From: Mya arenaria
Taxonomy: Eukaryota > Mollusca > Bivalvia > Myida > Myidae
Assembly: GCF_026914265.1 (NCBI RefSeq)
Contig: NC_069132.1
Coordinates: 37,503,152-37,567,151 of the forward strand
Direction: 5' to 3'
Length of the DNA: 64,000 nt
Below the pieces are notes generated by a model. That model was not told the DNA's origin. It did not search any database and worked only from the letters and a program-made list of their open reading frames with translations. Positions 1 through 64,000 of the stretch are shown one piece after another (the first letter of the stretch is position 1; every line of letters starts with the position of its first letter). The translations under genes were made by a program, and so were the position numbers.

Positions 1-1
1 T

Positions 2-121
2 TTGCCAATGTATGCTTCTCTCAGTCTAGCAATCGGCATAACTATTCAAAACTTGCATGATGAGGCCCACAATGATGACGTGGCTGCCATCAGCAACACC
101 ATGGCTATGACAGTTTTATGA
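2..121 (+). CDS. Possible 3'-terminal coding fragment, open at the window edge
   Basis: An open frame enters from the left edge and runs 39 codons to a TGA at 119-121. It reads like protein (LPMYASLSLAIGITIQ, then an acidic stretch with HDEAHNDD) rather than translated spacer, but no family is recognised. No splice acceptor can be judged because the frame is already open at base 2. It lies on the strand opposite the CRT-like gene that presumably continues leftwards, so it would sit inside or beyond that gene's intron. Chance remains a real possibility at this length. Confidence 0.25.
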   Translation: MPMYASLSLAIGITIQNLHDEAHNDDVAAISNTMAMTVL

Positions 122-849
122 CAAGCTTGTTATGTAGTATTAGCACCTTTTTACCCTTATTTACCGTTGTCGATACCAGGCTACTTCCCGAAGGGCCAGA
201 CCCTGTTTTATTTTTAAAAAAATAGCCTTTTCCAAAAAAAATTAAGAAATTTTATAATGAGAATCTCACGATTCATTAAAATGATGTTTCTGGGTGATAC
301 ATTTACTGTGTTATTGATATAGTTTACTCAAATTTTTCCCAAAATATTGGTTAAATTTATTATGTATTTTTTTCCCAAAACTGAAAAATATTTGCGGGGA
401 TGTTTTCCCTACAACTGGTAAAAGGGTCCTGAGAATGGAAACTGTTGCCAAAAAAAAACCATTGAAAAACATAAAACTGATATCATTGAAAAATAAACAA
501 AGGATGAGCTTCTAAACAATGAATCTTATTGTAACATTTAACTTTTTTATCAAACATTGAAAAATAAGCTTCCCTTAACGAATATGGTAATTGTAAAGTT
601 CACATGTTCCAACTTCAAAGATAATTTCTATCACATATGACAAATTTTCACTGACAGGAATATTTCTCCCTAAAAAGCATTATTTTCAATTCGATATACA
701 TATTTGATGAAAAATCCCACTGAAGTGCAATATCTTAAACCAGTATACCGGTATAAATTGGTCTACCAGTATACTGTTACAGCTGTTACAAGCAAACTAC
801 AGATGTTTCAGAACATATACATAAGCATGATACAACTACAACAACTTAC
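122..849. other. Intronic or intergenic AT-rich stretch without a recognised gene
   Basis: AT-rich sequence with poly-A and poly-T runs lies left of the second CRT-like exon. It is presumably the next intron of that minus-strand gene. No coding exon with matching phase was found here, so the remaining exons must lie left of the window. Confidence 0.4.
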
Positions 850-3048
850 AAAGCCGAAAAAGAAGCACAGAGGCCAGAGTATTCCTGCAAAGCCGGATGC
901 CCCACCCTGGTCCTGTCTGGCAGCTTGGCTCTCGAGGCCCGGCCAGATGTCTGGGACCAAGGCTGTAAACTCCGCAAACAGCACCAACACTGCACATGCC
1001 GTCTTCCTACATGTTGGCCTCTTCCCCAGCAATAAGTATCTGTAAGACCCAGTGAAGTCTTGCTTATTTCAGATAAACAGATAAAAGGGATATTATCTTT
1101 GATGACCATCAATTTTTCTCTTCCTAAAATGGAGTCAAAATAGGGCCCCATTCAAATTTCCAGAAAGAAAAACATGTACCTACAAAATAACAGAAAGAAA
1201 TAATATATTTTGTACTTATTTTAGCAATGTGTTGATAGCCTTAGCAATGTGTTGATAGCCTTAGCAATGTGTTGATAGCCTTAGCAATGTGTTGATAGCC
1301 TTAGCAATGTGTTGATAGCCTTAGCAATGTGTTGATAGCCTTAGCAATGTGTTGATAGCCTTAGCAATGTGTTGATAGCCTTAGCAATGTGTTGATAGCC
1401 TTAGCAATGTGTTGATAGCCTTAGCAATGTGTTGATAGCCTTAGCAATGTGTTGATAGCCTTAGCAATGTGTTGATAGCCTTAGCAATGTGTTGATAGCC
1501 TTAGCAATGGGTTGATAGCCTTAGCAATGTGTTGATAGCCTTAGCAATGTGTTGATAGCCTTAGCAATGTGTTGATAGCCTTAGCAATGTGTTGATAGCC
1601 TTAGCAATGTGTTGATAGCCTTAGCAATGTGTTGATAGCCTTAGCAATGTGTTGATAGCCTTAGCAATGTGTTGATAGCCTTAGCAATGTGTTGATAGCC
1701 TTAGCAATGTGTTGATAGCCTTTGTCTTAAAAATCACTTGTTTCAAAATTTTAACCTAATAGAGTGCAGCTTTACAAGGGGTTTTGGTGTGTTTCTTTGT
1801 TTGAAATATCCTATTTGTAAATTTACAATTTAAGGGCTTTTTGTTGCTTTTTTACAATTCTAATGCCCTTGCCTAAAGGGTGGGAAAAACACAGCTGAAC
1901 ATAAGAAAAGTTCCATATTTAAAAGCCATAAGTTTCCTCCTCAACATGTTGAAAATGTTACATTTATCTGAAGATGTGTGTATCACTAGTGTTTAACACT
2001 TAGTTGAAAATTAATTTACCAGTAAATAGAACTTCAGGCCCAAATTCGACAAAATATCTTACCATCTTAAGTGTAACCGATTTTAGTTTCTAAGGGGAGA
2101 CATAATAAGCAATAAAATTAAAGAAGGTACATGTGTTTGTATCAGATTATCAATTTAAAATGACATAATAATCTTAAGCCCTCTAGACCAAAAAGTACAA
2201 TTATGAATTTTGTCATCTTGACTGTGGCTTTTTTATTTCTCTTATCAGTCATCCCATGCAGATTGTGCTTGTGTATGTTTTTTAGTTATTTATCATTTTA
2301 ACAATTTTAAATACAATACAGTCGAAACAGTCGTTGGCTCGAAAACCCTTGGCTTAATTCCACGTTGGCTCGAACTAGATGTAAAGGACCATTTTCTTTA
2401 TACTGAAGGTAAACATTCACGCTTGGCTCAAATTTTCCTAAGTTCAAAGTAAATACGCTGGACCCCTGGAGTTCGAGCTAACAGGGTTGGACTGTATTAT
2501 CCTTTAAATTTATACATGTACATCTACCTGATTATGAACGTTACAGGAACACCGAAGTTAGCTGCTATGGACTGGAGGTATGGCGCTGTACGACATCCAG
2601 AACTTGCAAACACAAACAGAAGACCGGAAACAGTATCCGAAAATCCAACCAAAGCAAATTCCCTTTTGTCATACTTCCTTTCTTCGTTGGTTATCGAATA
2701 TGGAGAGAAACATATATTCAAAAATAACATTACACCCCAGAACACAAAAAAGATCACGTTAACAATGCACATAATGGCAAATGCGTCAATTTGTGGGTCT
2801 GATGTTTTGTTGTAGTTTATGTCACAACTGTCAGTATTATTGGTGTCGTTTTTTCGAGCGTCAAGCCAGATAGGTGTTAGGATGGAAGTGGCGGAACGTG
2901 TCGACACAGACAGGATGATAAGGAGCGCTGCTGCCACAGTGGCTGTCCCATACTTTTTGATGTCCTCTCTACGATTGGTACCCATGTCAGCCATTTTAAA
3001 TGCCTCGGGTTCTTCGATTCGTTCACTTACAAGTTATTCATTTCAAAT
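850..3048 (-). CDS. CRT-like (chloroquine resistance transporter family) membrane transporter, 5' part
   Basis: Two exons are seen on the minus strand. The first runs from 3048 to 2528 and starts after a TTTTTCAG acceptor, so a 5'-UTR intron lies upstream. Its ATG is at 2994-2992. The second runs from 1039 to 850. The first ends in phase 2 at a CAG|GTAGAT donor and the second completes the codon to Arg and ends in phase 0 at GTAAGT, giving about 219 residues. The protein has a hydrophobic segment at 18-35, a luminal-type loop with N-glycosylation sequons (NDT, NNT, NKT), and further segments near 72-94, 113-132, 138-155 and in exon two. The stretch EFALVGFSDTVSGLL followed by a short amphipathic loop and GVPVTFIIRYLLLGKRPT resembles the repeat unit of PfCRT and CRT-like drug/metabolite transporters, which move small solutes across acidic-vesicle membranes. 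The rest of the gene lies left of the window. The family call is from remembered pattern, not a search. Confidence 0.72.
1221..1720. repeat. Minisatellite, 25 copies of a 20-bp unit
   Basis: The unit TTAGCAATGTGTTGATAGCC is repeated 25 times head to tail with no spacer. I see a single substitution (T to G at 1510). It lies in the intron between the two CRT-like exons. Such homogeneity points to recent expansion or ongoing gene-conversion-like turnover. Confidence 0.99.
1721..2318. other. Intronic AT-rich spacer
   Basis: Remainder of the CRT-like intron between the minisatellite and a small TIR element. It is AT-rich, and no exon, RNA gene or repeat was recognised. Confidence 0.5.
2319..2494. 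mobile_element. Short TIR element (MITE), pogo/Tc1-like, TA target duplication
   Basis: The ends are CAGTCGAAAC at the left and the inverse of CAGTCCAACC at the right, each followed inwards by a GTTNGCTCGAA motif. TA flanks both ends (2317-2318 and 2495-2496). At 176 bp it has no coding capacity. It lies inside the CRT-like intron. The superfamily call rests on the TA duplication and the CAGT ends. Confidence 0.75.
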
Positions 3049-3199
3049 CTGAAAAATATAAATATAAAATATTTTGAAAATTATATGACCAGATGATAGC
3101 ACAGTTACATAAATTTCAGTCACATGATAATTCTGCTCCCTCAGTAGTCCAAGCTTCTTAGAGTTTTCCTTCAGTTACAGTGCTCCCAAGGGACGCCCA

Positions 3200-4486
3200 A
3201 GACAAGTCCAGTCAAGTCAATATTTGTTTATTGTCGGATTTTATGTATAATATTTGAAACATAAGCTATGTGTAGCTTTTTAATGACATGATCATTTAAC
3301 AAATAACAACAGGATTTATCTAAAAAAAAATGCATGTGTAATTAGACATTAAAATCTTATATAAAGAATATTAAACATATATGAATCTAAAAGGACACGA
3401 AGTGAGAGGCATATTGAACTTGGATCCTAACAAAGTTTAAAATAGCTAGTTATATATTGTAAGATAATAATCACAGATAAGACAAATTCATGCAGTTAAG
3501 AACTAGTAAGATATTCGAATTGCACATATTATATGTTATGACAAAAACTTAGCACATCTATAGGTATGACAGACACAGACAAGTATACAAAGGTAAGACT
3601 AAGCTGCCTTTGTTAATCGTAACTAAAACATAATTAAGAAAAAACGACATAAAACACTGTAATTCGAAAAAATGCACTAGATGCGCTATTAGAAAATGGT
3701 ATAAAATATCATAAGATCACCTCGATCAGATCCAAACAAATCCATAACAAAACTCAATGGCCCCATGGCTAAAATTCAATACTTTTGGAGGAAAGAATCA
3801 TTTTTTAAAACCTATATTGTCTTACACTAATACTTTATCCTCTAAAATGATGCGTTTAAGTAACTGTTGAAGGTCATTTTCACAAGTTTCAACAAGGTTT
3901 CAAAGTCTGCCATATAGTTGTATGCCTTTATTGTCGATAAGTGCAATACTTAAAGGGCAATAACCTAATATATATCTAGCCTGCCAAATATCAAAAGGTC
4001 ATGGAAGCCAGATTTAAGTCCCTGGGATGATTTCTGTGTTAAATTAAATAAATGCTTAAGTACAAGCATATTATTATATTCAAATATTTAATCTAGAGAT
4101 AAAAAAAAAACAATTTAAATAATAAGGTATTCCTAAACAACTAGCAAGACGGTGACAGGAACATGGCAATAATGCCCCCAAGATGGCTAATTTACCTGAG
4201 ACTTAGCAAATGTATGAATAAAATATACTTGAATGAACCAAAGCATAAATTAGACAACACAGAATAAATCATTGAACGCCTTTAAAGTGCAACTGTGCTT
4301 CTGTCATAATTAGGTCCCAAAAGAAAATATTGGTTAGGGTTACATCCTTTTCAAACATAGGTAGGGTAGGCCTTAGTAAAATATGTTATCTGAATAATTG
4401 TGATAGCTGCAAACCTTGTGCAATACAACATAAATGATAATAACAACATATTAAAATATCATTATACCTCTTGGTTACTTGGCCTA
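3200..4486. other. Intergenic stretch with a possible LINE 3' tail
   Basis: At 3206-3232 the minus strand reads AATAAA-like sequence followed by short GACTT/GGACTT repeats, resembling the AATAAA-plus-pentamer tails of LINEs elsewhere in this window. The rest is AT-rich with no clear reading frame. Degenerate LINE sequence up to about 4.0 kb is possible but not demonstrable by eye. Confidence 0.3.
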
Positions 4487-5279
4487 CTGTGAAAGCATTA
4501 ATGTTCGTGGGCATGAAATTTCGTGAAAAAAAATAATTTCGTGGGTACTTGAATTCGTGGATTTTCATTTTTGAAAAAAAAAATCGAAGATGCGATCGTC
4601 CTAGATCGTCTGCATAATATCCACGCGCTGGCCCGTGATTTCCGTCTTCTACGTCACTCGGTTTATGACACTCGCTAATGTGGTACAACATGCCAATTAG
4701 TGCATATACCCATGTCACTTATCGATTTAATTGGAAATAAAGGTAATAAAAGAGGATGTACCCTGATCATAAATACAGATAGGGGAAGCCATTGAATGCC
4801 AATTACGAATTTTGCAAACTGTGAAAACACCGAAAAGGTGCGTATATTGTCACGTTCGGTGCTTAGTAACCTTCAATGTACTAGTAATCGATTAATTATT
4901 TCATTAAATAAAAAAAATCGAGTACAGACACTCATCACGCACATCTTGTAAACTTGGAGATTTTCATTAACAGCACACGTTTAAACACGTGCTTATAACT
5001 GTCATTTGCTGCATAAAACACATTTAATTGATTTGGTTCATTATTTGTTAAAGGCAGTTATAATATATTAACAGAATAATGATCGTAAAATATACAGTGA
5101 GACAGGTTTTAACACTGTATACTGCGACCTCTGTAAATAATATACTAGAGTATGTACGTAACAAGGCAATTGAAAAAGTGAATAAAGGGTTTATATTTCG
5201 TGGGATCTTGAATTTGTGGATCACCCAACCCACGAAAACCACGAACATTAATGCCCCACGAACATTAATGATTTCACAG
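4487..5279. mobile_element. TIR element (non-autonomous, Tc1/mariner-like), TA target duplication
   Basis: The left end CTGTGAAAGCATTAATGTTC is matched by the inverse of CTGTGAAATCATTAATGTTC at the right end. Both are followed by several copies of the motif TTCGTGG. TA flanks both ends (4485-4486 and 5280-5281). The 793-bp element has AT-rich contents and no transposase frame. The ORFs inside are short and lack family motifs. Elements with these ends are common in bivalves, from general knowledge. Confidence 0.85.
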
Positions 5280-5281
5280 TA

Positions 5282-6309
5282 TTTGGCTAGACCATTTTTG
5301 TAATATTTGGTATTACACCTTTTAAAGAGTTTTAGTTCACACCTTAGCTGGAAATAGTTTCGGTTTGTCATAAAACAGACAATAAAACTGATTTTCATTT
5401 TATTTGAAACTGTTACAACAAATACAAAGTTTGTGAAAACCCAAACAAGTTTATACCAATAAAAATGCCATTCATGAAAATTAATGTACAAAATGTAGTA
5501 AACCAATGAAAATAGAGCAGAAAAGGTTAAGCATCACCCACAGAAAGTCCACATGTTTTTTTAAACAAACACCTGGGAGTAGGATGAATCATTATGCGTC
5601 TGAGCAAACACTGACACAGATTTTCTTTGCAAAGACTAGAAATAGAATTCCGCGAGTCAGAAAATCCAGACAAGGGGACATACATGGCACTGCTACCGAA
5701 CTAATACTGTAACATAGAACTGGTCTGGATGGCTCTGTAGAAAATGCTTAATGACAGCCAGAGATAACCATAAAGTTTACACTGAGTTAGACCAACTTTC
5801 CATTTCCTGATTTTTTGCTATTGCGACCAACACAACAAATTTATCAACTGTCTGTCAAGGGTTATTAGTCAACTGAGGAATAATGAATGCAGAGTTCTGT
5901 GGGGAGTTTATTCAGTGAATCTCCATGGACACTTGATAAGGATTTACCCTAAAATTATTTTTCTGTGTACAATTCAAACTTCAATCTATTATAATGGCAG
6001 TTAACAGTAAATTGCTGTTATTGTTTTTCCTATGCCCTTTTAATTAAACAAGACAAACATTATGCACCCCACCCCCCAATCCCGATGGCCATGTTGTCAG
6101 GATTATTTGGATAATTGAATGAAATATGCATGGACCGAAATGACAGCTGATTTGTCATTGACATTGGATGCCTCTGAGGCAGTTTTAAGATTATGACCAT
6201 TTAAAGTGTGAGGATATTAGGTACAGTTTTCATGTTCAGATGATGACTGATATTTGCAGATAAAAATGAATCCTCTTCACAGCAGAGAATAAGTAATTAT
6301 GACAAAATT
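5282..6309. other. Intergenic spacer, nothing recognised
   Basis: AT-rich sequence with short unconvincing frames, such as a 68-codon one at 5506-5712 without domain features. I see no gene, RNA or clear repeat. Confidence 0.5.
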
Positions 6310-6815
6310 TTAATGATGAATATGAGTTATGACCATGACCTTTGACCTCAAAATCCATAGGAGTCATCAACTGGTCACCCGGCCCTAATTGTCAAGTTTG
6401 AGGGTCGTGGGTGCAGGCATTGTCAAGTTATCACACAGACAAGCTTTCTGTATTCAAAGTCACTGTGACCTTTGACACAATGGCCCCTAAAATCAAAAAG
6501 GGTCATCTACTGGTCAGGCCCAACTTCTATATCAAGTTTGATGGCCATAGGTCTAGGCCTTGTTATCACTCAGACAAGCTTTAAAATCATTTTACCATTA
6601 AAGGACCTTGACCTTTGACCAGATGAGCCCTAAAATTATTAGGGGTCATCTACTGGTCAGGCCCAACCTTCACGTCAAGTTTGATGACCATAGGTCCAGG
6701 AATTGTCGAGTTGTCACTCGGACAAGCTTTGGTCTACCGACGGACCGACCGACCTACTGACTGACCGACATGTGCAAAGCAATATACCCTTCTTCTTTGA
6801 AGGGGGGCATAATAT
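6310..6815 (+). repeat. Dispersed bivalve repeat with three degenerate ~115-bp subunits
   Basis: Three degenerate subunits share the string GGTCATCTACTGGTCAGG-type core, TCAAGTTTGATGACCATAGG, and a CACTCAGACAAGCTT end. A CCGACCGACC-like run and the end motif GAAGGGGGGCATAAT follow. This pattern is typical of an abundant bivalve interspersed repeat. No coding capacity is apparent. Confidence 0.6.
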
Positions 6816-7466
6816 ACTTAATATATTTCATTTTGCATTTATGAAGTTAGCTTATCACAAGAATGCAGTGTCGTATCTGCCATGTTGACAATGTAAGATT
6901 ACATCATGACTAAATAATGGCATTTTATATTGATATACATATACATGTAGTATAAACCTTGATAAATACATTGCACCTGAAAAAGGCTATGTCACTATTT
7001 AAAGACTTTCAGAAAACACAATTAAAAGTGACTTTGGTCAAACATGCGTTCAAGGTTCACTGTGCATGGTTAAATGCCTTCTTGTCTCGTTTTCTGTGGA
7101 AAATTCTCAAAAACATTACTTAATCTAGCTATTTTTAACTACCAAATAGCTAGTATTGTATTGATCATGCGCCTGATGTCAGAGGTCATGGTTCAGAAAT
7201 GTGTCAAATGTCGGCTGTTTTATGAATTGCAATGATGCAATAAAAACAGAAGAAGTATATCAATGATTTAATATTTATTTATTATAAAGATGACAATATT
7301 TAATTGGTGTTTATACACACACACTAATGATAAAAACAAATAACTTCTGAACAAGAAGCTTATCTCAGAAGGTGTTCTGCCGCAGGATCATAAAATCAAT
7401 AATATCTGGCAATTTCTGAAGCTTCCGTTGATATTTACACTCCGCGATACACAAGCAACTCAAAGG
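6816..7466. other. Intergenic spacer, nothing recognised
   Basis: AT-rich sequence between two repeats. No gene or RNA is supported. Confidence 0.5.
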
Positions 7467-7469
7467 TAA

Positions 7470-8103
7470 TGCACCAGTCAATTGTAACCACGCCCCCCTC
7501 TCCCAGGTCCAGGGAACAACGTGGACTTTGACTTTTGGTTCAGCCAAGCCCGGGTAAAATCCCCGCACTGTGGAACAAACTGTAGGTAAAATCCCACCTT
7601 AATGCCCTCACACCCCAGGGACCCTAGGTAAGGCCCATTCCCAGCTATATTTGGCGCAAAGACAAAACCACCGCCTTCATCAGACACTGTGGGGCCACCT
7701 GGAAGGTAAAAGCATGGCCCATTTCCCAGACTGTCCCCGGGTATACCTGTAGTGTGTGTGGGTTAGAACCAGCCCCCCGGTTAGCTCAGTTGGTTAGAGC
7801 GCCGTGCTAGTGTTCCGGCGGTCATGGGTGCGAGCCCCACACCGGGGGCACTTATCTTCCCAGGATTACTTTACTGGTGGCAGCGGTAAACAGCAGAAGT
7901 GCCTCCGTAGGCCTTAAAGGTTAATGGGGGGAGAATTGTAGTGTGTGGGTTAGAACCAGCTGCCTGGTTAGCTCAGTTGGTATGGGCGCCGTGCTAGTGT
8001 TCCGGCGGTCATGGGTTCCAGACCCACATGGGGCGTACTTTTCCTCCCAGGATTACTTTATACCCCCAGACTTGAGGGGTCGTGGTTACAATTGGCTGGT
8101 GCA
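7470..8103. mobile_element. TIR element with TAA duplication (PIF/Harbinger-like), split by a nested SINE-like dimer
   Basis: The ends TGCACCAGTCAATTGTAACC and the inverse of TGCACCAGCCAATTGTAACC are flanked by TAA on both sides (7467-7469 and 8104-8106). Comparison with the 280-bp relative at 45917-46196 shows that the block at about 7747-8059 is extra, an insertion nested inside. Without it the element would be about 320 bp. A 3-bp TAA duplication is typical of PIF/Harbinger, so the superfamily is inferred. It has no transposase. Confidence 0.85.
7747..8059 (+). mobile_element. tRNA-derived SINE-like insertion, tandem dimer
   Basis: Two tRNA-like units lie about 183 bp apart (7780-7851 and 7963-8036). 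Each has an A-box-like GGTTAGCTCAGTTGG and a degenerate B-box (GGTGCGAGCCC, GGTTCCAGACC). Each is preceded by TAGTGTGTGGGTTAGAACCAG. The block is bracketed by TATACC (about 7742-7747 and 8060-8065) at the point where it interrupts the TIR element, consistent with a target duplication. The anticodon arm does not fold into a 5+7+5 arm, so these are not working tRNA genes. Confidence 0.65.
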
Positions 8104-8106
8104 TAA

Positions 8107-8732
8107 CTTGGGTGGATTTCAGAGAGGCAAGCAATTTTACCATGGGAAGAACATCGCGATAATCATGTATTTTATCCCTCTGATTAAGCAAGGAAAGTGG
8201 GTCATACTCGTATATTGCTAATATTTGACACCACTCACCAGACTCTATTTTTTTAAATATTTATACAGAAGCTATGTACGTATAACATCAATAACAACAC
8301 AAATTTACATATGATATTTGAGTGTGCAGCATATATAATCCGCCCTAAATATTCGGATGGTATAAACAATAAAGCTCAATACCTCTTTCTTCAATAAGAA
8401 AATGGAAAAATTGTTTTTGTCGAAAATGATTTTTTTTTCTGCAAAGAACTTTTGCACCCCGGCTTGTGTCTAATTATTCATTATGTATGGTGCACAAAAC
8501 GGGAACCACAGAGCTCACAGTCTACAGACGCTTGCAGGGGAGATAACTGATTGAGATTTTTAGAAAATTCGGTTAAAATTGCACCACACTTTTTTTCCAT
8601 GGAAAACGAAAGTAGATTTTTAGAAATTCTATGTTTAGAAATCAAGCAACATTTTGCTGAAAATTGATTATGAAAAGCGTCAACGTAATTTGACTATTCA
8701 GGTGTGCATTAAGAACTTCTAACTGCTCGGAA
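8107..8732 (+). promoter_or_regulatory. Upstream region of the KptA-fusion gene
   Basis: This AT-rich region must contain the promoter and 5' UTR of the downstream gene, whose ATG is at 8733. No clear TATA box or initiator could be assigned. An ATTTTTAGAAA(A/T)TTC motif appears twice (about 8557 and 8613). Confidence 0.3.
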
Positions 8733-11700
8733 ATGTCTGGTAAGTTGTTTTCTCTCAATGTTTATATATCTTGTTTTGACACTATTCTCCATAGTATATT
8801 GCCTTTTATTGGTACGTTTATCAATTTATAATATTGAGATATAGTCATTCTAAAATGCCGTCCATGTTTTTTTTAATGTTGTCCAGGCTACAACTACTAT
8901 GTACTTAAAGGAAATCTAAGCAACACTCTTTAGCCATGAGAGTTTGATAAGAAATCGAATCAAATGAACAATATTTCGATCTATCATATTTATCAAATTT
9001 CGCAAGATCTGGGAGAATTATCCTGTTTAATTGGTCAAGACAGGTGTTTGAGCGAATGTGACATGGCAGATATTTATGAATCATAGGTCAAAGAGGGCGT
9101 GGAAATGGGAATTATCAAGGACAGGGTGGACACCAAAACCAAGGTGGATGCTGGCAGAACGATGGATATAATAATTATAATGACAGCCAGGGTTACGGAT
9201 ATAAACATCGGGGTCGAGGACAATTTCCTCCGCCATTAATGTCTCCAAGCATTCACATGGCTAGAGGGAGAGGTGTAAATACTGGATGGGGAGGTCCTGC
9301 CCCACCTGTCAACAATCCACAGGAACTTGAGTTCAGAAGACCCAATAATCCTCCTATCCATGGACAAGATCAAAGAAAAATTTCTGGCCCCTGGGATGGA
9401 CAAGGAAATAATGAATTGGGCAATAGATCTACTGGAAACCAGCAACAAGGGCAGGGTAATGGTAATGATGTTCATAGGCCTCGAAGCCAGGAGAGGAAAG
9501 AGACACATGATAGCCAAAGAAGTTCATCCAAGGACGGTCAGAACCACAGATCTCGATCTGGTGACAGAAGGCCCTATATCCAGTCCCTAAGCAGGAGTTC
9601 TGGGTCTTCTTCGCAAGATTCCTGGCAAAAGGGTCAGCAGCCTGGAACCCAAGGCAGCTCACACAGGAAGGCCAGGGTATTGATTGAATTATTTAAATTT
9701 CAAGTGATTTAATTATGTACTAAAGTAAGTGGCCTTGTATTGATTGCTTAGTATGTGTATGTCTAGCAGATTTCTCAATTGTTACTATTGAATAAAGTTT
9801 TTCAACTTTTGCTGTTATGATAATATGTGCATAATAAGGTGAATAAAATAATTCTAAAGTGGTCAGATGAATATTTCAGTGAAATGTGTTTGGTATTCAG
9901 CTGTACACACATACATCGTATATAAAAAAATATAGATTACAGTTTCATTTTTTATTTGCATACTTGCACACTTCAACTGTGGTTTGTGCTTTCTTTATGT
10001 CTTATTAAATTAAATAATGCTGGTTTTTGTCCCATAATGTCATTAAATCCTTTGCTTAGCATAAGTAGTAGTTTGGCTTTCTCTGTATTTCAATATAAAC
10101 ATTTTTTTTTTTTCAGAATGATGACGATTTATTTTTCCTTTCAAAGACACTCTCTTCAATCCTTCGGCATAACGCTGAAAAATTTGGTCTTGAGTTAATG
10201 AAAGGTATGTTGTGGTGGAAAGCACAGAGTTGCATATTGATAATGTCCAATGACTCATAATATGTCGAAACAGCTTAGAAAGTGATTGGTATTTATTACT
10301 ATCAAGGGCATTTTTCCAGCTTTTCTCCCTTACAGAAAGTAATTTTCTGTGATTTCAGCAAAGAAAATGCCTATTAAGAAAAAATCATCCGAATTTTTGC
10401 TCGATTTTGTTTTCTAATAATGTTTTGGTTACATGCTGACAAAAACAGTCTATACATTGAAAGTAGATAGAGAAAACATTTTGGAATACTGGTAATTTAA
10501 TTTTTTTTTCATTAAATTTGTAGGATTCCAAGCAATTTTCAACGAATTATACAGATTTTTCAAAAAAGAATATTTAGGGTTGGGGTTTAGAAAATTGATT
10601 GGTCGGATAACCTGAACCAAAACATTAATTTTGTTATGCGTCTTGTTAGTATCTCAACCTGGACAGGTTACACTGATGTTTCATGTATTCTGTGGTATTC
10701 TACTTAATATTAAAACTAAAAGGGAAAACAATTGATGATACCCCCATTAGGACACCTAAACTCATCTCTCTGGACAGGAAAAATGCCCTGGTATATTATA
10801 TCCTACTGGAATTATAAGAAAAGCGGTTTAAGTATTTTCAGTTTAAAAGAGAGCAGCCAATTTTAATATATACAACTGGTAAGATTTTGGTTTGGTCAAA
10901 GTTATTTAAGTAAAAATACTTTGATTTAAATACTTAGGTGGATTCCTGTATGTGGATGACATCTTTCGCAAGGTCTACAAGCTTCGTTCATATACCCTAG
11001 AAGACATACAACATGTTGTAAAAAGTAACGACAAGCAGAGATTCGCCTTAGAACAAGACGACAATGGTCATTGGAAGATCCGAGCCAATCAAGGACACAG
11101 TATACAGGTTCGGATTCCAACAGTGGCAAAGAAATTACCGTATTTCCCCAATTGTAAGACGGGGGGAATTGCTTTAAAAATCGATGATTTTATACAAAAA
11201 TTACCAGATTTCATGGGCAAAGTTAGTGGGTCGTCTTATAAGCGGATCGCTTTATAAGACGGGAAATACGGTAGTATATATATGTATATATCAGTAAGCC
11301 ATGTACTTTTATTAAAGATATTTGCTGGGCTTGTTCAAATTGATAAATGTATTCAAGCCAGATTTTTTTTATATATTACTTCCTGGTTCAACAAATTTGA
11401 ACAAGTCCTGATATGCTATAATGTACATGTATATATATATATATATTGGTATATTGCACAGCATGATTTGTTCAAATTTGTTGAACCAGGAAGCAATATA
11501 AAATTCTGGTTTGATCCAGATGTCCTATTTCGATGACTATTTCCATCGACTATTTCAATGCCTGTGTTTGAAGACATGTTTATTTTAGTTAATTTTATTT
11601 TATTTAAGGTATTCAACCCATAAGTAAGATACCTGGCCCCCAATATCACTAGAATACACAAGTCAAATCTCAACTCATTTTACCACATGAAAGCCTAATA

Positions 11701-14700
11701 TGATTTAAGATCTTGCATGTTTTTATACATTTTGAAAACGTCTTTTCTCATGGAATGTGTTGATAAAAAGATTTTGTCATTTTTTTCAAAGAAACTTAAT
11801 TCCAGGGTAAAAAATAGATTTGAGTTATTGTTTAAAAAAAACACAAAAAATTGTACTCAAATACATTTTTTGCTGTAGAATATGATTCCCTTGAAATATT
11901 GACCAATTGCATGAATCAAAATATTACATGACAGAGTGCCTTTTCAAAGCGATAAAATCATTATCATATTATTTTTAATAACTTTTGAAGCTATGTGGTA
12001 AAATGAGTTGAGATTGAGATTTGACTAAAGTTTTTTCGTGATATTGGGGCCTGCATGGCTACCCCAAGTTATACATTTGTATTTATTTGTGAAAGTATTA
12101 TAATTAAACTCATTGAGAAATAAAAAAAAAAAATGTTAAGCATGTAAGCTCAAACTAAGTATGTACCTAGTACTAGGTACATGTACTTTTTGCCATGGAA
12201 TTGGCTTTTTTAAGGTATCTGATGTAATAAGCTTTTCGTTTAAATTTGCCATTGACCCTATAGTAATGTTAAATTTTGATGGGTGGAAACCCCTTATAAT
12301 TTTGGTATCAATAGAAGGTCGGTATTGCTTGCTGATTATTTTCATGCTAAATAAATTACAAAAATATGCTGTTAGATAATATTTCTGCAGTTGAAATTTC
12401 AGTTGTTAATTTGAACTGAATTCAGACATGAAATGACCTATTTTGCAATCTTGCAAGGCTAAAAAAGTTAGCCAGCAGTGATTTTTTTTGTGCAATTTAC
12501 TGCCTTCTAATGGCTGTTTCCCCTTGCGAAAAAATGTCCATTTTTCCCCAAAAAACATTTTTTTCCCAATTTGATAAATGCACATTATGTTAGTGAATAA
12601 AAAAACAATGAATTTCTTGAAAAATAAACAGAATCTTGGCAAGATTAACTCTTTTACAGCATAAAGTATGCATAAAAAGGTGAAAGCATGTTTATTTGCC
12701 ATTATATTTGCTATTTTGATCTGATTGTGTATTTTTCCCATTTTGCAAGGCACAGGCGGTAAAAATATTTCCCCAAAAAAATCACTGGCTAGTGAACTCA
12801 GTTTAAGTTTAACAATTTCTTCCTCTTCTCAAGAAACCATTTCAATTGATACCAAATAAAAATGGGGGCCCAGGCATCAAAATATCGGCTAATAATCCAT
12901 GATATATAGATATCGTATACCTTAACTTTCAAATAGAATAGAAATATAGTTCAAAACTGTATTTTCTCAAAGTCTCATAACTATAATGATGCATTGGTTA
13001 TTTTTTTCATAGAAATTCATTCTCTGTAACCAAATCTAAAATTCAAATGGTATTCTGTATACATGTACTAACATTATTTTGTGACATTTACAGTTACAAT
13101 AATGTTAAGGTGAATAGGTGAACAGGACTCATTTTTGCAGACATCACATAAATGTATAAGAAACATGTAAATAACATGACAATTTGATTTGTTAACATTT
13201 ATGATTATTCTGTTAAAAATACATATTGTACACTTCTACATGTTAACATCAAGCGTTCCTTTTTTGTTGGTGTATTAAGGTAGAAGAATTGGACCTGCAA
13301 CCGATAAAATCGCCAGATGAAATCAGCATGGTCATTCACGGCACTTACTATAAGAATTGGGATATGATCAAGAAAACGGTAAGTTGTTTTCTTACAAAAT
13401 AAATGTACACTTAAAAACTGTGTAGTACATTGGACATATAATTATGTTCTTTATACTTGCATGTTTCAATGCTACAATTGTGTAATAATGAACATATAGC
13501 AACACTATGGTAAGTGAGAGCAAGTTAGCTAAAAGTTTTCTTTTTTACTAATCCAAAGGCTCTAATATATAATATATTTATAAACAGAAAAAAGTGGGCC
13601 CTATTTCAATAACATATTAAGAGTGCTCAGGAATGCCCTTTGACAATGTATATTTCTATATTTTCTGTTTCAACAACGTCCAGGTTACACCTTGAAATTT
13701 ACAATATTAAGCCTGGGTCTTTATTGAGACAGGGTTCTGATATGCACTAAAACTGCTGTTCAAAACTGAATGCAAAATCTACATGTTGTTGTCAGTGCAG
13801 ACATGAATATTTACCGCTGTTGCAGATATTCATCTTTAATAAGGTAAAATCTATGGGTGAAAGTGGTCTCGTGGTCAGGTGTTTTTCTAACCCAATTTGT
13901 TGTGGGTTGTTCTCTTTGCCTCTTGACACATTTTGGTTGTCTGGTTAGCCCTCTTGTTTATCAGTAGTCAACAGGGTTTCCATTCCTGGGCTATGCACAT
14001 GTGAGTTTGGTTTGTGGTAACCAACCCAGACAAGTTGGTTTCCCTGGGTACTCCGTTTTCACCCTCAATACAAGACAAGACCACACCCTCGCATAACACT
14101 GTGCCAACGAGAGTGATTAATATTATGTTTTTATAACTTGGGGCAATAGGACTGGTTTGGTAAAGGACACAAGACATGAAATAACTTCACCTTAGGATCT
14201 AGAAAACTTCACAATGTATAACTATTAACTTAATTTATATCTGCAGGGCTTGAGGCGAATGAACAGAAATCACATCCACTTTGCTGCAGGCCTGCCAGGG
14301 CAGGGAGGTGTGATCAGTGGTTAGTATGCTGTTGTTTAAAGATAGTTTTTTTTCCCACCTCAGATAAGTAGATCCAAATATTTGGCCATGCTGGAAATTC
14401 TTATCCTGCCCACGGGCAAAGATAAAACAAGTACCAATATGAAACTCCTTTTTTATTGTCATCAAACAATTACCTTCCTTGTTGCAGACTGTTGTCCGTA
14501 GCATCATGGAAACCTTGTGATGATGCAATATTTAAATTCTAAAATAAATATTTCTTGCTTCAAATGGCATCATAAAAAAAAATTCACGCTGCATTCAAGT
14601 TTTAATGCTGTACTATCCTCAGAACTATTTAAAGTACGATTTGACTATTTACATAACCTGAATCACTGCGCGCACATCCATGACAATCACGAATGCTCAC

Positions 14701-17700
14701 ATATCTATATGCAAATTATTTTCACAATTCACAAAAGAGTTCCAGCAAACAAATACATTTTAACTGAGATGGGAGCAAAAAGCACCTACCATATCCGCTC
14801 GTGTAAGATAGGTTCATCCCAACCCTTGCGCAGCGTGTTCTGCGGAAACGAGGTTTACTGTTTTACACCCAACGCTCGGGTTGGGATGAACCTATCTTAC
14901 ACTCTCGGTCATGGAAGATTCTTATAGTCTCATTCAGTTGGCTCTCCATTCAATGTTTGTTAAATGATTAATATATTTTGGATGAGGCCTACAAAAGATG
15001 CTATCCATTTTTGGCTCTAAGCTCGACATTTTTTTCTCCGCCATTGAAAACGCTCATACTGCAGGTATATGAATGTGGACACTGTTTCGGGTTACCCGAC
15101 CCTACCTAATAAAAAATGTCTTAACACCATTAACCCAATTCAGTGGATTTTTGTGTGTAATGTACTGCCTCTTAAAGTCTGTTTCCCCTTGCGAAAGTGT
15201 TCACTTTTCCCTAAAATTCATGATATTTTCCCAATTGATAAAAACAGAACCTGTGAATGATAAAAAAAAGCAATTAATTTCTTAAAAAAATTAAATCTTG
15301 GGAAGTCAAGCACTTTAATAGCATAATGAATGCATAAAAAACATGTATATTTGCTATTTTAACATGACTTTGTATTCATCCCAGAGTTGAAAAAAATTCC
15401 AATTTGGAAGGAACAGGCGGTGAAAATATTTCCAAAAAATATCACTGCATTTTTTTTCAAACATTAACTGTCATTACCCCATATTTTTTGACAAAATAAA
15501 GCTCCATAACAAACGCCAATTATGAATGACAATTGCAAGAATTAGTTCAACTTTCGTTTTAATGACTACAGTGTGTGTATACCATGTGAAAAATTACGTC
15601 ATATAATGGTAAGTTGGAAGGCAGCATTTTACTTAATATAAAAACCAAAATCAAAGATAACTTTCCTTTTACTAAACCATTTAAAATAAAACAAAGGGCA
15701 GTCTATGCTGCTTAAAGAGCCCTGCCTTCGTTTTATTACCAAAGTTTGATACGGTAATTAGTTTCATCAAACACCTTGACAAACCTGTTCCCATGTAATG
15801 TTGTGACAGTGCTCCGTCAGACGGCCGTATTGTGAAAAGGTTTGTCAAAGTGTTTTAAGAAACTGAGCTCTCAACCAAACTCTGGTAAAATAACGAAGGC
15901 GGTGTAGACTGCGCTTTGTTTCATTTAAAATGGTGAAGAAATATTGAAGTTATCTTTGTTTAAAGTCTTCATTCAAAGCAAAGTATTGCCTTCCGACATA
16001 GCATTTATGACACAATTTATCATGTGGTATACACACAATGGACTAGTGTGTTTATTAGTGATGAAACGATTATCGAGTACAATCGATTAATCGTTGCTGA
16101 CAATGCTATGTCGGCGACAATCGATTATGGTTGTCCAAAATCGATGTCGCTAGTGTTACTTCCGATAACTACGTATTTTTTTAGTCTTGTCGTCAAAGTC
16201 GAGTAAATGTCAATTTTTCTTTCCGGTCAATTCTCATTGGGTTCATTTTAACAAGAGACTGGTCACTCTCTTACACAAATGCGGTGAATGTAAACACTTT
16301 TGCTTAGAAACTAATAAACTCTCCCAAAATTACAAATTGTTTTAATTGTTTATATATTTCATAAAACCTTCTTCAATTACCTGTCTCTTGGGTGTTGTGG
16401 GTCCGGTCTTACCTGCAAATACCGGGGATCCCGGCTAGATGCATTCAGTTTTTAAACCTTTTTTGGTATCGTTTGTAATTGACTAATTTACTTTTTGTGT
16501 GAAAGTTTTATGAAATTAGGATATTCTAATGAATGTTCAATATAACAGGTTATTGAATGTTAAGCTGGTTCACAAATATTTAATATGCTTTTACATGGAC
16601 AAAATGCTAAGATGGCTTACTTGATGCGGTGTGTATCATTTGTTGAATTATTAAGTATGTGTTGTGTTGTTATTTTTTTCGTTAAGTTATTTTAGACAGA
16701 AAAAGGTTATTGAATTTTACTTACTGTTCCAAAATGCATGACTATAGCATCACATGTACTGATTCCAGGTTTAACCATTTAAATGATCATGATGATACTA
16801 TGTATAAAGAATGTATTAATTACTGAGATTATGAACTTTCGATTATTGTCTGATAGTAAATCGAAATGCTTGGTCCAATTCGATTCGATTATCGATAGCA
16901 AATAGAGTCCGATTTTCAAACACTAGTGTTTATATATTAATGCATTTTGATGTCTTTACAGGAATGAGGACATCGTGTGAAGTTATCATTGGCCTGGACT
17001 TGAAGAAAGCTATGGAAGGTACTTAGTATTATTTTGTCAGAATATTTTATAAATCAAAGAATGTTAACAAGAGATTTTTGATGAAATATAATATAAAAAC
17101 ATAATTTTATTTACTCTCTCAGATAAAAAGTTTATATTTTGGTAATGGGAATAGGGCCAAATTTTAGCCCTTAATTGTTTAGAAAAAGATATTGTATACC
17201 ACAATCACAAATGTGATCAGACAGATATATGCTCAGGCCAAGCATTATAATCTTACTTGGTATCTACAATGTGAACTTAAATTGCAAATCATTTCTTATA
17301 TTGTATGTAGACTAAGTATCAATTTCAAATAAAACAATTTTAAATTTTACCAAAGACTACATTTGAGAATAAAATTCTAATAAATGTTTGAAATTTTTGT
17401 AGAGGGTATTCCATTTTTTCGGTCGGCAAATAATGTGATCTTGTCGCCAGGCAACAAGGATGGGATCATCTATCCCTGCTATTTCCAGGGTGTCAAGGAC
17501 AGAGCGCAAGGTAGATTGTTTTAATTCTTAGTAAAAATATTATTTTTAAACTAGCATCCAGATCTTTGTGTCACCTCTGTCGCATAGCAGACACAGAGGG
17601 TTTCTTGGTCCATTGGTGTCATAGTTGTCCCATTTTTTGTTTCTGATAAAAAAATATTGAATGACTCATTGAAGAATCCTTAAGGTTTGTATTCACATAA

Positions 17701-20700
17701 GTTTAATCATTATTATTCTATTGAGCAAAAGTACATACTACTGTAACTGAACTTAGCATTTGAAGGTTTTAGTGCATTGAATAATCATTTGCCCAAATAC
17801 ACCAGGTGAGACTCATCTATAGATTGTCAATTGACTTCACCCATCAAACAAAGCCAACTGCCACCACCAGCAATTGAGCATATTCTTTCTTGTTTCAATG
17901 TGGAACTAACTACTAAGGAGCATGCTCATATACCCTCAAAGTTTCCATACATCTACAGCTTGCATTACTTTTGGGGCTGTACAAATTCACTGTCATTGCA
18001 AAAAGGCACTATAATTGTGCTTTTATTTATTATATTAAAATCACACCGTCAGTCCTGGCTGTAACATGTATCTGGTACATAAAGACTACCTGTTGTGTGC
18101 AAGACCCTCGATCCTACCACAAAGTTCAAGGTTAAACTTGGAGTTTAATTTATTATGAAATTCTGCATATAGGCAAATAATGTATACCGGTAGTTAGTCT
18201 TGTCCAGGATGTAACTTTGTCATGCAGAGAGGGATGTTACTTGGCACTTGTTTTTGGTACATAAAGATGAAATATCGCATGCAAGACCTTGCATACATTT
18301 TTAATATTCTGTAGTTTACAAATATCAATGCGCTATTTTCAAACATACCGGATACATAAAACAATTGCTCATGATTGTTAATTTTAAAAGCTAAAAGGAA
18401 ACCAGTGCATATTTTTTACTTTAACAATGGAAACTACAAATACTACAAATACTTATTTTTTTAATCCTCAATGTCTGTAAGATCAAAAGTACCATCCAGT
18501 AACGGCTACAATTATCACAATGCTAATTGTCATTCATTCATTCAATTGAGCAAAATGAGATTTTATTTTGTCAATAAATAAGAGCACATGGTTTTATAAT
18601 CCAATGCAGGGGTTTCATTTTGTTTCTATAGTAGCCGGATATTTGCTGGAGTTGGAGGGATATGGGGTTTCAGGTTTCAAAGCAACAGTCAAAAGAAGAA
18701 AATGGATTACCTCAGGGCTCACACTCAGACTTGAAAAGTGTTTGAAGTTTAGGTTGCTAGATGAAAAGTCCATTAATGAGCAAAAAAACTCCTGAATTTT
18801 TATTTTGCCTTGAAAAGTGCTTGTATTTTTTTGAATACCGTAGTCCTCAAATCTCATTGTTCTTCCTCAAATGGAAAGTCTTTAATAGGGTCCATTTTTA
18901 CAAAAAGTTTGGTTCTTGTGGATGCTTTGCTAGTAACTCTTTGCTATTACAATGTTTTGGTGTGCAATTTGTGACAGTTAGGGTATGGTTCCCATGGTTT
19001 TAGACTAGTGGTACAAATTACATGAACACCTGTTCAGTCTATTTCTGTTTCCTTGTTCACTTTTGCTGTGAATGTCTGGTTGACCACGAAAATAAACAAA
19101 GCGGTGTGTGAACATTGCATTAAAGTTATTGACATCAGTTCAATGAGTAATGTAAAGTTGGAAAAACTTTAAGGAACAACCCAACGTTTGACAGGTCACA
19201 ATGTCACAAATATGCTAAATTTCATAGCTTGCTATTAATGATACAGATAGTCATTAGAAATATATGTTTATATTTGTTATTTAAGATAGTCCTTGAAAAT
19301 CAAATAAAGGTCCTTGAAAATCGAATAAAGGTCCTTTAAATCGCCTTGAAAACTCTCTTTTTTTGCCAGTCTGGCTGTATGAACCCTGTGCTTTGACCAT
19401 CTAAGAAAACAATCTCCAACAAGTGACCAGGCTTAGCTAAGCTCTCATTCACGTTGTGTTGATTACACAATCATTGTCTCAAACTGCAAGACATTTTACC
19501 TCAGATCCCTAATGCTGAGTTTCTATTTCAGGCTTCCGAATACCATTCGACGCAAAGATTGGCTTGGGAATAAGAGAAGACCCAGCGAAAACTGGGGAAG
19601 GCAAGGCTGGGAAGAAGAAAGGGAAGAGTAATAAGAGACAGAGTGATGATATGGCATCAGCATCAGAAGGTACGAAATCCGATGAGACTAAAAAGCAAAA
19701 ATCAACGAAATCAACTGAATCTCCTAAGAATACTCAGAAAGAAACTCGATACAATAAGGAAGAACCGAAAAATGTTCAAAGCACTAGTGGTAAATGGCGG
19801 TTATTGGCTAATAAACCATTCATATTGAAAAAATGATGATTGAATGAGAGGGAACTATTGCATTGCAGCATTGTGAACATAATACATTGTTATCCACTTT
19901 GAAACGGTGATTTTTTATTTTTTTGTGATTCATAAATGTGTTACATTTTAATATGCCCTTATGTAGAATGGGAAGTATAATAGTTTTACCTGCAGTTTAC
20001 GAGCGGGCCTGTGTCATCCTGTATGTTGTCCGCTCAATAACCTTAAGAAATCATCACTACATCAGAATGTGTATTTTGCATAATATCTTGGGCAAGTTTG
20101 ATAACCAGCCATCAAACCGGTCTTGTCAGATCAATAATTATAGAAAATTTTGTCCAATCATCACCAAATGAGGTCAGAATGTGTTTGGGCATAATATCTC
20201 TGACAAGTTTGATTACCATATTGATTGAATCACTCAAGAGTTATCACCCTTTAATTATAGAAATTACCTAAAATTGGTCTTGCCCAACCAATAATTTTAG
20301 AAGCATGTGTCCAATCACCAGCTGTATAGCTTTTAATAAGTCATTCAAGATAAATCCCCTTTAATTATAGAAAAAACCTAAAAATGGTCTTGTCTGATCA
20401 ATAACTTAAGAGGCCTTAGTCCAACTATCACTGAAGATCAATAAAACTATCAATCAAAAGTGACTGAAGAGTGATCACCCTTTAATCATAGAAATTATCT
20501 TAAATCAATCTTGTCCGATCAATTATTTCAGAAGCCTTTGTCCATCACCAAATTTGGTCAGAATGTGTATGGGCAGAATATCTCAGTTAGGTTTAATTAC
20601 CAGCCATGTCAACTCAGAGTTATGACCCTTAATGAACTCGCAAAAACTGTGTCCTCTCTCTAAATTTGGCTTAACCAACTACATCTTATCATCAAACTTG

Positions 20701-23700
20701 GTATATTTTGCAGGGCTTTTTCTATAGTACCCACGGGTCCGATAGTACCGCGGGTCCGACTATTGGACCCATTCCCAAAGCAAAATATAAGATATTTTTC
20801 CCAATCTTAAGAAAAAAATCCCATTTTTTAGAAATTATTTTTACCTGTACTGGTTCATTTTAACATCCTAATAAATTATGTGATGTGAAGTTTTTTTGGT
20901 AATTGAACTCAGAAATCATTGATTTTCATCACATTCACAGAATATTATCTGTCATAATTTATTGCAATAGATATTTACTCCCCAAGGATTGATATTTCAG
21001 CCATTGTGGGTCTTTTAAAGGGAAAATAAACTAATATTAAATCATTTCCTAATTCACAGGAGACTAGACAGCTTTTTCTTTTCACTGTAAAATTTCACAA
21101 TTTCCGCATTTTCACGACGCAAAATTTCCCAAAATGTCTAGGGTCTTTTTCCCAAAATGGGCAGAAAAAGCCCTGTTTTGTGACAGTTGACTCTCTTGTT
21201 TAGCTTCTAAAACCCATGTTTTTTGTTAATTGATGAAAAATAATGTTTTAAATTAATATTTTATCATTTTCATGTTATTTCTGTAAATATATCATGTTGT
21301 TGTTTTCTTGACAATTTGCAATTTTCTGTTATTGATGTGTCATTTTTTTTGTAATAAAAGTCAGAATTAATTCATGTTTGTTGTCATTTTTAGACACCCA
21401 ACCATCCAATGAAATTGGTCATGAAAATTCGCCCACTAATGATGATGAATCCAGTACCATGGTTAAAGATAACGACATGCAGCCTGATGTTCAGACAAAG
21501 AGTGAAGATGTCCCTGTACCACCTGCCGAGGTTAAAGCAAATGACATTCAGCCCGATACTGTGGCAAAGAGTCAAGACGTGACCGTTACACCTACCACGG
21601 TTAAAGCTGATGTTCAGTCTGATATTCAGACAAATAGGCAAGATGTTACCATAACACCTTCAGCATCTCAGATTCCTGCGGAAAAATTAGTATGGAACGA
21701 ACCGGCCCTAATAGATGAAGCTGTTAAATCGCAAAAGTTTGTGAAAGAAGTTTTACTCGAGGGTTCCCATCCAAGTCACATGGTTGTTGTTTGTTGCGGA
21801 GAGAAATTGGGAAATGAGGACTCAATGGTTCGCTTGATTGCCGTCTTTGTACAACCTCGCATTATTGTTTATCCTTTATACGATGACAACAAGGGGATTG
21901 TTAAGGATGGCGAGCTGGATAAACTGCTGAATACAAAAGATATTACTAAGGTATGGTGTTCATTTTCAACACTGTAAAAGTGTTTTTACTCTTGCAGATC
22001 TGTAACATGAAATCATACTGTTTCATCATACAGTAGCTTGTTTAAGTTTCACCAGTGTTGAATGTTTGCAAATTTTGACATTAATAATAAGCATGTTGAA
22101 TTTAAAACCTATTGAAATACTTGCTAGTTAATGATGATATATCTACTGAGCAGCAGAGTAAACCTTGCAATATTGGCTAAACCCAAAAACAAGCTCGTGA
22201 AATTAAAATAATCAACAGTATTGAGCTTTTTTGTACATATTTTGCTTTTTGTACATATTTTGCTTTTTATAAACATGTCAAAGTTTTGAGTTAGCACCGT
22301 GATAAAATTATGATGACTAGCAAAAAAACAAAAACCCTAATGCAGTTAAAGCATCTAAAATAATATGTATCTTCTTGGTCAATGAGTTTTCGTCACCTTT
22401 GTATAATGTGCCAACATTTTTGTTTACACCAAGTGATATCATGTTGAATAACTTGACAAATTTTTATTACCTTGTAGGTTTTCCACAACATCCGCGAAGT
22501 GTCAATGAGCCTTATGATGGAGTTTGATGTTCTGCTGGAGGGAACACCGATATGGGACATAAAGGTACCTTTGTGTTATATGGGTTTACTTAATTTCTAG
22601 CAATATTGGACATACAGGTATCGTTGTGTTATATTAGCCATCTAAAATTGTGGCAATATGGGACATACTGGTACTATAATGTTGTACAAGCCATCTAAAA
22701 TTGTGGCAATATGGGACATACAGGTGCCTTTGTATTCTAAGAGCCATCTAAAATTGTGGCAATATGGGACATAAAGGTGCCTTTGTATTCTAAGAGCCAT
22801 CTAAAATTGTGACAATATGGGACATAAAGGTGCCTTTGTATTCTAAGAGCCATCTAAAATTGTGGCAATATGGGACATAAAGGTGCCTTTGTATTCTAAG
22901 AGCCATCTAAAATTGTGGCAATATGGGACATACAGGTGCCTTTGTATTCTATGAGCCATCTAAAATTGTGGCAATATGGGATATTCTGGTACTTATATGT
23001 TGTACAAGCCATCTAAAATATGGGACATGTAAGGTGCCTTCATATTCTACGAGCTGTCTAAAACTGTGGCAATATGGGACATAAAGGTGCCTCCATTTGC
23101 TTTGAGCCATCTAATAAAGTGGTAATATGGGACATAAAGGTGCCTTCACATTCTATGAGCCATTTCTATGAGCCATTTAAAATAGTGGCAATATGGGACA
23201 TAAAGGTGCCTTCACATTCTATAAGCCATTTCTATGAGCCATTTAAAATAGTGGCAATATGGGACATAAAGGTGCCTTCATATTCTATGAGCCATTTAAA
23301 ATAGTGGCAATATGGGACATAAAGGTGCCTTCATATTCTATGAGCCATTTAAAATAGTGGCAATATGGGACATAAAGGTGCCTTCACATTCTATAAGCCA
23401 TTTCTATGAGCCATTTAAAATAGTGGCAATATGGGACATTAAGGTGCCTTCATATTCTATGAGCCATTTAAAATTGTGGCAGTATGGGACATAAAGGTGC
23501 CTTCATATTCTATGAGCCATTTAAAATAGTGGCAATATGGGACATAAAGGTGCCATCACATTCTATGAGCCATTTAAAATAGTGCCAATATGGGACATAA
23601 AGGTGCCTTCATATTCTATGAGCCATTTAGAATTGTGGCAATATGGGACATAAAGGTGCCTTCATATTTAACGAGCCATCTAAAATAGTAGCAATATGGG

Positions 23701-25826
23701 ACATAAAGGTGCCTTCATATTCTATGAGCCATCTAAAATTATGGCAATATGGGACATACAGGTACCTTCATCTATGATCAATCTAAAAGTTATGGGAAGC
23801 GTGAGAATATTGTAACTAGTAATAGTCATACTTAACTGCATGTGAATACAGCCAAGGTTTAGGTTAATGCTGTCTTTGAATGCTGGTTCCAATATAACAT
23901 CTTATTTGATTATAATAATTTACAGTCTATTAAAAAATATGCAATAAATGTTTCTGATTGAATAAAAGAGGCACTACTCAATTTGACAGGATCTGCTGTG
24001 GTATAACATTATGGTTTAAATGCCTTATCTATACCAAATTTCACAGGACAGAGTTATTGTGATCATCTCTTCTAAAGTTTGACTGTAAAGGTCAAAGCAG
24101 ACATATAGTGGAGTAAGCTTTATCTTGGATTATTTAAGGAATGAATTGGGGGTTGATGTCATTATCAGGCTATGAACGCAATTGGGCTGGTCAAAGTGTG
24201 TGGAGTCCGCAATTCATTTCTTATATTTACACCAATAATTCATTATTTCATTCAAGAATTGTTAAAAAAATTCTTTATTTTAAGAACCTTTCAGTAATCC
24301 TTTCCTACACATTCTGTAAATAGAACGACCCGACAGTAACCGGAAACATTTTTTTAAATGACGTTACAATAATGCGGGAAAAGATCACCACCTGAAATCA
24401 CTTTTAAACGTAAAATTGAAACACTTCATGCAACAATACGTTTAAAATATAATAAATTAACACTTTCTAAATGTTGATTTATATTTTACGGGACCTGCTG
24501 ACACAATACAAACATTAACAAGATCAATAGTTACTATGTATATTGTTATGCAATGAATTGCGATCCGGAGATGTTGCCTTCATCGATTGATAAACGCAGT
24601 TGCCGAAAGGCAGTTCATTTAAGGAATGGAAGTTGTGGTGTAAATATTTATTGAATTTCCCACTATAACCAGCATTGGAACTTCAAGAAATTGGCCTCTG
24701 AATACTTACAATTTTTACAATGGCATGTCAAAAGCAGTTTGGTTAAGTATTCAAAAATATTATAATTGAATTATAGAATAAAACAATAATTGCATGTCAC
24801 ACTTGAATGGCCAATTGCTGTGATTTCTCTGACCTTTAAAAGGTCATATATTCAGAACCGCTTAAGGGATTGACATGAAAATTTTAACTCATCAAGAATA
24901 AATCTTTTAATTTCAATCGTGATCATAGAAAAACTACTTTTTCACTCGTGGCGAAGCCACTCGTGGCAAAGCCACTCGTTAAAATGTTTTTCTAAAATTC
25001 TCGTGAAATAAAATACGATCTTACACTAAAATAAACAAATATCCTCTATTTGATAATGCACTGTTATAGCAGATTCATTGAAAACAAAACTTTTTTAACA
25101 CCCTTAAACCTTGGCTTCAATAAACAAACTGTTTATTTGCTTTAGGCCTTATATAAATTGATTTTTTTTATTCAAGATGATTACGGACTCAGCAACATTG
25201 CCAGATATTGACTATGAACGCCTAAAGGAAACTTACAATTACAAGCCCAAGATGATGAAAAAGTGGGCCACTGAAAACGAGACTATCGGTAAGCAGCTTG
25301 ATGGGCCGGATGTTCCTGCGGAAGTAATGAAATCTATCATTGAGAGGGGAAAACTTATTGATGACCTGTACAGAGTTTCGGAAAGGTTTGTACCTGTATA
25401 CAGTACTAAGTTTTACTTAACTTAACAATTAAAGAAGCAGCCTTTCTGCATCTAGCTTTTGCCAATATAATAGGTTATGAAGCAATGAAGAATTTTTAAG
25501 CTATCAGACCAAAAGACACACTAATAAACTAAACCGCAACTGTAAATTGTATAGGAATACCCAATTCCATATTTATATTATCTGTTTGCTGATTCAGTAA
25601 ATTGAAGGCTGAACAAAAGAAGGCGATTAAGAAGAAAGTCTATGCTGCTATTAAGCCAGAAGAGAAACAAAAGACCCTTCTTGAAAAGTTTGAAAAACTT
25701 AAAACGGAACGCAAGGAGAAAGAAAAGGCAAAGAAATTGGAAACTCCACCTGAAAAAGCACCTACAAAACAGAAGCAGCCGCAGCAACCGGGGAAGGGGA
25801 AAGGAAAGGGGAAAAATAAGAAATGA
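8733..25826 (+). CDS. TRPT1: KptA/TRPT1 tRNA 2'-phosphotransferase fused to a degenerate EXD1/RNase D-like domain
   Basis: Thirteen coding exons: 8733-8739, 9087-9676, 10117-10204, 10938-11107, 13280-13378, 14247-14319, 16962-17018, 17403-17510, 19532-19789, 21394-21950, 22478-22564, 25177-25385, 25598-25826. Every junction is GT-AG and phase-consistent, giving 843 residues. Residues 1-199 are RG/Q/S-rich. Residues about 204-410 are the KptA domain, with the expected catalytic tetrad in LRH (R216, H217), IRANQGHS (R277) and FFRSANNVILSPG (R368). KptA uses NAD+ to remove the 2'-phosphate left by tRNA ligation. Residues 411-580 are a K/E/T-rich linker with three 23-residue repeats. Residues 584-765 resemble EXD1/RNase D but lack the acidic catalytic residues (HNIR at 672-675 instead of HDxR). 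The tail is lysine-rich. Vertebrate TRPT1 is much shorter, about 250 residues. Alternative: two genes, the first ending by read-through of the exon 9 donor at a stop at 19834-19836. Confidence 0.82.
11138..11271. mobile_element. Short TIR element (MITE), TA duplication, 30 bp after an exon
   Basis: The ends are CCGTATTTCCC and its near-perfect inverse GGGAAATACGG, flanked by TA on both sides (11136-11137 and 11272-11273). Internal halves share GTCTTATAA-type sequence. It is 134 bp and sits in intron 4 of the KptA-fusion gene, only 30 bp after the exon 4 donor. Confidence 0.8.
11353..11520. mobile_element. Foldback element (imperfect palindrome) with AT-repeat centre
   Basis: The sequence TTCCTGGTTCAACAAATTTG near 11384 recurs inverted near 11465-11495. 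The arms extend outward with mismatches to CCAGA at both ends, and the centre holds a TA dinucleotide run at about 11430-11446. It lies in intron 4 of the KptA-fusion gene. The exact ends and target duplication are unclear. Confidence 0.65.
12161..12182. repeat. Perfect 22-bp palindrome
   Basis: The core TGTACCTAGTACTAGGTACA is self-complementary and extends by one base on each side. It lies in intron 4 of the KptA-fusion gene and may be chance or the remnant of a palindromic element. Confidence 0.6.
12476..12787. mobile_element. TIR element, CAGTGATTTTTTT ends (copy 1 of 3)
   Basis: The ends are CAGTGATTTTTTT and the inverse AAAAAAATCACTG. The flanks GCCAG and GCTAG fit a decayed 5-bp duplication. 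It shares internal sequence (TTTACTGCCTTCTAA, TTTCCCCTTGCGAAA, ACAGGCGGTAAAAATATTT) with copies at 15141-15447 and 33844-33959. It has no coding capacity and lies in an intron of the KptA-fusion gene. Confidence 0.78.
13594..13736. mobile_element. Possible small TIR element
   Basis: GGGCCCTATTTCAATAA at the left roughly matches the inverse of GAACCCTGTCTCAATAA at the right. There is no clear target duplication. Weak call, in intron 5 of the KptA-fusion gene. Confidence 0.35.
13855..14135 (+). mobile_element. SINE, plus orientation (same family as the interrupted copy at 37.8/39.3 kb)
   Basis: A weak tRNA-like head (B-box-like GGGTTTCCATTCC) is followed by a conserved body: GTGAGTTTGGTTTGTGGTAA, then ACAAGTTGGTTTCCCTGGGT, then GACAAGACCACACCCTCG, ending in GAGTGATTAATATTATG. 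The same body is found inverted at 37765-37857 plus 39225-39360, and partly at about 49990-50130. It lies in intron 5 of the KptA-fusion gene. Confidence 0.65.
14801..14902. repeat. Perfect 25-bp inverted repeat with a 52-nt loop
   Basis: The arm at 14801-14825 (GTGTAAGATAGGTTCATCCC plus AACCC) is perfectly complementary to 14878-14902. The loop is GC-richer than the surroundings. Outside the arms no transposon ends are evident. It lies in intron 6 of the KptA-fusion gene, so it could form a hairpin in the pre-mRNA. Confidence 0.95.
15141..15447. mobile_element. TIR element, CAGTG...CACTG ends (copy 2 of 3)
   Basis: Similar in sequence and layout to 12476-12787, with the same TTTCCCCTTGCGAAA and GGAACAGGCGG motifs. 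The left end is slightly altered (CAGTGGATTTTTG). The flanks CAATT and CATTT fit a decayed 5-bp duplication. It lies in intron 6 of the KptA-fusion gene. Confidence 0.72.
15570..16040. mobile_element. Foldback element with ~220-bp arms
   Basis: The left arm starts GTGTGTGTATACCATGTGA and the right arm ends with the inverse (CATGTGGTATACACACAA). The arms stay alignable inwards through AAAGATAACTT, AAAACAAAGNGCAGTCTA, GCCTTCGTT, TTGACAAACC and beyond, leaving a short centre near 15800-15830. It has no coding capacity. It lies in intron 6 of the KptA-fusion gene, directly left of a hAT-type element. Confidence 0.75.
16056..16925. mobile_element. hAT-type non-autonomous element, 8-bp duplication
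   Basis: The ends are TAGTGATGAAACGATTATCG and the inverse of TAGTGTTTGAAAATCGG. Each carries subterminal TCGATTA/ATCGA clusters. The 8-bp duplication GTGTTTAT is exact on both sides (16048-16055 and 16926-16933). It is 870 bp with no transposase frame. The right end lies 28 bp before exon 7 of the KptA-fusion gene, so it reaches the polypyrimidine/branch region. Confidence 0.85.
20040..20700 (+). repeat. Degenerate tandem repeat, period about 130-150 bp
   Basis: Four to five diverged units share GTCAGAATGTGT, GGGCATAATATCT, CAAGTTTGATTACCA, CACCCTTTAATTATAGAAA and TTGTCCGATCAATAATT. It is non-coding and lies in intron 9 of the KptA-fusion gene. Confidence 0.7.
20711..21175. mobile_element. 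TIR element, CAGGGCTTTTTCT ends, 5-bp duplication
   Basis: The left end CAGGGCTTTTTCT matches the inverse of AGAAAAAGCCCTG at the right. TTTTG is duplicated exactly (20706-20710 and 21176-21180). It is 465 bp with no coding capacity, in intron 9. The 5-bp duplication links it in type to the CAGTGATT family in this window. The superfamily is uncertain (hAT-like possible). Confidence 0.75.
22565..23770 (+). repeat. Intronic tandem array derived from the exon 11 splice-donor region
   Basis: About 22 units of 50-66 bp, each containing a version of ATATGGGACATAAAGGTGCC followed by a TATTCTATGAGCCAT(T/C)TAAAAT spacer. The shared core matches the end of exon 11 and the first bases of intron 11 (ATATGGGACATAAAG|GTACCT), so the array seems to have grown from that junction and reproduces a donor-like AAG|GTGCC in almost every unit. 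Frames across the array (for example 23074-23304) follow from the repetition and are not genes. Confidence 0.95.
23771..25176. other. Rest of intron 11 of the KptA-fusion gene
   Basis: AT-rich intron sequence. It holds a short 15-16-bp duplication (CTCGTGGCGAAGCCA and variants, about 24945-24980). No exon with matching phase was recognised. Confidence 0.5.
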
Positions 25827-26043
25827 AGTAGAGAAATATATAATTTGTGGGCTGGGGCTGTATGTACTCTGATTATGGTTGTTTTAGTTGTGAATTTAGT
25901 GGGATGATAAAATAGCATCAGCCACATAAGGGTAAAGGAAAAAGTGGAAAAGAATAAATGAAGAGGATATACTATCAATTTTGGGGGCCTTGGCTGTACT
26001 CTGATCATGGTTGTTTGCATTGGTAATTTAGTGGGATGATAGA
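25795..26043 (+). repeat. Tandem duplication of the last codons and start of the 3' UTR
   Basis: The stretch from the lysine-rich end of the coding sequence through TTTAGTGGGATGATA (about 25795-25914) is repeated in diverged form at about 25928-26043, with GTGGGATGATA, CTCTGAT(T/C)ATGGTTGTTT and the purine-rich AAGG start shared. The second copy lies wholly in the 3' UTR. Confidence 0.8.
25953..25958 (+). terminator. Possible polyadenylation signal of the KptA-fusion gene
   Basis: AATAAA lies 127 bp after the stop codon. Later AATAAA motifs (for example near 27878) could be used instead, so this is only the first candidate. Confidence 0.35.
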
Positions 26044-26045
26044 AT

Positions 26046-28680
26046 TATAATTAAATGGGGGTTTTATGGGATCTATTTTTATATCTCTTGCTTTACTGAT
26101 AGTTGAAGGGTGATTTGAGTTTGACAAAATGTTGTTTGTGATCAATGATTGAATATCTAAATGTGATTATTTTCCAAAAATGTTTGTTATGTCCATCTTA
26201 TGTTTTTGGTTTTAGAGTACAAGACTTTATCATGCATTTATCATTTTAATTTGAGGTTAAATATGTTTCAATATCCTGTTATGAGAGATTGGAACATATT
26301 TCACTAGATTTACAAAAGCTTCATAGCTTTTTGTGATAGTTTTGTTTCTTCATGTTAGAGTTTAGAATTGTTAATACAATGTATGTGTAATTTTGCATGA
26401 ATTGTTTTATTATAAAGTATTATGCCTTTAATTTATAACATAGTAAGCTTTATAATATTGAAACAATATATATATTTTTTTCTTGTGTGATAAGTTCTAA
26501 TAATGCCATAGATTGTATTGTTAGAAGTGCATATCAACGATTATTATAACAGCGGTCTTTTGGTATAGGTTTCTGCACCTTGCCAAAGGGATTTTGGGCT
26601 TGATTCTTACCAGAGTTACTTTCTTATGCAAAGTTATGGCCTCTCAAACAGAAAGTTATAGTATTGGTTCTACCCAGGTAACAGACTTGAGTCTGATTGT
26701 TCTGTAAGCCATCAGGTTTCATCAAATTCAAGCTTGAATATACTGGCTCTATATCAAGGTGGCAGACTTCTTGAAATAGCAGTATTGTTGGACATCATTC
26801 AAATCATTGTATGAAGACATATACTCTTCATCATTACAGCATTTATTTGTGTTGATTATTTTTGTCAAGCTTTCAATAGGTTCTGATTATTTTCAATTTG
26901 TTGACCATGGCAGTGATACATTTTGTTGCGCACCCATTTTTGTATTCTCGTTGTTTTTCTGGAGTACCCATTTTTCCTAAAAACATGTGCATTTGCAGGA
27001 TGCACTCTTTTGTAAGTAGTGTGTGGATAAAATATGTTGAGGACGCTCAGATTTTGCCCTTTTGACCAAGAAAGGCATTCAAGAAGATCTCAAAATGAAT
27101 CACTGGTCATTAAGATGAAATATTTATGTAGTTACATATTGTTTATTTAATGCATATATACTGTTCATGTTTTACTTGATTGTTTTTGCTTTCAGTCCTT
27201 TAATAATTTAGTTTCACAAGTTTTCATGAGAGTTCTTCCCCTTGAGGTGAATTTGGATAATGGTTGAACATTTTGAATATAGTGTTTCTCTTATTGAAGA
27301 TTTGTTAGCATTTAACAAGTGAAGCAGCGTTGCTTGTAAGAAACTAGCTAGGCCCATAACCCAGAATTATGTGGATTATATTAACCACGCTCTGCCATCA
27401 CCTGTTTAATGCAAACAATCAGGGGTTTTAAAAACCAACTACCGGGCATTTGCCAGTCTGGACCAATTTTGACTTTGCCGGACAAATTTCAATAACAGAA
27501 AATGGCTAAAACATCAATACCTTAAGAGAAACGCTTTATTTAAAACGTATACTTGACATTGGTATGTTAGGTTCACCTTGTGAATTAGTTTAGTAAACAC
27601 AAAAGTTTCGTATTGACAATGATTTTCTCTCTATTTATGGCTGGGTTGGCCATCAATAAGTTTTAAGTGAAATCTTCAAGTTCATACCGGAGTGACTGGT
27701 TATTATTTCTTGAAAACATGTTATGAAATGATGATGAGACTGTTATATTTACTGTACATTCAAATCAACTCCATTACTACTTTCTTCGAATTGAGGTTAC
27801 TGCTTAATTTGGTATCATGTTCATTGTTATTATTATTTTTAATGTTTACATTAATGTTTATTTGGTTGTCTTTAAGGGAATAAATTGTAAAAGTCTAGCG
27901 CAGCAATGAAAATGATTGATTTTTATAGAAACCTCCCAATAGACAAAAATGTATATAGTGGTTGAAATTATTTTCGTTTCTGATAAAGCACCACTGTATG
28001 ACTTCTAGATTTGTTTATCTTTTGCCTCTATAATGAAAATGTGTAAATGTAAGAAACGGCATGAATGTAGATATTTGTATATAAAGTGCATAATTATATA
28101 TACCGGTAGAATATAACTACACTTCACTCATCTCTTGCACAAAAAAACTCTATGTATTTCTACAGCATATATTTAAATTGTCTGGCCTTTTATAATACCC
28201 ATTCAACTAACTAGAACTGCATCACATTAATGTGAACGGCCAATGTGTTGGCGGTTCAATCAATATGTAGGTACAGTATGGCAAATAAAATGTCAATTAA
28301 TATCAAGCAAATATTTTAAAAAATACTCTGGTGTCATTGGGTTCTAAAATAATATCAACCATTATAAGTTGGTTTTAATAATCAATGAAAAACTATTTCT
28401 GCTTTTGTCAATAATCACTGCTGCAATCTTTCAGTGCAAAAATCCTGAAATAAACTCAACATTTGAAGTGTTCTGTATTCCATTAGGAAACGTAGTCCCA
28501 CCAGAAAACGTTGCCTATCACATAAACATTTATTGTTAAAACAAAACCAACATTTTACAAATATACTTAATGTAATTCAAGGATTGAGGATGAAGCCTAT
28601 GGCTACTATAGAATCTATTTCCTAAATGATAACTGCCATTGCTTTCAGCTTTGATACAGGTTATTGTTTTTAACCAGGTT
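26046..28680. other. 3' UTR and intergenic region without a gene
   Basis: AT-rich sequence after the KptA-fusion gene. Part is probably its 3' UTR. No splice-consistent coding exon, RNA gene or TIR pair was recognised. Confidence 0.5.
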
Positions 28681-28689
28681 TTCAACGAA

Positions 28690-30660
28690 AACCGGGTTAT
28701 TAAAATGAGGTTGTCGTTGGGCGGGCGGGCGGATGGGCGGGCGTCAAACATTGGTTTCTGTTCAATAACTTTAGTAAGCATTGATAGATATTGATGAAAC
28801 TTGGTGTGTAGGTAGCTTATGGAAAGAGCTAGCTTGGGATTGCTTTTGAGGGGGGGGGGGTAGGGCTAAGGTCAAGGTCACTGTTACTAAAAATAGAAAA
28901 ATGGTTTCTGCCCAATAACTTTAGTTAGCATTGATAGATATTGACGAAACTTGGTGTGTAAGTTGCCTATGTGAAGAGCTAGCTTAGGATTGATTTTGAG
29001 TGGGGAGAGGCTAAGGTCAAGGTCACTATTACTTAAAATAGAAAAATGGTCAGGTCACTGTTACTTAAAATAGAAAAATGGTTTCTGCCCAATAACTTTA
29101 GTTAGCATTGACAGATATTGATGAAACTTGGTGTGTAGGTAGCTTATGTGAAGAGCTAGCTTGCGATTGCTTTTGAGGGGGGTAGGGCTAAGGTCAAGGT
29201 CGCCTGTTACTAAAAAAAGAAAACTGGTTTCTGCCCAATAACTTTAGTTAGGATTGATAAATAGTGACGAACGTTGATGTGTAGGTAGCTTATGTGAAGA
29301 GCTAGCTTGGGATTGCTATTGAGGGGAGAGGGGCTAAGGTCAAGGTCACTATTACTTAAAATAGAAAAATGGTTTCTGCCCAATAACTTTAGTTAGCATT
29401 GACCGATATTGATGAAACTTGGTGTGTAAGTTGCTTATGTGAAGAGCTAGCTTGGTATTGCTTTTGAGTGGGGAGGGGCTAAGGTCAAGGTCACTATTAC
29501 TTAAAATAGAAAAATGGTCAAGGTCACTGTTACTTAAAATAGAAAAATGTTTTCTGCCCAATAACTTTAGTTAGCATTGACCGATATTGATGAAACTTGG
29601 TGTGTAGGTAGCTTATGTACAGAGCTAGCTTGGGATTGCTTTTGAGGGGGGTGGGGCTAAGGTCAAGGTCGTCTGTTACTAAAAATAGAAAAATGGTTTC
29701 TGCCCAATAACATAAGTTAGCATTGATAGATATTGATTAAACTTAGTGTGTAGGTAGCTTATGTGAAGAGCTAGCTTGGAATTGCTTTTGAGTGGGGAGG
29801 GGCTAAGGTCAAGGTCACTATTACTAAAAATAGAAAAATGGTTTCCGCCCAATAACTTTAGTTAGGATTGACAGATATTGATGAAACTTGGTGTGTAGGT
29901 AGCATGTGAAGAGCTAGCTTGGGATTGCTTTTGAGTGGGGAGGGGCTACGGTCAATGTCACTGTTACTTGAAATAGAAAAATGTTTTTTGCCAAATAACT
30001 TTTGAAAGCAATGATAGATATTGATTAAACTTGGTGTGTGGGTAGCTTATGTAAAGAGCTAGCTTGGGATTGCTTTTGAGGGGGGTGGGGCTAAGGTCAA
30101 GGTCACTGTTACTAAAAATTTAAAAATGGTGTCCGCCCAATAACTTAAGTTAGCATTGATAGATATTGATAAAACTTGGTGTGTAGGTAGCTTATGTACA
30201 GAGCTAGCTTGGGATTGCTTTTGAGGGGGGAGGAGCTACGGTCAAGGTCACTGTTACTAAAATTAGAAAAATGGTTTCTGCCCAATAACTTTAGTTAGGA
30301 TTGATAGATATTGACGAAAAATTTTGTGTAGGTACTAGTAGCTTTTGTGAAGAGCAAGCTTGGAAATTCTTTTGAGGGGGGTGGGGTCAAGGTCACTGTT
30401 ACTAAAAATAGAAAAATGGTTTCTGCCCAATAACTTTAGTTAGCATTGATAGATATTGACGAAACTTAGAGCGAAGGTAGCTTATGTGAAGAGCTAGCTT
30501 GGGAGGTGGGGTCAAGGTCACTGTTCCTAAAAATAGAAAAATTATTTTCTGCCCAACAACTTAGTTAGAATTGATGGATAGTGATGAATCTTAGTGTGAA
30601 TAAAGCTTATATGAAGCTGCAGATTGAACTTGCTTTTGAGGGTGGGGAAGAAGGTCAAGG
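28690..30660 (+). repeat. Tandem array, about 12 units of roughly 150-165 bp
   Basis: Units share TTTCTGCCCAATAACTTTAG, GATAGATATTGATGAAACTT, GGTGTGTAGGTAGCTTATGT, GAAGAGCTAGCTTGGGATTG and GGGGCTAAGGTCAAGGTCAC. Divergence is moderate and some units have internal deletions. The left flank has an (GGCG)-rich run and AAAACCGGGTTATTA. Similar arrays are common in bivalves. It has no coding capacity. Confidence 0.92.
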
Positions 30661-30879
30661 TACTTGATTTGTTGAGTGTAAGTTAAAAACTTAAGGTTTT
30701 TTTCAAAAAGCAGAAAACTGATTTTTTGAAAATATTTTACAAGGTTAGTTAATTTTTCTGTTGATTTATAGAAAAACAAAACTTTCTTACTTTATTGGGT
30801 AACAAGTCATACAACAAATTAATTGGCTATAATTTCTGATTGCCCATAACAAAAACCTGGTTTCGTCGCATTGGGGCGC

Positions 30880-31480
30880 TTCTAGTTAGCACTTGTCACA
30901 CATGTATGTGTCCAGTCCATAACTTCTACACCCCTCAAAGGATTTTCATGATACTCCGGTCAAAAGTTCACTTCATCGAGACAATGTGCAGAACCCAGAT
31001 TCCTTATTTATTGACCCAAGGTCAAAGATTCAAGCCATTGATTACGTTCTCCACTTTCTTTAGTAATATGTTCACATCAAGACGTTGTGCAGACCCAACA
31101 TTCCAGGCGCACCATGCAGTCCAAGGTCGAATGTACCACCCATATCTCTTAAACCCTTGGAAGTTTTTAGGAAACTGGCCAAATATTCACCACTTGGAGA
31201 CAACATGCAGTATCCACATAACTGCCAGATAAGTTTATGGTCAAAATATTAAAAACCTGTTCCATATCCCTTATAATTTAAACCCCTTGGATTTTCATGA
31301 AACTTGGGTAAAATGATAACGTCGTTTACATGACATGTGCAGCCAACAGTCCAAGTGTGCCGGCTCAAGGTGCAAGCCATAGATGTCGGCACCAAAACTC
31401 CTAAACCTTGTTAAAGATTTTAACAATACTTGGGTAAAATGTTCACCTTATTGACAACACCAACTAACTGCTTTACATAA
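30880..31480 (+). repeat. Degenerate tandem repeat, period about 140 bp
   Basis: Three to four diverged units share CCATATCTCTTAAACCCTTG, GATTTTCATGAAACTTGG, GTTCACCTCATTGAGACAA-like and TGTGCAGACCCAACATTCCA-like motifs. Non-coding. The 130-codon frame at 30840-31232 runs through it and is regarded as chance. Confidence 0.65.
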
Positions 31481-32089
31481 TTTCCAAATGTTGTAGAACC
31501 AAACGAGAAGAGAATTAGGGCAGACTTCAGGTTTTGTTTTAAAAAGTGTCCAGTATTGAACAATTATTATTAATAATAACAGTGCTAAAATTCTAGTTAT
31601 GTGCCTCGAATGTTTTCTCTGGCAACATGTGTACCAATTAATTTTATTCATTCAAATAACTTGAACAATTTAGGAGTTATGGCCAATGTTTAAGTTTTGT
31701 ACAATGATGTTTCTACGAAAACAAGATGAAAAGATGTATCAGGCCCTAAGTGTACTTCATGTTTACCAAGTAAACCATGAGAGAAACATGTAGTTTGCTC
31801 CAGGAAATTTGTATAGCAATTGGTTAAATATAAGGGCCCATATCTCCCAAGACAAGATTAAACAATTACTCTTCAATGTGATTATGTGTATATGTGTATA
31901 TATATACACATGTAGTACCGGAAATAATAATTTCAAATTATCTCGGCTTTAGGACATTAGTACTCTTCCTGATGACAACTTGTTCCAAGTTTCAGAACAA
32001 TCCTTTTTTTAACAGTTTTAATTTGTTCGCTCCACAAAGCATTATCACATATTTTTTAAGAGAGCACACTGTTTAAAGGAGGAGGATTC
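31481..32089. other. Intergenic spacer
   Basis: AT-rich with a palindromic TGTGTATATATATACACA at about 31892. No gene recognised. Confidence 0.5.
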
Positions 32090-32420
32090 CACACTTACAG
32101 AAGCATGATCACACACTTAAACAGGAGCATTATCCCACACTTTAAGGGAGCATGATCACACACTTATATGGTAGCATGATCACACACTTTAAGGGAGCAT
32201 AATCACACACTTGTATGGTAGCATGATCACACACTTTAACAGGAGCATGATCACACTTACAGGAGCATGATCACACACAGGAGCATGATCACACACTTAC
32301 AGGGACATGATCACACACTTTAACAGGAGCATGATCACCATAATCAGATATATTTTTAAGGGAGCATGGTAAAGCGATTATGATCACATACTTTGTTTAA
32401 GGGAGCATGAAAAGCAGACA
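32090..32420 (+). repeat. Short-period tandem repeat (about 19-27 bp)
   Basis: Degenerate copies of AGGAGCATGATCACACACTT, with insertions such as TATATGGT between copies. About 13 copies. Non-coding. Confidence 0.9.
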
Positions 32421-33194
32421 AAAGCTAATCAACTCTAAACTCTTTAATGACATTGGCTGAAAAGTTCAGCAATCAAGTCAGCAATAACAACAGTTTGTTA
32501 CAATTTATGAAAATGGTTCTAAATAACACAAGATCACTGGCCCATGGAGCCGGACATTTCGGTGATAAGTCATTGTTATTTTTCCAAGAACAAATTGTTT
32601 CAAAACATTGTTCCATCACCTACACATGTGCCATATAATCACTGGTCTAATTAACTCAGTTTTTGCAATACATTGCATTCAAGTTTTTTTCATCACTTTA
32701 TACAGAGTATATGCACAGGCTTTATCACCTTTCTTCACTATTATGTAGACAATCTGACATTAAAATTATTTTCTTCACCCTGTTGAACATCTGCTATGAC
32801 TCTGTAGTTCTTTGACCTTCCTGGCCAGTCTGCCTGTTTTGTTCCTGAAATTTGTGATAGAAAACGTGAAAACATTGCACTTAAAAAAAAAGCTTCAATA
32901 AATTCCTAAGCAACTATTGTATTGCATTGAATCAATATTTGGATATCCTCAGTACTCAATAACACCCAGTGTTAAAGCATACAAAATCTTGTTTTTACTA
33001 TTTGAGCAATCTCATCATTATCAGGGGTTCTAACAGCTGATAAATGTCAATCCTGACAAAAAGGGGGGTCTGATTGTGTATGAGCTGGGACCAATAATTG
33101 GGAATAGATCTTAATCCCATGTATGAGGGATTTATGTCCAAAGCAGGGTAAAGGGGCCTTCAGACCCTTTCTGAAATTGTTTCCTTGTTTATTC

Positions 33195-33500
33195 ATGTTG
33201 GCAACATCTGTGTGTGTGTGTGTGTTAGCTTATTTATACTCGTACTCGGGCCTTGCCCATTCGGAGAGTGCTCTGATAAGATTGTCAGTCATTTTCAGTT
33301 TTTGGAGCATAGTGCACAGACAGAATGTGACCCTGGTTAGAGCAACCCTGGTTCTTTTACGTGCACCAGTGTATAGTACTGTCACACAGGACCCCCATTT
33401 AACGTCCCTCCCTGAAGATGATTAGTATTTGTTTAGTGGTGCGGCGGGGAATTGAACCTGCGATCCCTGTTTTTCTGTCTGCAATCTTATATCACTGGTT
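33195..33500 (-). mobile_element. SINE, minus orientation
   Basis: The minus strand reads a tRNA-type B-box GGTTCAATTCC near 33440-33455, followed by GGGAGGGACGTTAAATGGGG and CACGTAAAAGAACCAGGGTT. The GGGACGTTAAA...CACGTAAAAGAACC central domain is a hallmark of a conserved molluscan SINE class, from general knowledge. A short GT run lies at its right end (33210-33226 on plus). Confidence 0.6.
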
Positions 33501-33843
33501 TCCATGCATTTTCGCATAAATTGGCTTGTTCCAAGACAAAATATAAAAAGTTGTCAAAACATTCTATCTTTGAGAGTGCAACTTTAAGAATATAGAAAGA
33601 AATCATTATTCGTGATAACCACCACACGCTATGTTTTATTTTATTTATCAAATTCTAAGTAAGTATTCAATTTTGGCTTAATGAATTATGAGACTTAGTT
33701 TATTATTCTAGGAATTGAGCAAAGTAAACTCTAGTTTAAGATATTTTACCCCATTTCTTAAGGATTCCACTGCACGCACGACCCACTGTAAAAAAAGAAA
33801 AAGAAATAATGTAGTACCAATACATATTTATGTTATAAACAAG

Positions 33844-33959
33844 CAGTGATTTTTTAGGGGTGCAATTTACTGCCTTCTAAAGGCTGTTTCCTTAAAGTAA
33901 AAAAAAAATCCCAATTCGGAAGAAACAGGCAGTGAACATGATTAAAAAAGAAATCACTG
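33844..33959. mobile_element. TIR element, CAGTGATTTTTT ends (copy 3 of 3, internally deleted)
   Basis: A 116-bp deletion derivative of the family at 12476 and 15141. CAGTGATTTTTT...ATCACTG ends, with the exact 5-bp duplication ACAAG at 33839-33843 and 33960-33964. This copy sets the duplication length for the family. Confidence 0.88.
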
Positions 33960-34632
33960 ACAAGGAATACATGTTTAACGGCATAATAACAGTGTTTTCA
34001 TACCATGTGATAATCTTTGAAGAACACAATTTTTTAAAGCGTTAACCTTTCCAGCCAGGGTTTGCACCCCACTAAAACCAAAACACTTTTTAATACTATA
34101 ATTGTGGAATTCTTCTGCAATTTCGATATCATAGAGTAAAATAATGATAGAATAACCATTTTCAGATGCATTACCGCAAAAACTGATTATTGGTCCATAA
34201 ACATGCACAAGTCCCTTTATTGTAATATCTCCAAAATAAAGTTTGCAACAAAGTGCCTTTAAGCTTTTTCCATGATTAAGCAAAAAAATACACCTATTAT
34301 TGGCATCATCTTAACAACATGGTAATACAAAATATGGTACCATCAAGATTTTTAGTTAAACATTATGTCTGTGTTATCAACTTCACTTTTTATAGCAAAA
34401 CCAGAACATGACCCATATAGCTCTTAGTTTCCAAAAAGTATCTACTCAAGAACATTTATGCGAAAAAGCGATCGTTCAATACGTGCATTGATAACATGGT
34501 CCCATCTGGTAACAAACTTAACATCAACAATTTGAAAGCTTGGCGCAAGACAGTCCTCACTCCATATAATAATAAAAGAGTTACATGCATATTTGCCATG
34601 CATTCACTAAGTCTATGAATAATGTTGGGTAC

Positions 34633-34743
34633 CTTTGAGCCATCTGGTGGATAGTGGACGTTAGACTCTGTGGCTCTTTTTACGCTCTCCAATTCTCTGA
34701 AGTGCACCCTGGCTATCCCTTTAGACACGCCAGTGTAACTATC
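34633..34743 (-). CDS. Candidate exon of an RRM-type RNA-binding protein
   Basis: The exon lies between a TTTTTCAG acceptor and an AAAG|GTACCC donor on the minus strand, phase 0 at both ends, 37 codons. The protein DSYTGVSKGIARVHFRELES, then VKRATESNVHY and PPDGSK, fits the RNP1/beta3 segment of an RNA recognition motif (SKGxAxVxF). Neighbouring exons are not certain. A minus-strand stretch around 34000-34240 (GPIISF ... GYSIIILLYDIEIAEEF) could be another divergent RRM exon, and short terminal-exon candidates lie near 33756-33791 and 32750-32850. Which RRM protein this is cannot be told from one exon. Confidence 0.5.
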
Positions 34744-35154
34744 CTGAAAAACAGATAATTTCCATATTTACCTTAAGTCTTGAGACACTGGTGTTGCATT
34801 CAACAAATTTATTGCACACAATTTTTTTTACGGAAAATGAAAAAAATAGTTTAAGAGACCTTTCCTACTTTTTACACCAAAATGACAAAATTGCCAAAAC
34901 ATTGCATGTTTTTGTAAATCCAAAGTGCATGAAACAAACTGAAACCATTTTATTTGATGTCACTGACAACTTCCAGAGAACTGAAACATTACAATCAATC
35001 AATGTCTCTATTTCCTCCATGACTGGAGATGCACGTTTTATATGCAAATAAAAAAGGTACTGAGTATATGAATTATATTTAGAACAAATCAAGTAAAACC
35101 ATAGTATTCAGCGCATTTTTAAACATGGAAACCATTTGGCGCTATTTTAAACAG

Positions 35155-35325
35155 GAAATCTCAGCTGAGAATGTTTGTGGGCTGATAAGATCATTGAATT
35201 AATTCTTTAAATCGTGTAAAATGACGTATAATCTGCCAGATACTAGCTCATATTGACAATTCTAGGCTTGTTTGAGGAAATACTGTATTTGCTGATTTTG
35301 AGACCATCTGGTGTCAAGTCCCTCT
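35155..35325 (-). mobile_element. Partial copy of the GGGACTAGACACC TIR element
   Basis: The inverse of this stretch (GGGACTTGACACCAGATG, CAAAATCAGCAAATACAG, TCCTCAAACAAGCC) matches the left third of the element at 59680-60175. Only one end is present. Confidence 0.7.
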
Positions 35326-36500
35326 AATAGTACTGTATTGATAATATTTTACAATGCAATCGCTAAATCTAAGAGCCTCAATGTTTAAACATATATAAAA
35401 ATATATAAAAGACTAAGATATTTTCTGCTTCTACAAGTGTGAAATATTTTACATTTGTTTGTATTTTCATGATTTTTTAGCATTGCATCGTTCTACAAAA
35501 ATTCAATCATATTGAAATTTTAGCCAAGGATATTGACCCTTCTCAAGTCACCTGATTCCTCACCCAGGATACTGGCATACTTTGCTAACCCTTTTTTCAG
35601 ACAAACAAGGGGCATAACTCAACAATTATATTAAGCAAACATTATCAGCAGAGTTACAGATAAGGAGCGTATTTGCATAAATAAGCAATTAAAATCAAAG
35701 CAAATGCGATTGTTTTAAAAATCAATGAGTAACAAAACGCAGAAGAAAAGGCAGAATATGAAATTAATTTAAGAAGGATGAGAAGTGAATTAAAAATGAG
35801 AAATTGGAAACTCATTTCGTCTTATTTGCAGAACTCAATTCAGTCAATTTAATTAACTCTGTTAAATATAGATAATGGCTTCGGCAATTGGTCGATCCTT
35901 TTCCTGGGCTTGATGATTTCTGTTGGTTAAAGAGTAAATATGATGATAAATGATAATAGACAGATGCAGACGGGACCTCACATGTACATATGCAAGCTTT
36001 CCCGTGGAGATGACAAAATGGAGATCGGAAAAAGCTATTTCCAACTCAATCAAACGTATTTACACATTATCTCAACCCACCACCATTGTCAAAGATGGCT
36101 GGTGACATATTGGAAACATTACATGTATTACAGAATCAGAGCTTTGTGATGTTAAAGGGATCACACGGTCAATAACTGATCAGATTCTCAGCAACATTGA
36201 CTATGGCGAGTCGAAAGGCAAGACACATAAATTACAATCACACTAATAAAATACAATTGTACATTGTTGTTATTCAATTAAAATAAAAAAGATGGTGTTA
36301 AAGAAACTTGAAAAACTCATTTATAATGTGAAATACCCATATTTTTAAAAAAAGTGTGGAGTAAATACTCAAATACATTGAAAAACTTATCTGCAATCCT
36401 GGTTATGGGCCTTGCTCCACAGGCTTGCAACATGACTACCAAGTTTCTTTATTTGAATCTATTTTTTTTGTTATGGCCTAACACTCAAAATTGTTTTGCA
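35326..36500. other. Intergenic or intronic spacer
   Basis: AT-rich, no convincing exon. Short frames on both strands lack family motifs. It may contain 5' parts of the minus-strand RRM-like gene that I could not place. Confidence 0.4.
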
Positions 36501-36990
36501 TAACACCACTAATGACACCAAGGCTATGGCAAAACTTGCATCACCGAGGCCATGACAACAAAAAGGCTATGACAACACAAAGGCTATGACAACACAAAGG
36601 CTACATGACAACACAAAGGTTATGACAACACAAAGGCTATGACAACACAAAGGCTATGACAACACAAAGGCCATGACAACACAATTGCTATGACAACACA
36701 AATTTATGACAATGCCTATGCCATCAAGGCTACAACAACACTGACATCAGCAAGGCTATGACAATGCCTACGCTGTCAAGGCTACAACAACACTGACATC
36801 AGTATGATCACCAAGGCTATGACAAAATGAAAGCTATGACAACACTGACATCATCAATGCTATGACAAAAACGAAAGCTATGACAAAACTGACATCACCT
36901 AGGCTATGACAACACTGATATCACCAAGGCTATGACAACAATGGCTATGCCAAAGGCTACGACAACATTGAAGGTTATGACAACTCCAGC
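36500..36990 (+). repeat. Short-period tandem repeat (about 18 bp and variants)
   Basis: Degenerate copies of AAAGGCTATGACAACAC, mixed with longer ACTGACATCANCAAGGCTA units. More than 20 copies. Non-coding. Confidence 0.9.
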
Positions 36991-37764
36991 TAAAACAAGG
37001 CTATTTAACGCCAACAACACCAAGCCTATAAAAATACCTTTACATTTAAACACCTTTTTAACAAACACAAACAACAATAAATTAACATACCCGATGTATA
37101 TTTATATTCTTCACGGACCCAAATTGTTTAAAATACATGAACAGTTCACCTGAAAGTATATAATTTTAACATATTAGCTATGCAATAAATTGTTTTTCAT
37201 TGCCTTAATATGTATTAATCTCTCATCAAAGAAACAGATTTGATCTCAACTCAGTGATGGCTTATCAATAAACATTAAACTTTTCTGAATAAACATAATT
37301 ATACAGTAATTTATATTAACATGTAATTTGTAAATCAAACATTTCCATGTCGATGCAAATGGACATTTTTGGGAAAGGTGTCTTGTAATTTTTTATTGAG
37401 ATAAAATGGACTCCATACAAATACTGAAATTATGGTACATGGAAACTGGATTGTTTTTATTTTTAAAATATTATCAACCTCACTACATTGCGTTTCACCT
37501 AATTACAACATGTAATAATGTGATTATGTTGCTAAAATTATAATCAAATGTCATGTGATTGCCAATTCTCATGCTTCAATCTGAAGGAAATGTTATCAAA
37601 TTGGAAATAAACTCAAAGGTAAAGGGCTTTAGGCTGATTCAGTTAACTGTTTGTTACTATCTTTAAATGTATGTTATTATCTTTAAGTAGAAAAATCATT
37701 TAATTATACTTATATATGCCTCATTTTATTTATTTTTAGTTTAAACTAATTTATTTTACACTGA
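36991..37764. other. Intergenic spacer
   Basis: AT-rich, no gene, repeat or RNA recognised. Confidence 0.5.
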
Positions 37765-37857
37765 TTGTGACAAGTTATTACAACATTATATTAATCACTC
37801 TTGTGGGGACAATCTTTCACGAGAGTGTGGTCTTGTGTTGTGGGGGAAACTGGAGTA

Positions 37858-39222
37858 CAGTACACTCCACGCGGAACTACCACTTCCTGTTGTCCTCGGC
37901 GGATTTTGGTCATCGCGGACACGACATCCAATTGATCATAATCCGCTTTCCTCGGCGTTTTCCCTCGTTCACCCACCGAGGCTGATCAGTGGGCCGTATA
38001 ATTACAATCGCCGCGTTACTCTGAAGTAAAATCACCACGAAACTCGGAGGAAAACCGATAAGAATCTCCCATTGTATCTAATTTTGTTTAATTTATTTGA
38101 TAAATTTTGCTACATGTATCATTGTTTTGTCTCACCACTTTTCAGACTCACGTAAAAATAATTTATTCCGCGTACCTAATTTTCGGACACCCAAAGGACA
38201 TCAATCATAACTTTCACAGTTACCAAGTTTCGCAGATGAAGATTATTGATTTTTATCTTTTATCCTGCCTAGATTACCTAACTGTATACACCACTGTGAC
38301 AAGTTAATTAGTAATTACCCATCCTAAACGATTTATTGCATGTAGAAAGGGCAATCAAAATTAAGGGATTAAGAAAACAAAGACATGACATTTTTGTAAA
38401 ACAATCTGCCAATAAACTTTAAAACTTGTACCACACTTATAGACTGTAAGAAGCATTTATGTACAGTTATACTTATTGAATCATTAATAAAAGTCGACAC
38501 ATTCAATGATATAGGTAACTAATTAATGTGATGAATTAAAGTTGGAAATGCAATACTTGTGTTTAATGGGATTTTAATTAACTTGATGAAGGATTTACAC
38601 TTATAGGCGTAATAAATAAGTTTAGAACCATTGATAACTACGGATAAATTAATAAGTGGTAAAATGCAAATTAAGAAATAATGACCGAAAAATATTCACA
38701 CTTACAAAGTTCTCAACACCTTCATTACTCCAATCTAATTAAGTTCTCAACACCTTTATATAGTAAGAGGAAGATGACAATAACAAATACAAACGCACGC
38801 TATGGTATATCTTTTAATTACATAATGTGAAAAACGCACGCTATGGTATATCTTTTAATTACATAATGTGAAAAACAACAGTTGTTAGACGATGTTGATG
38901 AAAATTGATATGGACATTTTTGATAATTGTTAATAAAAAGAAGCTTACTGTAGTTTGAATTTTTAATTATTTAATACTGTTTTAAAAGAAGCAATGTACT
39001 GTAGTAGCTATGCATACAACGCGGAGTTCCGCGATTAGGTCAATAAATCGATACGATCACCGGCGCTACCAGCAATAAAACCCTTCATAGAAAACGAGTA
39101 ACTCGGTGCAACTCGGCGAAATTTAGCGAGGAAAAAGGTTGCGTACTCGGCGGAAATCCACGATAAATTAAAAAACCCTCCGAGTCACCGAGGAAAGTGG
39201 TAGTTCTGCGTGGAGTGTACTG
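37858..39222. mobile_element. TIR element nested in a SINE, TA duplication
   Basis: The ends CAGTACACTCCACGCGGAAC and the inverse of CAGTACACTCCACGCAGAAC extend with few mismatches to about 30 bp. TA flanks both sides (37856-37857 and 39223-39224). Removing the element and one TA restores GGAGTACCTGG, matching the uninterrupted SINE (GGAGTACCCAGG in copy 13855-14135), so the borders are fixed to the base. It is 1,365 bp, AT-rich inside and has no transposase. Subterminal CTCGG/CCGAG motifs occur at both ends. It is probably Tc1/mariner-type. Confidence 0.9.
38791..38875. repeat. Two-copy perfect 41-bp tandem duplication
   Basis: The unit starting AAACGCACGCTATGGTATAT is present twice without a visible mismatch inside the nested TIR element, so the duplication is recent. 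Confidence 0.9.
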
Positions 39223-39360
39223 TACCTGGAGGAAACCCACTTGTCTGGTTTGGTCACCACAAACCAAACTCACATATGCTCAGGCAGGGAATCAAAACCC
39301 AGGTCGTCTAGGTGAGAAGTGAGTGCGCATACCACTGACATAGCCAGACATTTTATTGGT

Positions 39361-40920
39361 TCATCGGTGCAATAACTTAAGATTTCATAAGCTTTACACA
39401 CATTTATTCTCGACAAGCATCGACAGCATCACAGTACAACTGAATACATTTAGACAATGCAAACCATAAGTAAAATCAACCTATAGTCTATTTCACATAA
39501 CTACAATCGCAGACTGCTGACACTGGATGACTTTGGTATGGGTTTACAGGATAAGTTAAATGTGTAGTAAACAAAAAACAAATGTATATATAAATTAAAG
39601 TTATCGAAGCAAGAACTACACTAGTCCACCTAAATGGCCGTCAATGGGTCTTTTGACGATTTTTAGACAATGGCAGACTCGTGATATACATGAAATGTCA
39701 AAATAATAAAAAAGTATCCCTGATCGTTCATTATTGTAGCTAAGAACTACACTTGACAGTGAGTGACTTTCAAATTCAGGTTTTTTTTTTTAATTTTTAT
39801 AAATGGTTTCTTTGGTACAGGGTATCTAGGGAGCGACATTTTCATGGTTCAATTTAAAATCAAAATCAAAGATCTGTCAAAATTAAACCTTTCATACCTC
39901 TAGCAGCTTGCCATGAAACTCCTGCAACACTGATGCCATGTCTAATATTTTTGACAGACATGATGTTTTTCGATTTCGGTTCCAGATAATCGATTAAACT
40001 TTAACAGTCAAAACGTCCCCGGCCAACGCATTGATCCTAACGTCCGTCCTCTACACAACAATACTTACTGGATAATCTCTAGACAGCAGTCACACCAAAA
40101 ACTATCCAACTATCGACATTTTCTCAACAACACAGTAATATAGTTTAACAACAACACCATTATAAACTTATCCTACTCTCAGATTTACATACTCACTGAC
40201 ATATAAGTCCTATACTGTATGGTATACGTCCGTGACAAATTGAACTAAAAAATAGAACTTTAATTTAAAATACATATTAAACGAGAATCTTAGTTAAAAG
40301 TCGAGTGTATGATCACAAAAATAGATTGGCATAACCATATGTTAGCAAAACAATTGATTGGTAATCTGGAAATAAATTTTGAGTCTATATATCGGTTTTA
40401 AATAAGTTACATACGGGAAAAAGTAAATATTTACAAAAGCCGTTTATATATCCATGCAGACAAAATACGTTGGATAAGAGCATTGTATACAAATGATTAC
40501 ATCAGCTAGTTAACATGCGAACTACAAGTTTTACAATATTTTCGCTGTATTGATGTAAAATGAGTTCATTTTTTGCTACCAGCTTTTGAACAGAAACCAA
40601 ATCACCTATGTTGTCTTTCAGTATTGTATGGTTTTTATATTTATTTGTCGGCCAGTAGTCTTAAGGTTCGGGTTTTTAAAATGTTTAGTTTCTTATTTGT
40701 AAAGAATTGTTACTTATTACTGAATACGACTCTTTTAGTAAATTGCTATAGGCATGCGCATATAGCCACGAATACTGTTTGCAATTAGGCACAAAATCAG
40801 TGTTAACGCTGATTTAAATGACGTGGTCGTCATAATATTTTGCATTGATTGATTGGTCTTTTTGACATGCGCACGGCTTAATTTTAAAGCTAATGCAATT
40901 AAGGAGGATACAACACTATT
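39361..40920. other. Intergenic spacer
   Basis: AT-rich, no gene recognised. Short frames (for example at 40573-40788) lack domain features. Confidence 0.5.
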
Positions 40921-40923
40921 TAG

Positions 40924-43080
40924 TCGGTTAGTGGCCTTAAGCGGAATAAATCGGCATGCCCTATCGACAATCTATTAAACGAGTTTTTTATTGAAACTAT
41001 AGATATATTGGTTGGTCATTTAACCGATTTGTTTAACGTCGTACTAGATAATGGTCACTTTCCGTTGTCCTGGTCATATGGCTATATTGTCCCAATATAT
41101 AAGAAAGGGGATATGAATGACACCAATAATTACAGGTGCATAACTCTTGTCAGTAACCTGGGCAAAATATTTACTAGTATTTTAACCAAACGAGCTGAAA
41201 CTTGGTTCGAAGACAATAATCTGTTATCAGACGCACAATTTGGGTTTAGAAAAGAGTCCAGCACAGAAGATGCAATATTTGTCCTTCATAATCTTATTGA
41301 AGACACACTTTGTTCGAAGATGAGGTTACCTTGTGCGTTTATTGACCTTAAAAAGGCATTCGATTCTGTTTATAGGAATGCTCTTTGGTATAAGCTTTTT
41401 AATATGGGACTGGACGGGAAAATACTTCGGATATTCAGAGCAATGTACTCTGTGGTCAAATCATGTGTAAAACATTGCAATTCCTTCTCTGACTTTTTCG
41501 ACATTTCAATCGGCCTAAAACAGGGCCTAAATAATTCACCGATATTATTTGCGTTGTTCTTAGAAGACCTGGAATTATATTTACAATCCGATATTGGGAG
41601 TGGATTGTCACTATATGATTTATGTATTATGATATTGCTATTTGCTGATGATATGGTCATATTTGGTAACTCTCCAGAGGATCTACAAACTAGTTTAAAC
41701 AAATTATATGAATACTGTCACACTTGGGGTTTACAAGTTAATACTGTCAAAACTAAAGTGGTAGTATTTCGAAAGAGAGGCCCAACAAGACCCAACGAAA
41801 CTTGGTACTATAATAATGAACCTCTGGAGATAGTCGACGATTTTAATTATTTGGGTGTTGTTTTTAACTATACGGGATCATTTGTTTTAAACAACTAGTA
41901 TGTAGTGGGTAAAGCACTAAAGGCGATGAACGTATTAACCAGAAATATAAGTAAATACGATGTCCCACCTAAAATAGCGTTACAACTATATGATTCCTTT
42001 GTCGGGTCTATTCTTAATTATGCATGTCCGATATGGGGGTTTACGAAGTCCAAGGACCTGGAAAGAATACACCTTAAATATTGTAAATTTCTACTTGGTG
42101 TCAAGCAAACAACGTGCACAGCAGCAGTCTATGGCGAATTAGGACGCTATCCATTATATATTACCCGATATTTAAAAATAATTAAGTACTGGTTCAAGGC
42201 ACAAGATTCCAATAATATATTGCTTACATCCCTTTATCGTAAATCCCTTCAGTCGTGTGAACTTGGACGCAAAAACTGGGCATATAATGTTAAAACATTA
42301 CTAGAGGGATATGGATTTTATGATGTCTGGTGCAACCCATGGAATTATAATGTTAAAACATTTGTTTCGCTATTTAAACAGCGCCTTACTGATACTTATT
42401 TACAGAAGTGGCGCGCGGATATTACTAACAGTACAAAACTTAATACTGTATTTTTACACCTCCATGATAAGTTTGAAATCGCCAGTTATTAAGTTACGTG
42501 TGTCAGCCCATTGTTTACGTATTGAAACCGGAAGATATGGGGCAAATAGACTTCAAAGAAACGAGAGAATATGTTTATTGTGTGATGCACAGGACATTGA
42601 AGACGAATTTCATTTTGTTTTAAGTTGTAGTCGTTATAACGATCTAAGGATACAGTACATTAAACGATATTTTAGAATTAGACCAAATATGTATAAGTTT
42701 ATTGAATTACTCAACTGTTCTTGTAAAACAACTATTGTTAATCTTTGTAAATACTTATTATTTGCTAACGATAGACGTAATACAATCATTAATGATATAA
42801 ATGAGTAACCACCTTTATCACCATTTACATTTCCACTATTTAGCTATTATTTTGTGGAATCAATTACTTTATATTACTATAATTTAGCTTATTGATACAT
42901 TGTTAACATTCTCCATTTAACAATATGATATCTACAGTTTATTGTTTACTCTATTATCTAAAAGTACCATCTTATACACGTTGATCACATATTATGACAT
43001 TTGTCTTTTCTTTGTACGAATACTGTAACGAGATGCTTTATGCATAAGTTGAAATAAAATCTGTTCTGTTCTGTTCTGTT
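40924..43080 (+). mobile_element. LINE (non-LTR retrotransposon), 5'-truncated and broken
   Basis: The reading frame starts within the reverse transcriptase (LKRNKSACPIDNLLNEFF) and shows its motifs in order: IVPIYKKGD...NYRCITLVSNLGKIF, the catalytic CAFIDLKKAFDSV, GLKQGLNNSPILFALFLEDL, FADDMVIFG with the catalytic DD, KTKVVVF and YLGVVF. The C-terminal part has RNERICLLC...EDEFHFVLSC, a zinc-knuckle-like CCHC. The frame is interrupted by a TAG at 41896-41898 and by a frameshift between about 42440 and 42490, so it cannot make the full protein. The 5' half with the endonuclease is absent, the usual outcome of incomplete reverse transcription. The 3' end has AATAAA followed by four CTGTT repeats (43061-43080). 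Confidence 0.93.
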
Positions 43081-43366
43081 AAAATTTATTAATTTAATTT
43101 ATTCATGAATAATAAAGCACGATTGCTTTTCTGCGCTCCACATTCTTAGGTAACTTATTAACGAAGAACTACTTATTAAACTACACTAAACCTATACAAA
43201 GATTCTCTTTTGACCTTGCTTTTAGTATTTCTATTTTTTTGAAGCTTAACCAGTTTGGCTTGCTTTAATTTCTGTTATATGATTTCTTGCTTGACGAGTC
43301 TTAGTTCAGAGATAATATTTTCCAGGCTAAAGTTATCACCATATACTATATTGAAGGGATTTGTAG

Positions 43367-43730
43367 TTAAACAGTTTTCAGCAACTCAGTATTCAAATCT
43401 CCTATGCAGGTGACATGTTCAAAAGTTATCAACATTTTGTCAAAATGCATAGATATATAATTTCCAATGTCTGTATATGTTATCGACGGTTTGCGATACA
43501 AGCACAGAATACCCCCATTTACGCCTCTGGACGTTGACAGTTCATAGCACAGACACTCAAGTTGGTCCATTTCCAGGGCCCAGTGGTGCTTGAAGCTAAG
43601 ATCAGCTTGTGTGAAGGTCACCAATCATCCAACAAAGCAGTAGCGACCTCGTCTTTCTACTTTGTATCAGATAATTTGGTTGTTGTTGAAGCTGCCATCC
43701 AAGTTGGTTTCAGCCATTGCAAGCAGATAT
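43367..43730 (-). mobile_element. LINE endonuclease fragment, minus strand
   Basis: The minus strand reads AETNLDGSFNNNQI, then after a stop NGGILCLYRKPS and HVTCIGDLNTELL. This matches the apurinic-type endonuclease of LINEs: an ETWLD-like first motif with its catalytic Glu, a YRPP-like motif and a GDLN motif. It is a separate, broken insertion, since it faces the opposite way to the LINE just upstream and contains an in-frame stop. Confidence 0.65.
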
Positions 43731-44452
43731 GGTAGAAGCTACATGTAGTGTACCATCAAGAATTTCATGGTATTTGTTCAGAAATATTCAGTAAACCTTC
43801 TCTTTCATTTTGGTTTGTCCCTGGTTGTTTGTTTTCATTTCGCCATGCTTTCATTCTGCCATGCTTTTTACTTTAGTTATGCTTTAAAGTGCTTCGAACC
43901 CCTAGCCTGTATTGCATCCATGGTATCTATTCCTAACCAGCTTTTATTATACATATCCTTTTGCCTAAACGTTTCCTTTAAATTATGTCTTATGTGCGTG
44001 CATGTTTACTTCATATTTGTTAGTTGCAATTTTATGAGAGGTTGGTGCTTATCAGGTCATCTTGAATCTGATTCAAACTGATAATAGATATATGTGTTTT
44101 AGTATCCTTTTAAGTAATGCACACTTGTACTACTTTTGCATTCAGTTTTTTTTTACTGAATTAATCTGAAAATCTTTTTAGACTACGGTCAAGATTAGGG
44201 TCAGCACCTCAGTTTTTAAATGTTTAAATTGTATATGACATCTGAATTCATGTTTTAATCATGTGCTAATTCATTATTTCATTTAGGTTAGAATTAAATA
44301 CCTCAATGTGTTTACTTATGCTGTTAAACTCGTTTGTATGTTTTTTTTATGCTTGTTACAATAATTATGTAGTCGGTGAATACTGTAGCTATACATAGGT
44401 AATGTTGCTCTGTTATGTCATACCGACTGAAAATAAAATTTGATTTGATTTG
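43731..44452 (+). mobile_element. Probable LINE 3' UTR with ATTTG-repeat tail
   Basis: This stretch ends in AAAATAAAATTTGATTTGATTTG-type sequence (44431-44452): an AATAAA followed by repeated GATTT pentamers. The arrangement matches the tail of the LINE at 43053-43080 but with another pentamer. The body has no recognisable coding part. Confidence 0.4.
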
Positions 44453-44539
44453 CATCATCGTGAGATAACTATCGATCTCTGACGTTTATGAATTTTGAAG
44501 TGTCAAACCGGTTTAGTCATTATCAATGGCACAGACAAA

Positions 44540-47500
44540 ATGGCGACCGAACTGTCAAATGCATGTTGCAATTCTGAAATTGACAGATTTAAGGGAGTTT
44601 ATAAGAAGTACAAACGTAGAGACGTGCCACTGAATGTTCAGAACGTCATTGATTTACATGGGACCAGTTATTCTGACGATGTAAGAACTTTATTTGAAGA
44701 ACAAAGTAAAAATAAAACTACGAATATTACCCCCAGCTGGGATGTTTATAGTTATTTCTTAACCTGACATTTCGGACCGTCTATTTTTTGGTCATTTCGT
44801 ACCCTTTAGATAGTCATTTTGTACCGGACCTACATGTATAGTCATTTCGTAACCTAAATTTTATTTATATTTTAAGTTATTTGTTCATTTGAAAAACAAT
44901 AATGGAGTAAATATAGACTATATGAAAAAAATGAATCTGATACGAGTTTTAAGGCTTCTGATTTCATTAGTCGATTCTTTAATAAATAATTGAGGGCCGA
45001 AACATTTTAAAATTGATCAGTCGGGCAGGTTAATAATAATCAAGATGTATGAAGTTCTTTGTGAATTCCTGGTAAGTGTGTCACTAGTCCAAATAATTGT
45101 ACGTTGACAGATTTTTTTTAGATTTTTGATATGGCAAATCCTTCACGTACAAATTGTTTAGTATCAAAAGTGGGTAGTTGTTCCGATCAGGATTCCGGGT
45201 TAAAGCATATAGCGTCTATAAAATATCATAAAAACAAGAAATATTACCAGATAATGTTATTTTATATTAGTTCCTTACACAAAAAATAAATGTCCAAGTT
45301 ATAATTATGAGTTTGACGGCTTTTCTTCATTTCATTCTGTCAAAACATAACGATATATACATGAAGGGCACCTGCAAGGCTTCAGGGCACAGTTTTAAAT
45401 CGCTCGGAACATTTCGGCCATGGCCAAGTTGTTACGATTGTATAACGAGGTCTATCTCGAAGCTTTGTCGGAGGAGGCCGGGTGATTACAATTGTATCGA
45501 GTTGTTCCCCTTCGCATAATTGTTTTCTGTGTCAGTCAACTTTCGTTTTATTGGAAAGGTAAACAACTTGTTTTAATGCATTAAATGCTTGTTAAGTGCA
45601 AAATAGCATTTCACTTACATGGTAAAATATGAATATAACTCTTTATGATCAATTTCAACCATAAAATACTTCACTTTAAACAATTTCAATATTTTTAAAA
45701 CACCCCCGTTTTTTGCACATTCCCGTTTAGACGTTAGGGATTGGAAGAATCCTGTATAACACGTCTAATATTTTAGACTAGTGGTGTCACTGGTTTAATT
45801 TTCTTTGATACTTCGGACATGACAATTTTATTTTTTAAAGTGACAATTATAACAAACAGCTATATCAAATACATTATAATTTATTTCATTTCGTCCGGCT
45901 CATTGTTTGTGTCTAATGCACCTGTCAATTGTAACCACGGCCCCCCCAGGTCAAGAGGTATACCGGGTATAGCCGGGGAAATGGGCCGTGTTTTTACCTT
46001 TCAGGTGTCCCCGCAGTGCCGGGTGAATGCGGTAGTTTTGTCTTCGTGCAAAATATAGCGGGGAATGGGCTTTTCCTAGAGTCCCTGGGGTGCGGGGCAT
46101 TTGGCGGGGATTTAACCCGGGATTGGCTGGACCGAAAGTCAAAGTCCCTGCTATTCCCCGGACCTGGGGGGGCCAAGGTTACAATTGACTGGTGCATAAA
46201 AGGTTGATTAATATCATTTGGGGTACATAATTATAATGAGATATCATAAGCATTATATATCTTCAGATGTGTTTTTTATCTCATTGTACATGTATGTACC
46301 CAAAAATATATTGTTGCATTGGGCACACCTTCACAAAAATAAAAAAGATATGAAATTACCTTAGTTAATATCACGATGCGTACAAAACTGTACCCTGGTA
46401 CCCAAATGAATATGGAATCATAAGTTTTTAAGCTGATACAATGTAATAAGCATTGTATTTCGTTGACTGCAACACATGTCTGAAACATAAATTTATCGTT
46501 AACTTCAATATCACACACTTGAGGATGGTAAAATTAAGTCTAAAGAATTGGACACTTCCCTGATTGTTTTGTTTATTGCAAGTAAAACATTCACATTCTT
46601 TAATGATATGCCACCAAATTCTTTAACTGACCAAGATGTCAATTTCCATCTATTGTTTCAGGTTATTAGCTATACACTGCATGAACCCTCTGAAAAATTT
46701 CCTGGACTGAAACCTGTTAAGGACTGGAAGGCTTATCAGCTTAAGAATTGTGAAGGTATTGTACTCTGCAGGGTTAATCGCATGTAAACAACTTAAGCTT
46801 TTTAAAGGGGGCCGGGCATACTAGCATCTTTTAATTGGTGGAGATAAAGGGGAAACTTAATGCATCACCTTTTAAATTAGTCAATCTAAGCATTATTTGA
46901 TTAACAAAAATAACTTTTAATGCTAACAACTTAAAACTTTAAGCTTACATTAGAAAGCATGGTTTATTCAAAGAGTATTCCAGTAAATTAATGAAAACAC
47001 TTGAAAATCACACCAAATAATCATTTTGGCCATCAATTATTCCCCACTATCAATTAGAGATTAAACGTTGATCAAATACTGTTGAAAATTGATCGTTCGG
47101 AACTGTTGTCCCATTTAATTGACTGCATAATCTCCGAATTGATTACCCTTACATGATGATATTCTCTAAACTGGTCAATAATCGATTCTGATACTATGCA
47201 TTTAATTATCTTCAAACTCTGTTTTAGACAATCAATTTGGACAGTACTTGATAATACTTTCATTCCTAATATTTATCATGAGTGTGGTAGAACAGCAATG
47301 GAAATTATTTAGTATTAAAAGACCACAGGCTTATCAGTGAATCGTTACTTCTGAATTGAAGAACACCCAGCATTAGATTTTACTTTTTCTTACTCAAACA
47401 TGTATATTCATTTTTAAGTACACTAGCAAAACATTTATGCAGTTTGTTTATTTCCGAAGAGCTATTTAATATGATTTATGACCGGTTTTCAATCTGTAAT

Positions 47501-50500
47501 TAATATATTGCAGGTTTCATTGTCATAAACAATCCGTTTGAGCCCAAGTATCAACGTTACTGGGTGGAGCGATGTCTGCTGGATTTTCCGATGAAGCCCA
47601 ATAGAACAAACCTTGATGCTCACATGGAGAGGCCATCGCAGGTGTGGCATTCTTGCGTTGAAACTGATAGGTAAGTTTTGAGATAAAAAAATTGGTAAAG
47701 GTTTTGTATTTTGATGAAAAGTTCTAAGAAATAAGCACAACTGTAGTGAACAATTCACTATTATACAGGATACAGTCCAATACTGATATGTAATTCGGGG
47801 GATATCTAATATCATTAATGGTTTATTGGTTCTTGGTGATATGGTTAGGACTATTCCAGTAAAACATAACCCCCCGGGGGAAAGCAATTATTTAAATAGT
47901 ATATGGGTGGGATACTTTTGGCTAATTTAGCCCTCAAAAGAGTCGTTTGCTTCTGTAGGGAGTAGGCATAATTTAACAGTGCCTTCCCCTCAGGGCTTAT
48001 ATGTTTAAATGGAATAGCCCTTAGAGAAAAGGTAAAAACAATCAATTTCTTTTTCGGGTTTGTTGCAGAGGCAGCAGGGATGTTAATCTTCTGTTAAAGA
48101 TGTTCATTTATTTCATATATAAAACTCCAGTTTAAATCTTCCCAATTTCATGTAAAAAGTATTTTTCAAATCTCTTATTTCTCTGCCAGGCCTAATTTGA
48201 GAAAGGATAGTCTGCTGATGAAGCTTCGATGGGCTACACTGGGATACCAGTATGAGTGGAATACTAAGGTGGGTATACACCTACAATGGGTATATACTTA
48301 ACAACTTTTCAAACTGGCCTGTTTTCAAATTTCAATATAATTGATAATTTATTGATAGAAAACCAAATCAAAATCAATGATGAGGATGGCGTCATACTGT
48401 TTCTATAGCATACACCACAATTTTACGGCATATTTCTACCAAATATAATGAGTTATAACCCCTAATGTATATATTAAACTGGATTTTCAATCATTTCATG
48501 AATTTTTTTTCTTCTATGATAAATTCTATCTACATTCATGTATACAATATGATGTTACAAAAATCATTTTATCTTACCAAAACAAAGGAATTGTTTAAAC
48601 AAAACATGGCATTAAGTATCTAAATATTAAATTACCTCCCTTTCAATTGAAAATAGAAAAGTTAACCCTTATCACCAGTGATTGTCAATGAAACTTTCCA
48701 TACATTATCTATTAAACAAAATATTGTTTTTGTTATTCAAATATATCTTAAACACTTTTGTGTTTAGACACAATGGAATCTAATGGATTTCTCATTGCAT
48801 TTGCATTGATTGAAATGTGAGTGTGTTAAAATCTCAAAACTTGATATATTAATATGTAATGGTAATGCTCAGTTTGACTTTCGTTTTTTGGGGTTACCAT
48901 TTTAAAGTTACTATATCTATTTTAATTCAAATGATATTATCATTAAATATCAGCGAAAAGGATGCACAGGAATAACTAATCCTAACAGGAATGATTGCAC
49001 AAAATTTTAAATGTTTTCGCTATTTTTTAAAATTTAAAGTCACCTATTAACTTTTTGAGTTGATGTTATGTTGTTCAGTGTTTAACTACATAGAGAAAAA
49101 TAATGGTTACTGCACTCAGAATTGGGAGTTATTGAAATTAAACAAGCGCACTCTGCACTGGCGAATTCAAAGGTATTGGGTGAAAGAACTGTTGTGTACC
49201 CTGTTTTGAAGGACAATGTTCAATAACTAGCGTGTGGTGTAAGTGAATAGTGTCATTGGTGTCACTCTTTAATTCCTGTTTATTATTCACAAGTAATTGA
49301 ACGGGAGTTAATTGTTTTAGTCTTCAAATTTGGTATGCATGTTTTTCAGTCAGCAGATGTCCTATATTGACCCATGGGTCAGTAGGTCGGTGTCATTTTC
49401 ATTATTAAAAAAATGATGGGCGCTCCTGACAGGTGTAAAATTCGGTTTCCTGAATTTTAGACTTTATAATTTGCTGTTTAAGGAGTATTTTGCCGACAGA
49501 GTGCAGTCATTCCCAGATGACCTAAGTCACCTGTGCACCTACATCGCGAAGACCCTGGGCTACTCCAACTACTCGTCAGAAGCAGGCATTGTCAACTACT
49601 ACAGAATGGAGTCTACCCTTATGGGGCACACCGATGTCTCAGAGCTTGATAAAGCGGCGCCACTCATCTCCTTCAGGTTAACATTTTTGCTTGCCTTCGT
49701 TTTTCTGGACAGAAAGAATGTTTGTTTATACTAATTTATCTTAGCTCCATGGTGAAAACAGCTGAGAGCTGATATGAATCACCCACAAGTTTATTTCTTG
49801 TCTAGAGACTAAAACTGTGTCCTTTATAAGAGGAAAAGAGAACATTACCCTGGTGGGGATTGAACCCGAGACCTTTCGAGAGGTGGAAACCTATTCCACT
49901 AGATCGGTCTCACCTTAAATATAATGTTATAAATATAATATAAAGGTATTGTAATCAAAATTATAGAATGATTTTGAAACAAGTTATTACATTATATTTA
50001 TCATTCTCTTTGTCACGAATTTTACAAAAGAGTGTGGTCTTGTGTCGTTGGAAACCAACTTGTCAGGATTCTCTCCAAACTCGTATGCTCTGAGGCTGAG
50101 AATCGAGAAACCAGTGCACTATTGCTGCACTAACAAGAAACCATTGGAGATGTTTATCGGTGTCATAGCCTTGAAGTTTGCCTGGCCCCAATTTCCCGAA
50201 ACTTCTTAATCTAAACAGGCTTAAGTAGCTTATTTCAATTAGCCCAAATACATACTTAAATTTAATTTTGATGAATGAAAAATAGTTTATTTAGATTATC
50301 ATAAAGATAATTCATATCTTAGGCCTAAGAACTCTTTTATATGTAAATATTAGGCTATTAATTTAAAAACAAAAATAGCGAGCTAAGCTTAATCCTGTTA
50401 GAAGCGATGTAAGAAGTTTCGAGAAATTGGGGCTAGGTGAATAGTGCAAGATTTGAACGTGCCCATTTAGAACTATAAACTTTAAAAGGTATTACCATGA

Positions 50501-51791
50501 AACTTAGTATACATATAACAATATACATGTGGCAAGGCTCTCCCACCTATAACTCTAATAGGAGTGAATTTGTTATATCCCATTTAAATGGTAGCTATTT
50601 GGTATAGTCCACTTTGCCAGGTAAACAAATTGTAACCTTGACCAGGAGAAAACTCAAACAATCAAGGAAAAAATGCTAAAATTCTATATAGCAAGGCTTG
50701 TTAAAAAATTTGATGCCAGTATAAGAATTCAGGGTTGTTCATTTAAAAGTCTAATTTCGATGACTGTTTACTGATTGGTTAATATATAATGTAATATTAA
50801 TTGTTGTCCAATCAAATTGCTTTAATGTTTAAATCAGCAAAACAATTTATACATTTGGATGCAGCATAAGTTCTGTGTAATTGGATGTTTTGCATTAAAA
50901 TGGTATTTGATAAATTCTTCGTAGAACATACATAGCAACGAATATTAAATTGAAAAGAATGTTTCTTTGATTTGGTTATGCTCTTCGAAAGTATTGGTTT
51001 GTTACAAGTTGCATGCATCCTGTGATTTAATGTATAATTTATGTGTCGTGAATGCTCTGCCTCATTACTCGTCGGAGGTTGTTTATCGGAGCTGGTCGAA
51101 GAAATCTATTGGATTATACGACCATGGGCTATAATTTATTTACAAAACAGAATTCCTTTATGGGTAAATTGAATGCTTGAATAACTACCAGTGTCAGTTA
51201 ATCTTTTTCATTATATTTTTTTCCAGTTTTGGGCAGTCCTGCATTTTCCTCATTGGTGGCCCTACAAAGGAGACTGAGCCTATTCCAGTATTCTTGAATA
51301 GTGGGGACATCTGTCTGATGACAGGAAACGCTCGTCTAAGCTATCACGCTGTTCCTAGGATACTGCCTGGCAACAGAGAGCACCTGCATGCCTGTTTCCA
51401 TGGTGACGGAGGTATTGATGTTACAGACGACCAGAACGTTGCAATTCATGACATTGACACTGAACATGACCTTGATGAAACTGAAAATGACCCTTATAGT
51501 GATTCAGTGCATGAAAAACCACCGGTTATAAATGTTATTGATAGTATGAAGATTAATCAAGAAGAAAATACTATATTGACTCCAACACAATCAGGAAACA
51601 GGTGCAGTGTAACAGAACTCGGAGATCTGATGAAGACTGTGATAGATGGGACAGACTGGACACCATTTCAGGACTATTTAAATGTCTCGCGAGTAAATCT
51701 GAATGTCAGACAGGTGCTAAAACCGGGTTTAGAGCTGGGAAGTTGTCCAGATGTTATAAAACCTTGCGATAGATCTGTTGAAAAGACATAG
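44540..51791 (+). CDS. ALKBH1: ALKBH1, AlkB-family Fe(II)/2-oxoglutarate dioxygenase
   Basis: Six exons: 44540-44680 (or -44743), 46662-46755, 47514-47670, 48190-48268, 49483-49676, 51227-51791. All later junctions are GT-AG and phase-consistent (1, 2, 0, 2). The product is 409 residues with the strong GTAAGA donor at 44681, or 430 with the weaker GTTTAT donor at 44744. Human ALKBH1 has 389. The start AAAATGGCG at 44540 has a good context and is preferred to an in-frame ATG at 44495. Diagnostic stretches are VKDWKAYQLKN, NPFEPKYQRYWVERCL, KPNRTNLDAHM, LLMKLRWATLGYQYEWNTK, AGIVNYYRMESTLMGHTDVS and SRVNLNVRQVL. The iron ligands are His and Asp of HTDVSELD and the His of YHAVPR. The 2-oxoglutarate-binding Arg is in NVRQVL. 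The family acts on tRNA (m1A removal, mitochondrial tRNA f5C formation) and is reported on DNA. An acidic insert of about 65 residues follows YHAVPRILPG. Confidence 0.93.
45917..46196. mobile_element. TIR element with TAA duplication (PIF/Harbinger-like MITE)
   Basis: The ends TGCACCTGTCAATTGTAACC and the inverse of TGCACCAGTCAATTGTAACC are flanked by TAA on both sides (45914-45916 and 46197-46199). It is 280 bp and GC-rich compared with its surroundings, which makes short frames on both strands. It is the uninterrupted relative of the element at 7470-8103 and lies in intron 1 of ALKBH1. Confidence 0.9.
49770..49916 (-). mobile_element. tRNA-derived SINE, minus orientation
   Basis: The minus strand starts GGTGAGACCGATCTAGTGG (A-box-like) and has a perfect B-box GGTTCAATCCC 49 nt further on, then a body with AAAGGACACAGTTTTAGTC. 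It lies in intron 5 of ALKBH1. The anticodon arm is irregular, so it is not called a tRNA gene. Confidence 0.65.
49990..50130 (-). mobile_element. Partial SINE related to the 13.9/37.8-kb family
   Basis: It shares GAGTGTGGTCTTGTGT and GGAAACCAACTTGTC with the SINE copies at 13855-14135 (inverted) and 37765-37857. The head is missing or diverged. Located in intron 5 of ALKBH1. Confidence 0.5.
50184..50434. mobile_element. Small TIR element, GGCCCCAATTTC ends
   Basis: GGCCCCAATTTCCCGAAACT at the left pairs with the inverse of GCCCCAATTTCTCGAAACTT at the right. AT-rich centre, no coding capacity. The target duplication is unclear. Located in intron 5 of ALKBH1. Confidence 0.75.
50677..50785 (+). 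repeat. Dispersed repeat shared with 59100-59215
   Basis: GGCTTGTTAAAAAATTTGAT, AGTATAAGAATTC, AAAAGTCTAATTTCGATGAC and nearby bases recur at 59120-59205. The repeat is at least 100 bp, lies in introns of two genes, and is of unknown class. Confidence 0.7.
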
Positions 51792-51849
51792 GATATTTTT
51801 GTGTACATTGTAATGCTTTGTTTCTAATATAATATGCAAGTTTTAACTG

Positions 51850-51855
51850 AATAAA
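51850..51855 (+). terminator. Polyadenylation signal of ALKBH1
   Basis: AATAAA lies 59 bp after the ALKBH1 stop codon, a usual distance. This implies a very short 3' UTR. Confidence 0.65.
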
Positions 51856-52479
51856 ACTATCATATATGATAGCATATATGCATTTTTTTTTCTTTTCTGT
51901 CAATATAAATGATAATATAATTATGTTATCCCAGCTACACAAAGTGAAGTGGGGGTTTTCTAGGAATCAAGTGTGCTGCCACATCCTTCATGCAGTTTGT
52001 TTGTTTTGTTTTTGTCAGATGCATAACTTTCTTATTCATGGTCGGATTTTAAAATTATTTGGCAGATCTGACCACCAAAGCATGTGAATGTGTCATGAAC
52101 ATGACCTGTGTCCCTATATTCAAGGTCAAGGTCACTGCAAACTACTGATCATAATTGTGCCTGTCCTTCCAAAAACTATTTATTTCAAGATATTAATAAG
52201 GCGCATGAGGTGCATAGCATATTTGTTAACACAATGTCTTTTAAAGTATACAATTTTTCTTCCTCGAATTTAAATGCATCTACTCCATTATATTGGTGAA
52301 TACTACAGCTCAATTCTCAAGCATGCTGATATGTACAGCATTAGGTAGCATTGAAATCTGTATTGTTTATAATAATGGGGACTACATTTGTATTTTTGCT
52401 TTAATAGACATTCAGTTCTGAGTCCCCTTTGACTGGTTCTAGAGACTATAGGTGTTTTGTTGTTGTCTGATTGTTACAA

Positions 52480-53200
52480 ACATGTAAATACAACAGGTAT
52501 GGACATATATTTTCATGTTTGATCTGTAACTTCACTAGCAGTCCACCAAATTTAACCTTGTCACCGTAGTAAGATGTGTTATACATTGGGTACAACACCA
52601 GGATCTGTTGGGACAAGGTGAAGTTCACATTGGTTAAACTTGTCACTACAGTCAGAGTGTGCCATACAAGGGCATACATCACTAGAATGATAGGATTTGT
52701 AGGGCCAAGATGAAATTTCTCATTGATTAAAAATGTCAGCACAATACAATGTGTTGTTTAATGGCATACAACACCCAGATCTGTAAGGCCAAGTTCACAC
52801 AAGTTAACCTTGTCACCACAGTAAATGTGTCATACAAGATCATGCAACACCAAGACCTGGAGGGTCAAGGTCACATTGGTTAACCTTATCAACACAGTAA
52901 AATTGTCATGCAAGGTCATACAACAGCCAGATCTGTGAAGCCAAGGTATATTACACACAGGTTAAACTTTTCAGCACAGTATAAAATTGTATCATACAAG
53001 GGCATACAACAGCAAGATCTAAAGGGTCAAGGTCAAGTTCACATTTGTTAACCTTGTCACCACAGTAAGATGTGTCCTACAAGGTCATACAACACCAATA
53101 TCTAGAGGGCCAAGGTCAAGTTCACATTGGTTAACCTTGTCACCACAGTAAGATGTGTCCTACAAGGTCAGACAACACAAAGATCTGTAAGTTCACATTG
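52480..53200 (+). repeat. Tandem repeat, about 6-7 units of 90-115 bp
   Basis: Units share GTTAACCTTGTCACCACAGT, AAGATGTGTCATACAAGG-type, CATACAACACCAAGATCTG and GGGTCAAGGTCAAGTTCACA. They become more alike towards the right. Non-coding, downstream of ALKBH1. Confidence 0.9.
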
Positions 53201-54367
53201 GTAATACATGACGTAAGTTTTTGCTCTTTAACTTCAATAGTGTTAAACCAAATTAAAAAATTGAATATAAGTGTTGCACATAAAATACATTGAAAAATTA
53301 CAAAATTGAAAATCGGGTCATTCGAAACATCGGTTCCCTCGAGGTTTTCAGGCGTCCTCGAATGATCGCAGTTTTACTGTAGATTCATTTAAATTCAGTA
53401 AAGTAACATGTACAGTCAAGACCACAAAAAATGATTTATTATGCCTTATATGATACATGCTACTAATTTCCTGCCAACTCAGTAACTTGAACAGTGCTTT
53501 TAATTAAATACATGTACTTGGCACAAATGTTCACGACTGGTTGAGGTGTGTCACATTCAACACCCAGGTCTTGATCCAAGTTCAAGGTCTCAAAATTTGC
53601 TTTATTTTCCTGTCAGTGCATAGGCTACAAAAGTTGTGCATGTTCTGAAACTCTGAGCATTTAAAGATATCTTGAAACAAATCGGGAGCAGTGCCATGAC
53701 TTGTCAGGCGCGTAGCTTGACCCTAACTGGGATTACGCACCATTCAAGGTGGGGGGCATGCCTCCCGATTTTTTTATCTATATGGTCTTAGGTGACTTTT
53801 GGCATATTTTTCACAATATCTGAATGAGCCTAAGGCATACTATAATGTGCCGCATAAAAACAAAAATAACCTTAAATCTTTTGCAGCATTTGGAATTTAT
53901 TTTTTTAACATGGACCGTCACTTCAACAAATACAATATATATATACTATGAGTTACTAGTAAATTTTAAGATTTGTCCGTAATGCAATACGAAACCTGTA
54001 AATGAATATGGTCAGCCATATCTTGTCTCCACCGACCACACAGTTGTTCTACAGACTATTATTACATTCTAAAATCATAGAAGCGTACGTGTTGGCATCG
54101 TCACGGAGTCCAAAGAGTGTTATGATGATGTTTGTAATACATATACAAAATTATCCATTCTATCGAAATTGAATACATGTTGTTGTTTTCAAATTTCGTA
54201 GATGTAGTTTCTGGCAGCATTTAATATTAACTAATGTAAGGATACTTTGAAAATAATACTAATGCAAAGATACATTGAAAATAATAATTTATTAAAAACA
54301 GCATGTCACTAGCCTACTGATCTCGAAACAAACTTCTGAAATGAAATTTCATATTGGATTTATTTAC
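53201..54367. other. Intergenic spacer, or intron of the minus-strand orphan gene
   Basis: AT-rich with no recognised exon. A possible diverged TIR-element end is seen near 53310-53385 (TCGAAACATCGG ... CGAATGATCG). No continuation exon of the gene starting at 54501 could be placed. Confidence 0.4.
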
Positions 54368-54501
54368 CTGCTAGGGAAAATAAATTGCTCCACAGTATCC
54401 CATTTACTCGTTAAGAGACACATTCTGCCATTGTCATCGGTGATCTTCTCATGAAAAACATCCTGATATGGTGGATCGTGATTGTTTAAAGGAGACGCCA
54501 T
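54368..54501 (-). CDS. Candidate first coding exon of an unrecognised gene
   Basis: On the minus strand an ATG in good context (AAAATGGCG, 54501-54499) opens 44 codons and ends in phase 2 at an AGCAG|GTAAATA donor. The protein begins MASPLNNHDPPYQDVFHEKI and continues TDDNGRMCLLTSKWDTVEQF, then IFPS. Base use and sense content are protein-like and the upstream sequence becomes poly-T/A. I do not recognise the family. No downstream exon with an AG acceptor and matching phase was found before ALKBH1 ends at 51.8 kb, so the gene is incomplete as read, or a relic. Confidence 0.5.
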
Positions 54502-55616
54502 TTTTTTAAAAAAATTCCCGCAACGTAAACAGAAGGGAGGACACTCTTAGCTTAACGGGTTAATGTATTATATATATGATAAATTACAGAATTTTCCAGT
54601 GTATGTATTACCTCACATATTTTAAAAAGGGAATACTATATGCCTAGGGCATCTACAATCAATATATTTATATGCTTCATGTGACAATTTGTTCATGTGA
54701 GCTTTGTTCTGAGCAATGCTCATTTTCACCCTAACACTCCTTGGGGTCCGGTTTTTATTGCATATTTCGCTTTTGTTTCATTTCTATTTTTTGGAACTCT
54801 CAAAATATATTTTACGCACGTGCGTAAGCCCAGCTACGCGCCTGCTTTTTACAGGGGTGTGTAACTTTTGACCTGTGACACTCCCTAAAAATATATGTTT
54901 TAATAAGGTTTCCTTTAGCTTCACTCATTTTTTCTGTGACATTGTTTGATAATCTAATATTAGTAGATTTATGGGGAAAATCTTTGAAGTCACAAATAAT
55001 TTTGGTCCTGATTTTTTTTTAATTTGACTATTTTTTTAGGAAGGGGGTGTGGCCATATGCTGGGTCATGTCAATGCAACTGCCACCTGTGATAACTTTAT
55101 ACTATTCCTCAAAATAATGTAGATCTACGATGTCTTCTAACTTTACTGAAATATAAAAGTATCAATATGAACACATTTATACACATGTGTATATGAATGA
55201 AAAAATGGGTATTCGAAAAATATCATTTCCATTACTTCTTTTAGAAAAAAAACTCTCCACCATGTACCCGTGCTCGAAGAACATATGAATATCTATAATG
55301 GAATTATACTGGATCTTTAATACATGTTTTTATTATGTCTGAGCCAGCCAATATCATGCCTTTCTGGGCACGGTTGAAAGGATGATGTAATATTTAATCA
55401 TCACAATGTGCAGTGCAGACTCAATAACATGAGGTCAACACATGTCTACGATCGATTAACGATAACCCGGATATGAATCAAGTGCGCTTAACGGGCGAAG
55501 CCATTTGTAATTCAGTCAATATATGACACAAAGTTCCATGATGTTTTACTTTATTTCATATAAAAGTAAAACAATAACTCAAGACACACATTTGTTAGTG
55601 TTTACCTTTTCAAACT

Positions 55617-55783
55617 TAGCTAACAAAATAGTCATGTTGTTGAAGATAGTGATGAAGACGGTTTCATTCAAATTTTGTCTTTCCTTCATCAGATAATAAA
55701 CTTCTCCAAAATGCCCGGATCTGCGCAGAGAAACTCTTGCGTTAGCAGAAACTTGTTTTAGCTGGAGTAGAAGGACATAGTTG
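55617..55783 (-). CDS. Candidate internal exon, unknown product
   Basis: On the minus strand an exon lies between a TTGACACAG acceptor and a GAAAAG|GTAAAC donor, open for 55 codons. The protein reads NYVLLLQLKQVSANARVSLR, then RSGHFGEVYYLMKER and ITIFNNMTILLAKFEK. It looks like a helical protein segment but no family is recognised. It sits only about 90 bp upstream of the SLC3A2-like ATG on the opposite strand, so any exon before it would overlap that gene. It may belong with the exon at 54368-54501, although that exon looks like a start exon. Confidence 0.35.
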
Positions 55784-55875
55784 CCTGTGTCAACAAACAA
55801 ATTACAATACTGCTTAAGCGTTAATAAAAAGAAAAATTGTTAGATAAGGATTGTGGATGAAATAAAGTAGTGAAA

Positions 55876-58800
55876 ATGGCGAATGAAAATTCAAATAATC
55901 CTGAGGTTGATCAGGACAAGTTTGATGAAACAGCGATGGATGAAAATATGGACGACTCGAAGATGAAATTCTTGAACGCCAATGGCGACGACCCACATGT
56001 TAAAGTTGAGATCAGTTCCAGCTCAGATGGCGACGGTTCTTTTACGGGTCTGGGTAAGGAGGAGTTAATGAAGTATGCCACCGATCCATTCTGGGTTCGC
56101 ACCAGAAAGATCCTTTTTGGCTTGTTTTGGATCGGTTGGGTTGGAATGTTGGTTGCAGCTATCCTCATCATTGTTTTTGCGCCGAAATGCCCTGAACGCC
56201 CCGACCTGAAGTGGTTCCAGAAGGATGTCATCTATCAGATCCAGCCAAAGTCATTTAAGGACACGACTAAGGACCCTACTAGTGTTGGTGCTGGTGTCGG
56301 AGACCTTCAAGGTTTGTCACTTTGAGAATAAGTTTTTAATTATCCATTTAAGACATCAGGTAAATTACTGTATATAAATACTGACAATAATAAAAGCAAT
56401 TAACTTTGACCCATCATATTAACCTAATCAGCTTAAATACTAGAGAACATGTACAATTATATTATGAGGTTGGTAATTTTATTATTTAAAACCAAAAATT
56501 TGTTGACAATAAGTACGCACATACATGTATATATACACAGATATGTTAGGCCAAGTCAATAGGTCCATGGATTAAGAAAAACATTGCTAGATTGTTTTTT
56601 TATTGCAGGAATCCTTGAAAAGGTTCCTTACCTTGAAGACCTAGGAGCCAACACCATGTGGATCAACTCGATCTTCAAATCCGGTGGATTGTACGACGGA
56701 AACGATGTTGAGGACCACAAGGCTGTTGACGAAATCTTTGGTGGCATGGCAGCGTTTGATCTGCTAAGAAAAGAAACAAAGAAGAAGGGTATGTAATTGC
56801 CTCAGAAGTTCTATTTCATAGAATCATTTGGTCTTTGTTCACTGTTTGATATAAATAATTATCTGAATTCATGATTACCCCTTGTCTTATAAAGGTATGA
56901 AAATGATCCTGGACTTCATTCCAAATCACACTGGAAAGAAGCATGAATGGTTTGTAAAGAGCGAAGCAAAGGATGCCGATTATGCAGACTTCTACATCTG
57001 GGCAGATGGAGATTCTTCCACACCACCAAACAACTGGGTGGGTTTCAAATATTCACTCCGAAAAATTTATTTGCATCAATTTCTAAGAGTATTTAAGTGT
57101 TCTCTTGCATTTCTGCGACAGTGTCATACATTAAGTGTTTAGCAAAGACAAATACATTTGTTTTTGTACACCTTTATCAGGAAGGGGAAATATTGATGTT
57201 GTGGTTCATGTTTTATTTCTTATATTGTACAGAAAACGACATACGGAGAGCCTGCTTGGACCTACTCAGCTGACAGAAAACAATGGTATTACCACTCTTA
57301 TATGCCAGAATATCCTGACCTCAACCTGCGAAATGATGAAGTCATTGGTCAACTAGATGTAAGTTTCGAAAGTTGAATGTATATAGTCGATTAACATATT
57401 ACTATTGATAGGGTGATTTATTGAACACTAGTACATATAATTTGATGGCATTGTTACAACTTTTTGTATTCACTAATGATAGACTAAAGTTAATGCACTG
57501 ACTCCTTCAATGATTTTTTATTTAAAGTAACCAATGAAAAACAAGTACAAATCTACTGTATTTTTGTATCAGGGCATCATGAGGTTTTGGCTGGAGAAGG
57601 GAATTGATGGCTTCGCAATCCAAGGACTGCAGCGCTTGGTGGAGGGAAATGACACATCCGCAATAGAATTTGAAACAGGAGAACAAACCAACGATCAGCC
57701 TGAAAACCTGAAGCTTGTCTCTCGATGGAGAGGAATTGTTGACTCTTTCTCAGACAAGCCAGGCCGGGAAAGGTTTGTACTTTTTGGTTTATTTAATATT
57801 ACTGCTTAACCTAAAACATGCATGAAAATATATAAATAGCATGATGTTGTTAAACTCTAATTCAAAGTGACCAGAAAAAAAGGAAAAGATGGTTGTTAAG
57901 TTTAGACTTATTGAAAGAATAAAAGCATCTGTAGTTTTGGTAAATCTGAATTTTTTAAACAGTCATTTTCATTTAATCAGTCATTTTCATTTCAAGAATG
58001 TGAAATTTATTCCCAACACTGAAGTGTTATCTATGTGGTGTTAATGATTCATCTTCATTGTATAGGGCACTGATTGGCTCTGTGGCTGGAAATGCTAACT
58101 TGACTGCAGAGTATGCACAAGCCGGGATGCATGTTGTTACGTCACAAGCCCTGGTTGGTTTGAATCCTGCTGTATGTAATCAGGCCTGTTTCAAGGAAAC
58201 GTTAGAAAAATCAACAGGAGCATCAGGCTGGAAGGGATGGATGGTAAGTTAAATATATTTAACTTAACTATCTCTGAGGAAGTTGATAATGTAATTTTAA
58301 CATAGTTATGCTTACTGGCAGTGACAGTCGAAACCTTTTGAAGAAATTTTATTAACTTCGTTGAATTAGAAGGCAGATTGAGAAGCATGAGAAATGAAGT
58401 TACAATCATAAATAGGTTATTACTCATGCTTAATATTATTGAAATACAAGATCATAAATAATTCAATTGTGGGATCCAAATCTGCAGAAATCCTTTGTGT
58501 CAAATACAACTTCTGGATCAAAATGTATTACCAATGAATTTAACCCGAATGCCTTTTCATTAAGGTTGATAATGAGAACAGTGGACGATTTGCCAGCCTC
58601 CTCGACTCCACACAACAGATGGCAATGCAGGTACTTCACCTATTGCTGCCCGGAACACCAATCATCTACTACGGAGATGAGATAGGCATGAAGAACGGAC
58701 AGGTCTCCAGTGCCACGGTGAAGGATCCATTGAATGCGTTCATTGTAAGCTGCATGCTATTTCATAATTAGATTTTCTGTTTTTGAACACCCACCATTTT

Positions 58801-60739
58801 GTGCTGGGTTCTTATAGGAATCACCTTGTCTTGTCTTTTCTGGGACATCAGGACAAGTCTTACTTTTTTCCATAACTGAATATGTTTTGGAGGTTGAACA
58901 TTTTTGACTACCATTTCATAGTGCAAGGATTTTAGATGTGTGCTTCTTTTGGCTGTTGTAGTCTGCTACAGTTTTGTTTCCAATATTAAAGGGCAATAAC
59001 TGTAGCGTAAAAATAAGAATTCTTTTAGAAAGACACATGCAGTGGTCGAAATTTACACAAGCTGCAAGCCCTGCACTGGTAAAATGTCTTTCGGCCTTGC
59101 TCAAATTCTGAATTTTATATAGTAGGGCTTGTTAAAAAATTTGATGCCAAGCAATAGTATAAGAATTCGGGCTTGTTAATCCAAAAGTCTAATTACGATG
59201 ACTGAACATGTATAATAGTATTACATTTCACCCAGTGCGAAGTAATACAAATAGGACCTGCAATAACTTTATCATGAATTTTCAGTCATTTATTTTCCAT
59301 ATTTGTTACATTGTAATCCGGATCCAAAACTCTTTTGTTATTTCAAAACTATTTTGGATCACCAATCAATAAAAATCCACATAATCACCATTGGGAAGAA
59401 AAAAAACATAAGCTTTTAACTGTACATGGAGGAAAACCTTCATCAAACATTAAAGGAAACACTTGTATTATAGACTGGACGGGATGCTTATCGTACTCCC
59501 ATGCTTTGGAAGAACATGCCCAATGCTGGCTTCTGTGCTGCGGACATCACACCCTGGCTGCCTATTGGTGATTTTGAATCTGAAACTGTTGAGGTAAGAT
59601 ATCAAATTATTGCCCATTTGTGTGTGATTTTAGGTTGTTTATCCATTTTGGAAAATGTTGTATTTCTTCACATTTTTAAGGGACTAGACACCAGATGTTC
59701 CCAAAATCAGCAAATACAGTTGTTTCCTCAAAACAAGCCTAAAATTGTCTATATATGTCACATAATATGTGTAAATATATAAATGAGATAGTATGATGCC
59801 ATTAATACATCATTTTACATGATTTAAGAAATATTTTGTCGCTGTCTTAGCTGAGTGTACCTGTTTAACAAAAGTGCATAATGGTTTCCCAGTTTATAGT
59901 GCATATATATATATTTAATATGTGAAAGTCACGTGATATGTACAGATAAATATACTGGCCATAATTTCTAAATTTACTGGGATTTTCATGGTACACAGAC
60001 CCAGTAAATTTGGAATTGGAAAAATATGCAGGAACCTTTTTGTGAAAGATAATTTGTCGTAAGCGAGATACATCAGTAAGATTTAGTGCATTGAACACAA
60101 CAATATCAGTTTAATGTTAAGTTTATTTACTATTTTCTTTTGTTCTGGCAAAAGTATCATCTGGTGTCTAGTCCCTTTAAGTCTCTGATTAGAATGGTAG
60201 CTATGGTAATCATAATGCTCACTTAGTAGCATGAGAATAGTCTACAACAATATTTTTATATCGGCTATTATCTGTCTTCAAAATATGTACATAAAATGCT
60301 CGTAAACAATGGTTGTTGGGTTTCATTTTTGTATGCTTAATAATTACACTACTGGTCAATTTCCATACTTATTTATACTTCAATAACTGGATGTCTTTTG
60401 TTTTTTCAGTACAATCACGCCCATCTTCAGGGTTACAACATATTCAAATCCTTCAATGATCTAACAGTACTTCGTAAAAATGAGGCATTCCAGTTCGGAT
60501 CCATTGAAATTGGCCTGCTGAACGACCAAATACTCTACTTCACCCGTAAAGCAAAGGGATTCCCAAGCTACCTGGTCGTCATCAACAAGGGTGCCAGGAC
60601 GGTCGGCTTTTCCGATGTAGCAGACAGTATGACCCTGGTCTATGACTCTGCAGGCGTTGACAGAGTGGGCGAGACATTTAACCTGAAGGAAGCCCCAATT
60701 GCTTTTGCAAATGGGGAGATATATGTTTTCCAGTTTTAA
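55876..60739 (+). CDS. SLC3A2: SLC3A2 (4F2hc/CD98)-like heavy chain of heteromeric amino acid transporters
   Basis: Nine exons: 55876-56311, 56609-56788, 56895-57037, 57233-57358, 57573-57772, 58066-58243, 58565-58744, 59474-59593, 60410-60739. All are GT-AG and phase-consistent. The product is 630 residues, the same length class as human SLC3A2. Residues 1-77 are an acidic cytoplasmic tail ending in KEELMKYATDPFWVRTR, the family's juxtamembrane signature. Residues about 78-101 are one membrane span (type II). Cys105 (APKCPERPD) is at the place of the cysteine that makes the disulfide to the light chain. An alpha-amylase-like ectodomain follows: VIYQIQPKSFKD, MILDFIPNHTG, GIDGFAIQGL, LLPGTPIIYYGDEIG. 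The glycosidase nucleophile position in GIDGFAIQGL is not Asp, so the ectodomain should be inactive, as in 4F2hc. It traffics and stabilises light-chain transporters at the plasma membrane. rBAT (SLC3A1) is the less likely alternative. Confidence 0.92.
59100..59215 (+). repeat. Dispersed repeat shared with 50677-50785
   Basis: Carries GGGCTTGTTAAAAAATTTGA, AGTATAAGAATTCGGGC and AAAAGTCTAATTACGATGAC, matching the copy in ALKBH1 intron 5. It lies in intron 7 of the SLC3A2-like gene. Confidence 0.7.
59680..60175. mobile_element. TIR element, GGGACTAGACACCAGATG ends, TTTAA flanks
   Basis: The left end GGGACTAGACACCAGATG is the exact inverse of the right end CATCTGGTGTCTAGTCCC. TTTAA flanks both sides (59675-59679 and 60176-60180), read as a target duplication. 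It is 496 bp, AT-rich and non-coding. It lies in the last intron of the SLC3A2-like gene. A broken relative lies at 35155-35325. Confidence 0.88.
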
Positions 60740-62144
60740 AAAATCTTTATTTATTGTGTGCTACTTTAGGTCCTTTTTTGAAGGCAGTTTGGAGATAAGC
60801 ACTTTAGAAGAATGAATTGAAAGTGTCTAAAAAATATTTGATGTGAAATATGTGATTTTTATTATTTCACTTTATACAATGAAATGAACATTAAATTGAG
60901 TTAAAGAGATAATCAGTTCGGATTGAATGTTTTTAAAAGAGAGCGTTGACATGCCTAGAAAAAGACCTAACTAAATTTGTTGAACCTACATGTACATGCA
61001 TTCAGTTATTGACTGTCCAAAGCAGTATATTATACAAGCCTATTTTATGTGTTTTGTCTAAACTAGCTTAATGTTTGATAATTATATGAAATGGATAAAA
61101 TGAATGGTTTAAGAATGGACAAAACCTACACACTGAGGACGTTAATTCTGGTTTAAAGTGGAACATCCTTTAATACAGTAAGTCAATATGGCTCATTTTT
61201 ACTGCTAAAACAATACATTGTATTTTAAGATTTAGGATATCTAACATTTGCGTGACTGTATACATTCTAAAGAAACATAGCATGGAACAGACAAAGAAAA
61301 TACTAATGTTTTTTTGAGCTTGAAATGTTAGATATTTGGATATGAGCCCAAGATAACAATGTTGGCAGTCTGCCTTGTTGATGAGATTGTGTGGAACATC
61401 TATTCATTTGTATGACATGTATGTAGGTTAAACAGATTTTACAACAGATAACCTTGGTCTACTGATGACCTGAAATTGCAGAATACAATGTTGACAGATG
61501 TATTTGAAACCATGTACATTTCATCTATTGTCATAGATACATTGTATACTCAATTATCTCGGTCATCAGAACACTCGACTCTTTAATTCTTTTTACTTCC
61601 AGAAAAATGCTTAGCCCGATGAATATTTTCTTTCTATAGAAAAAAGTATAAAATGTTGAAGTTAAATGAAATTTTACGAGTTTCTTTTTCGGCAAACCTG
61701 TATTTAAGCTTTCTTATAATTGTTCCTCTTCTTGTTGAAACTCGAATAAATTAACTGATGTCAAATTTGTTTGTTTCTTATATTCAACATTCCGACTGGT
61801 TTTCATTGTCATGAAAATGTTTCCCACGTTAAAAGGTTCATAACTCGAGTAGTTATCCGCAGCGTATTATCATTCCCATTCATTAGAGGTTTGATAATGA
61901 TAAATCTAACGCATAGCATCATCAAAATAATCCGAAACATAATGACGATATTGGCAACTTAAATACAGATGATGTTTTCTATGAAGCCGTTTACACCAAT
62001 TTGTTGCTCAGATATCTTGAATCTGGAGAAGCATGATGCTACAGGTTATGTATGCTTAATATATTTTTAAAAAAGTTCATAACTCCAGTGATAAACCATT
62101 CAACTGGCACATGCTGATGACACGCGGATCAGGCAGTGGTTTCT
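60740..62144. other. 3' UTR of the SLC3A2-like gene and spacer
   Basis: AT-rich sequence after the stop codon. An AATAAA at 61745-61750 could end a 1-kb 3' UTR. Nothing else is recognised. Confidence 0.45.
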
Positions 62145-62450
62145 GCAGAGACCGCTCGATAAGCTAGTGGTTTAGGGTTCGCCTCGGATGCAGAAGGTCG
62201 TTGGTTCAAACCCCGGGCGCATCATACCGAAATACGTCAAAATATGGTACTAGAAATTTTCTAGGCTAACTGTTGTGTACAAATTACTGGTTTATACCTT
62301 GTATCTCTGCTTTACACCGAGCACGATAATAAACCAATCGCTCAAAATCCGCTCCGTGTCTCCCAGTCCCAACGTCGAGTGTCGGGGTATATGTACAACA
62401 TAAAACAAGCATGTCTCATCTGTTCTTGTTTCCAAAAACAGCCAGTTAGT
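62145..62450 (+). mobile_element. tRNA-derived SINE, plus orientation
   Basis: The head GACCGCTCGATAAGCTAGTG and GGTTTAGGGTTCGCC (A-box-like) is followed by a perfect B-box GGTTCAAACCC at about 62200-62210. The body contains a CGTGTCTCCCAGTCCCAACG motif. The anticodon arm is irregular. The right end is not precisely defined. Confidence 0.6.
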
Positions 62451-62843
62451 AAGGAGTTCAGGTCGAGTCAAAGGTTGCTGAGATAAAGACTGCATAAGTA
62501 GCGTTGGAACGAGAGAGGAACGGCGGACTAAGTTGAGATAAAAAAACCCATCTTTTTTTGATTAGGGTGGAAATTGGCACCATCATGGGGCTCATTTTTT
62601 ACACACTGAACTGTTTTCAAATATCTTTTTCAGTATGATAAAATCGATAGATATCACAATTCATGTAATATTTTTACGAACAACTAAAAACGACGGAACT
62701 AATAGCCAGCATCGTCAAATTGATTAAGTATTGCCTACTTTATATTAAACCAAACACTAATTCGTATTTCATTTCCAATCTTCATGCCCATATAAGCTAA
62801 ACCTGATTATTAAATAATTAAGTTTTAAGTTTTGCCTAATTTT

Positions 62844-63000
62844 ACAATACAATACAATACAATACAATACAGTAGTAGTTTATTTCGCATAAAAACATTT
62901 TTTTACAACTACCGTGTTTTGATAGCATTAATTAAAGAGACCAGGACAAGCTGGACCAACTATGCGTTGAGGGCCGACAGAGCGCCTTTGTTGGCCTTTC
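62844..63000 (-). mobile_element. Probable LINE 3' end, minus orientation, GTATT-repeat tail
   Basis: At 62844-62871 five to six ACAAT-type pentamers occur. On the minus strand these follow GCGAAATAAACTACTACT, i.e. AATAAA then a pentamer tail, the same design as the LINE tails at 43.1 and 44.4 kb. The body extends a short way right and is not recognisably coding. Confidence 0.45.
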
Positions 63001-63004
63001 CGGT

Positions 63005-63365
63005 AAGGATAAATGTTGCAACAGATGTGTTTTGGATGTTGGAACTATGAGAGGAAGAGGTATGTTCGCTAACGAAACAGCCAAACAGATGTGTTTTAGA
63101 TGTTGAAAATATGAGAGGAAGAGGTATGTTCGCTAACGAAACAGCCAAACAGATGTGTTTTAGATGTTGAAACTATTACTATGAGAAGAAGAGGTATGTT
63201 CGCTTACCAAACAGCCAAACAAATGTGTTTTAGATGTTGAAACTATTACTATGAGAAGAAGAGGTATGTTCGCTTACCAAACAGCCAAACAAATGTGTTG
63301 TAGATGTTGAAACTATGAGAAGAAGATGTATGCTAGCTAACCAAACAGCCGTATAGATATGTTGA
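63005..63365 (+). repeat. Tandem repeat, about 5 units of 60-67 bp
   Basis: Units share AGATGTTGAAACTATGAGA, GGAAGAGGTATGTTCGCTAA, CGAAACAGCCAAACAGATGT. Neighbouring copies are nearly identical (for example two at 63160-63300 with CTATTACTATGAGAAG). Non-coding. Confidence 0.92.
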
Positions 63366-63558
63366 AGCTGTTTCAACTGCTAACCGTACATCCTGATAGA
63401 TGTACTGAAGCTTTTAAAACTATGACCGCAAGATAATCAATATAACAATCGCGTTCCTGATCTACCCGTTTAATTTACATGGAACAAATGCATGCAAATA
63501 TATACATACATATAACAAAGTAAACTTTTGTTACAAAATCTCTGAGATGTAATAAATA

Positions 63559-63564
63559 TTTTAT
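63559..63564 (-). terminator. Polyadenylation signal of the minus-strand gene at the right edge
   Basis: TTTATT on the plus strand (AATAAA on the minus) lies about 43 bp downstream of the stop codon at 63609-63607, supporting this as the gene's 3' end. Confidence 0.55.
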
Positions 63565-63606
63565 TATAATAGCAACTATGAATGCCTGCTTGAGTTTTTT
63601 GAAGAA

Positions 63607-64000
63607 CTAAACCGGCATAGCCATGCTATGTACCTTTGCAGCTTTGTTTTCTAGCATTGGAGCCCTATAGTGCTTTAAAAGTGTATTGCTATTTTTCCTA
63701 AATGGTGCAGGCAGCGTTCCTTTCTTCAGCACCTTTTTAGATACAGCACTTTGCATATCATTATTAAACTTCGACTTAGTATATTTTCCACTTTGATGTT
63801 TGGGGTCCACGTCAGAATCGTTGTTTATTCGGTTTATCTCGGGCATGACCGATGGATTTTGAGTGTATGACCGATCCAGCTTGTTCCTGGCCAGCATCCT
63901 TGGGCTTTTAGCTCGCCTCGCCAGAAATTCCTGAAGCTCCTTCGTCGCTTCCTCTCTAGTCCTTATGGGCAGCAAACTTTTGATCTTTACCGTTGGTGTC
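63607..64000 (-). CDS. Last exon of an unrecognised gene, 5' part outside the window
   Basis: The minus strand is open from the window edge to a stop at 63609-63607, about 130 codons (edge frame TPTVKIKSLLPIRTREEATK). The protein is basic and polar, with ELQEFLARRAKSPRMLARNK, then VMPEINRINNDSDVDPKHQ and, near its end, LLKHYRAPMLENKAAKVHS. It looks disordered after an initial amphipathic helix, has no signal peptide or membrane span in the visible part and matches no domain I know. Base composition is markedly less AT-rich than the spacer. A polyadenylation signal follows closely. The real start of the exon cannot be set because no acceptor is seen before the edge. Confidence 0.65.
   Translation of the reverse strand, partial: TPTVKIKSLLPIRTREEATKELQEFLARRAKSPRMLARNKLDRSYTQNPSVMPEINRINNDSDVDPKHQSGKYTKSKFNNDMQSAVSKKVLKKGTLPAPFRKNSNTLLKHYRAPMLENKAAKVHSMAMPV

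Follow-up and report, generated by a model that had tools for sequence, protein, structure and literature searches.

Tpt1 (KptA) transfers the 2'-phosphate of RNA to NAD+, and an Arg-His-Arg-Arg tetrad and an HGT motif have been described for it (PMC6333775). A second activity was reported for human TRPT1, which ADP-ribosylates 5'-monophosphorylated RNA (PMC9458441). According to both sources, animal tRNA splicing leaves no fungal-type junction with a 2'-phosphate (PMC6333775, PMC9458441), and the ablation of Tpt1 in mouse was reportedly without phenotypic consequence (PMC6333775). Fusions of KptA have been described in viruses, where it is joined to a Nudix domain in Bodo saltans virus and is found in some RNA-virus polyproteins (PMC9503650). 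These viral proteins resemble the gene described here in that KptA is linked to another domain, but the partners are different ones, and no ExoHD is mentioned in the accessible portion of that source (PMC9503650).

The best match of known structure for the other half of the gene is Egalitarian (Egl). The exonuclease-like domain of Egl (ExoHD) has positively charged clusters that contact stem-loop RNA, and its putative catalytic residues are dispensable, which offers a mechanistic parallel for an RNA-binding module of the exonuclease type (PMC13186709). Egl also possesses LOTUS-like domains and works together with BicD, whereas the partner domain in our gene is KptA. EXD1 (PDB 5fiq) belongs to the same superfamily. 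It has been counted among the pseudonucleases of animals (PMC8097288), and work on mouse piRNAs describes it as partnering TDRD12 (PMC5481186). In contrast to EXD1, no feature of the piRNA pathway was seen in our gene. The combination of KptA with an ExoHD may be present, unremarked, in automatic annotations.

Our results concern a gene on the forward strand of a 64,000-nucleotide stretch of the Mya arenaria genome, referred to here as the window. Judging from its sequence, the locus is an intact, duplicated and constrained fusion gene that joins two known RNA domains. The reading that we prefer, with a probability of roughly 0.65, is that one two-domain gene encodes a Tpt1-type RNA (phospho)ADP-ribosyltransferase that would be aimed by an RNA-binding pseudo-exonuclease.

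The sequence-only reading had proposed a chain of 13 exons with 12 agreeing junctions at window positions 8733-25826, and scripted splicing bore out its borders, phases and frame. The exons assemble into an intact frame of 843 residues, with a stop codon ending at 25826, and GT...AG borders and phase agreement were found in all 12 introns. Exon 1 (8733-8739) consists of the start codon and four further bases (ATG TCT G) and leaves in phase 1; its flank can be aligned to the paralogue described below (window 8110-9197, 69.6% by blastn). Exon 2 (9087-9676) encodes an N-terminal low-complexity region, rich in RG, QN and S, that covers residues 3-199. The KptA domain starts in exon 3 (10117-10204), which carries the LRH of the tetrad (R216, H217), and continues with the RNA lobe in exon 4 (10938-11107; K261-Q-R263 of the tetrad), the HGT motif of the NAD+ site in exon 5 (13280-13378; H305), the tetrad residue R325 in exon 6 (14247-14319; MNR-NHIH) and the GMR arginine R345 in exon 7 (16962-17018), to end in exon 8 (17403-17510). 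Exon 9 (19532-19789) encodes a Lys/Ser-rich linker and leaves in phase 1. It is followed by intron 9 (19790-21393), which has 1604 nt, against 346 nt for its counterpart in the paralogue. Exon 10 (21394-21950) continues the linker (about residues 484-585) and then enters the Egl/EXD1-like domain, of which it encodes the first half, with the Exo I region lacking its D and E. Exon 11 (22478-22564) is the Exo II block, VFHNIREVSMSLMMEFDVLLEGTPIWDIK, flanked on both sides by phase-0 introns. Exon 12 (25177-25385) encodes the C-terminal half of the domain and ends at a phase-2 intron, and exon 13 (25598-25826) adds a Lys/Glu-rich tail and the stop codon.

The identity of the first half is clear from Pfam, where residues 207-378 match PF01885 with 3e-62 and 210.2 bits (cut-off 26) over positions 6-177 of the 177 in the profile. 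Its best relatives in the PDB are the tRNA 2'-phosphotransferase 1 chains 7yw3 (5.1e-52) and 7yw2 (1.9e-51), which we take to be the human TRPT1 and the mouse chain, with 49% and 48% identity, respectively, over the aligned residues. When residue positions were mapped by alignment and residue spacing, the tetrad R216, H217, R263 and R325, the histidine of HGT (H305) and the arginine of GMR (R345) were all present, and these motifs are shared with the two chains. The predicted KptA/Tpt1 (TRPT1-type) domain is thus full and intact with its essential residues kept, in agreement with the earlier assignment. The two TRPT1 chains are 253 aa and 249 aa long, whereas here the domain is embedded in a protein of 843 residues, which has in addition an N-terminal low-complexity region, a linker, the ExoHD and a tail.

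A complete paralogue is located on the same contig, at C11:37420279-37434565; the window gene (C11:37511884-37528977) lies about 77 kb downstream of it. The exon-by-exon search gave a model of 14 exons and 793 residues with the same domain order and no internal stop, in which all 12 introns of the window gene are matched by introns of equal phase. Exon 9 of the window gene corresponds to two exons of the paralogue (C11:37430173-37430623). This extra intron was set by eye, as was the final exon of the C17 gene described below, and the two are the least certain parts of our models; if the intron is right, the split may reflect the gain or loss of an intron between the duplicates. The paralogue retains the tetrad, HGT and GMR, and has RANQAHS where the other aligned sequences have QGHS. 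The block that can be aligned between the copies, with gaps, runs from about 6006 to 28663 of the window and spans the whole gene, and hence the duplication took the whole gene.

The fused gene is not the only KptA gene of the genome. A search with PF01885 lists three places, namely the two fused copies and C17:26975894. The gene modelled at C17:26975056-26979531 encodes a stand-alone KptA of 194 residues, in which the tetrad is kept, SGFPP replaces the SGMR-type sequence and the GMR arginine is missing. When the genome was queried with the 7yw3 stretch, nine exon-sized matches were obtained. Seven of these, among them the four best, fell in the fused copies and the other two in the C17 gene, which indicates that no KptA sequence found in the genome is closer to that TRPT1 than the fused copies. 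The genome search with the C-terminal domain lists eight places, all of them on C11.

Constraint was estimated between the two copies of this one genome. The dN/dS of the KptA domain was 0.30 with NG86 (bootstrap 95% 0.16-0.59) and 0.40 with YN00, and that of the ExoHD was 0.36 (bootstrap 0.23-0.53) and 0.34, respectively. Higher values were obtained for the linker (NG86 0.50, bootstrap 0.32-0.75; YN00 0.84 and 1.11 for its two parts), the N-terminus (NG86 0.89, bootstrap 0.55-1.63; YN00 1.78) and the tail (YN00 0.87). The NG86 ratios of the exon-9 part of the linker and of the tail (0.18 and 0.13) were set aside, as dS was near saturation in both (2.5 and 1.9). There were 300 bootstraps per region, 216 of them usable for the tail. 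On these estimates, both domains are under purifying selection, and the N-terminus and linker are looser.

Pfam returned nothing convincing for the C-terminus, the only match being Phlebovirus_NSM at 0.35. In single-sequence searches of the PDB, the C-terminus of the window gene found Egalitarian at 0.12, third after flavodoxin (0.055) and queuine transferase (0.076), and that of the paralogue found it at 0.23, fourth after flavodoxin (0.022), cytidylate kinase (0.048) and arylsulfatase (0.16). With a profile of the two copies, Egalitarian ranks first (E 0.0013 among 177,635 PDB sequences, with four listed to E 10). The Egl ExoHD (9uju, 9rvy) is the best profile match, and its Exo I and Exo II blocks are in the same order. 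Three PDB searches, with the window sequence, the paralogue and the two-copy profile, listed Egl and no EXD1 chain at E up to 10, so that the domain was not found to be closer to EXD1 than to other members of the family. The sequence-only reading had proposed an EXD1/RNase D-like domain: the family stands, on profiles and introns, but the match is to Egalitarian instead of EXD1. The RNase D/EXD1 match that it expected for this part came through profiles, whereas Pfam was blank and single sequences gave marginal values.

Scores of 31.2 bits for the window gene and 29.9 for the paralogue were obtained with a profile built from six sequences of the Egl/EXD1 type (C3, C5, C8, two from C13, and Egl), while the top of 10,000 residue shuffles of both query sequences (7,981 reported by HMMER) reached 13.5; hhalign with this profile gave 94.1% and E 1.3e-7 over 75 columns. 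The rows for Egl, C3 and C5 were added after Egl had emerged as a weak match, and these scores are therefore a confirmation and not a blind discovery. A profile of nine C8/C13-type sequences alone gave 13.7 bits for the window gene and 10.2 for the paralogue, which did not rise above the shuffles (top of 2,000, 10.7), and 2.7% in hhalign, so that a clear outcome was reached only with Egl, C3 and C5 in the profile. Over its last third, the domain gives a poor alignment.

Support that is more independent than the profile scores comes from introns shared with two genes of the same genome, on C3 and C5. Both are above the PF01612 cut-off, and the product of the C3 gene matches Egalitarian with 3.9e-27 and EXD1 with 1.5e-6. 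Each has a phase-0 intron right before its VVHDC/VFHNC block, matching the start of window exon 11 (VFHN), and another right after DTQ, matching the end of that exon (WDIK). Past Exo III, both genes have in addition a phase-2 intron, which is placed four codons plus two bases beyond an aromatic residue and resembles the one at the end of window exon 12. The first two correspondences are clear, the third less so because the alignment there is poorer; in the models of the C3 and C5 genes, the exon borders were drawn by eye. No introns interrupt the domain in the C8 and C13 relatives, each of which has a single open frame there, and the intron match thus comes from two genes. Taken together, profiles and introns assign the C-terminal domain, with high probability, to the 3'-5' exonuclease-like domains of the Egalitarian/EXD1 type.

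It could be argued that the weak matches arose by chance and that the C-terminus is a lineage-specific or other alpha/beta domain, as would fit the blank in Pfam and the marginal, mixed matches of the single sequences, headed by flavodoxin. Flavodoxin was also found in NCBIfam (FldB, 0.0095, residues 671-702). This identity, which recurred in the PDB searches, was rejected because the matches span only 32-36 residues, that is, exon 11 plus a few residues beyond. The scores above the shuffles, the first rank of Egl with the two-copy profile and the intron positions and phases common to Egl-type genes leave a domain other than an ExoHD very improbable. As an ExoHD, it might have 3'-5' exonuclease activity and trim RNA ends for later processing by KptA, given that the PF01612 family includes active nucleases and that a DCE motif is kept in the C8 copy of this genome. 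The positions in Exo I and Exo II that we take to be catalytic speak strongly against such activity. Neither of the two Exo I positions has an acidic residue in either copy in any of the alignments made, and the Exo II aspartate is changed to valine in both copies, so that our domain differs from that of Egl in lacking the acidic residues of both motifs. The Exo III region (D with Y or H) aligns poorly and allows no safe placement. The loss of the Exo I and Exo II residues predicts a pseudonuclease, which the domain probably is, as the sequence-only reading had also held.

The question of whether the two halves belong to one gene is centred on the join from 19789 to 21394, which is in phase 1 and completes GAC, as had been claimed; a matching phase at the join alone has a 1-in-3 chance. 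Two adjacent genes would comprise a stand-alone KptA gene ending in intron 9 and an Egl/EXD1-like gene with its start in exon 10 or ahead of it. Read-through from exon 9 does meet a stop at 19834-19836 (nt 45-47 of the intron; ORF 19519-19836), which had been pointed out before, and in-frame ATG codons within exon 10 would permit an internal start. The duplication alone cannot decide between one gene and two and is no proof of a fusion, since the block spans both halves. On the other hand, exon 10 starts at a splice acceptor, donor and acceptor are in the same phase in both copies, and the halves of the paralogue are joined, again in phase 1, across only 346 nt (C11:37430623|37430970). About 1.27 kb of the longer intron of the window gene (approximately 19949-21219) is without a counterpart in the alignment of the copies and includes a dispersed repeat of about 465 nt (approximately 20711-21175; at least 41 matches, with 40 of 4,067 candidates scored). 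With an intact frame and a paralogue of the same order, the proposal that KptA and a second domain reside in one gene is upheld; the predicted architecture is, with little doubt, a single gene, and a pair of neighbours is hardly to be expected. A single gene could still carry its C-terminal part as a decaying passenger, the protein acting as an ordinary Tpt1. The missing acidic residues of Exo I and Exo II and the faster evolution of the linker would be in line with this, but the dN/dS of the ExoHD is near that of KptA in the comparison of the two copies, and these share 84% identity in the exon 11 block. We regard a passenger domain as unlikely, though less so than two genes.

In the reading that we favour, the protein would begin with a low-complexity N-terminus rich in RG and QN, followed by KptA/Tpt1, an extended linker of low complexity, a degenerate ExoHD and finally a basic tail. 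KptA would use NAD+ either to remove an RNA 2'-phosphate or to ADP-ribosylate an RNA 5'-phosphate, while the pseudonuclease would bind RNA, probably structured, or a partner and deliver the substrate to KptA. By analogy with Egalitarian, it is reasonably likely that the pseudonuclease serves KptA in this way, by binding RNA or a partner. A function outside tRNA splicing, as suggested previously, is possible, but it would not be special to the fusion, as animal tRNA splicing lacks the fungal 2'-phosphate junction. The link to piRNAs is weaker than was claimed: it hinges on the domain being EXD1, is not favoured by searches that matched Egalitarian, and becomes one option only.

A natural fusion of KptA with an ExoHD may be a hint to the substrate or partner of animal Tpt1, given that this kind of module binds RNA in Egalitarian and that animal Tpt1 is without the fungal-type splice-junction substrate. 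The hint would be as strong as the conservation of the fusion beyond the one genome covered here. More speculatively, the fusion could be a widespread Tpt1 of molluscs or invertebrates, in which the pseudonuclease selects structured or small RNAs for NAD+-dependent capping, repair or de-phosphorylation. We consider this doubtful; if true, it would reveal a dedicated pathway of RNA-end modification, in germline or antiviral RNA handling, and would answer what animal Tpt1 is for.

Some further features were observed in the genome and around the gene. At C13:42.22-42.31 Mb, RNase D-like (PF01612) open frames are clustered in either orientation, with nine places listed, two of which have a stop inside the match; the cluster gives the impression of a locally expanded set of Egl/EXD1-like genes. 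Intron 11 of the window gene harbours a minisatellite (window 22550-23771), in which the repeat periods include 53 and 66 bp. Its unit includes the 3' end of exon 11 and the adjoining 5' splice site, and 18 matches to ATATGGGACAT[AT][AC]AGGT[AG]CC occur in it, counting the real donor at 22550. The minisatellite is an array of decoy donor sites next to the true one, and related sequence extends over only about 200 nt in the paralogue. Upstream of the gene, by 0.7-1 kb, ARAGORN called two tRNA-Thr(AGT) at window 7775-8036, within a stretch (approximately 7740-8110) that has no match to the paralogue. Rfam gave nothing at gathering scores over 6000-29000, and these calls, thus unconfirmed, are perhaps tRNA-derived repeats. 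Farther downstream, at window 40924-42808, reverse-transcriptase-like open frames were recognised by eye in the ORF list, and they probably represent a retroelement.
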